From positions 620,001 through 684,000 of the forward strand of contig NZ_CP033040.1 of NCBI RefSeq assembly GCF_004293625.1: a stretch of DNA of 64,000 bases. Direction: 5' to 3'. Of this stretch, positions 1 to 64,000 are shown piece after piece. This DNA comes from Thiomicrorhabdus indica (GTDB lineage Bacteria; Pseudomonadota; Gammaproteobacteria; Thiomicrospirales; Thiomicrospiraceae). Each line of letters begins with the position of its first letter. The stretch's first letter is position 1. Below the pieces are notes generated by a model. It saw nothing but the letters and a program-made list of their open reading frames with translations. It was not told where the DNA came from and did not search any database. The position numbers and the translations under genes were made by a program.

Positions 1-449
1 ACTTTTTCGCAAATATCTTGCGCTTCATCTGGGTGAAACCCTGATTTAGACGCTTCGTTATCAATGTTCACCTCTAATAACACATGAAGTGGGGGTAACT
101 CTTTTGGCCTTTGGCGACTCAAACGCTCAGCGATTTTCAAACGATCAATACTGTGCACCCATGCAAAATTCTCAGCAATGGATTTGGTCTTGTTCGATTG
201 AATCGGGCCAATGAAATGCCAAGTCAAATCAGGGCGTTCAGTGATTTTTTGTAAGGACTCTTGCAGATAGTTTTCGCCAAAATCAGTTTGCCCGAGCTTT
301 GCAATGGCATTTACGGCATCGATAGGTTTGGTTTTACTCACCGCCAACAACTGCACACTTTCAACCGGCCGGTTAGCTTTCTCACAAGCTTGCATAATTC
401 GCCGTTGAACGTTTTCAAAGTTTTGTGAAAGCTGTTCGACATCTGGCAT
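1..449 (-). CDS. yggS: YggS/PLPBP-family pyridoxal phosphate-binding protein (partial)
   Basis: The gene runs off the left window edge, so only the N-terminal ~149 residues are visible. They read as the PLP homeostasis protein family: an AVSKTKP segment carrying the lysine that binds PLP, then FGENYLQES, WHFIGPIQSNK, VHSIDR and SKSGF, all in the expected order. The family binds PLP without known enzymatic activity and buffers vitamin B6 and amino acid pools. The start is the ATG at 447-449. A copy of the ACCGGCCGGT palindrome at 364-373 encodes the Asn-Arg-Pro-Val before the first strand. Confidence 0.9.
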   Translation of the reverse strand, partial: MPDVEQLSQNFENVQRRIMQACEKANRPVESVQLLAVSKTKPIDAVNAIAKLGQTDFGENYLQESLQKITERPDLTWHFIGPIQSNKTKSIAENFAWVHSIDRLKIAERLSRQRPKELPPLHVLLEVNIDNEASKSGFHPDEAQDICEK

Positions 450-851
450 AAGCGTCGTTTCCTTTTTGTTGATTATAGTTAGAGGGGAGAGAACGAATTG
501 GAATATTCTAACGACTTAAGGGCCAGTCTGTGGAGAATTCATAATTAAGCGCTTTACTCAGTTATATTCCTTCTAACAAGGTTGCGTCGGAGTTGAATAT
601 GAATTTTCAACAGGCTCTAAACATGAAACAAACGACAGTTTAATTTTGCCTATAAAGTCTGGACAGTATGCTTATCTGTTATCAATTTTTGACGCGATTT
701 TAATGTTTAGGTGCAAGAAACTACCGGCCGGTAACTTTTGTTCTTTTTCTAGAGGTTTATACTAAATGGAGACAATATTTTATTAGATTCCATTTATTCG
801 TTCAGTGTTTCAAGTCGAACGAAGGTTCTTCCATTCAAGTGAGAAAGTTTT
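450..851. other. Intergenic region upstream of ppk2
   Basis: This 402-bp stretch between the divergent yggS and ppk2 genes has no convincing ORF. It must hold the promoters of both genes. The one distinctive element is an exact ACCGGCCGGT at 723-732, extended to TACCGGCCGGTA. A TATAAA-like hexamer occurs near 650, but no well-spaced -35 partner was seen, so no promoter is called. Confidence 0.5.
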
Positions 852-1646
852 ATGAAAAAAGTCATTTCCAGTGAAAATAATTACCCATACAGCGAAAAAA
901 TCCGTCGAGCAGATTATGAAGAACAAAAGCGTCTGTTACAGATTGAATTGCTAAAGTTGCAAAAATGGGTGAAAGAAAATGACGAACGAATTGTGATGTT
1001 GTTTGAAGGCCGGGATGCTGCGGGTAAAGGGGGAACCATTAAACGAATTATGGAACATCTTAACCCTCGTGGTGCTCGCGTTGTGGCTTTGGATAAACCT
1101 TCAGAAACCGAAAAAGGGCAGTGGTATTTTCAGCGTTACATCAGTCATTTGCCGACCAAAGGTGAAATTGTGCTCTTTGACCGTTCTTGGTATAACCGGG
1201 CCGGTGTTGAGCGAGTGATGGGGTTTTGTTCGCCTCCTGAGTATAATCAATTTATGCATCAAGCGCCTGAGTTTGAAAGAATGGTCACTGCAGACGGTGT
1301 GCGTCTGTTTAAGTTTTGGTTTTCAGTGGGACGTAAAGAACAGCTACGTCGTTTTAATGCGCGCAAAACCGACCCTCTAAAGCAGTGGAAGTTAAGTCCA
1401 ATGGATTTGGCTTCACTTGATCGTTGGGATGACTACACCAAAGCGAAAGAAGATATGTTTTTTTACACCAATACTAACCATGCGCCTTGGACAGTGATTA
1501 AATCAAATGACAAAAAACGTGCACGATTGGAAGCCATGCGCTTTATTTTGTCGCAGATTCCTTATCACGGTAAAGATGAGAACATTGTCAACGGTTTTGA
1601 TGAGTTGATTGTCAGTTCTGGTGAAGATATTTTTGAAGACGCTTAA
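852..1646 (+). CDS. ppk2: Polyphosphate kinase 2 family protein
   Basis: The 264-residue product is a PPK2-type kinase, which transfers phosphate between polyphosphate and nucleotides (usually making ATP or GTP from polyphosphate and the diphosphate). The Walker A loop GRDAAGKGG is at about residues 53-61. The lid-region sequence NPRGARVVALDKPS follows, and the Walker B-type FDRSWYNR is near residue 110. The length is normal for a single-domain PPK2. A GAGAAAG Shine-Dalgarno precedes the ATG. The 75-codon gene 35 bp downstream is probably co-transcribed. The subclass (ADP- or AMP-preferring) cannot be decided from the motifs alone. Confidence 0.93.
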   Translation: MKKVISSENNYPYSEKIRRADYEEQKRLLQIELLKLQKWVKENDERIVMLFEGRDAAGKGGTIKRIMEHLNPRGARVVALDKPSETEKGQWYFQRYISHLPTKGEIVLFDRSWYNRAGVERVMGFCSPPEYNQFMHQAPEFERMVTADGVRLFKFWFSVGRKEQLRRFNARKTDPLKQWKLSPMDLASLDRWDDYTKAKEDMFFYTNTNHAPWTVIKSNDKKRARLEAMRFILSQIPYHGKDENIVNGFDELIVSSGEDIFEDA

Positions 1647-1681
1647 CAGAGCTGAAAATTAGGGATAAGAGGAGATTAACA

Positions 1682-1909
1682 ATGAATGTACAAAAACGTG
1701 CTTATGATGTGGTCAACGGTTTCAAGGCGAGTCTTGAGCCTGAACAATTAGCTATATTGACCGATGAGAACTTTGAAGAGTTACAGATTCTAGTGGAAGC
1801 ATCGATTGGCGCCAATGCGGCCACGATTTTGCATGATATGGCAAAACAGCTAGAAGCATTATCCAGTAAAACTCGTCACCGTGCTGCGGAAATCGAAGAC
1901 GATACCTGA
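1682..1909 (+). CDS. Small uncharacterised protein downstream of ppk2
   Basis: This 75-residue, mostly helical, acidic protein is not recognised. It has no signal peptide, membrane segment or cysteine pair. A strong AGAGGAG Shine-Dalgarno eight bases before the ATG supports real translation. It starts 35 bp after ppk2 on the same strand, so the two probably share a transcript, which suggests but does not show a role with the polyphosphate kinase. It ends against a convergent gene. Confidence 0.7.
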   Translation: MNVQKRAYDVVNGFKASLEPEQLAILTDENFEELQILVEASIGANAATILHDMAKQLEALSSKTRHRAAEIEDDT

Positions 1910-1942
1910 GACTAAAGGTTCAGTGAGCGAGGTACTGTATTT

Positions 1943-2725
1943 CTAAGAGCACTGTTCAAGCGTTTCTAGAAGTTTGTCAAACTCTTCACGAGTTTGAAGT
2001 CCGTCAAAGGTCAGCCATTGCTGGCCTTTTTTATTGCCATAAAATACCCAAACTTGCCAAGGCGATGAAGATGTGTGGTGGGCAAAAAACGTTTTCACCC
2101 AACTTGAGGTAAGCGCCACAATATCACCTTCCATAGCACCGACTAGTCCATTCGTTACCGCTAAACGATTCGGAATTTTCCAATCTTCCAATAAGCCACA
2201 GGCACCAATTGCCTCTGGAGCATCCAGGTCGACCATAAACCGGGCAGGCTTGATTCGAAAGCCAAAACCATTCACTGAACTCAATAAAGCAAGCTGGGCA
2301 TTTGATGAATTCTTTCTCGGCTGGTTTCGTAGCTGTTTGGCTAATGCAAAAACAGGTGAGCCGGCCGGTAAAGTTTGTGAATCGATTCCAATTAACAGCT
2401 GGTTTTGCTCAGAGTCGAAGGCTAGGTGACCCTTTTCAGGTGAATCGTAATGTAAGTTTGCTGTCAAATTGGTTTGATTTTGGAGTGCCGAAAGCTGGTG
2501 TTCAAACACCAAAAATTGCAGAGAGTGGTTTGACGTGATTTGAAATAGAGCAAGGTCAATTGACCTCGGCTCCGCTGGTTGTTGGGTTGGCTGGTTAAGC
2601 TGAAGTGAATATCGTCCATGAATTGCAAATTGTTCGCTGTGTTTTTGGACAAGCTGTAACTCGAGCAATGCAACCCCATTTTCTTGGGGTTGTAATTGCC
2701 AACTGTTGATGTCAATTATCGGCAT
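1943..2725 (-). CDS. Uncharacterised 260-residue protein
   Basis: No family was recognised. The protein is soluble by appearance, with no signal peptide or membrane helix, and is rich in Gln and Leu in its first half. The second half (about residues 145-255) looks like a compact alpha/beta domain with LLSSVNGFGFRI and WQVWVFYGNKKGQQW. The gene follows pyrC' by 15 bp on the same strand, so it may be the last gene of the pyrimidine operon. A near-copy of the palindrome (GCCGGCCGGT at 2360-2369) falls inside it and encodes Leu-Pro-Ala-Gly. Confidence 0.65.
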   Translation of the reverse strand: MPIIDINSWQLQPQENGVALLELQLVQKHSEQFAIHGRYSLQLNQPTQQPAEPRSIDLALFQITSNHSLQFLVFEHQLSALQNQTNLTANLHYDSPEKGHLAFDSEQNQLLIGIDSQTLPAGSPVFALAKQLRNQPRKNSSNAQLALLSSVNGFGFRIKPARFMVDLDAPEAIGACGLLEDWKIPNRLAVTNGLVGAMEGDIVALTSSWVKTFFAHHTSSSPWQVWVFYGNKKGQQWLTFDGLQTREEFDKLLETLEQCS

Positions 2726-2740
2726 AGTTTTAACAATTGC

Positions 2741-4024
2741 TTAGGCTTCGCGTTTATAAACACTTCGGCCTTGGAAAATGGTTTGTTCCACTTGACCGAC
2801 AAATTCCCAGCCGCTGAAAGGGGTATTTTTTCCAGCACTGTGCATCTGTTTGGATGACAGTGTCCAAATGGCTTCTGGGTCAACAATCACTAAATCTGCC
2901 GGCCGGTTACTTTGGAAGGTTCCTGTTGGGATATTTAAAATTTTCGATGGATTGTGTGTCACGCTTGCCACCGCAGTCATTAAATCGAGCCCTTGTTCTT
3001 GAACCAGTTTTAATAGTAATGCTAGCAGGCTTTCTAAACCACTGATGCCAGGCTGGCTTTCACCAAAGGGCAGTAATTTTTCATCTCGGCCTAATGGCGA
3101 ATGGTCACTGACCACCGCATCAATCACCCCTGATTTTAGCCCCATCAATAGCGCTTCTTTATCTTGATGGCTACGTAGCGGAGGGTCAACATGGAAAAGG
3201 CCGTTAAAATCCAATAAATCCATTTCGGTTAAGTGGAGTTGATGAATCGCAACATCACAGCTAACCGGCAAACCTCGCTTTTTGGCATCGGCAATCAACT
3301 CAACCGAACGCGCACAAGATATCTGAGAAAAGTGTGCTCTGACGCCACTTTCTTCAACCAAAATCAAGTCGCGAGCAATCATTGAAGTTTCAGCTGAAGG
3401 AGGAATGGGAGGTAAACCAAGACGCGAGCTAACTGCGCCACTGTGTGCCACACCATTGTTCGTGAGCTTTTCATCTTTACCGCGCAACATGACCACTGTA
3501 TCTAAAGTACTGCAATATTCGAACGCATTTTTCAGTGTCAGCGCATTTTGAATCGGCCGGTTTGCTTGTGCAAAGGCAACACACCCACCTTCAATCAGAG
3601 AATAAATTCCGCTGAGAAGTTCGCCATCTAAGTTTTGAGTCAGGGCGCCAATAGGCATGACGTAAGCATTTGCCGCTTGGCGTGCACGACGTTGAATGAG
3701 TTCGGTAACCGCTTGCGAATCATTCACAGGTTTTGTGTCAGGGGGGTAACAAAGGGTGGTAATACCACCGGCTACTGCCGCTCGGGTTTCCGATTCAATA
3801 GACCCAGCATACAGACTGCTGGGTTCGCCTAAGCGGGCTTGTAAATCAACGAGTCCTGGTAAGACCCATTTCCCTGTGGCATCAATTGTTTGGTCGGCAG
3901 AAAAGCCTTCAGGTGCTTGAAGACCAATGCCCGCAATACGTCCTCGGCTGAGATAAATATTTGTCACTTGGTCGAGTTGCTGACTTGGGTCAATGACGCG
4001 TGCATTTTCAATGGCTAGTCTCAT
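2741..4024 (-). CDS. pyrX: Dihydroorotase-like protein lacking metal ligands (PyrC'/PyrX)
   Basis: The 427-residue product has the fold signature of class I dihydroorotase: the N-terminal [11 protein letters not shown], the [11 protein letters not shown] segment and the C-terminal [16 protein letters not shown]. The metal-binding HxH expected after GLVD is replaced by QAR ([12 protein letters not shown]), so it should be catalytically dead. In Pseudomonas such a PyrC' is a structural partner of aspartate carbamoyltransferase, and the 4-bp overlap with pyrB here fits that. A functional DHOase would have to be encoded elsewhere. Palindrome near-copies at 2898 and 3553 encode Asn-Arg-Pro. Confidence 0.9.
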
Positions 4025-5082
4025 TTTTGGCTCTCCAAATCTTGCAGTTCGTTTTCAGGTGTTTCTTGCGTGGACTGCTCGGTATTTTCAGTTTCAGCTC
4101 GATGTTGTGCCAATTGCGCGGCATTGCTCATAATAATCGCCATAACCGCCATACGCACGGCAATTCCGTAGGTGACTTGTTCCAAAATGACGGATTGCGG
4201 CCCATCGGCCACGGCAGAATCAATTTCAACACCGCGATTAATTGGACCGGGATGCATGACAATGGCATCCGGTTTAGCCAGTGCTAAACGTTTTTCCGTG
4301 AGGCCATAACGCTTAAAAAATTCTTTTTCACTTGGAATCAGTGCAGATTTCATGCGCTCATTTTGTAGTCGAACCATAATAATGACATCGACACCTTTCA
4401 AGCCTTCATCCATGTCGTGATAGACATGAACGCCCATAGCTTCAGGGTGAGTGGGTAGTAATGTTTTGGGGCCTATGACGCGAATTTCACGTGCTTCCAA
4501 AATACTCAGAGCTTGTATTTGAGAGCGAACCACGCGTGAGTGCAAAATGTCACCAACAATAGCGACTTTCAAATCGAAAATATCACCTTTATGTTTGCGT
4601 ATGGTAAACATATCCAACATCGCTTGAGTTGGGTGTGCATGTTGGCCATCACCGGCATTTAAAACATGAACACCTTCGGCGACGTGCTTGGCAAAAAAAC
4701 TTGCAGCGCCACTTTCGGCATGACGAATGACAAACATGTCGGCTTGCATCGCTTGCAGATTCCACATGGTATCGAGTAAAGATTCCCCTTTTTTGGTTGC
4801 CGAAGTTTGAATGTCGAGGTTTTCAATATCAGCTGACAAACGTTTTTCGGCAATTTCGAAGGTGGTCCGTGTTCGAGTGCTCGGCTCGAAAAACAGATTC
4901 ATAATGCTTTTACCGCGCAGTAGAGGGATTTTCTTAATCTCTTTTGTCTTTGGGTTGATGAATGTTTCGGCCGTGTCCAGAATCTCAACTAAATGCTGTT
5001 GCTTGAGTCCTTCCAGAGTAATGAAATGCTTGAGCTTTCCGAGCTCGTTGAGTTGTGGATTACCTTGAGTCAGTTTATTCAT
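4021..5082 (-). CDS. pyrB: Aspartate carbamoyltransferase catalytic subunit
   Basis: PyrB condenses carbamoyl phosphate with aspartate in the first committed step of pyrimidine synthesis. The carbamoyl phosphate motif [15 protein letters not shown] lies near residues 65-79. HPTQAMLDM and the late [11 protein letters not shown] are also present. At 353 residues it is longer than E. coli PyrB (about 310); a polar, Glu/Gln-rich tail of about 30 residues accounts for much of the difference. It overlaps pyrC' by 4 bp and follows pyrR by 2 bp, so the three are translationally coupled. Confidence 0.97.
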
Positions 5083-5084
5083 GC

Positions 5085-5591
5085 TTATTCCTCTGGGTGA
5101 TCTTCAAACGTAACTTTCAGCGGATCAGGGCCACTGAGTTTAAGGGTTTGGTGGCAGTCCATTTGCATACCGACAACATCGGCTTGAAATGGAAGTTCGC
5201 GACAACCTCTACGGTCAAACAAGCTTACTAAGGTCACGCTGGCTGGACGTCCAAAGTCGAAAATCTCATTGAGTGCGGCTCGAGTCGTGCGCCCCGTGTA
5301 AAGAACATCATCTACCAAAATAATGTGTTGGTCATTTACATCCCATGGAATATCCGAAGGTTCGACACTTGGGTTTAAACCCACTTTTGAAAAGTCGTCG
5401 CGATAAAAAGAAATGTTGAGTACGCCAAGTTCATCCGGTAATTGCAGAGATTTATGCAGAGACTGTGCCACCCAGACACCACCGGTACGAATACCAATCA
5501 TTTTTGGTGATTTTTGATAAATGTCGAGTTGTTGGATTTTGCCACTCATTTCATGGAGTAGGGTTTGGACATCGATATTTAATTCTGTCAT
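5085..5591 (-). CDS. pyrR: Bifunctional pyr operon regulator / uracil phosphoribosyltransferase
   Basis: PyrR carries the PRPP-binding motif [16 protein letters not shown] (about residues 90-105), and its length of 168 residues is normal. In Bacillus it binds pyr mRNA and causes attenuation, and it has weak uracil phosphoribosyltransferase activity. In gammaproteobacteria such as Pseudomonas the same gene sits in front of pyrB, as it does here. No clear pyr anti-antiterminator was identified in the short gap before pyrB, so the mechanism here is open. Confidence 0.93.
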
Positions 5592-5603
5592 TTTGTGAGT
5601 GCC

Positions 5604-6071
5604 TTATTTCAATTCAGCGTTGTTTGCCTGATTGGCGATCAATTCTGGCCATTGTGTTTGCAACCAGTTTTCTAAAATAATCTGCGCTGCGTGATCATCA
5701 ATTTTCTGGTTTTTTTGACGGCTTTTTTGTTGTTTTTGTCTATTTTCAGCTTCAATCGAGCTGAGTTGTTCTTCAATAAAATAAACCGGCCGGTGATAAC
5801 GCCCAGACAACCGCTGTCCAAACTTTCTTGCTGGCTGAGTTAATGCTTGCTCGCTACCGTCTAGTCTCATAGGCAAACCAACAATGATTGCATTAGGTTG
5901 CCATTGTTCAAATAGTAGGGTGATGTGCTCCCAGTCTGGCACGCCATCTCGGCTGTTGACTATCGCTTCGGGGGTGGCGGTTTGCGTTAAGGTTTGGCCG
6001 ATGGCAACGCCAATGCGTTTTAACCCAAAGTCAAAACCAATCATCACGCCTTCAGGAGTTATCTTAGCCAT
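5604..6071 (-). CDS. ruvX: RuvX/YqgF Holliday junction resolvase-like nuclease
   Basis: The 155-residue product has the YqgF RNase H-like fold, with GFDFGLKRIGVAIGQ at the N-terminus, IIVGLPMRLDG in the middle and IDDHAAQIIL near the C-terminus carrying a catalytic acidic residue. The family acts in 16S rRNA 5'-end maturation in E. coli. The gene sits 2 bp from yqgE and 12 bp before pyrR, the order also seen in Pseudomonas. The palindrome at 5785-5794 encodes the Arg-Pro-Val of YHRPVYF. Confidence 0.92.
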   Translation of the reverse strand: MAKITPEGVMIGFDFGLKRIGVAIGQTLTQTATPEAIVNSRDGVPDWEHITLLFEQWQPNAIIVGLPMRLDGSEQALTQPARKFGQRLSGRYHRPVYFIEEQLSSIEAENRQKQQKSRQKNQKIDDHAAQIILENWLQTQWPELIANQANNAELK

Positions 6072-6073
6072 AA

Positions 6074-6640
6074 TCAGGCATTCCCTGCATGAGTGCTGAG
6101 CATGCTTGGATGAATGCCTAAAGTCGCTAAAGCCACTTCCCAGCGTTTTTCAACCGGTGTTTCAAACAGCAGACTTTCATTGTAAGGGATGGTAATCCAA
6201 CTATTTTCTTGCAGCTCTTGAGCCAATTGATCAGGCTCCCAGCCGGCAAACCCTAAACACACCAAAAAGTTATCGGGAGCTTGCTGTTCACTAACAGCTT
6301 CCAGGAAATCTTCTGATACGGTCATGGCTAACCCATCTTGCAGAGGCATTGAGCTTTTCCATTGACCTTGCGGTGTATGTAAAATAAATCCGCGTTCATT
6401 GTCTACCGGCCCACCAATGAGAACTTGGCGTGTTAACTCTTCCGATTCGTCATGGATGGGCAAATGGAAGTGTTCTAACAAGTCTTTGACAGTTAAACGA
6501 TTCGGTGAATTAATCACTAACCCCATACTGCCGTATTCGTTGTCTTCCACGATATATATCACGGTTTTTTCAAACCAACCATCATCCAATGAAGGAGTGG
6601 CGATTAAAAAGCTGTGTTCTAAAGAGTGCATATGTTTCAT
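6074..6640 (-). CDS. yqgE: YqgE/AlgH family protein
   Basis: The 188-residue product matches YqgE/AlgH through FLIATPSLDDGWFEKTVIYIVEDNEYGSMGLVIN split across its first 45 residues, then VLIGGPVDNERGFILH and CLGFAGWEPDQLAQEL. The biochemical function of this family is not established. It is the first gene of the yqgE-ruvX-pyrR-pyrB-pyrC' operon. Met-4 is an alternative start. A -10-like TATAAT (minus strand, 6648-6653) ends only 7 bp before the first ATG, so the transcript may be nearly leaderless. Confidence 0.9.
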   Translation of the reverse strand: MKHMHSLEHSFLIATPSLDDGWFEKTVIYIVEDNEYGSMGLVINSPNRLTVKDLLEHFHLPIHDESEELTRQVLIGGPVDNERGFILHTPQGQWKSSMPLQDGLAMTVSEDFLEAVSEQQAPDNFLVCLGFAGWEPDQLAQELQENSWITIPYNESLLFETPVEKRWEVALATLGIHPSMLSTHAGNA

Positions 6641-6647
6641 AGGCGCA

Positions 6648-6653
6648 ATTATA
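6648..6653 (-). promoter_or_regulatory. Candidate -10 hexamer of the yqgE-pyr operon
   Basis: A perfect TATAAT on the minus strand ends seven bases before the yqgE ATG. The MITE-like element at 6666-6928 begins 12 bp upstream, so any -35 sequence now comes from its terminal repeat. A TTGTCA there has a 19-bp spacer, longer than ideal. Transcription from this box would give a nearly leaderless mRNA, unless Met-4 is used. Confidence 0.45.
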
Positions 6654-6661
6654 GCAGGGGG

Positions 6662-6932
6662 CTAGGGTCTGTTGACAATTCATATTTAATTCTGTTGCTG
6701 CTGAAAATTTCAACAGTCAAGGCTCTTAGAGTGCAATGTGGTCACTCCACATAAGCGATGAGCAACACAGAATGATGGAATTTTCAGCGCAACCCGAAGG
6801 GCGCACACCATTTTTACTTCAGCGTTGTTAGAAATTCGCTTAAATAGAGCGACTATTTGACGCTTTTTCTGCCTATCTGAAGCCAAAAATCGCGTGTGCA
6901 GTACCTAATTATGAATTGTCAGCAGACCCTAG
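6662..6932. mobile_element. MITE-like element with CTAG target duplication
   Basis: A 263-bp non-coding segment (6666-6928) is bounded by near-perfect terminal inverted repeats. The left end reads GGTCTGTTGACAATTCATA and the right end is its complement with one change (GGTCTGCTGACAATTCATA). Both ends are flanked by CTAG (6662-6665 and 6929-6932), which looks like a 4-bp target duplication. There is no transposase ORF, so it would need a partner element. A CTAG target is reminiscent of IS5-family insertion, but that assignment is inference. It fills most of the yqgE-apbE gap. Confidence 0.75.
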
Positions 6933-6973
6933 TGTTGTCCGGTGAGGAAAATGGAGGTGAAATGCATTCAGTT

Positions 6974-8014
6974 TTAGGTATTTGGGTTGAGAATCCGTTC
7001 AGCAATTTTACCAAAGTGATAATGTTTGCCTTGTGCATCGATGGCTAATGCGTGTTGGATTTGCATTTGTTGGGCAACCGTTTGCCAGTCGTCAGGCCCT
7101 GCTATCAATAGTGCGCTTGCAGCGGAGTCTGCACGAGTCGCATCAGGATGAATCACTGTGACGGAAACAAAGCTATCGGTTGCGGAGACTGGCCACCCTG
7201 TATTCGGGTTAAGCAGGTGAGAGTAGGTGACGCCCTGCCATTCAAAAAAACGCTGATAGGTGCCAGAGGTGACTAAACTCTCATTGGAAAATAATTCCAC
7301 TGTTGCAACGGCATCTGATGGATTGCTTGGGTTTTGAATGCCGATTTGCCAAGCTTGATTAACCGGTTTGAGTCCAAGCGCTTTCATATCGCCCCCAATA
7401 CTGACCAAGGCCGAATGAATGCCGGATTCTTGCAAGCTAGAAATCGCCATATCCAAGGCTAAGCCTTTGGCATTACCTCCGAAGTCGAGTTGAACGAGAC
7501 GGTTTTTGCTGAACAATTGACTGTCTTCAAAGTAAATATCAGCGATAGATGGACGTGCGTTTAACCAGTTTTGAATCTTTTGATTGTCAGGCGGGGGGCC
7601 TTGCCAATGTTCGGAATGGAACCCCCAAAGCGCTACCAATTGGCCAATTGCAGGGTCAAACAGATAATTGCTTTGTTTGCTGAGTTGTTGTGAATATTCA
7701 ATAAAATTTTGAACCGATTTTGCAATTGTTACCGGCCGGTTATCTTTAATAGCATCGTTGATTTTGCTTAGAATTCCACCTTTTTCCCAAGCATGCCATT
7801 CGTGGTGAAATTGCTGGAAATCCTCGTTAATTTTTCCTATCGCACTTTGAATTGTTGCTTTATCCGGATGGTAAATCAGTATATCGACTTGTGTGCCAAA
7901 CACGAAAATTTGCGAACGGTAGGGCGTTGCAGAGTTTGAGCAGGCACTGAGGAAGGTGGGGGCAAAACTCACTGCAAAACTGTTTTTTAGAAATTGGCGG
8001 CGAGATAAAGGCAT
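6974..8014 (-). CDS. apbE: ApbE-family FAD:protein FMN transferase, lipoprotein
   Basis: ApbE attaches FMN covalently to threonines of Na+-pumping NQR or RNF subunits and related flavoproteins in the periplasm. The 346-residue product starts with a twin-arginine-like SRRQFLKNS, then a hydrophobic run and a lipobox LSAC (Cys about residue 25), so it should be an exported lipoprotein. FGGNAKGLALD, VSIGGDMKALG and SHLLNPNTGWPV are the family motifs for FAD and metal binding. It appears monocistronic; no target protein is encoded in this window. The palindrome at 7731-7740 encodes Asn-Arg-Pro-Val. Confidence 0.92.
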   Translation of the reverse strand: MPLSRRQFLKNSFAVSFAPTFLSACSNSATPYRSQIFVFGTQVDILIYHPDKATIQSAIGKINEDFQQFHHEWHAWEKGGILSKINDAIKDNRPVTIAKSVQNFIEYSQQLSKQSNYLFDPAIGQLVALWGFHSEHWQGPPPDNQKIQNWLNARPSIADIYFEDSQLFSKNRLVQLDFGGNAKGLALDMAISSLQESGIHSALVSIGGDMKALGLKPVNQAWQIGIQNPSNPSDAVATVELFSNESLVTSGTYQRFFEWQGVTYSHLLNPNTGWPVSATDSFVSVTVIHPDATRADSAASALLIAGPDDWQTVAQQMQIQHALAIDAQGKHYHFGKIAERILNPNT

Positions 8015-8057
8015 GAGGCTAACAAGAAGTCATTTCGTTAGTTAAAGTCACTGCCGG

Positions 8058-8143
8058 TAAATGCTCTAAAAAGACGCTATAAATTCGTCCTTGAAGGCTC
8101 GGCGTAGCACGTCGTGTGCTACGCCGCTTTTTAGTAGCATTTA
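8058..8143. repeat. Interspersed palindromic element (copy 1) downstream of gshB
   Basis: An 86-bp imperfect palindrome begins TAAATGCT and ends AGCATTTA. Inside it AAAAAG pairs with CTTTTT, and a central hairpin GGCGTAGCAC/GTGCTACGCC closes on GTCGT. The T-run after the inner hairpin could serve as a rho-independent terminator on the plus strand. The left half resembles 49476-49541 (shared AAAGACGC and AGGCTCGGCG blocks in the same order), so this is a repeated family rather than a private hairpin. Confidence 0.7.
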
Positions 8144-8153
8144 TCGACATTGG

Positions 8154-9125
8154 CTAAAAGCTTGCATGAGGAAGCTGTGTTTCCAAATGGTCAAACAAAA
8201 CACCGGCAATATTTAAATTAAATTGTGCGTCCAGCTCGCGAATACAGGTTGGACTGGTGACATTGATTTCGGTAATGTAATCGCCAATGACATCAAGACC
8301 GACGAAGTGTAAACCTTTGGCTTGCAAGGTCGGTTTGATTTGCTCACACAACCAACGTTCACGTTGCGTAATTTCCATGCCGACTCCTGTGCCACCTGCG
8401 GCAATGTTGCCCCGAGTTTCACCGGCCGGTGGAATTCTGGCTAAGGTAAAGTCAATCGGCTCGCCATTAATTAACAAAATACGTTTGTCGCCTTGTTTAA
8501 TTTCTGGCAAATACTGCTGTGCCATAATGTGGTGCTTGCCATGATCGGTCATGGTTTCAATAATCACGCTTAGATTAGGGTCGCCTGCTTTGACGCGAAA
8601 AATCGATGCACCGCCCATTGCATCCAAAGGCTTAAAAATTGTATCTTTTTGTTCAGTAACAAAGTCTTTTAAACGTTGTGGATTTGCTGAGACCAGAGTG
8701 GTTGGAATGCACTCAGGAAACCAACTGGCAAACAATTTTTCATTAGCATCACGTAAGCTTTGCGGTTTGTTGACCACCAACACTCCTTCGGCTTCTGCCT
8801 GCTCAAGAATATGTGTGCAATACAGGTAGTCGTTGTCAAACGGCGGGTCTTGACGAATCAGGATAATATCCAGCTCTTTTAGCTCCAGAGTGCTGGTTTC
8901 CCCGAAGCCATAAAATTGCTCGTCGATTCCTCGGTCCCAAACTTTTAGCAAGGTGGTCTCGGAAAATGCGGAACCATTATCCAGATATAAGTCTTCAGGT
9001 TGCATGTAATGCAGCTCATAACCTCGACGCTGGGCTTCCAAAAGCATGGCAAAGGAGCTGTCCTTGTAAGGTTTAATGTTGGCAATCGGGTCCATTACTA
9101 TTCCAAGACGAATCGGACGAATCAT
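8154..9125 (-). CDS. gshB: Glutathione synthase
   Basis: GshB joins gamma-glutamylcysteine and glycine using ATP. The 323-residue protein has the family start RLGIVMDPIANIKPYKDSSFAML and the ATP-grasp features FKPLDAMGGASIF, RILLINGEP and GNIAAGGTGVGMEIT, ending with the metal-binding EINVTSPTC. The length is normal. It lies 21 bp after gshA on the same strand, giving a complete two-step glutathione operon. The palindrome at 8421-8430 encodes Pro-Ala-Gly in a surface segment. Confidence 0.97.
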   Translation of the reverse strand: MIRPIRLGIVMDPIANIKPYKDSSFAMLLEAQRRGYELHYMQPEDLYLDNGSAFSETTLLKVWDRGIDEQFYGFGETSTLELKELDIILIRQDPPFDNDYLYCTHILEQAEAEGVLVVNKPQSLRDANEKLFASWFPECIPTTLVSANPQRLKDFVTEQKDTIFKPLDAMGGASIFRVKAGDPNLSVIIETMTDHGKHHIMAQQYLPEIKQGDKRILLINGEPIDFTLARIPPAGETRGNIAAGGTGVGMEITQRERWLCEQIKPTLQAKGLHFVGLDVIGDYITEINVTSPTCIRELDAQFNLNIAGVLFDHLETQLPHASF

Positions 9126-9146
9126 TTGAGCTTCCTTATTCCATTT

Positions 9147-10445
9147 CTAAAGTGCAAGTTTGCCTTTTGCTTCAGCGATTTCTCTAGCAGCCGCTAAGAG
9201 AGCAAGACGGGCAATGACCCCATAGGCGTAAAAACGGTTTGGGCTTGCATCAGGTTGCAGGTTTTCATCGGGTAAGACTCCAGAATCTGCAAATGAGAGC
9301 GGCTCAAAGTGCATACCGGGCGAGTTTAAGTTATCGGTAGCGTTTTTGCCGGTGTGAACGCGATAAAACCCTCCGACGACCTGGCTACCAATCATGTAAA
9401 CCACTGGTTCCGCAACGGCATTTTCTATCTCTTCGTGTGTATAAACGCCTTCTTGAACCAGCATCTGTTCAACTTGAAGACCTTCTTTCACCGAAGACAT
9501 TTTGTTCCGCTGTTTACGATTTAGGCTTAATACATCTTCAGCACTTTGAACGGACATGATCGCCATTCCATACGTGCCGCTATCAGATTTGATAATGGCA
9601 AAAGGTTTGCAATTAATGTCGTGGGTATCATAGTAATTTTGAGTATCTTCAAGCATTCGGTTAACCGTTTCGGCCAATTTATCTAGGCCTGAGCGCTCTT
9701 TGAAGTTTACCGGCCCACATGGCACAGAGGTTGGTGTGATTAACCAAGGATCAATGTCGATAATTTTTGAAAAGGCCTCAGTGACTTCTGAATAATGCTG
9801 GAAATGGTGCGTTTTGTATCGGCTTGCCCAGCCAAGATCCAGAGGTGGTAGCAGAGTTTGTTCGATGTTCTCAAGGATTTCCGGGCGTCCACCTGATAGA
9901 TCATTATTGAGTAAAACGGCACATGGGAAAAATTCTTCGACCCCAACACGGTTTTCTTTACGTTCTAAAGGTTTCAATGTCAGCACATTCCCTGAAGGCA
10001 GTTCAATGAGCATCGGTGCGTTTAAATCGGGTAATAGAGAACCAATATGAACTTCGTAACCTGCTGTTTCTAAAATGGTTTTTAGTGTAAACAGATTTTC
10101 AAGGTAAAAGGTGTTACGTGTATGGTTTTCGGGGATGATCAGTACGCCATCAGCTTGTGGACAGACCTGGGTGACTGCAGTTTGCGCCGCATGGACAGCG
10201 AGTGAACGTAAGTCTGTGTGCAAGTTATTAAAGCCGGCCGGGAATAAATTGGTATCGACTGGAGCAAGTTTATAGCCCGCGTTACGAAGATCAACTGAGG
10301 CGTAAAATGGCGCTGGCGTCTCTTTAAATTCACGACGAAACCAAGCTTCAATTTCATTTCGGTGATTTAAAAGGTGTTCTTCGAGTTCCAGAAGAGGGCC
10401 TTTTAGAGCCGTTTGCAAATGAGGGACTGGAATGGACGCTGGCAT
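9147..10445 (-). CDS. gshA: Glutamate-cysteine ligase (proteobacterial GshA type)
   Basis: The 432-residue protein belongs to the GshA family typical of some beta- and gammaproteobacteria, distinct from the E. coli-type ligase: YASVDLRNAGYKLAPVDTN near the N-terminus, VPCGPVNFKERSGLDKL in the middle, then FAIIKSDSGTYGMAIMSV. It makes gamma-glutamylcysteine, the substrate of GshB encoded immediately downstream. The gene probably starts the gshA-gshB operon. A palindrome near-copy at 10233 encodes Phe-Pro-Ala-Gly. Confidence 0.9.
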   Translation of the reverse strand: MPASIPVPHLQTALKGPLLELEEHLLNHRNEIEAWFRREFKETPAPFYASVDLRNAGYKLAPVDTNLFPAGFNNLHTDLRSLAVHAAQTAVTQVCPQADGVLIIPENHTRNTFYLENLFTLKTILETAGYEVHIGSLLPDLNAPMLIELPSGNVLTLKPLERKENRVGVEEFFPCAVLLNNDLSGGRPEILENIEQTLLPPLDLGWASRYKTHHFQHYSEVTEAFSKIIDIDPWLITPTSVPCGPVNFKERSGLDKLAETVNRMLEDTQNYYDTHDINCKPFAIIKSDSGTYGMAIMSVQSAEDVLSLNRKQRNKMSSVKEGLQVEQMLVQEGVYTHEEIENAVAEPVVYMIGSQVVGGFYRVHTGKNATDNLNSPGMHFEPLSFADSGVLPDENLQPDASPNRFYAYGVIARLALLAAAREIAEAKGKLAL

Positions 10446-10476
10446 AATTATCGGATTCCTTTTGCTGGAAAATCTA

Positions 10477-10631
10477 AGGAACCTCTGATCGAATCAGATT
10501 AATTTCTCGGCTCTTCGCCGAGTTCTTTGTTGTTGTGACCTTTGACCTTAGAGTGACTAAGGTCGGCCACGACTAAAATAATCGAGCCAGAAGTCTCGCA
10601 GAATTTCAATTTGATTCGATCAGAGGTTCCC
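10477..10631. mobile_element. MITE-like element family 1, copy A
   Basis: A 155-bp non-coding element has terminal inverted repeats beginning AGGAACCTCTGATCGAATCA (left) and GGGAACCTCTGATCGAATCA (right, complement). Both ends are flanked by TA. The interior has a small hairpin CTCGGC/GCCGAG and a TTTGTTGTTGTGACC segment shared with copies B and C. There is no ORF. It occupies the gap upstream of gshA, whose promoter must lie between it and the gene or inside it. The rest of the 10446-10816 gap shows no gene. Confidence 0.8.
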
Positions 10632-10816
10632 TAGCGAAGGTTCTAATTGATGCCCTTAAGTTAGGGCTTAAAAATGAATTTGGCTATTATAACGGTTTCT
10701 ATGAGTAGCGTCCCAAGCAAAATAAGGATTTAACTTTAAAGAGAGATGTTATTTTCAGGATTTTTTAACGTTTGAAACTTAGCGCAACTCTTGGCAGGTT
10801 AGCACGCATAAAATGA

Positions 10817-13228
10817 CTAAGCCATGACGACACGGTTACGCCCATTTTGTTTGGCACGATATAAAGCATGGTCAACGTGTTCTAGCACTTGTTCGGCATT
10901 TTGCCCTTTTATAAATTCACTGATACCAATACTAACGGTTTGGTTTATCGATTTCGGAAAGCTTTGCAATTGCACTTCAGAACAGATTTTTTCTGCTAAA
11001 TGATAGGCTTGATCATTGGTGGTGTTCGGGCAAATGATTAAAAATTCTTCTCCGCCCCAACGACCAAAGGTATCACTGGAGCGGATGACTGTATTGACCC
11101 AAGCGGAAAACGTAATTAATACTTCATCGCCAATTAAATGGCCGTGAGTGTCATTGACCTGTTTGAAGTAATCCAAGTCCATTAGAATGATTGAAAACTT
11201 TTGGCCGTAACGATGAGCTCGTTCAATTTCTTGTGTAATGACTTTATCCAGATGCTTGCGATTATAGACGCCCGTTAAATGGTCCGTAACAGAAAGACCG
11301 GACAAGGAGCGATTGGTTTCTTCAAGTTGCTGCTGGGTTTCTTTGAGATCTCTGTTAATACGTTTCAAGCGAAGATTGTAGTAACTGGTCAATAAAACAA
11401 TAAAAAGAATTGGTGCGATAATCCAAGTAATGGTTTTCCAGTTAATCATGCTTGGATAGGCGATTTTTAGCCAAGGATCGGTAATGTCATTACGGACGGC
11501 ATGAGGCATATTTTCAATGACTTTATTAATAATGGACTGTAGCTCGGGCCAATTTTTACGAACTGCCATGTGTATACCTGATCGAAAAGGGGTTTCTCCA
11601 GATATTTGTAAATGGGTATAGTGATGTTTATTGATGTAATAAGTGATGATGGCCGCATTATCAATATAACCAAAGGCTTCTCCACTCGAAACCAGTTTTA
11701 ATCCTTCTTCGGGAGAGGAGACGAGTTTCAGAGGGATGTCAGGAAAGTGCTGCTGCATATTTGCTTGCGAGGCGTAATCTTTAACGACGGCGATGGTTTT
11801 GTTTTGCAGTTGATTTAGGTTGCTGATAAACCCCTCGTTGCGTTGCGTGGCAATGACCATGGGGAGTTCAAGATAAGGGTCTGTGTATAGACTGTATTCG
11901 CTTCTTTCATCGGTATAAAAAACGGCTGAATACATGTCAAGTTTCCCAGATTCCATTTGGGTGACTGATTCGCTCCAACTGAGTTGAGTGAAAGGGATAA
12001 ATTCGATACCGGTTTTATGGCTGATGTAATCTAAAAATTTAGGGGCTATGCCAACAAATTGTCCTTGTTCATTTATGAATTCGAGAGGAGCCCAGTGTGC
12101 ATCCACCGCAACTTGAACTTGCTTATGGTTTTGCATCCATTCAATTTCTTTGGAAGTGAATTGTTTTGATGCCATTCGGCTTGTTTGCTGAGAGTTTTCA
12201 ATAGTTTTTGGGTTGTGAATAAAACCATGTTGACGTAATAAGTTTTGAGCGTATTGCAACCGGCCGGTATCAAAATGTCCGAGAGGGAAGTTGACCAAAT
12301 CAATAGAGTTGCGAACGGCTTCAGCTTCTTTTCGAAGCCCTTCAAAAGTTAAATTAGGGTTTAGGTAACTTTGGATATAGTGGATGACTTTCGTTGGGTG
12401 TTCTAATGCATACTCCCACCCTTTTAAGCTTGCTCGTTTAAATGCTTGAACTTGTGCTGGATTGGACTGAATTTTGAGATTGCTGGTCAGTAGCATGTCG
12501 CCGTATAAATCGACACCATAATGTTGTGGTAAAAAGCGATTTAGCTGCAAGCGCTGTTTTTTGTGGCGCTGAAATTGCTGATGAATAAGAGAGCTTAAGC
12601 TTCCACCGAATGCCGGTGATTGAGTCTTATTGATTTGTGAAATATCAAGAGAATGGCGATTGCGGATCAAATTTGGTTTGATTTTTAGTTCTTTAAACAT
12701 TAACAGTAAAGTCAAAGCGTTTGGCTCTTCGGAAAAAAGCGCCACTTTTTTGTAATTTAATTGGTAAATACTGTCTAGATCTTGGTGCTTTAAGGAAAAC
12801 AGCGCCTGATGCGAATGTTGAAAAATCGGTGCGACAATATTGATGAGCTTTTGTCGATTCGGGTCTAAGAGCAGAGAAATGTCTGAAATCGCAAAGTCTG
12901 CCTGACCTTCAATAATTGTCTGAGTGGCGTTTTGAGATCCACTATTGGGAATGATTTCTACGTTAAGGCCTTCTTGTTCATAAAAGCCTTTAATTTGAGC
13001 TGCGTAGTAGCCGGCAAATTGAAAACGATGTTCCGCAGATAATTGTAATTTGACTCTCTCAAGAGGGGAGTCGGCTTGAGGTTCTGAAAGGCTGGGTGTA
13101 CTGGCAAAGCTTGCATTGAGAGGAAATATTAATCCGAAGAAGAACGATCCGACGAACAGTAGCAGCGAGAGAGCCCCTAAGAAAAATCTTTTTTTGAGTA
13201 AGGGTTGCTGTGAAGTGATTAGCGGCAT
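10817..13228 (-). CDS. Membrane diguanylate cyclase with two periplasmic binding domains
   Basis: The 803-residue protein begins with a signal-anchor or signal peptide (about residues 14-42). An NMT1/THI5-like binding domain follows (about 55-330; FQFAGYYAAQIKGFYEQEGL), then a family 3 solute-binding domain (about 365-600; VQVAVDAHWAPLEFINEQGQ). A transmembrane helix near 613-632 and a short coiled coil lead to a C-terminal GGDEF domain (about 645-803). The active site is RWGGEEF, so it should make c-di-GMP. Two different binding modules in one receptor suggest it integrates two periplasmic small-molecule signals. Ligands are unknown. The palindrome at 12259 encodes Thr-Gly-Arg. Confidence 0.87.
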   Translation of the reverse strand: MPLITSQQPLLKKRFFLGALSLLLFVGSFFFGLIFPLNASFASTPSLSEPQADSPLERVKLQLSAEHRFQFAGYYAAQIKGFYEQEGLNVEIIPNSGSQNATQTIIEGQADFAISDISLLLDPNRQKLINIVAPIFQHSHQALFSLKHQDLDSIYQLNYKKVALFSEEPNALTLLLMFKELKIKPNLIRNRHSLDISQINKTQSPAFGGSLSSLIHQQFQRHKKQRLQLNRFLPQHYGVDLYGDMLLTSNLKIQSNPAQVQAFKRASLKGWEYALEHPTKVIHYIQSYLNPNLTFEGLRKEAEAVRNSIDLVNFPLGHFDTGRLQYAQNLLRQHGFIHNPKTIENSQQTSRMASKQFTSKEIEWMQNHKQVQVAVDAHWAPLEFINEQGQFVGIAPKFLDYISHKTGIEFIPFTQLSWSESVTQMESGKLDMYSAVFYTDERSEYSLYTDPYLELPMVIATQRNEGFISNLNQLQNKTIAVVKDYASQANMQQHFPDIPLKLVSSPEEGLKLVSSGEAFGYIDNAAIITYYINKHHYTHLQISGETPFRSGIHMAVRKNWPELQSIINKVIENMPHAVRNDITDPWLKIAYPSMINWKTITWIIAPILFIVLLTSYYNLRLKRINRDLKETQQQLEETNRSLSGLSVTDHLTGVYNRKHLDKVITQEIERAHRYGQKFSIILMDLDYFKQVNDTHGHLIGDEVLITFSAWVNTVIRSSDTFGRWGGEEFLIICPNTTNDQAYHLAEKICSEVQLQSFPKSINQTVSIGISEFIKGQNAEQVLEHVDHALYRAKQNGRNRVVMA

Positions 13229-13359
13229 TGCGAGTTCTCTAAATTACAAAAATGATTTTAGCAAACAAAGACTTAATCACAAGGTGTTATTCAAAAACTA
13301 CCGGTCAAGAAGGGGATTGGATATAGAATAAAAGCTTGTAAGGTTAATGACAGAAAATG

Positions 13360-14094
13360 TTAAAAATCCCCCCAAAGGGCTTGAGCAATCGTTAGCATTG
13401 CCGGGCCGGCAGTTTCAGTGCGTAAAATACGTGGGCCTAGACGCACGGTTGAAAAGCCATTTTGCTCGGCTTTCATTACTTCCTTTTCACTCAGACCGCC
13501 TTCTGGGCCGACAAGAATTGTTACCGGCCGGTCAAGGTTAGGTGGCGGCAAGCTTGCAATCGTATGCTCTGCATAAGGATCACAAACAATTCCAAACTCA
13601 ACGGTGTTATTGGCCAAATATTCTTCGAGAGAAATCAAAGGAAGTATTTCCGGTACAAACGCTCGTCCAGATTGTTCACAGGCATTAATTGCAATGCTTT
13701 GCCATTGTGCTCGGCGTTTTTCAAGTTTATCGCCTTGTAATTTGACATCTACCCGTTCGGTAAACAGTGGTTGAATTGAACCGACTCCAAGCTCGACGGC
13801 TTTTTGAATCGAGTAATCCATGCGATCGCCTTTCGAAATGCCTTGTAGCAAAACGGTTTTTAGAGGGGATTCATTTACAGCGGTTTGAACTTCTTCCAGA
13901 ACAACATTTGCACTGCGACGACTAGTGTGTTGAATGACGGCCGAAGCAAAATGGCCTTTACCATCAAAGACCTCTATTTGGTGTCCGTCTTTCAGGCGTA
14001 ACACGGTTAAGGCGTAATGCGCTTGTTCTTTAGATAATTCAAGTGAGGAGCCAGAAACGTAGCGCTCTGGCAGATAAAAGCGGGAGATTCTCAT
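13360..14094 (-). CDS. rsmE: 16S rRNA m3U1498 methyltransferase
   Basis: RsmE methylates N3 of U1498 in 16S rRNA. The 244-residue product shows RFYLPERYVSG at the N-terminus, the SPOUT-fold knot motif ILVGPEGGLSEKEV and LGPRILRTETA near the C-terminus. Length and motif order are normal. It lies 19 bp downstream of metF on the same strand, so it may be read from the metF transcript. The palindrome at 13523-13532 encodes Asp-Arg-Pro-Val just before the knot. Confidence 0.95.
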   Translation of the reverse strand: MRISRFYLPERYVSGSSLELSKEQAHYALTVLRLKDGHQIEVFDGKGHFASAVIQHTSRRSANVVLEEVQTAVNESPLKTVLLQGISKGDRMDYSIQKAVELGVGSIQPLFTERVDVKLQGDKLEKRRAQWQSIAINACEQSGRAFVPEILPLISLEEYLANNTVEFGIVCDPYAEHTIASLPPPNLDRPVTILVGPEGGLSEKEVMKAEQNGFSTVRLGPRILRTETAGPAMLTIAQALWGDF

Positions 14095-14113
14095 AAGCGA
14101 ATGGAAGACGTAT

Positions 14114-14965
14114 TTACTTTAATGTTAAAGCTTTAGCAATCTCTAAAGTCGGTTCAGTTTTATTCATTGAATAGAAATGAATCCCTGGTGCACCGGCATC
14201 TAACAGTTTTTGCGAAAGCTCAGTTACGACATCTTTTCCAAACTCTATTAAGCCAGCTTGATCATCTTCAAAGGATTCCAAGCGACACCTTAACCAGCGA
14301 GGAACTTCAGCCCCGCAGCCTTGTGAAAAACGAATTAGGTTTTCGTAGTTGGTGATGGGCATAATGCCAGGAATAATCGGCAAATCAATGCCGTTTTTTT
14401 CGCAGTTATCGATAAAGTAGCGGTAGCTATCAAAGTTATAAAAATATTGCGTAATTGCTGCATCTGCACCTTGTTCGACCTTGTGTTTAAACCATTTGAT
14501 GCCGATATCGCAGTTACGCGCTTGAGGATGAGTTTCTGGATAGGCTGCGACTTCAATTTTAAAAGTGTTGCCTTTTTGTTCTTTAATAAAAGCGACCAAA
14601 TCGCTTGCGTATTTGAATTCACCCGGATCCATCATTCCTGAGGGTAAATCTCCACGTAGGGCAACAATGCGCTTGACTCCCATCGCTTCGTATTCGTTTA
14701 GCAACGATAAGATGCTTTCATGGGTTGCACCGATACAGGTTAGGTGTGGTGCAGAATTAAAATCGGTTTGTGTTTGGATGTAACGAACCGTTTCCATGGT
14801 TTTTTCTTGCGTAGTCCCGCCCGCGCCATAAGTGACGGACATATAGAAGGGGTCAATTGCGCCAAGCTCTTGAGCCACTGTTTTCAGGTTTTCCATGCCT
14901 TTGTCTGTGCGGGGTGGGAAAAACTCCAAGCTTAATTGTTGTCTATGTTTTTGTTGAGATTGCAT
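14114..14965 (-). CDS. metF: 5,10-methylenetetrahydrofolate reductase
   Basis: MetF reduces methylene-THF to methyl-THF, the methyl donor for methionine. The 283-residue protein has LEFFPPRTDKGMENL, VTYGAGGTTQEKT, TCIGATHESI, AAITQYFYNFDSYRYF and IIPGIMPITNY in order, all typical of the FAD-binding TIM barrel. metK lies upstream on the same strand, separated by 87 bp, so the methyl-cycle genes metK and metF are clustered. Confidence 0.97.
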   Translation of the reverse strand: MQSQQKHRQQLSLEFFPPRTDKGMENLKTVAQELGAIDPFYMSVTYGAGGTTQEKTMETVRYIQTQTDFNSAPHLTCIGATHESILSLLNEYEAMGVKRIVALRGDLPSGMMDPGEFKYASDLVAFIKEQKGNTFKIEVAAYPETHPQARNCDIGIKWFKHKVEQGADAAITQYFYNFDSYRYFIDNCEKNGIDLPIIPGIMPITNYENLIRFSQGCGAEVPRWLRCRLESFEDDQAGLIEFGKDVVTELSQKLLDAGAPGIHFYSMNKTEPTLEIAKALTLK

Positions 14966-15052
14966 AGAAAGTCGTCCTTCGCCTTAAAAATGTTCAGTGT
15001 TGAATTTTAAATGTTGAATGACATTTATCATCCAACACTTTGCATTAAAAAT

Positions 15053-16213
15053 TTACAGTCCAGCGTCAGCGCGCAGGTCGTCTGCTTTATCGGTTTTTTC
15101 CCATGTAAACTCCGGTAATTCACGACCAAAGTGACCGTAAGAGGCGGTTTTCTGGTAGATCGGTCGATATAGGTCAAGCATGGAAATCAGGCCTTTGGGG
15201 CGTAAATCGAAGTGTTCGCGAACGAGTTCCTCAATACGTTTAATCGAGATTTTTTCAGTGCCGAACGTTTCAATACTGATTGAGGTTGGTTCAGCAACAC
15301 CGATTGCGTAAGAGACTTGGATTTCGCATTTGTCAGCGAGACCGGCGGCAACAATGTTTTTTGCAACATAACGACCTGCGTAAGCGGCAGAACGATCTAC
15401 TTTAGAAGGGTCTTTCCCTGAGAAAGCGCCGCCACCGTGGCGGGCCATACCGCCATAGGTGTCAACAATGATTTTACGACCAGTCAGTCCCGCGTCCCCG
15501 ACTGGACCACCAATAACAAAACGGCCGGTTGGGTTAATGTGATACTGGGTCTCTGCGTGTAACCATTCTGAAGGTAAAACCGGTTTAATGATTTCTTCCA
15601 TCACCGCTTCACGCAATTGCGCATTTTCAATTTCTGGATTGTGTTGAGTGGATAGAACCACTGCATCAATTGCCACAGGAATACCGTCTTCATAGCGCAA
15701 AGTGACTTGAGATTTGGCATCTGGACGCAACCAATCGAGTTGTCCAGATTTACGGATTTCCGCCTGCTTTTCCATTAAACGGTGTGCGTAGTAAATCGGT
15801 GCAGGCATCAAAACATCCGTTTCATTCGATGCATATCCAAACATTAAGCCTTGATCGCCTGCGCCTTGTTCGTGCTCTTCCGAGTCATCAACGCCCATAG
15901 CAATTTCTGGTGACTGCTTACCAATTGAAGACAATACTGCGCAAGTTTCACCATCGAAACCTAAATCTCCATGGTTATAGCCGATATCAGTGACGACTTT
16001 TCGGACCAGTTCTTCCTGGTCAACCCAAGCTTCGGTTGTGATTTCACCGCCAAGGATGACCATGCCGGTTTTGACAAAGGTTTCACAAGCCACTCGTGCA
16101 CGAGGGTCTTGTTCTAGAATAGCGTCTAGCATTGCATCGGATATTTGGTCAGCGATTTTATCCGGATGACCTTCGGAAACGGATTCAGAAGTGAATACAG
16201 TAGTTTTAGACAT
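15053..16213 (-). CDS. metK: S-adenosylmethionine synthetase
   Basis: MetK makes SAM from methionine and ATP. The 386-residue sequence contains [19 protein letters not shown] at the N-terminus, [12 protein letters not shown] in the middle, [19 protein letters not shown] and the C-terminal [11 protein letters not shown]. It is full length. A -35/-10 pair about 100 bp upstream and a pseudoknot-capable leader suggest control of its mRNA. Confidence 0.98.
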
Positions 16214-16229
16214 AACAGTTCCTCGAGAA

Positions 16230-16340
16230 CAGAAGATTTTATATTTGAAAACGAGGTACGGAAAATCGACGGGAAAACCTGAAAGATGGGTTCCTCGCTT
16301 TAGCCGTACTTATAAATGCGCCCGCAAGCTGATTATCAAA
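16230..16340 (-). promoter_or_regulatory. metK promoter and structured 5' leader
   Basis: On the minus strand TTGATA (complement of 16334-16339) and TATAAGT (complement of 16308-16314) form a reasonable promoter. The leader that follows can pair in pseudoknot order: GTACGG then CGAGG, later CCGTAC then CCTCG, the last two sharing one base. The 1-2-1'-2' arrangement of two perfect short helices just before metK resembles small SAM- or SAH-sensing RNAs, but it does not match the SAM-I, SAM-II or SAH consensus as I know them. A function is inference. Confidence 0.45.
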
Positions 16341-16450
16341 TCGGCGCTTAACTTGGTGTTTGTTGAACATCCCTTCGCTTAAACGTATTTCTGTTTCGCT
16401 ATTAAATTCCAACAAATCTGTACTATTTTATGAAAAAAGTCACCGGCCGG

Positions 16451-18880
16451 TCAAGTTTGTTTCGAATCAAACTCAATTTCATCTAGCGCTTCTGGTTTGG
16501 AGAAATGATAACCTTGTGCATAATCAATCCCTGTTTCAATCAACCAGTTTGCAATTTCTTGACTTTCAACAAACTCAGCAATGGTCTGGATTGACATGTT
16601 ATCCCCGATTTCTTTAATGGCTCGAACCATTGCTGCATCAATAGGATTGGCAATTACATCGCGAATAAAGCTTCCATCTATTTTGACATAGTCGACTGGT
16701 AAGTTTTTTAGCCAACTGAAGCTTGAGAAACCTGAACCAAAATCATCCAAAGCCAGTTTGCAACCAAAGCTTTTAATTCGATTCAAAAAGTCAATGGTGT
16801 CAGCGATTTGGGTGATAGCGACGGTCTCGGTGATTTCAAAACAGATTTTATGGTTAAACGCATGATTGAGTTCAAGGCGTTGGATCAATTGTTCATTGAA
16901 AATCGGATCGGCCAGAGATTGGCCTGAAATATTGATATTCATCAAGCCGACTTTTCGGTGATTGTCTTTGAGCCATTCAAGACTTTGTTTGATGACATAA
17001 GTGTCGACTTGCGGCATTAAGTTAAAACGTTCAGCAGCCGGTAGAAATAGTCCAGGGGGGATAATTTCACCGTGTTTACTGAGCATGCGAACAAGGACTT
17101 CTAAGTGGCTAAGTTCATCTTGATTTTGCAAAGGTTCCAGTGTTTGACCAAATAGAACTAAACGTTGTTCGTTTAAAGCTTCTTTAAGTTCACTTAGACG
17201 GTCTAAGATCTGTTGCCCAGATTCATGGTTGTCATCATTTTCAATATAGGCTTGAATACGGTTTCGCCCTTTATCCTTCGCCAAATAACAGGCAATATCC
17301 GCTCTGGATAAAACAGCAGTTTTATTTAAGCTTCCATGAATTTCTGCAATACCCATGGATGCCCCGATGTCGAATGCTTTACTTTCCCAGAAAAAACGTT
17401 GAGAAGTGATATTGTTAAGCAGGGTTGTCGCTATTTTTTCTGCTTGTTGCATGCTGTGGTTTTGTAGCAGAATGGCGAACTCATCGCCACCGATGCGAGC
17501 CAAAAATGCATCTGGAGTTAACCCTTTTTTGATCACTTGAGAAATCTGGCGTAACAATTGATCACCGGCTGTATGCCCGACAGTATCATTTACGACCTTA
17601 AATTGGTCTAGGTCAATGTAGACTAAGCAATTTTTGCTTTGAGGCGTTTTACCACTTATTGCAATTAACTCATCAAGGTGAGTTTCAAAGGCTTGTCGAT
17701 TGTGTAGCTGAGTTAAGCTATCGTGAGTCGCCTGCCATTCCAGTTGTTTTTGCAAAGCACGCTGCTTGGTCGCATCATGAAACACGACAACGGCTCCTAC
17801 GATGTTTCCGTTTTTATCGATAATCGGTGCTGCAGAGTCTTCAATGGAGTAACTGTCTCCGTGGCGGTTAATTAAAGTGGACTGGCTAAGTAAATTAATG
17901 GGTTGGCCGTTTTGCAAAGCTAGAAAAACAGGGTTTTGAAGTGGGGTTTTGTCGATGTCGCTGAATAAATGCATGATTTCATCAATGTGCATATTATGTG
18001 CTCGATGACGAGACCAGCCTGTCAAGACTTCTGCGACAGGATTCATGTAACTGATCTTTCCATCCGGCTTGATAACAATAACTGCATCGCCAATTGATTT
18101 AAGCGTTATTTCCGCTTCTTCTTTCGCGTTGAATAACATGGTTTCAGAGGTTTCTAGAACATTGAGCATGTCTTCAAAATTGTTTGCTAAATCCTGTAAT
18201 TCATCTTGTGCGCCTAAATTAATCGAAAGGTTTCGTTCTCCCAGTCGAATTTTCTTTGTGATATGAATAAGTTGGTGAATACGTTTTGTTAAGCGATGCC
18301 CCATCAACCAAGCGAAAAAACCACCGACGATAATGGCTAAACTTGCGTATAAAATCCCTTCTAAAGTAATGATCTGAATGCTTTTGTATATGTTTTCGCG
18401 GCTTATCTGGACGCGTGCCCAGCCGAGTTGATTTTGGTTAAGCATGATGGGTGTGCTGATATCAATCACATCTAAATTATCGATATTAACCGCCATTTCT
18501 GGACTGGGGCTAAAAGGGTCAGTTTGAGGCACTTCGATAAAATGACCAACTTTGTTCTTCTTTTTAGGGTTTCGATGGTAATAAGCCAGTACCTCACCAG
18601 AGGTGTTGGTTAATATCGCAAAATTTAAATAAATTTGTTGGGATTGAGATTGAATAATTTCTTCCAATCCCGCAAGGTCATTAGAAAGCACCCAAGGTGT
18701 GGCATTGATTGCGAGGGTTTCTGCAAGTGCTTGCGTACTTTGAAAAGATTCCCCTAGTAAGAATTCTTTTTGACGCTCGGTCAAGTCGATAATGAATACT
18801 GTCATTAGAATTGCATGAATCAGCGCAATACTTAAAATCAGTTTGTTTTTAATCGTCAGTAGCTTTGAAAAGGCGTGCAT
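16451..18880 (-). CDS. Membrane HAMP-PAS-GGDEF-EAL protein
   Basis: The 809-residue protein has an N-terminal transmembrane helix (about residues 12-30), a periplasmic sensor region (about 30-170), a second membrane helix (about 172-192), HAMP (about 193-245), PAS (about 255-370), GGDEF (about 375-545) and EAL (about 555-805). The cyclase motif RIGGDEF is intact. The EAL signature reads EVL, but the other phosphodiesterase residues are visible (NISGQS, EITET, DDFGSG, VKIDG, QGYHF), so both activities are possible. The gene starts 3 bp after the PhnD-like lipoprotein, implying a ligand-binding partner. Confidence 0.9.
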   Translation of the reverse strand: MHAFSKLLTIKNKLILSIALIHAILMTVFIIDLTERQKEFLLGESFQSTQALAETLAINATPWVLSNDLAGLEEIIQSQSQQIYLNFAILTNTSGEVLAYYHRNPKKKNKVGHFIEVPQTDPFSPSPEMAVNIDNLDVIDISTPIMLNQNQLGWARVQISRENIYKSIQIITLEGILYASLAIIVGGFFAWLMGHRLTKRIHQLIHITKKIRLGERNLSINLGAQDELQDLANNFEDMLNVLETSETMLFNAKEEAEITLKSIGDAVIVIKPDGKISYMNPVAEVLTGWSRHRAHNMHIDEIMHLFSDIDKTPLQNPVFLALQNGQPINLLSQSTLINRHGDSYSIEDSAAPIIDKNGNIVGAVVVFHDATKQRALQKQLEWQATHDSLTQLHNRQAFETHLDELIAISGKTPQSKNCLVYIDLDQFKVVNDTVGHTAGDQLLRQISQVIKKGLTPDAFLARIGGDEFAILLQNHSMQQAEKIATTLLNNITSQRFFWESKAFDIGASMGIAEIHGSLNKTAVLSRADIACYLAKDKGRNRIQAYIENDDNHESGQQILDRLSELKEALNEQRLVLFGQTLEPLQNQDELSHLEVLVRMLSKHGEIIPPGLFLPAAERFNLMPQVDTYVIKQSLEWLKDNHRKVGLMNINISGQSLADPIFNEQLIQRLELNHAFNHKICFEITETVAITQIADTIDFLNRIKSFGCKLALDDFGSGFSSFSWLKNLPVDYVKIDGSFIRDVIANPIDAAMVRAIKEIGDNMSIQTIAEFVESQEIANWLIETGIDYAQGYHFSKPEALDEIEFDSKQT

Positions 18881-18883
18881 TAG

Positions 18884-19876
18884 TTATTCTTCTTTAGAAG
18901 GTCGACGAACAGATTGGCTGAATGTTTGAATGAATTTAGAAACCGGTTCGTAAGTTGAATCATTGGCCGATTCAAATTTTGAAAGCTTCATGGGCTGCAA
19001 GATTTTCTGACCTTTGCTATGAAGGTGTAAATTTACCAAAATAGTCTGTACTTGTTTAATCAATTTTTCTGGAATTTCTTGTTTGGCGATAAGGCCATTA
19101 TTTGGCAAAGAATCGGTTTGCCAAATTACCTTCAGTTCGCGTTGCAATTCCGGTTTTTGTGAAGAGAGCGCTTCCCATGGCGGTGGCCAAGTGGCTGCGG
19201 CATCCGTAAGTTTGTGATACACATTCATAATAGAGGATTCTTGAGAGCCGACATAATGATTTTCCAGTTGGTCTAATTTGACGCCATTTTCATACAAGAA
19301 GTATTGCGGCAACATTGTAGCGGCTAGCGCTGTAGGTGCTGGGTAACTGATCTTGTGGCCAATTAAGTCTTTTGGGGTCTTAAAAGAGCTGTCTTTTCGC
19401 ACCAGAATAATGCCTCGAAAGCGCTCATCATCCCCCATTTTGGCAAAAACCTTATAACCATGTTTGAGAGACTCAATGGTTTGATAGGGGTTTGGTAGAG
19501 CAAAATCGACGGATCGGTTAACGAGCTTGCGGTCAAAAGAAGGGTAGTCGCGCGATGCTTCAAGGACAAAATGCGCGCCACTAATGTGATGGTTTAAATG
19601 GTCAATGAGTGGCTGAAAGACTTCAAATAGACGCGTTGGGTTATGCAAAGGATGAATGGCGAAGCTGTATTCAGTTTTTTGGATAGCTTTTGGTTCAATA
19701 AAAACGGGGTCATAGTTTTGTTGAGAGTCCTCGTTTTTAGAGCAGCCTGTCATTGCAATGATTGTAACGGTTAGTAGTAAAACGCTGAAGCTTCGCCAAA
19801 ATGCTTGGGGTGAATCTTGAATTTCGAATATCGAAGAGGCTGAATTTACAAGCATTTTATTGATTTTTTTGACCAT
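18884..19876 (-). CDS. PhnD-like periplasmic binding lipoprotein
   Basis: The 330-residue product has a hydrophobic signal ending in a lipobox (MTGC; Cys about residue 45). A phosphate/phosphonate-type binding domain follows, with SFAIHPLHNPTRLFEVFQPL, VDFALPNPYQTIES and DLIGHKISYPAPTALAATMLPQY. PhnD-family proteins bind phosphonates or related anions. There is no ABC transporter nearby. Instead the gene is 3 bp from a membrane GGDEF-EAL protein, so it probably presents a ligand to that sensor rather than to a permease. An internal Met-8 is an alternative start. Confidence 0.85.
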   Translation of the reverse strand: MVKKINKMLVNSASSIFEIQDSPQAFWRSFSVLLLTVTIIAMTGCSKNEDSQQNYDPVFIEPKAIQKTEYSFAIHPLHNPTRLFEVFQPLIDHLNHHISGAHFVLEASRDYPSFDRKLVNRSVDFALPNPYQTIESLKHGYKVFAKMGDDERFRGIILVRKDSSFKTPKDLIGHKISYPAPTALAATMLPQYFLYENGVKLDQLENHYVGSQESSIMNVYHKLTDAAATWPPPWEALSSQKPELQRELKVIWQTDSLPNNGLIAKQEIPEKLIKQVQTILVNLHLHSKGQKILQPMKLSKFESANDSTYEPVSKFIQTFSQSVRRPSKEE

Positions 19877-19896
19877 TAAATTTCTGTTTAATCTTT

Positions 19897-20101
19897 AGGA
19901 AATCTCTGATTGAATCAGGTTAATTTCTCGGCTCTTCGCCGAGTTCTTCGCTTCTGGCTAAGCCCATAGGGCGTGGCTTCAATCCCACTTCTTTGTTGTT
20001 GAAACCCTTGGCCTTAGAATTACTAATGACGGCGTGCCACGCTTAAAATAAGCAGGTTTGAAGTCTCGCAGAATTTCAATCTGATTCAATCAGGGCTTCC
20101 T
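19897..20101. mobile_element. MITE-like element family 1, copy B
   Basis: A 205-bp non-coding element has degenerate terminal repeats (left GGAAATCTCTGATTGAATCA, right complement GGAAGCCCTGATTGAATCA). It shares the CTCGGCTCTTCGCCGAG hairpin and the TTTGTTGTTG interior with copy A, plus an extra block with GGCTAAGCCC. The flanking dinucleotides no longer match, so this is an older copy. It lies between the PhnD-like gene and purE. The remaining 20102-20327 contains the purE promoter and one exact palindrome (20222-20231, within a 16-bp perfect palindrome). Confidence 0.75.
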
Positions 20102-20266
20102 TAGCTGATTATAAATACTCGCACTGGCTTTTCCTTTGTTTTTGCCTAAAAATTTCATGTTAAGTTGTTTTTACGCAATTCTTTTTACGTTGTCATGCTT
20201 GTGAGGATTAAAAGGAAATCTACCGGCCGGTAGAAAGTGTTCTAATGTCAAAGAATTTGCAAGTGT

Positions 20267-20294
20267 TTGAGTTTTTTACAAAAATCATTATAAT
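20267..20294 (+). promoter_or_regulatory. purE promoter
   Basis: TTGAGT at 20267-20272 and a perfect TATAAT at 20289-20294 are separated by 16 bp. They stand 33 bp upstream of the purE ATG. This is a good sigma-70-type promoter. No PurR operator was identified by eye. Confidence 0.7.
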
Positions 20295-20327
20295 TTGCGC
20301 CTTTTTTCATTTCAGGGAATATTGAAA

Positions 20328-20828
20328 ATGGACAGTAAACAGCCTTTAGTTGGAGTCATTATGGGGTCGAAAAGCGATTGGCCGACCATGATTCATGCGG
20401 TTGATATGTTGGAACAGTTTGGTGTGCCGCACGAAGTCAAGGTTGTTTCTGCCCATCGCACGCCTGATTTAATGTTCGAATATGCACAGACGGCGCAAGA
20501 GCGTGGTCTGCAAGTGATTATCGCTGGAGCAGGCGGTGCTGCACATTTGCCAGGAATGGTTGCGGCTAAAACGGTTGTGCCTGTTTTAGGGGTTCCGATT
20601 AAGTCTCGCGCATTGAACGGCAATGATTCATTACTTTCTATCGTACAGATGCCAGGTGGTATTCCGGTTGGAACGCTTGCGATTGGTGATGCTGGTGCAA
20701 AGAACGCTGGGATTCTAGCCGCTCAGATTGTGGGCAATCATATGCCAGAAATTCAACAAGCGGTCATAGAATTCCGTCAGCAACAGACGCATTCGGTTTT
20801 GGAAAACCCGGATCCACGCGCGGATTAA
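20328..20828 (+). CDS. purE: N5-carboxyaminoimidazole ribonucleotide mutase
   Basis: PurE converts N5-CAIR to CAIR in purine synthesis. The 166-residue class I enzyme shows [24 protein letters not shown] and [17 protein letters not shown] near the active site. An upstream in-frame ATG at 20295 would add 11 residues, but it falls directly on the -10 box end; AGGGAA before 20328 fits the family start. purK follows after a terminator-like hairpin. Confidence 0.97.
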
Positions 20829-20854
20829 TCAATCTAAAAACTCTGTAATCTGAC

Positions 20855-20905
20855 AAAACCGTAGTGGTTGGCATTTGATAGAATGCGCACTACGGTTTTT
20901 TATTT
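20855..20905 (+). terminator. Terminator-like hairpin between purE and purK
   Basis: AAAACCGTAGTG (20855-20866) pairs with CACTACGGTTTT (20888-20899), and the T-run continues to about 20905. The loop holds a further small pairing (GCATT/AATGC). The stem is 12 bp and looks intrinsic. It ends 11 bp before the purK ATG, so it either limits read-through from purE or attenuates purK. Confidence 0.75.
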
Positions 20906-20915
20906 GGAGAAAACA

Positions 20916-22022
20916 ATGACTCCCATTTCTAAGAAAGTTGGTGTACTCGGTGCAGGTCAGCTTGGTCGCATGTTAGCTTTAGCAGGTTATCCACTGGGAC
21001 AAAAATTCGGTTTTTACGGTATGAGCGATGATGAGCCATCGGCATTATTGGGGCAAATGCATCTTCACAATGATGATGCTGACACTCTGCAGGAATTAGT
21101 AAAGTTTGCAGATGTCATGACCTATGAAAGTGAAAATACAGATTTAGAGCTTATTGAAGAAATCTCCAGAACGACCCCTGTTTATCCGTCTGCGAGATCT
21201 TTAAAAGTATGTCAGCATCGCGGTTTGGAAAAAGAGACATTTAAGCGTTTGGGTATTCCTTGCGCACCTTTTGAGATTGTGACGTCTTTGGAAGAGTTAC
21301 AGGCGGCGGTCGATATTCTAGGTGTACCGAGTGTCTTGAAAACCACCACAGAAGGTTATGATGGCAAAGGTCAATTTATTCTGAAAGATGAGGATGACAT
21401 TGAGGAGGCCTGGAAAACACTTGGTGACCGAGAGTTGATTCTGGAACGCTTTGTCGATTTTCATCGTGAACTGTCAATTATCGCTGTACGTAATGCGAAC
21501 AATGAACATGTGTTTTATCCATTGGTTCAAAATGTTCATCATAAAGGGATTCTGCGTTATACCATCGCACCTGCTCAAGAAATCCCAGAGATGGTTCAAA
21601 AAGCAGCCGAGACTTTTATGCAAGTCTTGTTAGATGAGTTAGATCATGTTGGCGTTTTGACATTGGAGCTTTTTGAAACTGATTCTGGGTTGATGGCAAA
21701 TGAAATGGCACCGCGAGTTCATAACTCCGGTCACTGGACCATCGAAGGTGCACAAACCAGTCAGTTTGAAAATCATGTGCGTGCGATTTGTGGTTTGCCT
21801 TTGGGATCGACAGAGCCGAGACAGCCGATTGCTGCTATGGTGAATATTATTGGTGAAACTGGGCCGGTAGAAAAAGTTCTTAAAAAATCCAACGCATTTT
21901 TACACTTGTACGATAAAAGTCAGAGAGCAGGTCGTAAGTTAGGCCACTTTACATTGTTGAGTGATTCGCAAGATGCGCTGTTTAAAGACATCAAAGACTT
22001 AAACGATTTTTTGCCAATTTAG
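20916..22022 (+). CDS. purK: N5-carboxyaminoimidazole ribonucleotide synthase
   Basis: PurK uses ATP and bicarbonate to carboxylate AIR, making the substrate of PurE. The 368-residue ATP-grasp protein starts with GVLGAGQLGRMLALAGYPLG. It has LKTTTEGYDGKGQF for ATP binding and NEMAPRVHNSGHWTIEGA at the active site. The start at 20916 follows a GGAGA ribosome site; a longer reading from 20868 would begin inside the terminator hairpin and adds nothing conserved. Confidence 0.97.
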   Translation: MTPISKKVGVLGAGQLGRMLALAGYPLGQKFGFYGMSDDEPSALLGQMHLHNDDADTLQELVKFADVMTYESENTDLELIEEISRTTPVYPSARSLKVCQHRGLEKETFKRLGIPCAPFEIVTSLEELQAAVDILGVPSVLKTTTEGYDGKGQFILKDEDDIEEAWKTLGDRELILERFVDFHRELSIIAVRNANNEHVFYPLVQNVHHKGILRYTIAPAQEIPEMVQKAAETFMQVLLDELDHVGVLTLELFETDSGLMANEMAPRVHNSGHWTIEGAQTSQFENHVRAICGLPLGSTEPRQPIAAMVNIIGETGPVEKVLKKSNAFLHLYDKSQRAGRKLGHFTLLSDSQDALFKDIKDLNDFLPI

Positions 22023-22292
22023 AACTTTAGTATGAGAACTAAAAGTATTCGTTTCTAAGTTTTAATCTATTCTTTGAGGTGTGTTTTTTCGGGTTTTCTG
22101 AAGTTTTTAAGCTATCTTTTAAAATGAAATCAACTGGTTATCGCTTGTTTTTTAAAGTGTTTTGACGGTTGATAGTACTGTGCTAGTGTTTCAACATGTT
22201 AGGTAACACCGATTGGTTTCCACCTTATTTTCCATAAGCCCCATGATGTTTTTTGAAAACGTCTTACATTAGATTTTGAATACAATATATAG

Positions 22293-25208
22293 ATGAACCA
22301 AACATTTTTATCAGACGCTTCCGATTGGACAATGCTTTTTGAACGCCTTCCTCTTCCGGCCTTGATTCTTAGTTTTGAACAGTGCGTGCAAAAGCTCACT
22401 GTTCGAATGTCGAACAGTGCCTTTAAAAAAGAGTTGGGTTATTGTGCAGAGGCGAGTGCAAGTTGGGAAAAGCTTTTAAAGCAAGCATTTCCAGAGCAGC
22501 ACTATCGACAATGGGCTCAAAAAGTTCTTCAGTCCGAATTGTTTGACATCCATCAAACCCGTATCACTTCAAATCAAGTTTTGTCATTAAGATTAATCTG
22601 TGCTGATGGGTCTGAACAATGGTTCCAGTTTTCAGCGGCCTCTTTTGACTGCAAGTGGCCGAATGCATTTCTGTGTGTGCTCACCCCCATCAAAGCAGCA
22701 GATGAAGTTGTTCAAAGCTTAGTCGAAAAAAATGCTCAGTTGGTAAAGCAACAAAGTGAGCTTCAATATAGTGAAACTCAATTGCGCCAAGCTCAGGAAA
22801 TCGCCAATATTGGAAGTTGGGAGTTGGATTTGCAATCAGAGCAAATTCAGTGGTCTGAGCAGATGTATAAAATCTACCGTGAAGACCCAGATAGTTTTCA
22901 ACCCAATCTAGAGTCTTTTTGGGAAAAAACACCGGCCGAAGAAAAATTAAAGCTGCAAAACCTGTTTCAACAAATGTTGGTAGACGGTCAACAAAAACGA
23001 GTGATGACTAAGCATTTACGAAGTGATGGTTCAACAGCGGTGATTGATATTGTTGGTAAGCCGCTTCTTGATGAATTGGGAAAACCACTCAAAGTTGTCG
23101 GTGCGACAATGGATGTGACGCACTTGATTGAATTGCAAAAGCAAAATGAAGAGCTTGCTCATATTGTTCAGGTGGCAAGGCAAGAAATCTATGTTGTAGA
23201 TAATCAAAGTAACAAGATACTTTACGCTAACAGCAAGGCACAAGAACAACTTGGTTTGTCAGAATCAACACTTTGTTCGATGCGTATTTCACAAATTAAT
23301 CTGGATTTAACTCCCAAAACTCTTCAGTCATTAAAATCTGAAATCAGAGATAAGCATAAGGCAGTTCTTATTTCGACGCATCAAAAAGCCGATGGTTCAA
23401 CCTATCGAGTGAAAGCAATCTTTCAGTTTATTCAATATCAAGGCCAGCAAGCACTGGTTATATTTAGTTCAGATTTTACCGCAATCGAGAAGGCGCAAAA
23501 GGCTCAGTTACAACGCTACCGACTATTGGAAAATATTCTGGAGCATGTGCCGGTCCGTATTTTTTGGAAAGATAAAGATGGCCGATATCAAGGAGGGAAC
23601 CAGTTACTGCTTGAGGATGCTGGTCTTAGTTGTGTTGAGGAGTTAATTGGTAAAACTGATTTTGATCTTTCTTGGGGGCGCGAAGATGCTAAGAAATATC
23701 GAGAGATTGATTTAGAGGTGATGAAGACTGGCCGGCCCAATCTTCAGTTTGAAGACTATGTCCGTGCAAAGGATGGTTTGCAAAGCATTTTATCTTTGTC
23801 TACTGTTCCTTTGTATGGTGAGCAAGGCGAGGTTATTGGTGTTTTAGGATCTTATGATGATATTACCGAATGGCGTGATATGGAGCATAAGATTTTACAA
23901 CAACAAGAGAGTTTGTTTCATCAGGCTAATCACGATTCATTAACGCAGCTTCCCAATCGCAACCTTTTAGAAGATCGGCTTGAGCATGCGCTTGATAAAG
24001 CCCAGAGTAATGATTCTTGTTTTGGTCTATTTCTAATCGATTTAGATCAGTTTAAGAAAGTCAATGATTCCTATGGCCATGATTTTGGTGATGAGATTCT
24101 TAAGCAATTTGCATTGCGTTTGAAACGCATCTTGCAGCCTGAGGACACTTTAACTCGTTTCGGTGGCGATGAGTTTGCGATTTTGTTGGAATCGATGAAT
24201 TCTGAAAATGATGCGACTGTGTTCTCGCAAGCTTTGCTGGATGCGGCAAAAGAGCCATTTAAAGTTAAAGGGTCGACTTTTTATTTGACTTCAAGTGTGG
24301 GGGTTAGCCTTTATCCAAAAGATGCTCAAAATAAACTTAACTTACTTAAGTGTGCTGATGCTGCGGTCTATCGCGCCAAGGATGAAGGACGAGATAACTT
24401 CCAATTCTATACAAATGATTTGACTCTTAAGGCTTTTGAGCACCTAGCAATGCAAACCAATTTACGTCATGCATTAATTAACAACGAGTTGGAAGTGTAT
24501 TTCCAACCACAGGTGAATGCTCAAGAAAATCGTTTGATTGGTATGGAAGCCTTGGTTCGTTGGAATCACCCTCAAATGGGGGTTATTGGTCCGAATCGAT
24601 TTATTCCGATTGCTGAAGAAAACGGAATGATCATTGAGTTGGACCGTCTTACGATGCGTAATGCCATACAGCAGTGGGTGAAGTGGTATAAGCAAGATTT
24701 TACTCCGGGTATTCTGTCTCTGAATTTGGCGGTAAAAAATATTCAGCAGCCGGATTTTGTTGAGTTTGTGAATGAGACGCTTCAAGAGATGGACTGTCGA
24801 CCATCTTGGGTTGAGTTAGAAGTGACCGAAAGCGACATTATGAAAGACTTGGATTTAATGCAGAAGCGGCTGAATGAAATTAAGTCTTTGGGTGTGAAGG
24901 TTTCGATTGATGATTTTGGTACAGGTCACTCTTCTCTTGCCTACTTAAAAAGGCTTCCAGTGTCCAAGTTGAAAATCGATCAGTCCTTTATTCGAGACTT
25001 GCCAGATGACGAAGAAGATTCTGTGATTACTAAAACAGTTATTGCGATGGCAAAAAGTTTGGGATTAGAAGTCATTGCTGAGGGTGTTGAAACGCCTGAG
25101 CAGCGTGATTTTCTAGTTTTCCATGGTTGTAACCTTATTCAGGGGTACCTTTATAGCCGTCCGAAGGCAGCTGACGAGATTGAACAGTGGGTGCGTGAAA
25201 GTTTCTAA
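22293..25208 (+). CDS. Multi-PAS GGDEF-EAL c-di-GMP protein
   Basis: The 971-residue protein has no membrane segment, so it is cytoplasmic. About four PAS-like regions lie in the first 540 residues; clear ones contain IGSWELDLQSEQIQWSEQMY, EIYVVDNQSNKILYANSKAQ and RIFWKDKDGRYQGGN. A GGDEF domain follows (about 550-710; RFGGDEF), then EAL (about 720-970; MEALVRWNHP, NLAVKN, EVTESD, DDFGTGHSS, KIDQSF, AEGVET, QGYLYSRP). Both catalytic motifs are complete, so either synthesis or hydrolysis of c-di-GMP is possible. It stands alone. Confidence 0.92.
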   Translation: MNQTFLSDASDWTMLFERLPLPALILSFEQCVQKLTVRMSNSAFKKELGYCAEASASWEKLLKQAFPEQHYRQWAQKVLQSELFDIHQTRITSNQVLSLRLICADGSEQWFQFSAASFDCKWPNAFLCVLTPIKAADEVVQSLVEKNAQLVKQQSELQYSETQLRQAQEIANIGSWELDLQSEQIQWSEQMYKIYREDPDSFQPNLESFWEKTPAEEKLKLQNLFQQMLVDGQQKRVMTKHLRSDGSTAVIDIVGKPLLDELGKPLKVVGATMDVTHLIELQKQNEELAHIVQVARQEIYVVDNQSNKILYANSKAQEQLGLSESTLCSMRISQINLDLTPKTLQSLKSEIRDKHKAVLISTHQKADGSTYRVKAIFQFIQYQGQQALVIFSSDFTAIEKAQKAQLQRYRLLENILEHVPVRIFWKDKDGRYQGGNQLLLEDAGLSCVEELIGKTDFDLSWGREDAKKYREIDLEVMKTGRPNLQFEDYVRAKDGLQSILSLSTVPLYGEQGEVIGVLGSYDDITEWRDMEHKILQQQESLFHQANHDSLTQLPNRNLLEDRLEHALDKAQSNDSCFGLFLIDLDQFKKVNDSYGHDFGDEILKQFALRLKRILQPEDTLTRFGGDEFAILLESMNSENDATVFSQALLDAAKEPFKVKGSTFYLTSSVGVSLYPKDAQNKLNLLKCADAAVYRAKDEGRDNFQFYTNDLTLKAFEHLAMQTNLRHALINNELEVYFQPQVNAQENRLIGMEALVRWNHPQMGVIGPNRFIPIAEENGMIIELDRLTMRNAIQQWVKWYKQDFTPGILSLNLAVKNIQQPDFVEFVNETLQEMDCRPSWVELEVTESDIMKDLDLMQKRLNEIKSLGVKVSIDDFGTGHSSLAYLKRLPVSKLKIDQSFIRDLPDDEEDSVITKTVIAMAKSLGLEVIAEGVETPEQRDFLVFHGCNLIQGYLYSRPKAADEIEQWVRESF

Positions 25209-25242
25209 CGTTTTAAGTTTCCAAGCTCTTTAAGCCCTTTTC

Positions 25243-26859
25243 CTAAGGAATTTCCAGCAGCTTTGAATAGTACTTGGGTATTTTTGACGGTATGACGGCT
25301 GTCAGGCCTTCAATTTTCGCAATATTATCGGCTGCGATAGCATGTAAGTTCACGCCAAGACAAGCCGCATCAAATAAGTCCATTCCTTGGGCGAGTAGGC
25401 TGGTAATGGTTCCTGTTAAGACGTCTCCCATCCCTCCTTTTGCCATGCCAGGGTTGCCGTATCGGCATAATTCCATTTGTTGGCCATCATAAATGAGCGT
25501 GCCATTGCCTTTTAAGACAATTACTCCGCCAAATTTCCGCTGTAGCTTTTTGATGGCTGTTAAACGATCTCTTTGGATTTCGAGAGTGCTGCAATTCAGC
25601 AAACGAGCGGCTTCTGCTGGGTGAGGGGTTAATATCCATTGAGACTGTTGATAGTGTTCAGTCACCATTGTGCCGTTATGATTGGTTGTTTTTGCAAGCA
25701 GGTTTAAAGCATCTGCATCCACAACGGATACCGGCCGGTTAAGTGTCGATAAAAATGCCTGCCACAGCTTTTCTGCCCATTTATCTTGGCCAAGACCTGG
25801 ACCAATTCCAATTGCGGAGCTTTGCGTAAATAGGTTCTTCCAATTTTTATGACTGAAGCACATTATTTCAGGATGCAAGCTGCTAAGTGAGGCATGGTGA
25901 GATTTTCGAGTGATTACCTTGGTCAAACCACAACCTGTATGCAAAGCGGCCGAGGCTGAAAGTTGCAAAGCACCAGTCATTGAGTGATTGCCACCAATGA
26001 GTAAGCTTGTTCCAGTGTTACCTTTATGAAAGGTTTTTAATTGTTTCGGCTTTTTGGCAAGCCAAAATGCTAAGTTGTGGCTGTGTGCGATAGGGGTTAC
26101 GGAATTTAGTGCTTGCGGAGCCTCTAAGGAGATGTTTAGGTCATTAAAGAGAATCTCTCCACATGTATCAGGGCCTTTGGCAGTGTAAAACCCAAATTTG
26201 TGTGTCAGAAAGGAAATTGTCATGTCTGCATTCAGCGCTGAGCCTAGAATCGTGCCTGTTGCGATATTTAGTCCACTAGGTGTATCCAATGCGATTTTAA
26301 ACAGATTAGAATTCGTTTGATTCAAATGATGGAATATTTCTGCTAATTCACCATCAATTGAACGACTGAGTCCTGTGCCGAATAATGCATCAATGAGTAA
26401 TAATTGTTTTGAGGATTTGTTACCGGCCGGTAAATAGTTGAGTGTTTCATTTGATGGTAAGAGAGCGTTTTGCAGTTTGGCTATGAAGAGATTAATGCAG
26501 AGTTTGAAGGTAGGCACTTTGAGTGCGTTTAATTCGGCATGAGCTTTTTGTGCATCGTTTTGTAAGTTGCAGGTTTCACCTAATGTCCAAACTCGCACAT
26601 TTTTTCCTGCAAGCTTGGCATATTGAGCAAGCATAAAACCATCGCCACCATTATTTCCTGGGCCGCATAAAATCCAAACCTCATCAACCTCAAAGGGAAG
26701 GTTTTGAATCGTTTGCCATGCGAACCAAGCCGCGCGTTTCATTAATAAAAAACTTGGAATTTTACCTTGCTGAATGGCGAATTGATCAATGGCCTGACTT
26801 TGCTGTGCATCAAACAGAGGTAAGTTTTCGGTGGTGTCTAAAGCTGAAGACTCTAGCAT
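25243..26859 (-). CDS. nnr: Bifunctional NAD(P)HX epimerase/dehydratase
   Basis: The protein repairs hydrated NADH and NADPH. The N-terminal epimerase half (about residues 1-215) has WILCGPGNNGGDGFMLAQYA and LLIDALFGTGLSR. The C-terminal ADP-dependent dehydratase half (about 225-538) has GIGPGLGQD, VVDADALNLLA, LTPHPAEAARLL and NPGMAKGGMGDVLTG. I chose the ATG at 26859, which follows GGAG by 8 bases, over one 18 bp upstream. Two palindrome copies (25730, 26422) fall in it, encoding Asn-Arg-Pro-Val and Leu-Pro-Ala-Gly. Confidence 0.95.
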   Translation of the reverse strand: MLESSALDTTENLPLFDAQQSQAIDQFAIQQGKIPSFLLMKRAAWFAWQTIQNLPFEVDEVWILCGPGNNGGDGFMLAQYAKLAGKNVRVWTLGETCNLQNDAQKAHAELNALKVPTFKLCINLFIAKLQNALLPSNETLNYLPAGNKSSKQLLLIDALFGTGLSRSIDGELAEIFHHLNQTNSNLFKIALDTPSGLNIATGTILGSALNADMTISFLTHKFGFYTAKGPDTCGEILFNDLNISLEAPQALNSVTPIAHSHNLAFWLAKKPKQLKTFHKGNTGTSLLIGGNHSMTGALQLSASAALHTGCGLTKVITRKSHHASLSSLHPEIMCFSHKNWKNLFTQSSAIGIGPGLGQDKWAEKLWQAFLSTLNRPVSVVDADALNLLAKTTNHNGTMVTEHYQQSQWILTPHPAEAARLLNCSTLEIQRDRLTAIKKLQRKFGGVIVLKGNGTLIYDGQQMELCRYGNPGMAKGGMGDVLTGTITSLLAQGMDLFDAACLGVNLHAIAADNIAKIEGLTAVIPSKIPKYYSKLLEIP

Positions 26860-26922
26860 AACAATGACTCCAATCATTGGGTGTTGAAGGTTATTGTATG
26901 TTGCTAAACAGTGAAGAGGAAA

Positions 26923-27732
26923 TTAAATGAACAGATAAATCAACAGAATACCGAGTGCAAAACGATACCAGACAAATGGTTGCATACCGATACGATTAAT
27001 CCATTTTAAGAATAGTGCTATGACAATGTACGCACTTACAAAAGACAACAGAAAACCGGCCAGCATTGCTTCCCACTGAACTGGAGAGGTGCTTTCTAGT
27101 AAATCTTTGGTTTTTAGCACGCCGGCTCCCAGAATAATAGGGATAGACAGTAGGAAAGAAAACTTGGCAGCGGCTGAACGTGTGAGACCTAGCATGAGTG
27201 CCGCAGTGATTGTAATTCCTGAACGAGACGTTCCAGGGATAAGAGAGAGGGCTTGCGCTAAGCCAATAATCATAATGTCTCTAAAACTAAGGCTGTATTC
27301 ATCCCTTACTTGTTTGCCTGTGAAATCCGACCACCAAAGCAGTGCCCCAAAGCCAATGGTGGTTGCAGCAATTATTAATGGGTTACGGAGGCTCTCTTCA
27401 AGGCCATTGTTTATCACAAGACCAAATGCGATAGCAGGGATGGAAGCAAATATAATCCACCAAGCTAAACGGCTGTTTGATGTAGGTTGACGGGTAACTA
27501 GAGAAGCTACCCAGTCATGACTCATTAGCCAAACATCTTGTCGGAAATAAAGAATCACCGCAAGTAAGGTCCCCACATGGACTGCTACATCAAACGCGAG
27601 TCCTTGATCTGGCCAGCCAAATAGGTGTGGGGCTAAAACCAAATGACCAGAGCTGGAGATGGGTAAGAACTCTGTGATTCCTTGAATCAGAGCAAGAACA
27701 GTGATTTGTAGCCAATCTAACATAGAATCCAT
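26923..27732 (-). CDS. uppP: Undecaprenyl-diphosphatase
   Basis: UppP (BacA) dephosphorylates undecaprenyl diphosphate to recycle the cell-wall lipid carrier in the inner membrane. The 269-residue polytopic protein carries GITEFLPISSSGHL near residues 19-32 and PGTSRSGITITAALMLG near 165-180, the two active-site motifs. About seven or eight hydrophobic helices are visible. Met-4 is an alternative start. It lies between midA and nnr on the same strand. Confidence 0.96.
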   Translation of the reverse strand: MDSMLDWLQITVLALIQGITEFLPISSSGHLVLAPHLFGWPDQGLAFDVAVHVGTLLAVILYFRQDVWLMSHDWVASLVTRQPTSNSRLAWWIIFASIPAIAFGLVINNGLEESLRNPLIIAATTIGFGALLWWSDFTGKQVRDEYSLSFRDIMIIGLAQALSLIPGTSRSGITITAALMLGLTRSAAAKFSFLLSIPIILGAGVLKTKDLLESTSPVQWEAMLAGFLLSFVSAYIVIALFLKWINRIGMQPFVWYRFALGILLIYLFI

Positions 27733-27761
27733 GAGTCTTTATCTTTTGGGAAATTGTATTG

Positions 27762-28949
27762 CTAAAGTTGATGTCTTAAATCTCTTACCTGAAAGCCGCT
27801 GAGTAATTGTTCATGATTTTTGCTCAAGGCAATCGCTTTAAAGCTTTCGCCCATTTCATCCGGCATGGTTAAGGTTTTTATTTGTTGGGCAATTTTGATT
27901 TGAGTACTTATGTCAGCGTTTGAGTCAACCGACATTTCCATTAAGCCCGTGCCCATTAAAAAGTTTGCTTGGGTGGTATAACCGGCAATTTTAAACCCTT
28001 CATCAAATGCGCTTTCCGCCACCGCCGTAAAATCAACATGAGCGGTAATATCTTGCAAACCGGGATAAAAAAATGGATTTTGGTGTGCTCTATGTTGGTA
28101 GTGGCAGCGCAAAGTTCCCATGACACGAGCCGGTTGATAAAACTCTTCTCGCGTGTAGCCATAGTCAATTAAAATAACAATACCTTCATTCAAGATTTGA
28201 TAAAGGGATTTAAGCCAAGGACGAATATTTAGGTTGATTTCCGTCTCGTATCCCAGATCTGAAACTTTGCCAATGTGTTTGATGAGTTGATTCGCAAATT
28301 TTTGCAGGGTTGAGCTGGTAATGTTTTGGTAATCCCATTCGAATTGTTGCGTTGATTCATTAAAACTGACAAACCCTTGTAATGCCCGGTCTGGTTCAAT
28401 TCGAAGTCTCTCAACTGGCATGGCATCTAAAACCTCATTAGCAAGAATGACAGCATTAATGGGGGTAGATGGAAGTTTCTCGAGCCAATGTACCCGAGCA
28501 AAAATTTCTTCGGGTAGGTTTTCTTTTAAACGTTGTTGTTGGCGCACTTGCAGATCTGCGCTGATTTCAATAATGTAGTAGCGTTCCGGTAATTGCTCAG
28601 TGGCAGCTAATTCGAGCATGATTCCTTCTGCCATGGCTCCACTACCTGCGCCAAATTCAATTATGCTTGCATTGTCGAGTGTTCTTAAAACCTGAGCTGC
28701 TTGGCGAGCCAGACAACGAGAGAAAATTGGTGAAATTTCCGGTGCTGTCACAAAATCTCCCAACCGCCCAAATTTTGGCAAGCCTGCACTGTAATAACCT
28801 TGATTGGGGGAGTAGAGTGCCATCTCCATATATTTAGAAAAAGGCAGAGACTTGTGTCGTTTTAAGTAAGTGTGAATTTTTTGAGTCAGTCGTTGACTGA
28901 AAATTTTGGCATCTTCGGGCGGTTCGGGAAGTTTTTTGTGTTGAGGCAT
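27762..28949 (-). CDS. MidA-family SAM-dependent methyltransferase
   Basis: The 395-residue product belongs to the MidA/NDUFAF7 family (DUF185). It shows LPFSKYMEMALYSPNQGYYSAG near the start, the SAM-binding IIEFGAGSGAMAEGI near residue 100, ANEVLDAMPVERLR and LIDYGYTREEFYQPAR. The mitochondrial relative methylates a complex I subunit; the bacterial substrate is not established. It precedes uppP by 29 bp on the same strand. Confidence 0.88.
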   Translation of the reverse strand: MPQHKKLPEPPEDAKIFSQRLTQKIHTYLKRHKSLPFSKYMEMALYSPNQGYYSAGLPKFGRLGDFVTAPEISPIFSRCLARQAAQVLRTLDNASIIEFGAGSGAMAEGIMLELAATEQLPERYYIIEISADLQVRQQQRLKENLPEEIFARVHWLEKLPSTPINAVILANEVLDAMPVERLRIEPDRALQGFVSFNESTQQFEWDYQNITSSTLQKFANQLIKHIGKVSDLGYETEINLNIRPWLKSLYQILNEGIVILIDYGYTREEFYQPARVMGTLRCHYQHRAHQNPFFYPGLQDITAHVDFTAVAESAFDEGFKIAGYTTQANFLMGTGLMEMSVDSNADISTQIKIAQQIKTLTMPDEMGESFKAIALSKNHEQLLSGFQVRDLRHQL

Positions 28950-29181
28950 AGTGCTAGTGTAGTGTCCTTAATCGACTCAAATTAATTTGTTAGTTATTAT
29001 GCCGAAAAATGATTTGTGGTGTGGGTAATTAGTCGACTACTTAGCAGAGTACTTTGATGGCTTGTTGAGATGTTTGTCCTAAAAATTGATTTAGTCACCG
29101 TTGTATGGCTGCGATTCTTTAGGTATTTGGCAATTAATTTGCTATGCTTTTGGTCATTAAACCTAAGTTTGAGAGAAGATT

Positions 29182-29646
29182 ATGGAAGTAGGTCTGCAAA
29201 AATTGCATGAAAACGAATGGTTGGTGCATATTGGCTGCGCCAAAATGAAGATGGATCGCTTTTCAGTCGCACTTTTACAAATTACTCTAGAGCACTTAAT
29301 TGCCTCAGAAAAAGGCGAAAAACATTCCACTTTGCAAGGCTATGTGCGGCTAGGCCTGAGAATGAAAAAACTAAGTGATTTACATTTGCAGAAGCTGCTG
29401 CGTAAGTTAAAAAATGAAGATTTATTGGTGTTATTGAAAATTGCCAAAGACTCTGAGTTTGATGCGAAAATTTTAGCGAATGTTGGGGCTATTATGGCTA
29501 AACAGTTAGAAAGCGACTTGAGCAATGATCAATTGCCGTCCGAGCCTGAGGCGAAATCATCCATTCGTCGATTGGTTGAAACTATGTTTGAAATGGAAGC
29601 ACAAGGCGATATTGAATTTATCGATGATACAGTGCGTTTTATATAA
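29182..29646 (+). CDS. Uncharacterised helical protein, tandem paralog 1
   Basis: The 154-residue protein is not recognised with certainty. It starts with a short strand-like segment (NEWLVHIG) and continues as helices: RLGLRMKKLSDLHLQKLLRKLK, then DLLVLLKIAKDSEFDAKILANV. The second part is reminiscent of the helical C-terminal domain of FliG and other flagellar-switch-like modules, a weak impression. The next gene encodes a protein with the same layout, so the two arose by duplication. GAGAGAAG precedes the ATG. There are no membrane segments or cysteine motifs. Confidence 0.7.
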   Translation: MEVGLQKLHENEWLVHIGCAKMKMDRFSVALLQITLEHLIASEKGEKHSTLQGYVRLGLRMKKLSDLHLQKLLRKLKNEDLLVLLKIAKDSEFDAKILANVGAIMAKQLESDLSNDQLPSEPEAKSSIRRLVETMFEMEAQGDIEFIDDTVRFI

Positions 29647-29706
29647 ACAGATTGGCTAGTTTGTAACGAAAAGAACCAGGGATTTCAGAGGTTATTAGGT
29701 TGTATT

Positions 29707-30174
29707 ATGGAAATATCAGCTCAACATTTAGACAGTGGAGAATATCAATTAGAAATTGGTCCAGTCATGTTTACTTTGAATAATGATGCGATTTTAGGTC
29801 TTCATCATGTCATGAAAAAACGACTTGAAAGTGGCGTGAAACAAGATCAGCAAGTAATTCAAAAGAAATTAAAGGCGTATCGAGCACTCGCAACGAAGAT
29901 GGGATCGGTTGATGACAAGGTCGTTCAAAAAATTGTGGTTCGGATTCGCGCTGAACAATTGGTCACAATGGTACGTTTAGCCGAAGGTAAGGTGCTTTAT
30001 AATAAAGTTTTGCGTAATTTATCTACCCAAAATCGCCGTCAGTTTGAAGAAGATTTTCAAGTGATGAATAAAATCACTGAACATCAAGCGATTATTTATA
30101 TGGAGCAAATTGTGCCGATTTTGAAACAAGCGGCACAAGAACAAAAGAAAATTCAACAAGAGTCCGTGACGTAG
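29707..30174 (+). CDS. Uncharacterised helical protein, tandem paralog 2
   Basis: The 155-residue product matches its upstream neighbour in layout: an initial GEYQLEIG strand, a helical middle (LATKMGSVDDKVVQKIVVRI) and EQLVTMVRLAEGKVLYNKVLRNL, which lines up with the neighbour's DLLVLLKIAKDSEFDAKILANV. The C-terminus is longer and rich in Gln and Lys. It starts 60 bp after the first gene on the same strand, probably in one transcript. A heterodimer or opposing pair is possible, but no function can be given. Confidence 0.7.
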   Translation: MEISAQHLDSGEYQLEIGPVMFTLNNDAILGLHHVMKKRLESGVKQDQQVIQKKLKAYRALATKMGSVDDKVVQKIVVRIRAEQLVTMVRLAEGKVLYNKVLRNLSTQNRRQFEEDFQVMNKITEHQAIIYMEQIVPILKQAAQEQKKIQQESVT

Positions 30175-30205
30175 TTTTCTTTAGTTGTTCGATGATTGAT
30201 TTCTA

Positions 30206-30470
30206 AGGAACCTCTGATTGAATCAAATTGAAATTCTGCGAGAATTCTAGTCCTATTATTTTAGGCGTGGCACGCCGGCCTTAGTTATTCTAAGGTCAAG
30301 GGTCACAACAACAAAGAATCGGACTAGAAGCCTCGCCTGTAGGGGCTTAGCCAAATTTATCATTTCTGCGTTGCGAAGTTTTGCAAGGTCTAGACATTCC
30401 TGCAACTTAACGCCTTGACCTGAAAAATTTGGCGTTGCCAGAAATTAATCTGATTCAATCAGAGGTTCCC
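30206..30470. mobile_element. MITE-like element family 1, copy C
   Basis: A 265-bp non-coding element has terminal inverted repeats AGGAACCTCTGATTGAATCA (left) and GGGAACCTCTGATTGAATCA (right, complement), flanked by TA on both sides. The interior is in the opposite orientation to copies A and B and includes GGCGTGGCACGCC and AAGGTCAAGGGTCACAAC blocks. An extra segment near 30350-30430 is absent from the others. Its last base completes the folB stop codon. Confidence 0.8.
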
Positions 30471-30829
30471 TAATTAATGCGCTGACGGTTGATAATTAGC
30501 CCGACCGTTTCCGCATTTGGCACGGCTTGAGGTTTAGAAATCGCTAAACGGATTTCGCTGACTGCTCGTTGTTTCTCAAAAATCATTGTGCAAAGCTGTT
30601 CGGCTAATGTTTCCAGCAATTCTACTCGCGACGCTTCAACAAAATTTGTCACATCTTCGGAGACTTCTGCATAGTCCACCGTATCCGCAATATCGTCGCT
30701 TTTTGCCGCTTTGATTAAATCAGTTTGCATTTCAATATCAAATACCAACGGTTGAGGTTCTTCTCGTTCCCAATCATAAATTCCAATAATTGCGTTGGTC
30801 TGTAATCCCTGAATAAATATCGTATCCAT
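30470..30829 (-). CDS. folB: Dihydroneopterin aldolase
   Basis: FolB converts dihydroneopterin to hydroxymethyl-dihydropterin in folate synthesis. The 119-residue reading from 30829 gives the family start MDTIFIQGLQTNAIIGIYDWE, then DTVDYAEV and LLETLAEQ, which bear active-site residues. A longer reading to 30907 would add 26 residues across the palindrome at 30851 and has no ribosome site; AGGAAA precedes 30829. The TAG stop is completed by the end base of the adjacent MITE-like element. Confidence 0.93.
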   Translation of the reverse strand: MDTIFIQGLQTNAIIGIYDWEREEPQPLVFDIEMQTDLIKAAKSDDIADTVDYAEVSEDVTNFVEASRVELLETLAEQLCTMIFEKQRAVSEIRLAISKPQAVPNAETVGLIINRQRIN

Positions 30830-30935
30830 ATAATTTCCTTTTGGTTTTTTACCGGCCGGTAAAGTTTTGCCGAAAGTGTAAGACTTTTCTGTAAAATCGC
30901 CAACCATAATAAACGTAAAAACATAGAGGCGTCTT

Positions 30936-31547
30936 GTGTTTGAAATAACCGAATTTTCTTCGATTGGGTTGACTGTAATTGTCGGTGCTTATTTATTGGG
31001 CTCTATCTCAGCAGCAATTGTGGTCTGTCAATTAATGGGGTTGGAAGATCCTCGCAAAGATGGTTCAGGAAACCCAGGGGCGACCAATGTTAAGCGTTTG
31101 TACGGCAATAAACCGGCCGCTTTGACACTCGTTGGCGATATGCTGAAAGGTGTATTGCCGGTGGTTTTAGCGCATTATTTGGGATTGAGTGCACTTGAAG
31201 TTATCCTCGTCGGTTTTGCTGCCTTTATCGGTCATCTTTATCCGGTATTTTTTGGATTTAAAGGCGGCAAAGGGGTGGCGACCATGCTGGGGGTGATGTT
31301 TGGATTATCGCTGCCCATCGGTCTGGCGGTGGCTGGAACTTGGCTGTTTGTGGCCAAGGTGTTAAAGATTTCATCACTTTCTGCTCTAGTTGCGACCGCG
31401 CTGGCACCGGTTTACATTTACTTTTTATCCGGTGAAATGAGTTGGGTATGGTTAACTTCTGTGATGACGGTGATTTTATTCTGGCGCCATAAAAGCAATA
31501 TTCAGCGGATTTTGAGTGGCGAAGAGGATGCAATTAAGAAAAAATGA
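30936..31547 (+). CDS. plsY: Glycerol-3-phosphate acyltransferase PlsY
   Basis: PlsY transfers the acyl group from acyl phosphate to glycerol-3-phosphate, the first step of phospholipid synthesis, in the inner membrane. The 203-residue protein has about five hydrophobic segments and the three loop motifs GSGNPGATNVKR, GHLYPVFFGFKGGKG and a later IFxxW-type region. The start codon is GTG at 30936, after GAGGCG. It is divergent from folB. Confidence 0.95.
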   Translation: MFEITEFSSIGLTVIVGAYLLGSISAAIVVCQLMGLEDPRKDGSGNPGATNVKRLYGNKPAALTLVGDMLKGVLPVVLAHYLGLSALEVILVGFAAFIGHLYPVFFGFKGGKGVATMLGVMFGLSLPIGLAVAGTWLFVAKVLKISSLSALVATALAPVYIYFLSGEMSWVWLTSVMTVILFWRHKSNIQRILSGEEDAIKKK

Positions 31548-31720
31548 TGACTGATAGTTTAGTTGTCTTAAGTTTGTGATTTCAGATTATGGCGTGTTAT
31601 GAGCTAGCACTAAATCCCCCCATTCGAAGTAAGTTATTGACCAACTTAGAGAAGGTTTCTGAAAAAGAGATGAGCTTGTTTGAGCGTTAGTTGGATAGAA
31701 CGAAATGAGAAGGTTGTTTT

Positions 31721-31763
31721 CTCTCGTTTATTTCTTTGTCAGGACAAAGAAATGAACGAAGAG
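31721..31763. other. Long imperfect stem-loop downstream of plsY
   Basis: TTTATTTCTTTG pairs with CAAAGAAATGAA around the loop TCAGGA, and CTCTCG/CGAAGAG extends the stem. There is no T-run after it. It lies in the 262-bp gap between convergent plsY and tsaD, which otherwise shows no gene. It may be a repeat remnant or an mRNA-end structure. Confidence 0.4.
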
Positions 31764-31809
31764 TTGACTTCGATAAGCTTAAAAGAAATTAACGGAAAGC
31801 AAAATTTTA

Positions 31810-32835
31810 TTAAATGGCTTCCAACTCTTCCAGTGACCATCTTGGCTTCGCTGCAAAACTCAATTCTTCCGCTTTACCTGCTAATAATCGTTGAGTTCCA
31901 GCATAGGCAATCATGGCACCATTGTCGGTGCAGAATTCGAGTCGTGGATAAAAAGCTTTACCTTTGCGTTTTGCCATTAACGCATCGAGTTTGGCGCGTA
32001 CTTCACGGTTGGCGCTCACACCACCGGAGACGACAAGAGTGTTAATGCTCTCTTGTTCCAAGGCGCGTTTGCATTTAATCGTAAGTGTTTCAGCGACCGC
32101 CAGTTCAAACGCACGACAAATATCGGCTTTGGTTTGTTCGGTTGCATCATTTTCTTTAACGGCTTTTTGCCAAGTGTTTAGCGTAAAGGTTTTCAGGCCG
32201 CTAAAGCTCATATCTAAGCCTGGACGATCCGTCATTGGACGAGGGAATTTATACCGGCCGGTAACGCCTTCTAATGCCAAATTTGAAACTTTTGGTCCAC
32301 CTGGGTAACCCAGATCTAGCAGTTTTGCAGTTTTATCAAATGCTTCACCAGCCGCATCATCGAGAGTGTCGCCTAGCAATTTATACTGACCAATGCCGTC
32401 TACACGAATAATCATTGAGTGACCACCGGAAATCAGCAAACAGATAAAAGGAAATTCCGGTTTTTTTTCTTCCAGCATTGGTGCGAGTAAATGACCTTCC
32501 ATGTGATGTACACCAATCGCAGGAATATTTAATGCAAAAGCTAGAGAGCGAGCGACCGATGAACCCGTTAAAAGCGCGCCCATTAATCCCGGTCCTTTGG
32601 TATAGGCAATGCCATCAATTTGATTGAGTTCAATGTTTGCTTGTTTGCAGGTGGCACGAATCAGCGGAATGACGCGTTGGATATGGTCACGTGAAGCGAG
32701 CTCTGGAACGACACCGCCATAAAGAGCATGTAATTCAACTTGAGAATGCAGTTGATGGGCGAGCAACCCTTTTTCGCTGTCGTAGAGAGCAATTCCCGTT
32801 TCATCGCAAGAGCTTTCAATTCCTAAAACAAGCAT
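31810..32835 (-). CDS. tsaD: tRNA N6-threonylcarbamoyladenosine transferase subunit
   Basis: TsaD transfers the threonylcarbamoyl group to A37 of ANN-decoding tRNAs. The 341-residue protein has [15 protein letters not shown] at the start, HHMEGHL with metal-binding histidines near residue 110, [12 protein letters not shown] and [12 protein letters not shown]. Length is normal. The palindrome at 32253-32262 encodes Thr-Gly-Arg. It is divergent from rpsU, the usual neighbour in gammaproteobacteria. Confidence 0.97.
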
Positions 32836-33228
32836 AATTTCCCCAAGTTTATATGATAAGAAAAAGTGTTTTCAGGCAGCAGAGTTTGTTTTCGAATACG
32901 CCGAAAAATCATTTAAGATCAATTGATTCAAGCGACACCTTAGCCTTCGGTGTTTCGAGAACAAAGCTCTGTTGCTTTTGAATGAGTGATTTCATTTTCG
33001 CCGGTTGAAAATTAGATTTGCCTCAAAAGTGGCTGAATTTTAACAAAAATTTGGCTTTAAACGCTTGGAAAAATTTGCAATCTGCCTACGACGAATTTAT
33101 AATTCTGCGTTTTCTGCTATTTCCCACTCTTGCGAGGGAAAGAAAGGGCGTCTCGAGTTGAATGTAGAGATATGCGCAAGTCCGCAGCCCTGAGCAACAG
33201 ATTTAAAGAATTTTAAAAGGTAACTATT
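32836..33228. other. Intergenic region between tsaD and rpsU
   Basis: This 393-bp gap holds the divergent tsaD and rpsU control regions. The rpsU promoter at 33075-33103 is the only feature I can call. A small GGTGT/ACACC pairing occurs near 32940. The rpsU transcript would have a leader of about 120 nt with a GAGGG/CCCTC-like pairing potential but no recognised riboswitch. No ORF was found. Confidence 0.5.
33075..33103 (+). promoter_or_regulatory. rpsU-dnaG-rpoD operon promoter
   Basis: TTGCAA at 33075-33080 and a perfect TATAAT at 33098-33103 are separated by exactly 17 bp. This is the strongest sigma-70 promoter match seen in the window, about 125 bp upstream of rpsU. Confidence 0.8.
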
Positions 33229-33444
33229 ATGCCAAGCGTAAAAATCCGTGATACAGAACCATTTGACGTAGCTCTACGTCGTTTCAAGCGTGCTTGTGAA
33301 AAAGCAGGTGTTTTAACTGAAACGCGTAAGCGTGAATTCTATGAGAAGCCAACTTGGGCGCGTAAGCGTATGAAGGCAGCGGCAGTTAAGCGTCTTGCTA
33401 AGCGTCTTTCTCGTGAAAACCGTCGTACAACACGTATGTACTAA
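33229..33444 (+). CDS. rpsU: 30S ribosomal protein S21
   Basis: The 71-residue basic protein starts [20 protein letters not shown] and has [19 protein letters not shown], matching S21 throughout. It begins the macromolecular synthesis cluster with yqeY, dnaG and rpoD. AAAAGG lies upstream of the ATG. Confidence 0.98.
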
Positions 33445-33468
33445 ATCTGAGTCATTAGGAAACTTCCC

Positions 33469-33921
33469 GTGTCAGAAACTTTAAAAGAACGATTAAGCGC
33501 TGAAATGAAGCGTTGCATGAAAGCGAAAGAAAAAGAGCGTTTAGCTGTGGTTCGTTCGCTACAGGCAGCGATTAAGCAAGTTGAAATTGACAGTCAAAAA
33601 ACTTTGGAAGATGAAGCTGAAGTTCTTGCGATTTTAGATAAAGCAATGAAACAGCGTAAAGACTCGCATCAACAATATATTGATGCTGATCGTCCAGATC
33701 TTGCTGAGCAAGAAGCGTTTGAAATGAGTGTCATTCAAGACTTTATGCCACAGCCGCTGAGCGAAGATGAAATCAATGCATTGATTGATCAAGCAATGGC
33801 TGACACAGGCGCCAGCTCTATGCAGGAAATGGGGAAGGTCATGGGCCTTCTTAAGCCGCAAATGCAAGGTCGCGCTGACATGGGTGAAGTGAGTAAATTA
33901 ATTAAAGCTAAATTAAGCTAA
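33469..33921 (+). CDS. yqeY: GatB/YqeY domain protein
   Basis: The 150-residue helical protein belongs to the YqeY family, related to the tail domain of GatB. It has RLSAEMKRCMKAKEKERLAVVRSL, MKQRKDSHQQYIDADR and MGKVMGLLKPQMQGRADMG. It may act in tRNA-dependent amidation or bind RNA; the role is not established. The start codon is GTG at 33469. Placement between rpsU and dnaG is common in this group. A terminator hairpin follows. Confidence 0.92.
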   Translation: MSETLKERLSAEMKRCMKAKEKERLAVVRSLQAAIKQVEIDSQKTLEDEAEVLAILDKAMKQRKDSHQQYIDADRPDLAEQEAFEMSVIQDFMPQPLSEDEINALIDQAMADTGASSMQEMGKVMGLLKPQMQGRADMGEVSKLIKAKLS

Positions 33922-33941
33922 TTAATTTCTTTGACTTCGGT

Positions 33942-33980
33942 AAAAAAACCCACAAGTAGAAATGCTTGTGGGTTTTTTTG
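33942..33980 (+). terminator. Intrinsic terminator after yqeY
   Basis: An A-run and CCCACAAG pair with CTTGTGGG and a run of seven T around the loop TAGAAATG. This is a textbook rho-independent terminator. It would cut the rpsU-yqeY message before dnaG and leave partial read-through. Confidence 0.85.
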
Positions 33981-34090
33981 TTTGTAGAATAAGCTTTCCA
34001 CCGGCCGGTGGTTAAAATTGTTCTCAAGGACAGACGAGAGTTGCTAGAAGGTTGATTTATTAGCCTCAATGTTTTCTTTAAAGGTGATTC

Positions 34091-35923
34091 ATGGCGAAAG
34101 GTTCGATTCCAAGACCGTTTATTGATGATTTATTGAATCGCGCAGACATTGCTGAAGTGATTAATGCACGTGTGCCTTTAAAAAAAGCCGGTTCAACCTA
34201 TAAAGCGTGTTGCCCGTTTCATGACGAGAAAACGCCTTCATTTAATGTCAATCCGCAACAGCAGTTTTACCATTGTTTTGGCTGCGGTGCCTCCGGTGAT
34301 GCGCTTAAGTTTTTAATGGAATATGATGGCTTGAGTTTTGTTGAAGCGGTGGAAAGTTTGGCTTCGCAGTACGGCATGCAAGTGCCTTATGAAGTGAAAT
34401 CTCCGCAAGCTCAAAAAGCACAGCAAGAGCGGCAACAGCAGCAAGCAAATTTGTATGATGTGATGTTGTTGACCGCGAAATTCTATCGATTCCAACTGCG
34501 TGACCACCCACAATCTGAAGTGGCGAAACAATACCTTCGAGATCGTGGTTTGAGTTCTCAAGTGGCGAAAGATTTCTATATCGGTTTTGCACCGGCCGGT
34601 TGGGATAATCTCATTAAAGGTTTGTCACAAGCCAATACTCAGATTACAAATTTAAAGCCGCTGTTGGTCGAGTCCGGAATGGTGGTTGAGAAACCGGAAC
34701 AAAACAAAGCCTATGATCGTTTTCGTGAGCGAATTATGTTTCCGATTCGTGATGGTCGTGGGCGAGTGATTGCTTTTGGTGGACGTGTTCTGACCAAAGA
34801 ACAGCAACCGAAATATTTAAATTCACCTGAAACGCCTATTTTTCATAAAAGTCAGACGCTTTATGGATTGTACGAAATGCGGCAAAGCCGCGAAAAATTC
34901 GAGCATATTCTAGTGGTTGAAGGCTATATGGATGTTGTCGCTCTCGCGCAATTTGGCATTCGCAACGCGGTGGCGACACTGGGAACAGCGGTAACGGCCG
35001 AACACTTGCAGATTTTGTTTAAGCAAGTCAGTGAGGTTGTTGTCTGTTTTGATGGTGATGCAGCCGGCATGAAGGCCGCCTGGAAGGCATTAGAGCTCGC
35101 TTTGCCTATGATGGAAGATAAACGCTCGGTGAAGTTTTTGTTTTTGGATCAAGGTGAAGATCCTGATTCCACAGTGCGTCAAGAAGGCGTCACCGGCTTT
35201 AATGAACGAATTGATAGAGCTATGTCTTTGTCACAATTTTTGATACAGGGTCTAGAGGCCAAATTGGGTTATGCGCCCAGCACGATTGAAGGGCGACAGC
35301 AGTTGGTTTCTTTGGCGACCCCGTTTATCAAACTGGCAACGGGGTTGTATCAATATTTGTTAATTGAAGGCTTAGCTGAAAAAGTGGATTTGCCGACTTG
35401 GCGCCTAGAAAAACAGATGCAAATATTCACTGGTTTTGCTAAATCACCTCGAGATGCTCGAAAGGCGTCCCAAGAAAATTTACAATCGGGTGGTATGTAT
35501 GGCGGTAAGGTGTTTAGTGTGCCTTTAAAAATTGCACGAATCTTATTTGAAACTCCGGTTTGGTCCACTGTGTTTTATGCCGAATTGTTGACGGATTTAC
35601 GCCATGCATCGGATCCTGATTGTCAAGCATTGGTGATGTTTGTTCAATCATTGCAAACAGTTGATTGGACACAAGTTGAAGAAAGCGCGCAAAAAACAAT
35701 GATTCGCAATTGGCTATTGCAAAACGGCCATAAAGAATTTCTCGATTCTGTTGAAGCGTTAAATTTACCGCCAGCTGATGCTCGATATGAAGAATTCGAC
35801 TCCTTGTTGCATCGCTTGATTGGATTGCTGGATGAACAAAAGTTGGGTTCTCAAGGATGGACGGATGACGAATTGAAGCGTTTAACGGAGATGAAAGGTG
35901 GAAAGTCTTCAAAGGAGACATAA
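34091..35923 (+). CDS. dnaG: DNA primase
   Basis: DnaG makes RNA primers at the replication fork. The 610-residue protein has the N-terminal zinc-binding region CCPFHDEKTPSF with YHCFGCGASGD (residues about 39-66), the RNA polymerase core with FGGRVL and PKYLNSPETP, the TOPRIM residues VVEGYMDVVAL and VVCFDGDAAG (about 275-330), and a C-terminal helicase-interaction region. The palindrome at 34591-34600 encodes Pro-Ala-Gly in APAGW. Another exact copy lies upstream at 34000-34009 between the yqeY terminator and dnaG. Confidence 0.98.
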   Translation: MAKGSIPRPFIDDLLNRADIAEVINARVPLKKAGSTYKACCPFHDEKTPSFNVNPQQQFYHCFGCGASGDALKFLMEYDGLSFVEAVESLASQYGMQVPYEVKSPQAQKAQQERQQQQANLYDVMLLTAKFYRFQLRDHPQSEVAKQYLRDRGLSSQVAKDFYIGFAPAGWDNLIKGLSQANTQITNLKPLLVESGMVVEKPEQNKAYDRFRERIMFPIRDGRGRVIAFGGRVLTKEQQPKYLNSPETPIFHKSQTLYGLYEMRQSREKFEHILVVEGYMDVVALAQFGIRNAVATLGTAVTAEHLQILFKQVSEVVVCFDGDAAGMKAAWKALELALPMMEDKRSVKFLFLDQGEDPDSTVRQEGVTGFNERIDRAMSLSQFLIQGLEAKLGYAPSTIEGRQQLVSLATPFIKLATGLYQYLLIEGLAEKVDLPTWRLEKQMQIFTGFAKSPRDARKASQENLQSGGMYGGKVFSVPLKIARILFETPVWSTVFYAELLTDLRHASDPDCQALVMFVQSLQTVDWTQVEESAQKTMIRNWLLQNGHKEFLDSVEALNLPPADARYEEFDSLLHRLIGLLDEQKLGSQGWTDDELKRLTEMKGGKSSKET

Positions 35924-36000
35924 TCCGACTTAGAGCTGAAAGAAATCCTTGATACTGCATAAAAAATCCAAAAAAACAAGCATCTAACACAAATTTTGCC

Positions 36001-36006
36001 TATAAT
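36001..36006 (+). promoter_or_regulatory. Candidate -10 element upstream of rpoD
   Basis: TATAAT at 36001-36006 lies 105 bp before the rpoD ATG, in the 187-bp dnaG-rpoD gap. No good -35 at 16-18 bp was seen. Internal rpoD promoters in this cluster are known from E. coli, and one is heat-shock dependent. Confidence 0.45.
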
Positions 36007-36110
36007 ACTCTGTCCTAATTTTTATGGCTTAGGTGCAACCGAGCCAGAACGGCACTTTTTCAAACTCAACCAGCAAGATAGCACGCTTGCTGACCAAATC
36101 GGGATAAAAA

Positions 36111-37895
36111 ATGACCAAAGTCGAAAGAAAACAGCAGTTAATTGATCTGATTGAACGCGCAAAAGAACTTGGCTACTTGACGTTTGCCGATGTTAACGAT
36201 GTTTTGCCAGATGATATCGAAGAGGATCAGTTGGGTCAGGTGCTAACGATTCTGAAAGACTTTGGTATCCAGATGTTTGAAAGTGCGCCAGATGAAGATG
36301 AGCTGATGGCGCAAGAAGGTGGAGCCTTTGACGATGCCGCTGCGGAAGCCGCCTTGGCAGCACTTGCAGAAGTTGACAGTGAGTTTGGTCGTACGACTGA
36401 TCCTGTGCGTATGTATATGCGTGAAATGGGGTCTGTAGAGTTGCTTGACCGAGCTGGTGAGATTGATATTGCGAAACGAATTGAATGGGGCATCCGCGAC
36501 ATGATGGATGCGCTAGCGAAATATCCAAATTTCGCACGCGATATTTTGGTTGCATTCGACAGAATGGAACACGGTGAAGGGAAAGTTGCCGATGTGGTTC
36601 AAGGCTTTATTCGTCCAGAAGACTTAATTGATATTCCTGTTGAGGAGTTGTCACCGGATAGTGACAACCAAGAGCCAAAAGAAGATGGTATCAACGAAGA
36701 AGAACTTAAAGCATTCTTGGATAAGTTACGCGAACTGCAAAATGCAGCGTTAGACGTTGAGAAAGAATTCGGTCATGCGGCTCCTGAAGCAGAAGAGAAG
36801 CGTGCGGAAGTCGTTAGCCATCTTCAAGGTATTAAAATCACTCCGATTTTTACCAATAAGAAAATTCGCCATATTAAAGATCGTGTGACACAAATTCGTG
36901 AGCAAGAAGGAATTGTTGTTAATCTGGTTCAACGTCGCGTAAAAGTCCCTCGTCCACTATTTTTGGAAACGTTTATTGGTTCCGAAACTGATTACGACTT
37001 GGTTGCAAAATTACAAGCTGCTTGTCCTGATTTAGCATCAAAACTCGAAACGGTTGCTGTGGATGTTAAACGCGCACAAAAACGTCTTGGAATGATTGAA
37101 AAACAAGAGCGTATGGCGATTAGCGCTTTCAAGAGTACCTATAAAGAGCTCAGTAAAGCTGAAACCAATGCGCGTGCTGCGAAGCGCGAAATGATTGAGG
37201 CTAACCTTCGATTGGTTATCTCGATTGCGAAGAAGTATACCAACCGTGGGTTGCAGTTCTTGGATTTGATTCAAGAAGGGAATATCGGTTTGATGAAAGC
37301 GGTTGAGAAATTTGAGTACCGTCGTGGTTACAAATTCTCGACCTATGCGACTTGGTGGATTCGTCAGGCAATCACGCGTTCTATTGCTGACCAAGCGCGT
37401 ACGATTCGTATTCCTGTGCATATGATTGAAACGATTAACAAGTTGAATCGTATTCAGCGTCAACTTTTGCAAAAAATGGGTCGTGAACCGACACCAGAAG
37501 AGTTGGCTGAAGAGATGGAAATGCCGGAAGATAAGATTCGCAAAGTGATGAAAATTGCTAAAGAGCCTATCTCAATGGAAACGCCAATTGGTGATGATGA
37601 AGATTCGTCATTGGGTGACTTTATTGAGGATTCCAACATCTTGTCACCGCAAGATGCGGCCGATTCGGAAGGGCGCTTGGAAACCGTTCGCGAAATGTTG
37701 AATACCCTTACGCCTCGTGAAGCGAAAGTGCTTCGTATGCGTTTTGGTTTGAGCATGAATACGGACCATACTTTAGAAGAGGTTGGAAAGCAATTTGATG
37801 TCACGCGTGAGCGTATTCGTCAGATTGAAGCGAAAGCGTTGCGTAAGTTACGTCACCCAAGTCGCGCCGAGCGTTTGAAAAGCTTCTTAGATTAA
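36111..37895 (+). CDS. rpoD: RNA polymerase primary sigma factor RpoD
   Basis: The 594-residue sigma-70 has region 1.1 at the N-terminus ([21 protein letters not shown]) and region 1.2 around [11 protein letters not shown]. It has a non-conserved acidic insertion. Region 2 is typical ([26 protein letters not shown] split across it, with [17 protein letters not shown]). Region 3 contains [12 protein letters not shown], and region 4 has the helix-turn-helix [17 protein letters not shown]. It ends in FLD as usual. It is the last gene of the cluster and is followed by a terminator made of two palindrome copies. Confidence 0.98.
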
Positions 37896-37919
37896 GGCAT
37901 TCAATTTGTTCGAGCAAAA

Positions 37920-37960
37920 AGAAACCGGCCGGTAAATAATTTTTACCGGCCGGTTTTTTT
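37920..37960 (+). terminator. rpoD terminator built from two ACCGGCCGGT copies
   Basis: Two exact ACCGGCCGGT copies (37924-37933 and 37945-37954) have matching flanks: AAACCGGCCGGTAAA pairs with TTTACCGGCCGGTTT around a short TAAT-like loop, and a T-run follows. The result is a 15-bp stem with a U-tract 25-60 bp after the rpoD stop, a strong intrinsic terminator. Each copy is itself self-complementary, so smaller alternative hairpins compete. Confidence 0.85.
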
Positions 37961-37985
37961 ATGCCAATGATTTGTATCAAGAGAG

Positions 37986-40733
37986 TTATGAAATTAGCTT
38001 GGTATTCGTTCCCACCTTAAAATGTGAAACCGCTTGTTTTAAGTCCGAGCTTTGTTTCGTCAAAGATTCGGCCGCCGCAGTGGTTTCTTCAACCAAAGCA
38101 GCATTTTGTTGCGTACCATTGTCAATATCAGCGATGGCATGATTAATTTGCGTTACGCCTTGCTGTTGTTCTTGTGAAGCGGCAGAAATCTCTGCAACAC
38201 GTTCAGCGACTTTGATGATTGAATGATTGATTTGTTCGAGCGATTGCCCTGTTGCTGTTATTTTTTGCGTTCCATGCTCTATGCTACTGACGGTGTTTTC
38301 GATGAGTGTTTTAATCTCTTTTGCTGCATCGGCAGATTTTCCAGCAAGCGTTCTAACTTCACCGGCAACGACTGCAAATCCTCGTCCATGCTCACCGGCT
38401 CTAGCGGCTTCAACTGCGGCATTGAGGGCGAGTAAATTAGTTTGGAAGGCGATAGAGTCAATCAGACCAGTAATTTCCTCAATTTGTTTACTGGAATGAT
38501 GAATGTCAGTAATTGCTTGTTCAGTTTCCTGCATAATTTTTTGACCTTCTTCGGTCTGGTGCATAGCTTCTTTGGCAAGCTGATCTGCGTTGAGTGAATT
38601 ACTGGTGTTATTGCTGATTGTGGATGTCAGTTCTTCCATTGCAGCGGCGGTCTCTTCCAATGAGGCGGCTTGAGATTGGGTGCGCTGATTTAAGTCGTTA
38701 TTGCCTGCGCTTACCTCTAGACTTGCTTGGTTAACGGTATTCGCGGTTGAGATAACGCTGCTGACAACTTGATTTAAGTTCGATGAGCTTTCATTCAGTG
38801 CTTGTTTGAGTTTATTTAAATCACCATGCATTTCTTGGTGAATTTGTACGGTTAAATCGCCTTGGCTTTGTGCGATGACGGCATCAACGATATGGTCAAA
38901 AGCAATTTCAAGTCGATCAATCGAGTTATTGGTGTGTTGTTTGAGTTCGTGTAAATCGCCTTCAAGCTCACCGGTGACACGCTGATCTAAATTTCCTTCG
39001 CTCAGTGCATGGATGACTTCACCAACTTCCTGAATAGCTTGTTCCATCGTAGAGAGTGCCTTGTTCACACTGTCCTTGAATTCACCTTTGACTTCATTTC
39101 CAAGGCGCATAGAGAAGTCACCATGGCGAATTGCTTCCATGGCCTTTGTCAAATGTTGCATAGTGTTTTGCACACTATCAGCAGAGGCGTTGACGTTTTC
39201 TTTCAAAAGCTTTAAATCGCCTTGAAGGTCAGCAGTAATTCGATGTTCAAATTTACCTGCCGAGATTTGTTTCATGGTTGAATTTACCGATTGAAGCGCC
39301 GATTCGGTTGAGTCGAGCAAATCATTAAAGGCCTGAGCAGCTTGTCCAATTTCATCTTTGGAATGAATTTGGCAGCGTTTGCTAAAATGGAAATCTTTTT
39401 TGACTTGTGCCATTAAGTTAGCCAGTGACAATATCGGGCGGCTGATGGTGTTGGCAAGTAATTTACCAAATACTAAGATAACTATCGCCATCACAAGGAC
39501 TAATATCATTGCATAGTTTTGAACTTGATTTGCAGCGGCGAGTGCTTCGCCAGTTTGCATCTCTGCAAGGAGTACCCATTTAAGACCGTTTTCCTCAATA
39601 GGCGTAAAGGCTGAAAAATAAGGGGTGCCGTTGCGTGAAATTTCAATTTCTCCAGTATTTCCCTCTGATGCTTGAATAACACTCTTGCTTTGATTTCGAG
39701 TCGTTTCAGGGTTGCGATACGAGTGAATAACTGTGTAATGGTCTGATCTGAGTATTGAGTTAGAACGCATTAGTCCATCTGTACCGACCAAATAGGTTTC
39801 CCCTGTTTCCCCAAGACCATTGCGCTGTTCCATGATGGCACTGATTCGATCTAATGGCATTTGAAAAACAAGGGTTCCAATTCGACTGATTTTTCCACGA
39901 CGACTGGTTTTAAAAATAGGGGTTGCGCCGAACCCGGCCGGTGCATTGTAAGAAGGTGTATATAAAGAGAGGTCTGTGAAAGTTGACTCGCCTAGCTGTA
40001 ATTCTTTAGCTTGGTTGTAGACTTCGGCTAATCCGGAATCTTTCCAAGGGCCTGTATCTAGGTTGGTTGCAAAATCTAATTCTTTGAAAACGCTATAGAC
40101 AACATTGCCTGAATTGTCGATTAGGAAAATGTCATAGAACCCAAAGCGCTGTAAGTAATCATTTAGCCAAGCGTGCACAATATGGTGGTATTTGTTGTAG
40201 CCATATCGACCCTCGTCTTCCAATTCATTTAATAGGTTTTTTTGGCCTAGCGGATTTGGATTTTTTGCGATAAATGCGGCTTGAAGAGCATAGGCCGTAT
40301 TGTTCATTTGACCAAGCATTGCGTCATAGTCGGGAGTATTCAAATCAGGATTCTGTTTTTTGTACTCAGGGCCGAATTGAGTTTTCCAGTACTCAGTCAC
40401 AAGTTTTTTATTCTCTTCTAGAGCACCAGGATCTCCCTCATCCATACCGTCTTCTGATCCTCCAAAGGATGGAAAATCAATGGCAAAGTTATCCATGGTT
40501 TCAATAATCGTTTGGTTGGTTGCGAGATTGGTCAGCTGATTGTTAATGTCTTTAAGATAATTCGATAAGGCGGTGGCTTTGATATCTCGAACCGCTTCCA
40601 ATTGGTGAAGTGTTTGCTGTTTCAGTGCTTCTTTGCTACTTGAGTTGGCTATCCAAGCGGTGATAATCATTGGGACAATTCCAACAACTAAAAGCGCTGC
40701 TAAAATTTTGGTGCTGATTTTTTGTAATGCCAT
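37986..40733 (-). CDS. Methyl-accepting chemotaxis protein with tandem HAMP-like modules
   Basis: The 915-residue receptor has a first transmembrane helix near residues 9-29 and a large periplasmic domain (about 30-400) of the dCache type, with YGYNKYHHIVHAWLNDYLQRF and GETGETYLVGTDGLMRS. A second membrane helix lies near 404-425. About four HAMP-like units follow (about 427-660), three containing the repeated pattern of acidic-Leu-Lys-x-Leu (QGDLKLLK, EGDLHELK, HGDLNKLK). The cytoplasmic signalling tip has IDSIAFQTNLLALNAAVEAARAGEHGRGFAVVAGEV split around the hairpin. No C-terminal CheR pentapeptide is present. The ligand is unknown. Confidence 0.92.
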   Translation of the reverse strand: MALQKISTKILAALLVVGIVPMIITAWIANSSSKEALKQQTLHQLEAVRDIKATALSNYLKDINNQLTNLATNQTIIETMDNFAIDFPSFGGSEDGMDEGDPGALEENKKLVTEYWKTQFGPEYKKQNPDLNTPDYDAMLGQMNNTAYALQAAFIAKNPNPLGQKNLLNELEDEGRYGYNKYHHIVHAWLNDYLQRFGFYDIFLIDNSGNVVYSVFKELDFATNLDTGPWKDSGLAEVYNQAKELQLGESTFTDLSLYTPSYNAPAGFGATPIFKTSRRGKISRIGTLVFQMPLDRISAIMEQRNGLGETGETYLVGTDGLMRSNSILRSDHYTVIHSYRNPETTRNQSKSVIQASEGNTGEIEISRNGTPYFSAFTPIEENGLKWVLLAEMQTGEALAAANQVQNYAMILVLVMAIVILVFGKLLANTISRPILSLANLMAQVKKDFHFSKRCQIHSKDEIGQAAQAFNDLLDSTESALQSVNSTMKQISAGKFEHRITADLQGDLKLLKENVNASADSVQNTMQHLTKAMEAIRHGDFSMRLGNEVKGEFKDSVNKALSTMEQAIQEVGEVIHALSEGNLDQRVTGELEGDLHELKQHTNNSIDRLEIAFDHIVDAVIAQSQGDLTVQIHQEMHGDLNKLKQALNESSSNLNQVVSSVISTANTVNQASLEVSAGNNDLNQRTQSQAASLEETAAAMEELTSTISNNTSNSLNADQLAKEAMHQTEEGQKIMQETEQAITDIHHSSKQIEEITGLIDSIAFQTNLLALNAAVEAARAGEHGRGFAVVAGEVRTLAGKSADAAKEIKTLIENTVSSIEHGTQKITATGQSLEQINHSIIKVAERVAEISAASQEQQQGVTQINHAIADIDNGTQQNAALVEETTAAAESLTKQSSDLKQAVSHFKVGTNTKLIS

Positions 40734-40894
40734 AGGCGTTCCTTTAAGTAATGCAAACGTATTAGGATTAACGCTTTATCCAGAATTAAAGTTAGATGAA
40801 TTATAGCAATCTGGTTTATAAGCTTTAAATCAGTAAGACTTATGAGGTTTTTGTTTGGCTATTAATAGAGGCACAAAGAAAGGGATGTGCATAC

Positions 40895-40922
40895 AAAAAA
40901 GCCCCGCTAAAGCGAGGCTTTT
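40895..40922 (-). terminator. Terminator of the fcc cluster
   Basis: AAAAGCC-CGC pairs with GCG-GGCTTTT around TAAA, with one C/A mismatch. The A-run on the plus strand becomes a U-run on the minus-strand transcript, so it terminates the fccA-fccB message shortly after the fccB stop. Confidence 0.75.
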
Positions 40923-40945
40923 AGAGAAAGAACATTGGCTAAAAA

Positions 40946-42241
40946 TTACCCAAAAGTATCTGCTGTGATGTTTGCGAACCAAGAGTGCGCATATAGAACT
41001 TCACGTTTACGAAGCTCTGCATCATAAGCGCCTGTTAAGCCACCAGAGCCCTTAACTTTAACAATCTTACCACCTTCATAGGCATAGACCATCGCAACAG
41101 AAATACCATCAACTTTAGGTGCGATAACTGAGTAGCAAGTGTTAACCCATGAAGGTTCAACCATTTCAACACCATTCAGAAGTGAAGCAACAGCTGCGGC
41201 ACAAACTTTTGCTTGTGAGTTAGCTGAGTATCCTGATTTAGGCATTGGAGATGCAATTGAAGAATCACCAATAACGTGGATGTTTTTGTGAATCTTTGAC
41301 TCAAAAGTTTTGTGTTCAACAGGGCACCAATCGCCTTCTGTTAGGCCAGCATCAAAAGCAATTTTTCCAGCTTTTTGTGGTGGAATGATGTTAAGAACAT
41401 CCGCTTTATAAGTGTCACCTGAGTCTGTTGTAACCGTTTTCGTTGCCGCATCAACTTTAACAACTTTACCGCCTTCATCGGCTTTCACCCATTTGATGAT
41501 TGAAGCATCAGTGCCATAACCATAGTGACGTTTCCAGCCATCCATGAATAGACCAAATTTAGAGAACTTGTTTTTTGGATCAAGTGCAATGATTTTTGAC
41601 TTAGGCTTGTTTTCTTTTAGATAAGCGGCAATTTGTGAAATACGCTCATAAGGTCCAGGAGGACAACGGAATGGATTTGGTGGGCAAGCAATAACTACTG
41701 TGCCGCCATCTTTCATTTCTTCTAGTTGCTTACGAAGCAATTTTGTTTGAGGACCTGCTTTCCAAGCGTGAGGTGCAGTGTTCGCTGCAACATCCGCATT
41801 GTAACCTTCAATGGCTTCCCATTTGTAATCAACACCAGGAGAAACGATACAACGATCGTAGGCAACAGATTGGCCACCTTTGGTCTGAACAGTTTGAGCT
41901 TTTGCATCAATACCTGTTACGGTGTCAAAAATTACGTTAACACCTTTAGCTTTTAGCTTTTCATAGGTGAAATGGATAGATTCGATATCACGGTTACCAC
42001 CGATGACTTCGTTTGACATGAAGCACGTGTAGTAATCTTTGTTATATTCAATGATAGTAACATCAATTGAAGAATCCATTTTCTTTAGGTAGTTTGCAGC
42101 AGTTGCACCACCGATACCACCACCGACAATGACTACTTTCTTGCCAGCGGCTGAAGCGATAGAAGATTGAGAAGCGGCAGCGACACCGACGGCTGTCGCT
42201 GCAGTTGCTTTAATTAAGTTACGTCTAGATAGGTTTGTCAT
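40946..42241 (-). CDS. fccB: Sulfide dehydrogenase flavoprotein subunit
   Basis: FccB is the FAD subunit of flavocytochrome c sulfide dehydrogenase, which oxidises sulfide in the periplasm and passes electrons to cytochrome c. The 431-residue protein begins with a Tat signal (SRRNLIKATAATAVG) followed by a cleavage-like ASAAGK. The dinucleotide fold is VVIVGGGIGGATAANYL. Cys in YYTCFMSNEVIGG and in CPPNPFRCPPGPYER would supply the redox-active pair, and IHVIGDSSIASPMPKSGYSAN is the second FAD region. It lies 15 bp after fccA; both have good ribosome sites. Confidence 0.94.
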   Translation of the reverse strand: MTNLSRRNLIKATAATAVGVAAASQSSIASAAGKKVVIVGGGIGGATAANYLKKMDSSIDVTIIEYNKDYYTCFMSNEVIGGNRDIESIHFTYEKLKAKGVNVIFDTVTGIDAKAQTVQTKGGQSVAYDRCIVSPGVDYKWEAIEGYNADVAANTAPHAWKAGPQTKLLRKQLEEMKDGGTVVIACPPNPFRCPPGPYERISQIAAYLKENKPKSKIIALDPKNKFSKFGLFMDGWKRHYGYGTDASIIKWVKADEGGKVVKVDAATKTVTTDSGDTYKADVLNIIPPQKAGKIAFDAGLTEGDWCPVEHKTFESKIHKNIHVIGDSSIASPMPKSGYSANSQAKVCAAAVASLLNGVEMVEPSWVNTCYSVIAPKVDGISVAMVYAYEGGKIVKVKGSGGLTGAYDAELRKREVLYAHSWFANITADTFG

Positions 42242-42256
42242 GCTTTCAACTCCTGC

Positions 42257-42850
42257 TTACTTGGTCGCGTAGAATTCAACAAGGGCATCAATCCCTTCTT
42301 GACCGTATTTGTCATAAAGCGCGTTTAGCTTTTTAGCCATTTTCTTTGGCATTTCACGGTTTCCAGAAGTGAAATCATGCAGGTTATAGTGAAGGTATGG
42401 TTTCCATTGACCTGCAAGAATACCTGACTCATCTTCAGCTAAAGAACCTGCTTCTGTGTGACATTTTTCACAGAATTTGTCATGCAGTTTCTCACCTGCT
42501 TTGGCAAGTTTATCGTTAGCAGTTTGTTCTGCAGAAATGTATTTCTGTTTTGAGAAGTATTCACCCATTGCTTGGAAATCTTCAGTTGAATAACCTTTTG
42601 CAATACGTGTCATGATGGTTGAAGGGCGGTCACCAGACTTGTAGGCTTCCATTGATTCAACAAAATATTCAACACCCATACCAGCGATAGTAGGGGTGGC
42701 AGGGCCGTGACTTACGCCCATAGGACCGTGACAACCTGCACAAGTGTTGGCAAGTAGTTCACCGCGGTCGAGTGCATAGGCACTGTTTGAAACCAGCATG
42801 GTGCTGGCAAGGATTGCTCCTGCAATCAAGCTTGAGTTAGCTTTTTTCAT
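42257..42850 (-). CDS. fccA: Sulfide dehydrogenase diheme cytochrome subunit
   Basis: The 197-residue secreted protein has a signal peptide (about residues 1-26, ending SNSAYA) and two CxxCH heme sites, CAGCH near residue 38 and CEKCH in the second half. GMGVEYFVESMEAYKSGDRPSTIM is typical of the FccA/cytochrome c4-like fold. It receives electrons from FccB. A strong AGGAGGAG ribosome site precedes the ATG. Confidence 0.92.
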   Translation of the reverse strand: MKKANSSLIAGAILASTMLVSNSAYALDRGELLANTCAGCHGPMGVSHGPATPTIAGMGVEYFVESMEAYKSGDRPSTIMTRIAKGYSTEDFQAMGEYFSKQKYISAEQTANDKLAKAGEKLHDKFCEKCHTEAGSLAEDESGILAGQWKPYLHYNLHDFTSGNREMPKKMAKKLNALYDKYGQEGIDALVEFYATK

Positions 42851-42953
42851 GTAAACTCCTCCTCAAGAGTCTAGGTTTGTTCCAGTAATAAACTGGTAAA
42901 AGTTGGCCAAGGCCTTTAGGGTGGAGTAACGAGTAATCCACCCTAAAATATGA

Positions 42954-43565
42954 TTATTTTTTAGGCAAAATGTGATCTGCTGCGTCAGCGGAAAGATCTA
43001 AATCTAATTCTAGGTTTGGATCTTCAGGCTCTGTATGAGCAATACCTTTATGGCAATCGATACAAGTTTTGCCGTCTTCCATTGCACGAGGGTGTTTGCG
43101 AGCCGCTGATTTACCTTGCTCGTCAAAATCCATCGCTGCAAAAGAGTGGCAAGTTTTACACTCACGCGAATCTGATGCACGCATTTTGTCCCATACGGCA
43201 TTTGCCATATCCCAGCGATGTTCGTTGTAGTGCTCTAAGTAAGCTTCTGGATCGTTCTTTAACTCGTCGCTCACCGCAAAATCTCCTAGAAATTCGTGGT
43301 AAACGTCTTTTGCTGCAATAATTTTAGCTTTTAGCTTAGGAAGGAACTCTTTTGGTACGTGGCAATCTGCACATTCAGCGCGGACACCAGATGCGCTTTT
43401 GTAGTGAATAGTGTCTTGGTATTCAACCAAGTTTACTTTCATGCTGTGACAAGATGTGCAGAATTCAGTGGTATTTGTGTAGGAAAAAAAGGCATTCATT
43501 GCACCGAATGATGCAAAGCCGAGAGCAAAAATTGCTAGGAATAGTCCAGTTTTTTTATTAAACAT
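42954..43565 (-). CDS. NapC/NirT-type tetraheme cytochrome c
   Basis: The 203-residue protein has one N-terminal membrane anchor (LFLAIFALGFASFGAMNAFF) and four heme sites, CTSCH, CADCH, CKTCH and CIDCH, typical of the NapC/NirT family that exchanges electrons between the quinone pool and periplasmic partners. It lies 103 bp upstream of fccA on the same strand. I chose the Met giving MFNKKTGL at 43565; a longer start at 43622 adds a basic leader without a better ribosome site. It could carry electrons from FccAB to quinone or the reverse. Confidence 0.87.
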   Translation of the reverse strand: MFNKKTGLFLAIFALGFASFGAMNAFFSYTNTTEFCTSCHSMKVNLVEYQDTIHYKSASGVRAECADCHVPKEFLPKLKAKIIAAKDVYHEFLGDFAVSDELKNDPEAYLEHYNEHRWDMANAVWDKMRASDSRECKTCHSFAAMDFDEQGKSAARKHPRAMEDGKTCIDCHKGIAHTEPEDPNLELDLDLSADAADHILPKK

Positions 43566-43753
43566 GTGGTTTTTTCTTTTGTTAATCATTCGCAATGCGG
43601 ATGTTGCGAATAAAAGTTGCATAGAGTTAATTTGTTAGGGGATAAAAATCCCTCTGTTTCAATGTAGCTCGTATGGTAATAAAGAAAAAATTTAGTCACA
43701 AGAAAGTAAATTTAATGACTAATAGGGAAAACTTATTCCAGTAAATATTAATA

Positions 43754-44896
43754 TTAAGGTTTTATGATGAATTTAGCGGCTTCTCCAGCGTTTACAGTCT
43801 GTTCCTGTTTTTGAATAACGGTGGATTGGTCAACTTTATTACTGGATGAGATACGATAGCCAAGAATCAGGCGATGAAAGGATTTTAGCTCTATTTCAGG
43901 TAGTAAAATGTCTTTTTCTGTTAAGTAAAGTGTATTTTTACCGGCCGGTAAGCTTTGTAAGGAATGCTGAATTGCGGCAATCGGCATCGGCATTCCACCC
44001 GAGTGCTGTTTGGCATACAAAAACATAATTGCAGTAGGGTATTTCTGCTTGAATGCCTCGGAAATTTCCAACGTAAATTGCGCTTCATCAAAATGTTTGA
44101 TGGTTGCTTGGCTATTAAAATTCATATTTTGCGCTGGCAATTCTTGTTTTTCAGCTTCAGTAGATGTGGCACTCTTAATTGGCTTTGACGGAGTTTCTTG
44201 TTTGGAGATGGCTGAAAAGTCGTGCATACCAGGAATATAACCGACAGACGACAGAAGTCCTAAAACGGTTGTACGATCCGCATGATCTTTGGGAAGTATG
44301 TCATATAAACTTAACCAGTAATCGGTCGCCTGTTGAGGATTGTTCCGCTGTTTCTCGGCCATACCGAGTAGCCATAATGTCATGGCGTTTTTTGAATCGA
44401 CTTCATAGGCGGTTTGTAATAATTGATAGGCTTGATCATTGAGTTTACCTTTTTCCTGAATTGCTAAAGCATCTGCAAGTGGCAGAAGTACCCGCAGGTC
44501 TTTAGGTGCTAGTTTTAGTGCTTTTTCGTAAGCTTGGATCGCTTTCGGGAGATTTTCTTCGACCATATAAGATCGCCCTAAAAGTAACCAACCAGTAAGG
44601 TCTTTAGGATCTTGTTGTAAACGCAATTCAAGTTTATCGACTAAAGTGACTACTTCAGGCTGAATCTGACTTTTTGAAATATCAGCAAATTGTGGTGTGC
44701 CGAGTGTGAAGTACATTGCCATGGTAAAAACTGGTACAAACAATCCGATTCCTAAGAGGACTTTTGAGTGTTTACGAGTGAGAGTGCCTTGTGTATTGTC
44801 TGCGGATTGGAGTTGATTGTTTTTAAGTAATGGCCACAAGAGCAGAGCCAAAGCAATGACCAATAAAACAGAGAACCAAATGGCGAGCGTTGTCAT
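43754..44896 (-). CDS. ccmI: Cytochrome c biogenesis protein CcmI
   Basis: CcmI holds apocytochrome c for heme attachment by CcmF and CcmH. The 380-residue protein has an N-terminal hydrophobic segment, a second one near residues 45-66, TPR repeats (LTGWLLLGRSYMVEENLPKA and following, about 100-210) and a C-terminal periplasmic domain. It is the last gene of the ccm operon. The palindrome at 43940-43949 encodes Leu-Pro-Ala-Gly-Lys. Confidence 0.9.
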   Translation of the reverse strand: MTTLAIWFSVLLVIALALLLWPLLKNNQLQSADNTQGTLTRKHSKVLLGIGLFVPVFTMAMYFTLGTPQFADISKSQIQPEVVTLVDKLELRLQQDPKDLTGWLLLGRSYMVEENLPKAIQAYEKALKLAPKDLRVLLPLADALAIQEKGKLNDQAYQLLQTAYEVDSKNAMTLWLLGMAEKQRNNPQQATDYWLSLYDILPKDHADRTTVLGLLSSVGYIPGMHDFSAISKQETPSKPIKSATSTEAEKQELPAQNMNFNSQATIKHFDEAQFTLEISEAFKQKYPTAIMFLYAKQHSGGMPMPIAAIQHSLQSLPAGKNTLYLTEKDILLPEIELKSFHRLILGYRISSSNKVDQSTVIQKQEQTVNAGEAAKFIIKP

Positions 44897-44927
44897 AACT
44901 GAATTTCCTTTTTAGCCTCGGCTTAAG

Positions 44928-45374
44928 TTAATTTTTAAGATTAGGGTCGAGAGGTTCATCCGGTGCGTTTTTTTGGGCGTTGATAAAACGCAATAGGGCA
45001 ATTAAACCAATAACTAAAAATAGTAAAGGCCCTGCCCAGAGTAATAGCGTGTGGCTTTCAACTGGTGGTTTATAGAGCACAAACTCACCATAGCGAGCGA
45101 CCATGTAATCAATCACGTCCTGTTTACTCGCCTTGTCTTCGACCAATAGTTTGTGAACTTGTTCTCGAAGATCTTTAGCTAGCCCCGCATTGGAATCAGC
45201 TAAATTTTGGTTTTGACAGACCAAGCAACGCAGTTCAAAAATCAGTTCTTTATAGTCTGCCTCTTGTTGAGGATTATCAAATTGATAAGTTTCAATTGAA
45301 GCGTGTGACAATGTCAAAAAGAAGCTTGCCAAAAGGTAGGTGATGACAAAAAAATGTTTGATTGTCGCGTGCAT
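44928..45374 (-). CDS. ccmH: Cytochrome c biogenesis protein CcmH
   Basis: CcmH reduces the apocytochrome CxxCH thiols. The 148-residue protein has a signal peptide, the redox motif LRCLVCQNQNLADSNAGLAKDLR (Cys pair near residues 50-53) split here by description, and one C-terminal membrane helix (LLLWAGPLLFLVIGLIALL). Its start overlaps the ccmG stop. Confidence 0.95.
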   Translation of the reverse strand: MHATIKHFFVITYLLASFFLTLSHASIETYQFDNPQQEADYKELIFELRCLVCQNQNLADSNAGLAKDLREQVHKLLVEDKASKQDVIDYMVARYGEFVLYKPPVESHTLLLWAGPLLFLVIGLIALLRFINAQKNAPDEPLDPNLKN

Positions 45375-45907
45375 TATAGGGTTTGCTCTTGTTTAATTTG
45401 TTCAAGCAGGGGAACCAATGTGGTTTCGATTAATTCCTTTGTGACCGGGCCGGTAAATTTATGCCGAATCACCCCTAGATGATCAATAACAAAGGTTTCT
45501 GGTACACCGTAAACGCCCCAATCAATTCCAGATTTTCCTTCTGGATCATGCAAAACCAATTTATACGGGTTGCCGAGTTCTTTCAGCCACTGTTTTGCAT
45601 AATCTTCTTGGTCTTTGAAGTTTAAGCCGACTAATGTCACGGGGTATTGTTTAGCGAGTTGATTGAATAGTTTATGCTCTTGGCGGCATGAGGTACACCA
45701 AGATGCCCAAATATTCAAAACCCAAGGCTCGCCTAATAAATCATGTGTGTTAAATGATTTGTTGAATTTAAGTTGTTGTAATTCGAGTATTGGAGCCTGT
45801 TTGCCAATTAAAGGTGATGGCACGTCTTTGGGGTTTAGGGTTAATCCTATGCCTAAGAAGGCAATGAGAATGGCAAAAATTCCCAGTGGAATCAACTGCT
45901 TTTTCAT
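45374..45907 (-). CDS. ccmG: Thiol:disulfide interchange protein CcmG/DsbE
   Basis: The 177-residue membrane-anchored thioredoxin has an N-terminal helix (about residues 6-24) and the active site WASWCTSCRQEH. YGVPETFVIDHLG near the C-terminus has the conserved cis-proline. It supplies reductant to CcmH and apocytochromes. It overlaps ccmF by 4 bp and ccmH by 1 bp. Confidence 0.95.
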   Translation of the reverse strand: MKKQLIPLGIFAILIAFLGIGLTLNPKDVPSPLIGKQAPILELQQLKFNKSFNTHDLLGEPWVLNIWASWCTSCRQEHKLFNQLAKQYPVTLVGLNFKDQEDYAKQWLKELGNPYKLVLHDPEGKSGIDWGVYGVPETFVIDHLGVIRHKFTGPVTKELIETTLVPLLEQIKQEQTL

Positions 45908-47919
45908 GCCGTCTCCGTCAATTTTTTACCGGCCGGTAAAGATTCTTTTCTCTTGGTTGATTGGGGGGATGTATTCGAAGTTTTCATTCGAGATTGCCAA
46001 ATTGCCAGGAATGCTCCGAGAGCCATAAGAATCGCACCTAACCAAATCCATCGAATAAACGGCTTGTATTGCACACGCATTGACCAAGCGGTATCGGTCA
46101 GTTGTTCGCCTAACGCGACAAATAGATCACGGCTTAAGCCAGCATCAATCCCTGCTTCTGTCATCGGCATAGTTTGGCTTAAATACAAACGTTTTTCAGG
46201 ATAGAGTGTGTTGATAAGCTGGCCGTTTTCGTACACCTTAACTTCACCCTTCGAAGTTAGGTAGTTGGCAACTTCTTGCTGTTTTACGCCCAAAAATTCA
46301 AATCGATAATCGTCTACGCTGTAACTTTCGCCGATTTCCATACGAATGTCTTTTTCAATGCTGTAAATCGAGGTCATGGTGATCCCCGTAATAGTCACGG
46401 CAAATCCTATATGCGCCAAACTCGCCCCAAAGGTTTGCATGGAGTTTGGAAGTGATTGAGGGCGAGCGCGAATCAGCCACATTAGCGCAGTACTTGCAAT
46501 CCATGCAGCCATAAATAGCCCGATGATTGCCCAGCCTTCAACACTTGGTAACAGTAAAAGTGGAATCAGTAATGCGATCAGCGCACTGATCACGAGCGGT
46601 AGCCACAAACGTTGTAGCAGGCTTTGGGGTTGGTCTTCAATCCAGTTTGCCGCAAACCCTAAACCCATTGCTAGAGCAAGAGGAATCGTCAAAGGCACAA
46701 TCACGGTATTGAAATAAGGTGCGCCGACCGAAAGCTTGGCAATGCCGAGAGCATCTAAGATTAACGGGTAAATTGTGCCAAGAAGCACGGTTGCCATCAT
46801 GGCGACTAACACCACGTTATTCAGTAATAACAAACTTTCTTTGGAAACCATTACAAAGCGTTTACGTTGGTGAACCTCCGCTGCTTTGATGGAATAAAGC
46901 CACAGAGAAAGACCTACGGCAACCACCAGAAAAATCAGAATAAAAACTCCGCGAGATGGATCGGATGCAAATGCATGCACGGAAGTCAAAACACCTGAAC
47001 GAACTAAAAAAGCGCCGAGCAAACTTAAACCAAATGCAAGAATGGCTAATAGAATCGTCCAAGATTGGAAAATCCCACGTTTCGCCGTTACACCCAAAGA
47101 GTGAATGAGGGCTGTGGCAATAATCCATGGGAGTAAGGAGGCGTTTTCAACCGGATCCCAGAACCACCAGCCACCCCAGCCAAGCTCGTAATAGGCCCAC
47201 CAACTTCCAAGGGCGATTCCAAGAGTTAGAAATGCCCAAGCCACCAAGGTAAATTGTTTTGCCCAATGCGCCCAAGCCATTTTAAATTCGCCATGCAGTA
47301 ATACCGCAACCGCAAAGGCAAAAGAGACTGCCATGCCCACGTAGCCCAAATATAGCATTGGTGGGTGAATTGCTAAGCCTATGTCTTGCAAAAGAGGGTT
47401 TAAGCTTCGACCTTGTTCAGGAATTTCGCTCATGCGCTCAAATGGGTTTGAGGTAATCAATAGGAAAAGAGTGAAGCCAATCGCAACCATTCCTAGCACA
47501 CTGAGCATTGTGGCTCGAAGGTTCTCAGGGAGTGGTTTGCTTAAAAAGGCGGCCGCCAGCGTCCAGCCAGCCAACACCCATCCCCAAAGCAGTAGAGAGC
47601 CTTCATGTGCTCCCCACGTTGCCGAAATCTTGTAGATGATTGGGAGTTCGGTATTTGAGTTCGCCGCCACATAGCTCACCGAAAAGTCGTCCATTAAAAA
47701 GGAATAAATTAAGCAAGCAAAGGCAAGCCCCATAAAACCAAATTGACCGATTGCAGCCGTTTTAGCTATTTGCATGAAAGGTTGATGATTTTGACGCACG
47801 CCATAAAGTGGCACCGATGCCAACACAAAAGCAAAACTTAAAGAGAGAATGAGGGCGAAGTGACCGACTTCAGGGATTGCCAATGTGGCAAAAAGTCCGG
47901 TGTTTTCAGAGGGCATCAT
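45904..47919 (-). CDS. ccmF: Cytochrome c heme lyase subunit CcmF
   Basis: CcmF is the core of the heme lyase that joins heme to apocytochrome c. The 671-residue protein has about 14 hydrophobic helices and the tryptophan-rich WGGWWFWDPVENASLLPW (near residue 245). HPPMLYLGYVG is also typical. It overlaps ccmE by 4 bp. The palindrome at 45928-45937 encodes Leu-Pro-Ala-Gly-Lys within ten residues of the C-terminus. Confidence 0.96.
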   Translation of the reverse strand: MMPSENTGLFATLAIPEVGHFALILSLSFAFVLASVPLYGVRQNHQPFMQIAKTAAIGQFGFMGLAFACLIYSFLMDDFSVSYVAANSNTELPIIYKISATWGAHEGSLLLWGWVLAGWTLAAAFLSKPLPENLRATMLSVLGMVAIGFTLFLLITSNPFERMSEIPEQGRSLNPLLQDIGLAIHPPMLYLGYVGMAVSFAFAVAVLLHGEFKMAWAHWAKQFTLVAWAFLTLGIALGSWWAYYELGWGGWWFWDPVENASLLPWIIATALIHSLGVTAKRGIFQSWTILLAILAFGLSLLGAFLVRSGVLTSVHAFASDPSRGVFILIFLVVAVGLSLWLYSIKAAEVHQRKRFVMVSKESLLLLNNVVLVAMMATVLLGTIYPLILDALGIAKLSVGAPYFNTVIVPLTIPLALAMGLGFAANWIEDQPQSLLQRLWLPLVISALIALLIPLLLLPSVEGWAIIGLFMAAWIASTALMWLIRARPQSLPNSMQTFGASLAHIGFAVTITGITMTSIYSIEKDIRMEIGESYSVDDYRFEFLGVKQQEVANYLTSKGEVKVYENGQLINTLYPEKRLYLSQTMPMTEAGIDAGLSRDLFVALGEQLTDTAWSMRVQYKPFIRWIWLGAILMALGAFLAIWQSRMKTSNTSPQSTKRKESLPAGKKLTETA

Positions 47920-48401
47920 TGTATTTTCGCCTGTTCTAATTGTGTTTGTGTATTTTGAACTAACTGTTCACGATGCTGGTGTGCCTTATCAATTGAATCT
48001 TGAACTTCAGGAGGCATATAGTTTTCATCATGTTTTGCGAGGACTTCTTTAGCGACAAACACTCCGTTCTGATTCAATTGGCCTTTAGCAATAATTCCTT
48101 GTCCTTCGCGGAAAAGGTCGGGGAGAATGCCAGTATATTCAACGGTCACAGGTGTTTGGCTGTCTGTCAGTTCAAAACTGACCAGTAATGAATCTTGTGC
48201 ACGTTTCACCGTGCCATTGACCACTAAGCCGCCGATACGAAAGTCGCGGTCAACCGGAGCGGTACCGTTTTTGACTTCCGTCGTTGAGTAGAAAAACATC
48301 ATGTTTTGATTAAATGCTTGGATAATCAAAAAGGTCGCAATGGATACGGCTGATAGTAGCAACACAACCATGTATAAACGTTTCTTTTTTACCGGACTCA
48401 T
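47916..48401 (-). CDS. ccmE: Heme chaperone CcmE
   Basis: CcmE carries heme bound to a histidine in the periplasm. The 161-residue reading from 48401 starts MSPVKKKRLYMVV, with one membrane helix, RIGGLVVNGTV, FRFEGQGIIAKG-like FREGQGIIAKGQL, and LAKHDENYMPPEV, whose His binds heme covalently. An upstream ATG at 48440 would add 13 residues, but GAGAAA before 48401 and family length favour the shorter form. Confidence 0.94.
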   Translation of the reverse strand: MSPVKKKRLYMVVLLLSAVSIATFLIIQAFNQNMMFFYSTTEVKNGTAPVDRDFRIGGLVVNGTVKRAQDSLLVSFELTDSQTPVTVEYTGILPDLFREGQGIIAKGQLNQNGVFVAKEVLAKHDENYMPPEVQDSIDKAHQHREQLVQNTQTQLEQAKIQ

Positions 48402-48494
48402 AAAGTTTTTCTCTGTTTTTATATCGTTGTCTTGAAACAATTTGGTGTAGTTTGTAAGTGTTTAGAAACCATACAAAGGTGTTAATTTTATTAT

Positions 48495-48653
48495 TTAAAG
48501 AGACTCTTCACTATAAAAGTCATCAGCCTCACGCAGTGCTTGTCGATGTTGTAGGATTGGTTGAAGCACATTCATCACTAAAACGATTGCGGTAATGCCG
48601 AATGAGCCCCAAACATAGAAGCCATATCCGCCCATATTGAAAAACTCAGCCAT
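48495..48653 (-). CDS. ccmD: Heme exporter small subunit CcmD
   Basis: A 52-codon gene lies between ccmC and ccmE. It encodes MAEFFNMGGYGFYVWGSFG followed by a single membrane helix (ITAIVLVMNVLQPIL) and a charged tail, exactly the CcmD pattern. Its ATG overlaps the ccmC TAA by one base. CcmD stabilises release of holo-CcmE from the CcmABC complex. Confidence 0.92.
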   Translation of the reverse strand: MAEFFNMGGYGFYVWGSFGITAIVLVMNVLQPILQHRQALREADDFYSEESL

Positions 48654-49420
48654 TATTTTTGCTCCAATTTACCTTGTTTCTGCCAGATAATTTTTTTGAC
48701 CCAGCCGTTTGCGACATCTTGCTCTAATAAGTTTGCACGCATTTTAAGCATCAATACCCACAAAAACAAAAATTGGAACGCGGCCGCCATAATCAATAGA
48801 GGAATCAGCATATCAACGTGAATGGATGGTGTATCAAATTTGCTGACGGTTGCCGCTTGGTGAAGTGTATTCCACCAAATCACTGAATAATGAATGATTG
48901 GTAAATTTACCACCCCGACGAGTGTTAACAGGCTCATAGCTCGACCAGCGGTTCGTTTGTCTTCAATCGCGTTATAGAGCGCAAAAATGCCTAAATAAAT
49001 GAACAGTAAAATGAGTTCAGAGGTGAGGCGAGCGTCCCAAACCCACCAAGCTCCCCACATAGGTTTACCCCATAAAGCCCCCGTTGCTAGGGCGATGAGT
49101 GTGAAACTGGCACCAATTGGAATACTGGAAATAATCATAATCTCAGCCATTCGCACTCTCCACACCAGTGCAATGACTGCCGCAACAGCCATTGCGGCAT
49201 AGACAAACATCGACATCCACGCAGCCGGCACATGGACATAAATAATGCGGAAACTATCGCCTTGCTGGTAATCGGCTGGAGCAGTGATCAACCCCATGTA
49301 GAGTCCAGGGAGCAACAACAAGAAAAACCCCGTTGCAAACCAAGGCGCTAATTTTCCGGCTAAAGGATAAAAGTAATTCGGTGCACCGAGTCGGTAATAC
49401 CATTTTAAAAATGCATTCAT
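48653..49420 (-). CDS. ccmC: Heme exporter protein CcmC
   Basis: CcmC loads heme onto CcmE. The 255-residue protein has six hydrophobic helices and the tryptophan-rich motif WGAWWVWDARLTSELIL near residues 125-141, with IIYVHVPAAWMSM before it carrying a heme-ligand histidine. It starts MNAFLKWYYRLGAPNYFYP, typical of the family. Confidence 0.96.
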   Translation of the reverse strand: MNAFLKWYYRLGAPNYFYPLAGKLAPWFATGFFLLLLPGLYMGLITAPADYQQGDSFRIIYVHVPAAWMSMFVYAAMAVAAVIALVWRVRMAEIMIISSIPIGASFTLIALATGALWGKPMWGAWWVWDARLTSELILLFIYLGIFALYNAIEDKRTAGRAMSLLTLVGVVNLPIIHYSVIWWNTLHQAATVSKFDTPSIHVDMLIPLLIMAAAFQFLFLWVLMLKMRANLLEQDVANGWVKKIIWQKQGKLEQK

Positions 49421-49475
49421 AAGATTTTTTGTTGGTTAAAAATTATCTATTTACAAAGCCGTTGATTGATTTTTT

Positions 49476-49541
49476 CAAAAGACGCCATGAATCCATCCGT
49501 GGAGGCTCGGCGAAGACCGTCCTTGCTCTTCGTCGCTTTTG
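49476..49541. repeat. Interspersed palindromic element (copy 2) between ccmB and ccmC
   Basis: CAAAAGACG at the left pairs with CGTCGCTTTTG at the right, and an inner GCGAAGA/TCTTCGT hairpin lies between. The AAAGACGC...AGGCTCGGCG order matches the left half of 8058-8143. It fills the only sizeable gap (159 bp) inside the ccm operon and may form a structure in the ccmAB-ccmC mRNA. Confidence 0.65.
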
Positions 49542-49579
49542 CAAAATCAATGAACGCTTATCAATTAATTACGCTTTGC

Positions 49580-50260
49580 TTATTGAGACAAACTCATTTT
49601 TAAGGCGCTGGCTACGGCAAAGGGAGCAAGTGCTATCGCAAGTACAAACAGGGCTGCTAAAACATAAAGTTGACCGGCCGGTGAAAAACCGCTGGCACTG
49701 ACTTCGACCGCGCTAGCACCAAAAATCAGCACCGGAATATAAAATGGCAACACTAATAATGGTAATAGCAAACTACTTTTATTTAAGCCGGTGGTCAGAG
49801 CAACGCCAATGCCTCCGACAAATACTAAGAGTGGGGTGCCTAATAATAAACTGAGTTCCAAGACCCAAATGCTACCGGCCGGTAAGTTTAACGAAATCGC
49901 TAAAACTGGAGCTAATAGAATTAAAGGTACGGCAGAGATTATCCAGTGAGAAACCAGTCTACCCCAAGCAAAGCTGAGCAAACCTGCTTCACTTAATGCC
50001 CATTGCTCCAAAGTACCGTCCTGAAAATCTTCTTTGAACAGTGTTTCTAGCGCCAACATGGTTGATAGTAACGCAGCAATCCAGATTAATCCGGGCGCGA
50101 TTTCACGCAATAAGTTTTCTGAGGCGCTAATGCCGATTGGAAACAGCAGAACGACCAAGGCAAAGAAAATGACGGCTTGAGAAAACTCTCCGCGGCGGCG
50201 AAGTGCCAAACGTAAATCTCTTTGGATTAAATGCCAAACTGCTCGGAATGACGAACTCAT
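49580..50260 (-). CDS. ccmB: Heme exporter protein CcmB
   Basis: CcmB is the membrane permease of the CcmAB ABC complex. The 226-residue protein has six hydrophobic segments and the family pattern FKEDFQDGTLEQWALS near residue 75. It overlaps ccmA by 4 bp. Two palindrome copies (49673, 49874) encode Ser-Pro-Ala-Gly and Leu-Pro-Ala-Gly in loops between helices. Confidence 0.95.
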   Translation of the reverse strand: MSSSFRAVWHLIQRDLRLALRRRGEFSQAVIFFALVVLLFPIGISASENLLREIAPGLIWIAALLSTMLALETLFKEDFQDGTLEQWALSEAGLLSFAWGRLVSHWIISAVPLILLAPVLAISLNLPAGSIWVLELSLLLGTPLLVFVGGIGVALTTGLNKSSLLLPLLVLPFYIPVLIFGASAVEVSASGFSPAGQLYVLAALFVLAIALAPFAVASALKMSLSQ

Positions 50261-50877
50261 CCAATAGTTCCTAGGTTTAGGTTCTGGATCAATTGTTTTT
50301 CAATTCCAACCGAATGATGAGAGGTCATGATAATCATGCCATCATTCTTAAGATGCTGATGCGCCATTTTCTCAAATAGAGCAATTCCATGCTTGTCGAG
50401 TGCAGTTTGTGGCTCGTCAAGAATCCATAAAGGCGTTTGCTTTATTAATAACATTGCTAAAGCTAATCTGCGTTGCATGCCGGCAGAAAAGGTTTTGACC
50501 GCTTTATGTTTGACTTTTCCTAGGCCAACTTGGATTAGAGCTTCTTCGAGTCTAACGTCTTTTGTGTGTCCTAAACTGCTGAGTGTTTGTAAGTTTTCCA
50601 TTGCAGTTTGTTCTGCTTTCAAGGGGTTTTGATGCCCCAGCCAAGAAAGGTTTTTCGCAAACCGAACCCGGTCACTGTGTATGGACTGGTTCTGCCAGAG
50701 AATGTCGCCATGATCTGCCATACGCAAACCACAAAGAATTCGCAATAAACTGGTTTTTCCTGCCCCATTCTTGCCTTCAATGAGTAAGAGATTTCCAGGC
50801 TTTAATTCAAAGCTTAAATGCTTAAATAGAGGGCGATTCGCTCGAATACAGCTTAAATTTTGGGCATTAAATGTCAT
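50257..50877 (-). CDS. ccmA: Heme exporter ATP-binding protein CcmA
   Basis: CcmA is the ATPase of the exporter that drives holo-CcmE release. The 206-residue protein has Walker A GKNGAGKTS (about residues 35-43), signature FSAGMQRRLALAML and Walker B LWILDEPQTALD. The ATG at 50877 gives the usual MTFNAQNLSC start; a TTG 33 bp upstream has no ribosome site. It is the first gene of ccmABCDEFGHI. Confidence 0.95.
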   Translation of the reverse strand: MTFNAQNLSCIRANRPLFKHLSFELKPGNLLLIEGKNGAGKTSLLRILCGLRMADHGDILWQNQSIHSDRVRFAKNLSWLGHQNPLKAEQTAMENLQTLSSLGHTKDVRLEEALIQVGLGKVKHKAVKTFSAGMQRRLALAMLLIKQTPLWILDEPQTALDKHGIALFEKMAHQHLKNDGMIIMTSHHSVGIEKQLIQNLNLGTIG

Positions 50878-51108
50878 GAGCGCGATGGCGGAGTTCCACT
50901 GAAAAATCAATTGGAGAAGTCTAGCAAAAAAACTTGGAAGTCCACATAACAGACAGTTGAACTTTCCCTTGTTTTTCTTATGTGGGTATAAGTTAATATG
51001 GGTGCAAATGCAGTAAACAGGAGCTTTTAGGCTTGCTTGCCAAGCCTTTTATCGTTTTAGGGAAAATGGGGTTAAACGAAAATCAATCAAACTTGAAAGA
51101 TATTGGGA

Positions 51109-51408
51109 TTAGTCTTCGTTTTCAGAGCGACTTTCTAAATCGGGTGTTTGCGTTTCTTGGAACTTTAGCATTTTTTTGTAGGCTTTCTTGCAAGCTTTCG
51201 CAACGTTTTTCTCGGTTTCCAAGTATTGCTCTGGGGTCATGAAGAATGACATATCAATGTCATAGCGAATATAACGAGGTTCAAGGCGGTTCAGAGCGAT
51301 ACACGCCATGTCGGCCAGTTCTTCAGAGTCCAGTAAGTCAGTGTAATTTTCACGGATTTCGTTAAATACCAAACGCTCGTAGTAATTGTGGACGCTATCT
51401 AAAGCCAT
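51109..51408 (-). CDS. Late competence ComFB-like protein
   Basis: The 99-residue protein has VHNYYERLVFNEI, then CIALNRLEPRYIRYDIDMSFF, the pattern of the ComFB family. ComFB in Bacillus is encoded with the competence helicase, but its molecular role is unclear; some cyanobacterial relatives bind cyclic dinucleotides. Here the gene stands alone with no competence genes beside it. Given the many c-di-GMP enzymes in the window, a link to second messengers is possible but not shown. Confidence 0.78.
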   Translation of the reverse strand: MALDSVHNYYERLVFNEIRENYTDLLDSEELADMACIALNRLEPRYIRYDIDMSFFMTPEQYLETEKNVAKACKKAYKKMLKFQETQTPDLESRSENED

Positions 51409-51688
51409 GTTTCGTCTCCCGTTTCAGCCAAGGTTACCGGCCGGTTAAATAGTTTGATCAAGTCACTATAACTGTTTTTAAATGATAAAAAAAGCGCCGA
51501 CTTGACCGTTAATAAAAGGCTTGGCAAGGAATTGCTGAAAACTTAAAACAAATTAAGATTTTGAAGAGGTTATTGCGCTCATTGAGTGTGTAAAACGGAG
51601 TCTTTACACAATTTCGTTTAGTAAGTATTTGCAAAATTTATCAAGGTATACTTTAGCATATACTTTTAGTTATGGAGAAGGTGACTCT

Positions 51689-53005
51689 ATGTATCGTTTA
51701 ATAATGGGTACTTTAATAAGTGTGTGTTTTTCTGCTTTTGCACAGGCTGAGAGTTTCTCGCTTGCCGTGCCTGAGTTGAATGAAGAAGTGACGGTCTCTG
51801 TGTATTCATCGACATTTGCGAATAATGAAGTATTTGACAATCAGGTTCAAAAGGAGGATTCGAATCAAGTATCCAACTCACCTATTCTGATTTGGTTTAC
51901 CGAGGGCTATGCCGAGCGAAGCACATTTCGAGGCTTGATCCAGATGCTCAATGACACTGGTTTTGATGTTTGGCAGGTTGATTTACTTGAATCGTATTTT
52001 ATTGAACGGACGCCAAGCAATGTCCGTCAACTAAGCGGTCACGGGGTTTCAGCCGTGTTTTCTGCGGCGCAAGAAACCGGTAGACCGTTTGTACCCATTT
52101 CTACCGGCCGTATGAATTTGATTCTATTACGCGGAGCACGACTTTGGCAATTAGCGGATAAGCCTGAAAATGGGATTGGTCACCTTTTAACGACGGTTTT
52201 ATTTTTCCCGAACCTTTATGATGCGGCTAAAAAAGCGGGTGATGCCCCACAGTTTTTTCCAATTGTCTCTGCTACCAGTTTGCCGATTACCATTGTGCAA
52301 CCCAGTGAAGGAACTTTTCGTTGGAAGCTTCCCGAGTTACAAGCGGCTCTAGAAAATAAAGGAAGCTTGGTATCGATTGCCGCTATTGCAGGCATGCGTG
52401 ATTGGTATTTTTTAAGACGACAATTGGATGAACCGACTCGAATTGCAAGGGATGACATTCCCAATCAGCTTCAGAATTGGCTAACTTTGAGTTCGTCGAT
52501 GAAACCTTTGCTTTATAAGCCTTCTAAGCAATTAGAAGAGTTTGCAGTCACGCAACGAATTAAAGGTTTGGTGGAAATTTCTGAGCGAGAAGCGCCTCGT
52601 TTTGAACTGCAGAGCGCAAAAGGGCAGTCGCTTAATCTATCGGATAAACGAGGAAAAGTTGTACTGCTTAATTTTTGGGCGAGTTGGTGTCCGCCTTGTG
52701 TGAAAGAAATTCCATCAATGAATCGTTTAGCTCAGTCGTTTGATGCCAATCAGTTTGAGATTGTCTCGATAAATTTTAAAGAGTCGCCGGAGGTCATTAC
52801 AGAGTTTATGAGTCAGGTTCAGGTCGATTTTCCGGTGTTGATGGATTTAGATGGAAAGGTTTCAGCGGAATATGAAATTTTCTCGTTTCCAAGCTCCTTT
52901 TTGATCGATGCCAATGGTCAATTGCGTTATTCGGTGAATGCAGCGATTGAATGGGACGAAGAAACCGTTAAACAAATCATTCAAGAGCTGATAACTCACC
53001 CTTAG
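51689..53005 (+). CDS. Secreted hydrolase-like / TlpA thioredoxin fusion
   Basis: The 438-residue reading from 51689 (GGAG ribosome site) begins with a clear signal peptide (SVCFSAFAQA). Residues about 20-290 look like an alpha/beta-hydrolase-type fold (PILIWFTEGYAER, DTGFDVWQVDLLESYF), without an obvious GxSxG serine. The C-terminal third is a TlpA/ResA-type thioredoxin with FWASWCPPCVKEIPSM and a cis-proline region. Fusion of the two is unusual. It is likely a periplasmic reductase acting on a target held by the first domain. An in-frame start 60 bp upstream is unlikely. Confidence 0.8.
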   Translation: MYRLIMGTLISVCFSAFAQAESFSLAVPELNEEVTVSVYSSTFANNEVFDNQVQKEDSNQVSNSPILIWFTEGYAERSTFRGLIQMLNDTGFDVWQVDLLESYFIERTPSNVRQLSGHGVSAVFSAAQETGRPFVPISTGRMNLILLRGARLWQLADKPENGIGHLLTTVLFFPNLYDAAKKAGDAPQFFPIVSATSLPITIVQPSEGTFRWKLPELQAALENKGSLVSIAAIAGMRDWYFLRRQLDEPTRIARDDIPNQLQNWLTLSSSMKPLLYKPSKQLEEFAVTQRIKGLVEISEREAPRFELQSAKGQSLNLSDKRGKVVLLNFWASWCPPCVKEIPSMNRLAQSFDANQFEIVSINFKESPEVITEFMSQVQVDFPVLMDLDGKVSAEYEIFSFPSSFLIDANGQLRYSVNAAIEWDEETVKQIIQELITHP

Positions 53006-53040
53006 AGAGAAAAAGCGAAAACTAAAGAGAATCAAAAGAA

Positions 53041-53075
53041 AAAAGCGCCAAAGGGTAATTCCATTGGCGCTTTTC
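53041..53075. terminator. Bidirectional terminator between the TlpA fusion gene and purD
   Basis: AAAAGCGCCAA (53041-53051) pairs with TTGGCGCTTTT (53064-53074). A-rich and T-rich flanks on each side make it usable by both convergent genes. Confidence 0.85.
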
Positions 53076-53101
53076 TCAGAGTTGTTGAAAGCGAATTTTC
53101 G

Positions 53102-54391
53102 TTATTCAGCTTCGCGTTTCACCGCACGATGACCAATATCGGTACGATAGTAAACTTTCTCCCAGTTGACTTTTGCTACACCTTCATAGGCACGTTTTTG
53201 TGCTGCGGTCACATTTTCGCCCAGTGCTGTCACACACAATACTCGACCACCGTTTGTCGTAACATCGCCGTTTTCATTGCTTGAAGTACCAGCATGGAAC
53301 ACTTTAGTATCGTCTGAGTTGGCATCTTCAATGCCGGTAATCACATCACCTTTTGGATAGGCATCTGGATAACCACCGGCCGCCATGACAACACCTAAAG
53401 CCGCGCGAGAATCCCATTTCGCTTCAGCAGTATCAAGTTTGCCCTCTAACGCATCTAGACAGTGTTGAACTAAATCAGATTGCAAACGCATCATAATAGG
53501 CTGGGTTTCAGGGTCACCAAAACGGCAGTTAAACTCCAAAACTTTTGGTGCACCGTTCGCATCAATCATTAAACCTGCATATAAAAAGCCGGTATAAGGC
53601 AGACCATCTTTTGCCATGCCTTCAATGGTTGGCATAATCACTTCTTTCATTGCACGATCATGGATCTCAGGAGTGACCACAGGAGCCGGTGTGTAAGCGC
53701 CCATGCCACCTGTATTTGGCCCTGTATCACCGTTATCACGTGCCTTATGATCTTGTGATGTTGCCATTGGCAGAACATTCACACCATCTGCCATAACAAT
53801 GAAACTTGCCTCTTCACCAACCAAAAATTCTTCAACCACCACGCGCGCACCGGCATCGCCGAACTTGTTGCCTTCAAGCATATCTTCAACTGCGGCAATC
53901 GCTTCATCAATGGTATCGGCCAAAATAACGCCTTTACCAGCCGCTAGCCCATCGGCCTTGATAACAATCGGGGCGCCCATTTCTTTAATGTAATCGACAG
54001 CCGGAGCGATTTCCGTGAACACTTGATACGCAGCAGTAGGAATATTGTGTTTGGCTAAGAAATCTTTTGAGAATGCCTTTGACCCTTCAAGTTGCGCAGC
54101 GCCTTTGGTTGGACCAAAACATTTCAAACCAGCGGCCTCAAATGCATCAACCACGCCCAAAACCAATGGAACCTCAGGGCCAACAATCGCTAAGCCGATG
54201 TCGTTGTTTTTTGCAAACTCAACCAAACCGTCTAAATCTTCCACGCCAATTGCCACATTGGTTAAATTCGGCTCAAGGTCCGTTCCTGTATTACCCGGTG
54301 CAACAAAAACCTGCTCTGCCAGTGGCGACTGTGCCGCTTTCCATGCCAAAGCGTGCTCACGCCCACCACTACCGATTACCAAAATATTCAT
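53102..54391 (-). CDS. purD: Phosphoribosylamine-glycine ligase
   Basis: PurD joins phosphoribosylamine and glycine in purine synthesis. The 429-residue ATP-grasp protein starts MNILVIGSGGREHALAWKAAQ from the ATG at 54391, which follows AGGAT. A start 21 bp upstream is less likely. IKADGLAAGKGVILA, DHKARDNGDTGPNTGGMGAY and LEFNCRFGDPETQ are the typical motifs. It lies 83 bp downstream of cas1 on the same strand, so CRISPR-derived read-through could reach it. Confidence 0.97.
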   Translation of the reverse strand: MNILVIGSGGREHALAWKAAQSPLAEQVFVAPGNTGTDLEPNLTNVAIGVEDLDGLVEFAKNNDIGLAIVGPEVPLVLGVVDAFEAAGLKCFGPTKGAAQLEGSKAFSKDFLAKHNIPTAAYQVFTEIAPAVDYIKEMGAPIVIKADGLAAGKGVILADTIDEAIAAVEDMLEGNKFGDAGARVVVEEFLVGEEASFIVMADGVNVLPMATSQDHKARDNGDTGPNTGGMGAYTPAPVVTPEIHDRAMKEVIMPTIEGMAKDGLPYTGFLYAGLMIDANGAPKVLEFNCRFGDPETQPIMMRLQSDLVQHCLDALEGKLDTAEAKWDSRAALGVVMAAGGYPDAYPKGDVITGIEDANSDDTKVFHAGTSSNENGDVTTNGGRVLCVTALGENVTAAQKRAYEGVAKVNWEKVYYRTDIGHRAVKREAE

Positions 54392-54474
54392 GATTCTTAT
54401 CCTGTTTTGCACTTCAATAAATTTGCGCTAATTATGAAGGATTTGGGCAAACACTGCAAAAAAATGCGGCTAAC

Positions 54475-55353
54475 TCAGCTTAAACAGTGTTTAAGTGTTT
54501 CAAATAAATAATCCAAAGTTTTATTGTTTTGAATATTTTCAATACAAAGCTTACGCATTTCAGATCGACTCAAGCCGTCTGCTGCGGCTTTCATCGCAGC
54601 AGGCATAATCACGCCATCTTTAATAATATCTGCAACATCAAACACCATTGCCCCACGCCGAGTATAGCCATGGTTAACCGCCATTTGGAAAGGAAGCCCA
54701 TAAGTCCAAAGCACGACAGAAGCTAATCCATAAGCGAGGTAATTCCCATTATCTAAATAAGAATTAAATCGGTCATTTTCGTCTTTTTGACCAGGTTTGC
54801 GAGCGAATTCGCAACCGAGTAATTGGGCATTGAGTTGATAAAGTGAGGAGGCAAATTTGCCTTCGGCTTCCATGATTTGCTGATTCGTATTTGCTAAGGT
54901 TATTTTCTGCTTAAAGGTGTCACTGATTTTATTGAGTGAGTCGAAACGATAGCCAAACTTCTTCCAAGCTTGGAGTACAAAATCGGCGCGATAGATTTGG
55001 AAAACTTTCGCCATTTCAAGACGTTTTTCCTCATCTTGCCAAATTTTTAGATAGCTAAAAAAGTATTCATTGGGACGGTACTCAGACATAGAACCCATAA
55101 AAAGCGGTGAACCATCTCCGCCAGTAAATCCAATCATAACGCCAGAATCTCCGAGTTGGCGAACAGCGGCTTGAGTAATGCTAGTTCCACTGCCGAGTAA
55201 AATCACGGAAGTGTTTTTGACTGGAATGCTAAAAAATTGCACGACTTTCTTTTGTGATTTGGAATACACAATATGTTCATCCACCTGTGAAACACGGCAA
55301 TGTTCCAGAAAATACAAGCCCTGACGTTTGGATGGAAGAATATCGATAGGCAT
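54475..55353 (-). CDS. cas1: Type I-F CRISPR integrase Cas1
   Basis: Cas1 inserts new spacers. The 292-residue protein aligns by eye with I-F Cas1 through SKRQGLYFLEHCRV, LLGSGTSITQAAVRQL, GGDGSPLF and NHGYTRRGAMVFDVADIIKD. The active-site residues correspond to Glu164, His228 and Asp242 (Asp239 nearby). It is about 30 residues shorter than the Pseudomonas protein, mostly at the N-terminus and C-terminal tail. AGGAG precedes the ATG. It lies downstream of the array and is separated from cas2-3 by it. Confidence 0.95.
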   Translation of the reverse strand: MPIDILPSKRQGLYFLEHCRVSQVDEHIVYSKSQKKVVQFFSIPVKNTSVILLGSGTSITQAAVRQLGDSGVMIGFTGGDGSPLFMGSMSEYRPNEYFFSYLKIWQDEEKRLEMAKVFQIYRADFVLQAWKKFGYRFDSLNKISDTFKQKITLANTNQQIMEAEGKFASSLYQLNAQLLGCEFARKPGQKDENDRFNSYLDNGNYLAYGLASVVLWTYGLPFQMAVNHGYTRRGAMVFDVADIIKDGVIMPAAMKAAADGLSRSEMRKLCIENIQNNKTLDYLFETLKHCLS

Positions 55354-55482
55354 AAAAAGGCTCCTAAAGAAGTTGAGAAAAGGAAGGTTAGATGTTGTGG
55401 TTTATTGTTTCGATAAAGGTTAATCACTTTTAAATTAATAGGGTATTTTGATACGTTTGACTGATTTTTACCGGCCGGTATC
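55354..55482 (-). other. Spacer between array end and cas1
   Basis: This 129-bp AT-rich gap lies after the last, degenerate repeat and before cas1 in the direction of transcription. It contains an exact TACCGGCCGGTA palindrome (core 55470-55479) only 3 bp from the array. No separate cas1 promoter is obvious, so cas1 may depend on the pre-crRNA transcript. Confidence 0.5.
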
Positions 55483-58090
55483 TTTTTAGATCACCTGTGT
55501 GGTGATGAACGTTGGTGGTCGGAACAAAAGCGAAAAGCCGCCTTTCTAAATCACCTGTGTGGTGATGAACCGATGGGACAACTTTTAATTTAGTTGATGG
55601 TTTTTCTAAATCACCTGTGTGGTGATGAACATTAACGGTGGCATGAATCTTTTCGCCAAATATTTCTAAATCACCTGTGTGGTGATGAACAATATTACGT
55701 CGAAGCATTCGGCGGCTCTGCATTTCTAAATCACCTGTGTGGTGATGAACTTGAATTTACGCCTGAAGAAGCTGAACGACTATTTCTAAATCACCTGTGT
55801 GGTGATGAACATTAACAGAGCTACAACAATTGCAGAAGTGGATTTCTAAATCACCTGTGTGGTGATGAACCAAAAGCCGCAATGATATTAATTGCTTTAT
55901 GTTTTCTAAATCACCTGTGTGGTGATGAACAACACTTTGCACAAAGACTACATTGCCTTTGCTTTCTAAATCACCTGTGTGGTGATGAACGGTAGCCTGC
56001 ACCACCAGCTTTGTTTATCATTTTTCTAAATCACCTGTGTGGTGATGAACTCTTCAGGATACTCTAAACCTCCAAAGTCAATTTTCTAAATCACCTGTGT
56101 GGTGATGAACCGCAACTCGAAAAAGAATGTCAGTGAGTTTTCTTTCTAAATCACCTGTGTGGTGATGAACTAGCGAACTACTTTCAAGCCGGTATGGGCG
56201 GCTTTCTAAATCACCTGTGTGGTGATGAACATTTATTTGTTTCTGAGTTGTCGGCCACGGGTTTTCTAAATCACCTGTGTGGTGATGAACTCAATCAAAT
56301 TGTTGATGCGAATAAATCGGTTTTTCTAAATCACCTGTGTGGTGATGAACACGAGCTATTGGGTGCGAAACATGGCCACAAATTTCTAAATCACCTGTGT
56401 GGTGATGAACAGTAGATTCAAGTTTTGCACGATCGATATCATTTTCTAAATCACCTGTGTGGTGATGAACAAAAATCCACTTACATCCATGCTTGGATAT
56501 ATTTTCTAAATCACCTGTGTGGTGATGAACACAGCAGACGGCACTGCAGGGGCGATTTATACTTTCTAAATCACCTGTGTGGTGATGAACAAGACCAGAT
56601 TGATTTAGCAAAAAAGCTACTTTTTCTAAATCACCTGTGTGGTGATGAACTGTGCCAGGTAAACCAAGAAATTTCAGCATAATTTCTAAATCACCTGTGT
56701 GGTGATGAACCGCAACAAAAAAGCAAAATTCAACGCGGCTCATTTCTAAATCACCTGTGTGGTGATGAACCGTTGCCGTAACCTTGTTGGGGTTGTTGCT
56801 GTTTTCTAAATCACCTGTGTGGTGATGAACTCCTCTCCCTGTTTGACCCGCAAAACGCACAATTTCTAAATCACCTGTGTGGTGATGAACCCTTAAATGA
56901 CAAAACCCTTTAACATAGTCACTTTCTAAATCACCTGTGTGGTGATGAACCTTGGGGAATTCGTCAGTTTCAATTTTTGGGTTTTCTAAATCACCTGTGT
57001 GGTGATGAACGCAAACCCATCTCCAGACACTTGAACCGGAGCTTTCTAAATCACCTGTGTGGTGATGAACGAACAGATACGATTTTAGGGGCTTTGTCTT
57101 TTTTTCTAAATCACCTGTGTGGTGATGAACGGTTAATCGTCTGCAATATGGTCAAGCATTATTTTCTAAATCACCTGTGTGGTGATGAACATCCGGCCTG
57201 CGGCTTCGGCAATGGCGGCATTTTTCTAAATCACCTGTGTGGTGATGAACGTTCTGGCAACCATTGACCCAAACACTCATGCTTTCTAAATCACCTGTGT
57301 GGTGATGAACAATTGCTGAATGGTTTTCCAAGAATTTCATTATTTCTAAATCACCTGTGTGGTGATGAACGTTCTTATTTAAACTTGCCGACCATTGTAG
57401 AATTTCTAAATCACCTGTGTGGTGATGAACCGAGTACCGCATCGCCATTTTCATCAACAAGCTTTCTAAATCACCTGTGTGGTGATGAACTATTGATAAA
57501 AGTACCAACACCTGATGTTGATTTTCTAAATCACCTGTGTGGTGATGAACATCAAAGCGACATGGATAGCGCCTATCAAGACTTTCTAAATCACCTGTGT
57601 GGTGATGAACAATGCAACAATCAATGCGCAAGGCGTGCAAGTTTTCTAAATCACCTGTGTGGTGATGAACGCCACCCGATTGTCTGGCCAAAACCGACTC
57701 ATTTTCTAAATCACCTGTGTGGTGATGAACTGGCAGATGCGCTCATGCGCACGCTGGATTTATTTCTAAATCACCTGTGTGGTGATGAACGTTGTAACCG
57801 CCGCCATAGTGTTTCACTAGATTTTCTAAATCACCTGTGTGGTGATGAACGTGAATCATTAGAAACGTGTTTTCCGGCATACTTTCTAAATCACCTGTGT
57901 GGTGATGAACCGCACCGGTTAAGTTACGGCCAATAAATTCTTTTTCTAAATCACCTGTGTGGTGATGAACGCTGCCATCGCTAACAGTTGGCGGCGTGCA
58001 AATTTCTAAATCACCTGTGTGGTGATGAACCAGCACCTAAAAAAAATCAAAATGCAGTCAAATTTCTAAATCACCTGTGTGGTGATGAAC
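55483..58090 (-). CRISPR. Type I-F CRISPR array, 44 repeats and 43 spacers
   Basis: Repeats are 28 bp and every spacer is 32 bp, giving an unbroken 60-bp period. Read on the minus strand each repeat is GTTCA, stem TCACC, loop ACACA, stem GGTGA, tail TTTAGAAA, the same register as the canonical I-F repeat. The tail would give the 8-nt crRNA 5' handle after Cas6f cleavage. The repeat at 55483-55510 differs at two positions, marking the old end; the leader is on the right. No spacer duplicates were noticed. The leader-proximal spacer (58031-58062) is the newest. Confidence 0.98.
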
Positions 58091-58252
58091 TATAGAAACG
58101 TCAAAGATTATCGTTTTGATTCAAACGATTATCAATTTTTTCGTTAAAAACGAATGGTTTTTCCAAATTGTTAAAGAGCTTATAAAAATCAATAGCTTAG
58201 AGTTTTTTCGATTTTTGATTGTATTTTCTGTTTTAGAGTGATGCGTATTCTT
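58091..58252 (-). promoter_or_regulatory. CRISPR leader with IHF consensus sites
   Basis: This AT-rich 162-bp segment lies between cas2-3 and the leader-proximal repeat. AATCAATAGCTTA at 58187-58199 matches the IHF consensus (WATCAAnnnnTTR) perfectly. TATCGTTTTGATT at 58109-58121 matches its complement with one mismatch, 19 bp from the first repeat. GATTATC is directly repeated at 58106 and 58127, with an inverted TCGTTT/AAACGA between. IHF bends I-F leaders during spacer integration, and the layout fits that. A precise pre-crRNA promoter was not resolved. Confidence 0.75.
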
Positions 58253-61200
58253 TTATAAGCATCCTAAGTATTCATTGTATTGATTGCCTTCTTTGTCGCG
58301 ATATCTAAGGATGCGCATTTGCTCAAAATAATGCTCGGTTTGTCCTTGATAGTAAAAATCAATAATGTCTAACAATGGTTTGGCGATGAGTAAATAATCT
58401 GTGTGTTTCGGTTCTTGTTGGTCGAATGTGATATTAAGTGCCTCAGCAGATAAATGATTTTCAAGCGGTTGAAGGCTGAGCTGTCCCAGCGAATAGGTTA
58501 GTTGTACTTCCGCGTTTTGAGGGTCGCTTTCTCGAAACGGTAGGGCTTTTTCTTGTGTGGCTGAATAGGTGACTTCGGAATCCTGTAGAAAGCCTTTTTT
58601 AAAGCCATCGTCATGTTGAATAATTTCGTTGAAACTTTTGATTTCAATTCCCTTGGCAAGGTTTTTGGATTCATCATCGAGAATAATGCCGGCATTGATA
58701 AAGTCATCTTCGTCGAATTCAAATAATTCAGTAAATGTTTGTTCATTGTAATGAGCTGCCTTTTGTCCCAAGCCATCACAAAATCCAGGGTATTGATAGG
58801 GATTGCTTTGATTTTCAATGTCAAAACATTTCAGGCTTCTTTCAAGCACATAGCAGCCATTGTGTTTGGGGGTTTTTCGGTGGCGGTATTGGCGACCAAA
58901 GGTTTGAATAATACTTCGGTGGTCGCGTGGTTCGTTAATAATCCAATCAAAATCAAAATCTCGTCCCGTTTCAATAATCGGAGAAGCGATGACTAGCACA
59001 AAAATATGGGTTTTATTTTTCTGTTTGGCTTCTTGTTTTAATTGTTGGAAGCAGTCGGTCTCTTTTAAAAGAGGTTTTGTATCTTTACGAGTAAGTAGCT
59101 GTGCGAGTTGATGTTCTTGATAGGCTTTTTTAATTTCAAGATTTTTTGAGTGATAAATTTCAACTTTAAACAGCGCATTTTCTGGGATTAAATGGTTAAA
59201 GCTTCCGTCTAAAATCATAGCGCCCAATTCACGTATATATTGAACGTTGGCAAGTTTGATTAATCCTGTGCTAAACGATGTTTTTTCAATGGGTGTGGCA
59301 AATCTATCAAATAGTTCAAAGGTTTTTTCCAGCACATTTTCATAGACCTGTTCTAATGTGAAGTCCTGTTCAAGCGGTAATATTTTTAAGCGGCGTTTGC
59401 GGTCATTGTGTTGAATGAGTTGTTTAAACTCTTCAAAAAATGCATCGATAATTGTTGAGTTGGCAGCGTTTTCATCCAACAAGACGGTTTGATTAAGATC
59501 GGGTTCGTGAGTGTAGAAGCCTTGATAAATTCGACAAGGAATTTGTTTAATTTGGCAGTGTAGTTGGTAGCCTGTTTGATAGGCATGATTAAGTTCTTTT
59601 GCCAACCGGTTTGAAATGGTTGCAGAACTGATTAGGACTTTGCGACCATAGAAACCGCTGAGATAGATCAAACGTAAGATACTGGGGAGTTGCTGAGGTT
59701 GGTAGTTGTCGATTTCATCAATAATTAAATCTGAACTCATAATTCTTAACAGATATTTTGAGGCATTCGACTTGGTGCTGTTGATGCCTGAAATTAAGTA
59801 ATCAATGGTGCAACTTAAAACCGGTGCATCGAGAATTTTTGCCAGTTTTGGTTGAAATTTATTGTCTGCAAATTGCAGAAATTTGGGCAAGTCTTCTGAG
59901 AGCTTTTGTTCGTAAATTAACTCGGTTTGTTGTTCTTCCTCTTGCGCGTCTTCTAATACACTTTGTTCAGAATTCTTTACCGGCCGGTTTAGTTTTTGAT
60001 GGGTTTGGTTTTGTTCAAAAAGCTCTCGGCTATGAGTGGAACCAATAATCCCGGCGATTGCTTCAGGGTCAATTTTGAGAAACTCTTGATATTCTTGATA
60101 GGTTTGTAAGGTTAAGCTTTTTAAACCAAGTAAGCAGCTAAAACGCAAATCTTGATTTTGATTGATTGCGCTCATGATTTTTGGGGCGGCAATGGTTTTT
60201 CCAGCGCCTGTTTTCGCCATTAGGCAGCCAATAAAGCCGTAATACATTTCATTTTGGCTGTTTGGGTTGATGGTTTTTGTAATGGAATCTACAGCATTGT
60301 TTTGCCAGCCAAAGTTGTGTTGCAGTGCTAGTGGTACCCGTTTTAGCAGTTTTTTAGGCGCATAGGCTAAGTGCGAAAAGGCCGGTTCTTGCGAGCCAAA
60401 AGCGAGTTGAAACAAGTAGCGTGTGGTTTGATTGGCGGTTTTGCTGACGCCCAATAAATGTTCTTCAAGGGTTTGATTGTAGTATTGGTTGTCTTGATGA
60501 GTGTAAAGATTGGCATAAGGTGTTTGATGTTGATTCCAACGTTCTTGCTGCATGTTTTGAGAAGAAAAATGTTGGTCTGCCAAAATAAACGCTGGGCGTA
60601 GTAGGTATTGCGTCAGTTTATCTAAAGTGCTGTTCTCGGCTAAAATACTTTCTAAATAGGATTGATGTTGTGAGTCTTGATAAATTTCCAGCAATTTCTG
60701 AAAACTATTTTGTAACTTCTCTCGATAGGTTGCATCGTTGATTAAAAGTGACTGCTGTTGATAAGCTTCAATCAGTTTTGTGTGTTGTTTTGCATCATAG
60801 GCTCGACCATAGGTTTCGTTTGCACCGTAAATATTCCAAATTAGGCGATGATGGGACAAGGTGATTTGCAAAATGGCTTCAAAGAGCCCTCGGTTTGTTT
60901 GAAGTTCTTTACTGACCTTATAGCAGGCAAGAAAATCAAAGTTAGCAATTTGTTCAATAATTGTTTGAATTTGTTCTTCAAAAGGCTTTTTAGAGTGACC
61001 TTTGAACAAAGGACTGAATAAATCATACGAGAGTTTTTCATGCCGAATCGGGTCGGCATTGTGCAAGGCTTTTTTTAAGTTTGGGTCGTCTGGATTTAGT
61101 GAGAGCTTATTTTGAAAATAGTAAAAACCCTTTCCAATATCATGCACTAAGCCTGTGATGACATTCAGTTGTGTTAAGAATTTTTTTAGATCATTCAGGT

Positions 61201-61513
61201 GTTCGGGAATGGCGAAAGATTCAAATTTTTTGCTGGTATAACGAAATATAAATTCGCCATTTTCACTGTAATTCTCAGCACTGCCTACAATCCATTCCAA
61301 TTCAATTCGAGAACGCGTTGTAATTTTATAGCACGCGACTGTCGTATTCTTGCTCGCTACAGAATTCAGCTCGGCTTTGAGCGCTTGCAACCCTTTTTCA
61401 GTGATAGCGCCCGAATAAACATTTTTGCCAATATTAGGAAGATATTGTGCAAGGATTCTGCGGCTTAGGCTCAATGCTTTCTTTTTACTTTCATTGATTA
61501 AAATGATGTTCAT
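58253..61513 (-). CDS. cas2-3: Fused Cas2-Cas3 nuclease-helicase (type I-F)
   Basis: The 1086-residue protein has an N-terminal Cas2-like domain (about residues 1-95), an HD nuclease starting at LVHDIGKGFYYFQNKL (His124-Asp125), and an SF2 helicase with GAGKT near residue 434, DEID near 599, SSATIS, and QTFGRQYRHR near 873, plus a C-terminal region. It both degrades DNA recruited by the Cascade complex and joins Cas1 in adaptation. A palindrome copy at 59979-59988 encodes Asn-Arg-Pro-Val in a charged linker (about residue 509). It is divergent from csy1. Confidence 0.96.
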   Translation of the reverse strand: MNIILINESKKKALSLSRRILAQYLPNIGKNVYSGAITEKGLQALKAELNSVASKNTTVACYKITTRSRIELEWIVGSAENYSENGEFIFRYTSKKFESFAIPEHLNDLKKFLTQLNVITGLVHDIGKGFYYFQNKLSLNPDDPNLKKALHNADPIRHEKLSYDLFSPLFKGHSKKPFEEQIQTIIEQIANFDFLACYKVSKELQTNRGLFEAILQITLSHHRLIWNIYGANETYGRAYDAKQHTKLIEAYQQQSLLINDATYREKLQNSFQKLLEIYQDSQHQSYLESILAENSTLDKLTQYLLRPAFILADQHFSSQNMQQERWNQHQTPYANLYTHQDNQYYNQTLEEHLLGVSKTANQTTRYLFQLAFGSQEPAFSHLAYAPKKLLKRVPLALQHNFGWQNNAVDSITKTINPNSQNEMYYGFIGCLMAKTGAGKTIAAPKIMSAINQNQDLRFSCLLGLKSLTLQTYQEYQEFLKIDPEAIAGIIGSTHSRELFEQNQTHQKLNRPVKNSEQSVLEDAQEEEQQTELIYEQKLSEDLPKFLQFADNKFQPKLAKILDAPVLSCTIDYLISGINSTKSNASKYLLRIMSSDLIIDEIDNYQPQQLPSILRLIYLSGFYGRKVLISSATISNRLAKELNHAYQTGYQLHCQIKQIPCRIYQGFYTHEPDLNQTVLLDENAANSTIIDAFFEEFKQLIQHNDRKRRLKILPLEQDFTLEQVYENVLEKTFELFDRFATPIEKTSFSTGLIKLANVQYIRELGAMILDGSFNHLIPENALFKVEIYHSKNLEIKKAYQEHQLAQLLTRKDTKPLLKETDCFQQLKQEAKQKNKTHIFVLVIASPIIETGRDFDFDWIINEPRDHRSIIQTFGRQYRHRKTPKHNGCYVLERSLKCFDIENQSNPYQYPGFCDGLGQKAAHYNEQTFTELFEFDEDDFINAGIILDDESKNLAKGIEIKSFNEIIQHDDGFKKGFLQDSEVTYSATQEKALPFRESDPQNAEVQLTYSLGQLSLQPLENHLSAEALNITFDQQEPKHTDYLLIAKPLLDIIDFYYQGQTEHYFEQMRILRYRDKEGNQYNEYLGCL

Positions 61514-61658
61514 TTTTTCAATTCTTTTGTGTATCTATATATGATTAATTATGTATTAAATTTGTGCATATTAATAAATAGGTATGCTAGGAAATAAGTT
61601 GACTTTTGTTTTTTAAAAGCTAGTTTATTAAAAATGAATTTAATTGTATGAGGTTTTT
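61514..61658. promoter_or_regulatory. Divergent cas2-3 / csy1 control region
   Basis: This very AT-rich 145-bp region must drive cas2-3 leftward and csy1-csy3 rightward. TTGACT at 61599-61604 is a plausible -35 for csy1, with only weak -10 candidates 16-18 bp on. No operator symmetry was identified. Confidence 0.5.
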
Positions 61659-62945
61659 ATGCAAATAAGTATTGATGAAATATCAACAGGTGTCTTAATT
61701 GATCAGTTGAATTTTAAGCAGGAGCTAAAAGACAAAATCCTTAAAGATTTGCAAAAATCTCAACAGTGCCTGTTTAAGGCAAAAAAAATTGAGGATGTCG
61801 TTAAGCCGTTATATCGGGAAGGGGTAGAGTGTTCTCCCGATAATGTCAAAGGTTTTATCTATCTGAGTAATTTTGAAAAATTGCAGGATCCTGTTTTAAC
61901 CATTTTTGAAAGTCATTGGGTGCTTGAATTTAATGAAATAAAAAATCACCAAACCGTTTTCCCTGAAAAAACTCGAGGTTGTCATAACTTTACCAATCGC
62001 GGGTTTATTAACACTGAAGATTCTAGCTTGTTTAAGCCTAATGCCAGAGCAAGTTTAAAGGGGATTAGTTCGTTTACTTTAGGAGTTAATCAACGAACTT
62101 TTGCGCCTTACGATGGTTCGCAAAGTGGTGTTTATAAGCATTTAAATTTGGTATTAAATAATCAGAGTCTTTATGTGCATTTGGCGAATCATTCGGAATT
62201 AGAAGCTGAAATTTTAATGAGTCTGCAAGCGATTTATGGCAAACCTTATGTGCAATCCTTGCAAGATTATTTAAGTCATCCAGCGCCTGAAATAACTGAG
62301 GTTGATGGATATTCAAAACAAATTACAGTGCCTTTTAATAATGGCTATGTTTTGGTATCGCCAGTGTTTAATCACCATAATTTGCAAGTGTTTAGTCGAT
62401 TGCGCTATGAGAAAGGTAAGTTAATAGATTTGAACGAAAAGTTTTTGGGCGGTACTAAGCCTGGCAACGTTTCTTATACGAATTTATTGGGAGGGGGAGC
62501 TTTAAACCAATTTAAGATGCCGTTTCCAAAAGAGAGTGCTGCTAATCAACGTGCTTTATATGTGTTGGCAACTAAAGGACATTTAGTTTTATCTGAGCTA
62601 CGTGGGCTTTTGAATCAAGCTGCAAAAGTTATGAGTAATTCTGAGATACCTAAATTGCAACGCGAAAAAATGGCACAACAATCCTCTTGGTTGCTTTTGC
62701 AATTTGCTGTTTCTCAAGTAGAGATGTTGTGGTTGAATCAAGAAAATTTCCCCATAAAGCCGGCATTGTTGCAGATTTTTCAGGGGATTTTTGCTCCAAA
62801 ATCCAAAGGATTAGGAAAAGCCGACGTGATGGCATTTTGGCAGGAATTAATTTTGCAATCGATGCGAAATCAAGACTATGCCAAAGCGTGTTTAACCGAG
62901 CAGTTTGTTACAGCGTTAAAAGAAGAGGTGACTCGCTATGCCTAA
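61659..62945 (+). CDS. csy1: Type I-F Cascade large subunit Csy1/Cas8f
   Basis: Csy1 forms the tail of the I-F surveillance complex with Csy2 and contributes to PAM recognition. The 428-residue protein is diverged, but it keeps FLGGTKPGNVSYTN, which corresponds to the GGTKPQN motif of Pseudomonas Csy1. A preceding segment (VPFNNGYVLVSPVFNHHNL) resembles its GSGYHLLAPLF region. The ATG at 61659 follows GAGG; a TTG 15 bp upstream is less likely. It overlaps csy2 by 8 bp. Confidence 0.85.
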   Translation: MQISIDEISTGVLIDQLNFKQELKDKILKDLQKSQQCLFKAKKIEDVVKPLYREGVECSPDNVKGFIYLSNFEKLQDPVLTIFESHWVLEFNEIKNHQTVFPEKTRGCHNFTNRGFINTEDSSLFKPNARASLKGISSFTLGVNQRTFAPYDGSQSGVYKHLNLVLNNQSLYVHLANHSELEAEILMSLQAIYGKPYVQSLQDYLSHPAPEITEVDGYSKQITVPFNNGYVLVSPVFNHHNLQVFSRLRYEKGKLIDLNEKFLGGTKPGNVSYTNLLGGGALNQFKMPFPKESAANQRALYVLATKGHLVLSELRGLLNQAAKVMSNSEIPKLQREKMAQQSSWLLLQFAVSQVEMLWLNQENFPIKPALLQIFQGIFAPKSKGLGKADVMAFWQELILQSMRNQDYAKACLTEQFVTALKEEVTRYA

Positions 62946-63798
62946 GTTATTTTTTGTGATGAAAGACGTACAAGTTGAAGGGGCTAATGCAACTACCAGT
63001 TATTTAACGAATGCTTATCCAACTTCGTCCATTTTAGGTATGGCAGAAGCCTTTGCCTTTCAGCTAAAACAGTCTGATTTAGCGGATGAATTGCTTGAAG
63101 AACCTGTTCAGGCCTTGTCGATTATCAAGCACTTTGAGTTTCAAGCGGGTAAAAAAGCTTTTCCAGCATTTCATAAATCTGGAGGGGCTGCTCATAAAAG
63201 TATGAGTCCGAGTGAGATTACATTGAGTGAATCCTTATGTAATTTTACAGCCACTTTGGTATTTGCGATTTCGTTTCACCGAGGTGTAGACGTTGAGGAT
63301 GAGTTATTGCCGAAGTGGCAGACATTTTTGCAAAGAGCGCGTGTTGCTGGTGGAAAAATCACCAATCTAGAGAAGGTGCAAATGGATTTAGTTTTTCGTT
63401 CTGTCAGTAGTTTAGAAGAGGCATTAACTTATGAAAAAGGTTGGGTGGTTGAAGATGCCAGCGATGAGTTCGAGACAGTGGTTGAAGAGTTTGATGTGAC
63501 CGAAGCGGTTCGTCAGTTTACTTTTACCTACATCGCAGAAGAGACAGTTAATGGTGTAAAGCAGAAACATTACTCTAAAAAACAAAAAGGATGGTATTTC
63601 TTAGATTTACTGGGTTACCAGTTTCTTGAAGAGCCAAGAAAACGAAATGGTACGCGATTTGATCAGCCTCATGTGTTTGCAGAGCCGGTCGTGACCGCGA
63701 AAAAGTTGTCTTACTTTCGTCTAAACCGTTTAGATGAATTATTTTGGCAATGGCATAACGCAAAGGAGAGTGTCTGGTTAACACAAGTTGAATTGTAG
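62938..63798 (+). CDS. csy2: Type I-F Cascade subunit Csy2/Cas5f
   Basis: Csy2 pairs with Csy1 and holds the crRNA 5' handle. The 286-residue protein is shorter than the Pseudomonas one (about 327) and diverged. It shows NATTSYLTNAYPTSSILGMAEA near the start, in place of the SPLTWGFPSP segment, then VAGGKI and a late KGWYFLDLLGYQFLEEP and DELFWQWH. These match the family in order. The ATG overlaps the end of csy1, so they are translationally coupled. Confidence 0.82.
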   Translation: MPKLFFVMKDVQVEGANATTSYLTNAYPTSSILGMAEAFAFQLKQSDLADELLEEPVQALSIIKHFEFQAGKKAFPAFHKSGGAAHKSMSPSEITLSESLCNFTATLVFAISFHRGVDVEDELLPKWQTFLQRARVAGGKITNLEKVQMDLVFRSVSSLEEALTYEKGWVVEDASDEFETVVEEFDVTEAVRQFTFTYIAEETVNGVKQKHYSKKQKGWYFLDLLGYQFLEEPRKRNGTRFDQPHVFAEPVVTAKKLSYFRLNRLDELFWQWHNAKESVWLTQVEL

Positions 63799-63908
63799 GC
63801 AATTGAGTAAGAGGTTTCACCGTAAAGGTGGTTTGTATATGTATTTGATGATTTCGTCCTTTGTCAAACATCGCTTTGATAATGGACGCTTTAATAGGAT
63901 TTATAGAA

Positions 63909-64000
63909 ATGGCGAAAAAATTACCGACATTACTTTCTTTAACGGGCGCAATTGATCCTTCGCACGCCTTAATGTTTGGCTCATCTGGATTCGATGGGGA
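63909..64000 (+). CDS. csy3: Type I-F Cascade backbone Csy3/Cas7f (partial)
   Basis: Only the first 30 codons are in the window. They read MAKKLPTLLSLTGAIDPSHA followed by LMFGSSGFDG, comparable to the LAFERKLDPSDALM start of Pseudomonas Csy3. AGGAT precedes the ATG. The 110-bp gap after csy2 is longer than usual for this operon. Cas7f forms the six-subunit crRNA backbone. cas6f is expected beyond the edge. Confidence 0.75.
   Translation, partial: MAKKLPTLLSLTGAIDPSHALMFGSSGFDG

What the first reader, a model, noticed from the sequence alone, without database searches (positions are those of the whole stretch)
54475..61513. Type I-F locus with the array placed between cas1 and cas2-3
In the usual I-F locus cas1 and cas2-3 are adjacent and co-directional with csy1-3 and cas6f, and the array follows. 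Here the array and its leader separate cas2-3 from cas1, all three reading leftward, while csy1-3 read rightward from a divergent promoter region. The pre-crRNA transcript points straight into cas1 and then purD, so array transcription could set Cas1 supply. Adaptation and interference genes are on opposite strands and could be controlled separately.
Basis: partly seen in the sequence, partly recalled or inferred. Interest (0 to 1): 0.72.

Follow-up and report, generated by a model that had tools for sequence, protein, structure and literature searches.

The report
CRISPR locus wedged inside purine operon
A complete but rearranged bacterial immune (CRISPR) system has its memory array lodged between two genes that normally sit side by side, and the whole locus lies inside a purine-making gene pair, so memory RNA may run on into an immune gene and then a housekeeping gene.

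Summary
The layout is real: cas1f (54475-55353), a 44-repeat array (55483-58090) and cas2-3 (58253-61513) all read leftward, in the order cas2-3, array, cas1. csy1-csy2-csy3-cas6f read rightward, past the window end. The order is rare: of 153 distinct cas1f loci examined, 143 held both cas1 and cas2-3, and only this one has an array between them. Parts have precedents: csy genes opposite to cas1 in 3 other loci (of 97 scored), and an array reading into cas1 in 3 others. The leader carries a boxA-like antitermination motif that is common in I-F leaders (62 of 86 with at most 2 mismatches, 4.5% of random stretches). I favour a working I-F system whose leftward transcript runs through the array into cas1 and perhaps purD. 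No transcript data exist, and the best promoter-like site in the leader lies downstream of boxA. Csy1 and Cas6f are too divergent for firm confirmation. Verdict: a rare rearrangement of a known system.

The parts
53102..54391 (-). purD, single copy in the genome, downstream of cas1
   Evidence: TIGR00877 589.7 bits over cut-off 288, scanned as 53102-54412; one match in G000
54392..54474 (-). 83-bp cas1-purD gap; one weak promoter-like site (9 of 12), no terminator-like site
54475..55353 (-). cas1f, 292 aa; E164, H228, D239, D242 present; lacks two loops seen in standard I-F Cas1
   Evidence: TIGR03637 338.4 bits over cut-off 150
55354..55482 (-). 129-nt array-to-cas1 gap; no terminator-like or promoter-like site on this strand at the scan's thresholds; Shine-Dalgarno-like AGGAG before cas1
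55483..58090 (-). CRISPR array, 44 repeats of 28 nt, 43 spacers of 32 nt; leader end at 58090, degenerate last repeat 55483-55510
   Evidence: repeat hairpin -7 kcal/mol, z -2.60
58091..58252 (-). leader, 26% GC; one exact IHF-consensus match on the opposite strand; promoter-like TTGATA-17-GATAAT at 58135-58107
58169..58179 (-). boxA-like GCTCTTTAACA, 89 nt before the first repeat
   Evidence: own rRNA leaders carry GTTCTTTAAAA in similar flanks
58253..61513 (-). cas2-3, 1086 aa; HD, Walker A, DEID, SAT and GRQYR motifs present
   Evidence: TIGR02562 477.1 bits, below its cut-off of 565.95; PADLOC Cas3f 495.8 bits
61514..61658 (.). 145-bp divergent region between cas2-3 and csy1
61659..62945 (+). 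csy1/cas8f, very divergent
   Evidence: PADLOC Cas8f 28.5 bits; hhalign 94.2% over residues 161-287; no NCBIfam family; Pfam Csy1 15.6 bits, below cut-off 22.7
62938..63798 (+). csy2/cas5f
   Evidence: PF09614 76.9 bits over cut-off 25; TIGR02565 41.6, below cut-off 154.1
63909..64000 (+). start of csy3/cas7f; the rest of csy3 and all of cas6f lie past the window (L002:11910-12878 and 12945-13502)
   Evidence: csy3 scanned as L002:11907-12878: PF09615 178.8 bits over cut-off 25

Best explanation
This is a complete, sequence-divergent type I-F CRISPR-Cas system whose genes have been reshuffled and which sits between purH and purD. It probably gives ordinary I-F immunity: the Csy complex is made from the rightward operon, Cas1 and Cas2-3 acquire 32-nt spacers at the leader, and Cas6f cuts the array RNA after each hairpin, leaving an 8-nt handle UUUAGAAA. 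My inference about control: leftward transcription (from the cas2-3 side and/or the leader) crosses the array, helped by Nus factors bound at the boxA-like site, and runs on through the 129-nt and 83-nt gaps, which lack terminator-like sites, into cas1 and purD. Cas6f cleavage in the last repeat, which keeps its hairpin letters, would free a cas1-purD mRNA. Shown: gene content, order, strands, insertion between purH and purD, boxA-like motif and its spread in I-F leaders, uniform array. Inferred: transcription, antitermination, co-expression of cas1 and purD, activity.
For: Profiles and motifs for Cas1, Cas2-3, Cas5f and Cas7f. Repeat hairpin. Long uniform array with 43 different spacers. Spacer 35 matches 28 of 32 nt, with CC directly 5', in a TraG/TraD-like gene of its own genome; spacer 19 shares 23 nt with a spacer in the I-F array of relative G025, though 3 nt out of register and with different ends. 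purH and purD adjacent in 29 of 29 relatives' loci looked at. boxA-like motif in 62 of 86 leaders (window included) with at most 2 mismatches against 4.5% of random stretches. No minus-strand terminator-like site in either gap. Papers: a passage of PMC7862264 reports that adding boxA raised array RNA about 10-fold in a synthetic array; passages there and in PMC12691694 cite Stringer et al. 2020 for boxA/Nus protection of CRISPR arrays; that paper itself was not held.
Against: No transcript data. The best leader promoter-like site (10 of 12) would start RNA about 10 nt before the first repeat, downstream of boxA, so such transcripts would lack boxA; only RNA from further upstream would carry it. 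Upstream of boxA the best candidates score 8 of 12. Promoter-like sites of 9 of 12 on the minus strand also lie inside the array (57110, 55910), inside cas1 (55162, 54776) and before purD (54460), and the scan finds no more promoter-like or terminator-like sites than shuffles. 24 of 86 leaders lack the motif at 2 mismatches, and the motif was chosen after seeing the window. No spacer target was found in phages, plasmids or viral contigs, the last tried with 4 of 43 spacers. Csy1 and Cas6f are not firmly identified by profiles. The self-matching spacer has 4 mismatches, one at position 1.
Confidence: 0.57

Rival explanations
1. cas1 and purD each have their own promoter (in the gaps, in the array or inside cas1). 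The array merely happens to lie upstream, its transcript ends within the array or gap, and the gene order has no regulatory effect.
For: Minus-strand promoter-like sites (9 of 12) lie inside the array, inside cas1 and before purD. Expression of long arrays can fall off with distance from the leader (PMC7862264 passages on polarity).
Against: No promoter-like site on the minus strand in the 129-nt gap at the scan's threshold and no terminator-like site in either gap; a boxA-like motif is present. None of this is decisive.
Confidence: 0.35
2. The locus is a relic: an acquired I-F system that no longer takes up spacers because Cas1 is separated from cas2-3 and shortened, or that no longer interferes.
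For: Cas1 lacks two loops present in the standard proteins. Csy1 and Cas6f are very divergent. No exact spacer target found.
Against: All reading frames are open, the aligned acidic and His residues of Cas1 and the motifs of Cas2-3 are kept, and 43 repeats are identical. Thiomargarita (L119, 292 aa) and Thiothrix (L120, 297 aa) have similarly short Cas1 proteins.
Confidence: 0.07
3. The order is a wrong join in the assembly.
For: Long repeats can mislead assemblers.
Against: The genome is one contig, rated 99.99% complete. The array lies between unique flanks, and the outer junctions to purH and purD do not involve the repeat.
Confidence: 0.03

Closest known systems
Canonical type I-F1 CRISPR-Cas (cas1, cas2-3, csy1-csy2-csy3-cas6f, array), the majority arrangement
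   Same: All six genes by position, 28-nt repeats with 32-nt spacers, hairpin and 8-nt tag register (recalled), boxA-like leader motif
   Different: Array and leader between cas2-3 and cas1; csy operon on the other strand; Csy1 and Cas6f barely recognisable
Thiothrix caldifontis DSM 21228 I-F locus (L120)
   Same: Second closest Cas1 found (51%), short Cas1 (297 aa), csy operon divergent from cas1 and cas2-3
   Different: cas1 and cas2-3 overlap, cas1 first; arrays follow cas6f
Thiomargarita sp. MAG RS_1_20 contig (L119)
   Same: Closest Cas1 found (54%, 292 aa)
   Different: cas1 first; a UPF0175 plus PIN pair, not an array, lies between cas1 and cas2-3; no csy gene on the 4-kb contig
   Same: cas2-3 before cas1, csy genes on the opposite strand, array co-directional with cas1 and cas2-3
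   Different: cas1 directly behind cas2-3 (4-nt overlap), array after cas1
   Same: Array reads directly into cas1 (80 bp)
   Different: cas1 and cas2-3 adjacent; effector genes on the same strand upstream of the array

Membership tests
Type I-F (I-F1) | Cas1 of the I-F branch | tested here: met
   TIGR03637 338.4 bits, cut-off 150
Type I-F (I-F1) | Cas2 fused to Cas3 (HD plus helicase) | tested here: met
   Near full-length matches to Cas3f models, 477-496 bits, Cas2b matches within residues 1-80, motifs present; but below the curated cut-off of 565.95 of TIGR02562
Type I-F (I-F1) | Cas8f (Csy1) large subunit | tested here: inconclusive
   28.5 bits to one Cas8f model; hhalign 94.2% over residues 161-287 only; no NCBIfam family; Pfam below cut-off; solved structures: best E 0.0097 (a Cas8); AlphaFold model mean pLDDT 43.6, not usable
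Type I-F (I-F1) | Cas5f (Csy2) and Cas7f (Csy3) | tested here: met
   PF09614 76.9 and PF09615 178.8 bits, cut-offs 25; Csy2 is below the NCBIfam cut-off (41.6 against 154.1)
Type I-F (I-F1) | Cas6f (Csy4) nuclease | tested here: inconclusive
   No PADLOC model matches; Pfam gives only two weak, unrelated families below cut-off; hhalign 21.5%; but right place and size, a His column invariant in the 16-row alignment A3 (H27) and a C-terminal YGLS. That this His is the catalytic one is recalled. PDB hits of A3 reflect its other rows
Type I-F (I-F1) | 28-nt repeat with hairpin and 8-nt 3' tag, 32-nt spacers (register recalled) | tested here: met
   6-bp stem, 5-nt loop; 43 spacers of 32 nt
Type I-F (I-F1) | 5' CC PAM (recalled) | tested here: inconclusive
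   CC beside the one near-full-length match (28 of 32), one case only
Type I-F (I-F1) | usual gene order, cas1 next to cas2-3 | tested here: not met
   order is typical of the subtype, not a requirement for it (recalled)
Subtype I-F2 (I-Fv) | no separate Cas8f; Cas1fv as best match (definition recalled) | tested here: not met
   Cas1f 338.4 above Cas1fv 292.6 bits; a gene is present in the csy1 place
Subtype I-F3 (Tn7-like) | lacks cas1 and cas2-3, linked to Tn7 genes (definition recalled) | tested here: not met
   cas1 and cas2-3 present; neighbours are purH and purD

The most novel reading that the evidence does not exclude
The locus is an operon-embedded immune system: one antiterminated leftward RNA makes crRNAs and, by Cas6f cutting in the last repeat, releases the mRNA for cas1 and for the cell's only purD. 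Spacer uptake and purine synthesis would then be tied to array transcription, and loss of the CRISPR locus would be penalised because purD depends on it.
Probability: 0.12. Interest if true: 0.7.

Novelty: new variant of a known kind. Interest (0 to 1): 0.42.

Why it matters
cas1 and cas2-3 of I-F systems are usually adjacent, often overlapping, and their products form one integrase. A natural locus that separates them by a transcribed array is a test case for whether their co-expression matters and whether array transcription can feed adaptation. The insertion in purHD shows a defence system lodged in a housekeeping gene pair, with no mobile-element gene evident by eye among the neighbouring ORFs listed here.

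Tried and rejected
Structure of Csy1: the AlphaFold model with an 18-row alignment had mean pLDDT 43.6, so no fold search was made. Spacer targets: the array against phages gave only matches at E about 0.8 and against plasmids only 4 records, three of them covering 8-42% of the array at 66-70% identity, as other arrays would; four of the 43 spacers (numbers 2-5) as patterns in viral contigs gave none. Whether the boxA 11-mer is the genome's rRNA boxA: 8 exact copies in the genome (reversed control 1), none with a 16S start in the 1.5-kb flanks held; the rRNA leaders carry a version with 2 differences. Short repeats shared by the two outer junctions: only a 6-mer, so no target-site duplication. 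Rfam: no match in the window. Trees: the window's Cas1 and Csy3 sit on very long branches with unsure placing, so no grouping is claimed. Cas1 in the plasmid collection: 97 records, the best 43% identical; Csy1 there: none. Papers: searches for I-F with purH and purD (0 papers), for an array upstream of and co-transcribed with cas1, for 'between cas1 and' (10 listed), for divergent gene order and for read-through (10 of 25 listed) showed none whose title or shown start of abstract describes this arrangement; only open-licence papers are held. A first genome-contig scan with the single Cas1 found nothing.

Full report
What is there. The window is positions 620001-684000 of a 2.83-Mb single-contig genome. 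Reading leftward from 61513: cas2-3, a 162-bp leader, 44 repeats with 43 spacers, a 129-nt gap, cas1, an 83-nt gap, purD. Reading rightward from 61659: csy1, csy2, csy3 and cas6f, followed by purH on the minus strand. The array is oriented leftward: the AT-rich leader lies at the cas2-3 end and the only degenerate repeat at the cas1 end. It is the only place with this repeat in the genome.

Identity. Cas1 is firmly I-F (TIGR03637 338 bits, cut-off 150) and keeps E164, H228, D239 and D242, invariant in an eight-sequence alignment. Cas2-3, Csy2 and Csy3 match I-F models; Cas2-3 and Csy2 score below NCBIfam cut-offs, though Csy2 and Csy3 pass Pfam's. Csy1 is weakly matched: no NCBIfam family, best 28.5 bits to a PADLOC Cas8f model, and hhalign 94.2% against a profile of relatives over residues 161-287 only. 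Cas6f is found by no PADLOC model and by hhalign at only 21.5%; position, size, an aligned invariant His and a YGLS tail speak for it. A structure prediction of Csy1 failed. The repeat folds into a 6-bp stem with a 5-nt loop, in the same register as the usual I-F repeat (recalled).

How unusual is the order? I gathered I-F loci in four steps. (1) In 62 genomes of the window's family, 14 matched TIGR03637 and 8, the window's included, passed its cut-off; the 7 others were taken and the 6 weaker ones left out. (2) In 369 genomes of the class, 59 others matched the window's Cas1; 40 were taken, and 19 with E above 1e-21, mostly fragments or remote Cas1, were left out. (4) In 398 genomes of the phylum, 36 matched at E of 1e-30 or less; 29 were new. 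Of 157 loci, 4 duplicates were dropped; 153 had cas1 and 143 had both genes. In 139 cas1 comes first and in 4 cas2-3 comes first (the window, L030, L062, L071). An array, meaning three or more exact 22-mers spaced 45-85 nt, lies between the two genes only in the window; in the 27 other loci with a gap above 100 bp no two-copy repeat was found either. The first 128 loci alone gave the same: 1 of 120 pairs, one of them a duplicate. I scanned gap proteins of 8 loci: a Bro-N protein in 3, a WYL regulator in 1, a UPF0175 plus PIN pair in 1, no family in 3. The csy operon lies opposite to cas1 in 4 of 97 scorable loci: the window, L030, L031 and L120 (Thiothrix caldifontis). An array within 1 kb upstream of cas1 and co-directional with it occurs in the window, L074, L192 and L217, and an array of opposite orientation in L195, L221, L222 and L225, against 146 loci with at least 1 kb held upstream (orientation judged from the repeat's end letters). 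So each half of the oddity has a precedent and the combination does not, in this sample. The sample is biased to loci whose Cas1 is close to the window's and to contigs long enough to show both genes.

Relatives. The closest Cas1 proteins are 54% (Thiomargarita MAG, L119) and 51% (Thiothrix caldifontis, L120) identical; no other genome listed exceeded 49%, the window's own aside. The window's Csy1 found no relative outside its own genome among 62 genomes of the order and 369 of the class at E of 1e-3, nor in the plasmid collection; a blastp within the fetched loci gave about 24% identity and 31 bits to the Csy1 of L033 and L034. Trees put the window on very long branches and the tool warned that their placing is unsure, so I draw no grouping from them.

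Insertion in purHD. purD matched in 57 other genomes of the family; loci were returned for 29 of them, and in all 29 purH lies directly upstream on the same strand; the gap was measured in 11 as 44-388 bp. In the window the CRISPR island fills that gap. purD is single-copy in the genome. The 83 nt before purD keep only a few ribosome-site letters in common with relatives by eye. No integrase or transposase stood out by eye among the listed ORFs near the island, and the junctions share only a 6-mer. G+C is 37-42% in the cas genes and 45-48% in purH and purD, with 42.6% for window 1-53000, which is weak support for later arrival.

The leader. It holds GCTCTTTAACAATTTGG, whose first 11 letters are the boxA core used here (core letters recalled), 89 nt before the first repeat. 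The core occurs 8 times in the genome on both strands against 1 for its reversed control, and none of the 8 has a 16S start in the 1.5-kb flanks held. The genome's own 16S leaders carry ATAAGTTCTTTAAAAATATGG, two core differences away and with similar flanks. In 86 distinct leaders from the first 128 loci, the window's included, 47 have a match with at most 1 mismatch and 62 with at most 2, against 0.56% and 4.5% of 8600 random 250-nt stretches of the same loci. Of the 62, 47 sit 114-119 nt and 7 sit 38-39 nt before the first repeat; 23 start within 40 nt of the stop codon of a labelled cas gene, an undercount because cas6f was not labelled in the first 48 loci; in the window the distance to the cas2-3 stop is 73 nt. 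So the window keeps a general I-F leader feature, with cas2-3 taking the place that cas6f usually has. The motif was chosen after seeing the window, so the other leaders are the test. Passages in PMC7862264 report that adding boxA raised array RNA about tenfold in a synthetic array and cite Stringer et al. for boxA upstream of natural arrays; a passage in PMC12691694 states that the rRNA antitermination complex protects CRISPR transcripts. I could not read Stringer et al. itself. In PMC9602844 (passages only) at least 100 bp of leader gave a high rate of acquisition in Acinetobacter, so a motif near -117 may be kept for something other than integration; that is my inference.

Against a simple boxA story: the strongest promoter-like site in the leader (10 of 12) lies between boxA and the first repeat, while upstream of boxA the best candidates score 8 of 12. 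RNA starting at the former would lack boxA. Only RNA arriving from the cas2-3 side would carry it. Other minus-strand sites of 9 of 12 lie in the array, in cas1 and before purD. The scan as a whole found no more promoter-like (17 against 20.6) or terminator-like (5 against 8.2) sites than shuffles, so it is not evidence by itself.

Is it active? The 43 spacers are all different and 32 nt long, and 43 repeats are identical. Spacer 35 matches 28 of 32 nt of a TraG/TraD-like gene elsewhere in the same genome, with CC directly 5', the usual I-F PAM (recalled). Spacer 19 shares 23 nt with a spacer in the I-F array of relative G025, but 3 nt out of register and with different ends, so the two may stem from related, not identical, targets. 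Two weaker matches (26 and 21 of 32) in relatives look like chance. No phage, plasmid or viral-contig target was found (4 of 43 spacers were tried in viral contigs). This favours a recently working system that samples mobile elements of this group, without proving it.

Mechanism. I think ordinary I-F immunity is most likely. The regulatory reading, that leftward RNA passes the array into cas1 and perhaps purD, is somewhat better than even but unproven. Cas6f cutting in the last repeat, whose hairpin letters are intact, would give cas1-purD an RNA end made by the immune system itself; this follows from the sequence and from established Cas6f activity and is the most testable new prediction.

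Verdict. A rare, in this sample unique, rearrangement of a known system in an unexpected place. New variant of a known kind; interest moderate.

Noticed in passing
G000:C1:1851087-1851117 (L203): Own-genome TraG/TraD-like coupling gene matched by spacer 35 (28 of 32, 5' CC), suggesting an integrated conjugative element that the spacer does not fully match.
   Followed up: partly
L036, about 1388-1410 (G025:C6:15388-15410): A spacer in a relative's standard I-F array shares 23 nt with window spacer 19, 3 nt out of register and with different ends; both may remember related elements.
   Followed up: partly
L002:13503-13562: The convergent cas6f-purH gap holds an inverted repeat (GGGTACGAT...ATCGTACCC) that could stop transcription from both sides.
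   Followed up: no
G000:C1:2185063-2185969: A third 16S match is partial (model positions 9-902 in two pieces) while the two others are complete; broken copy, insertion or masked stretch not decided.
   Followed up: no
L051, L058, L143 (gap between cas1 and cas2-3): Bro-N domain proteins lie between cas1 and cas2-3 in three relatives, and a WYL regulator in L056.
   Followed up: partly
purH-purD gaps in L078, L085, L088, L091: In these relatives the purH-purD gap holds similar long imperfect inverted repeats by eye, perhaps a mobile repeat family.
   Followed up: no
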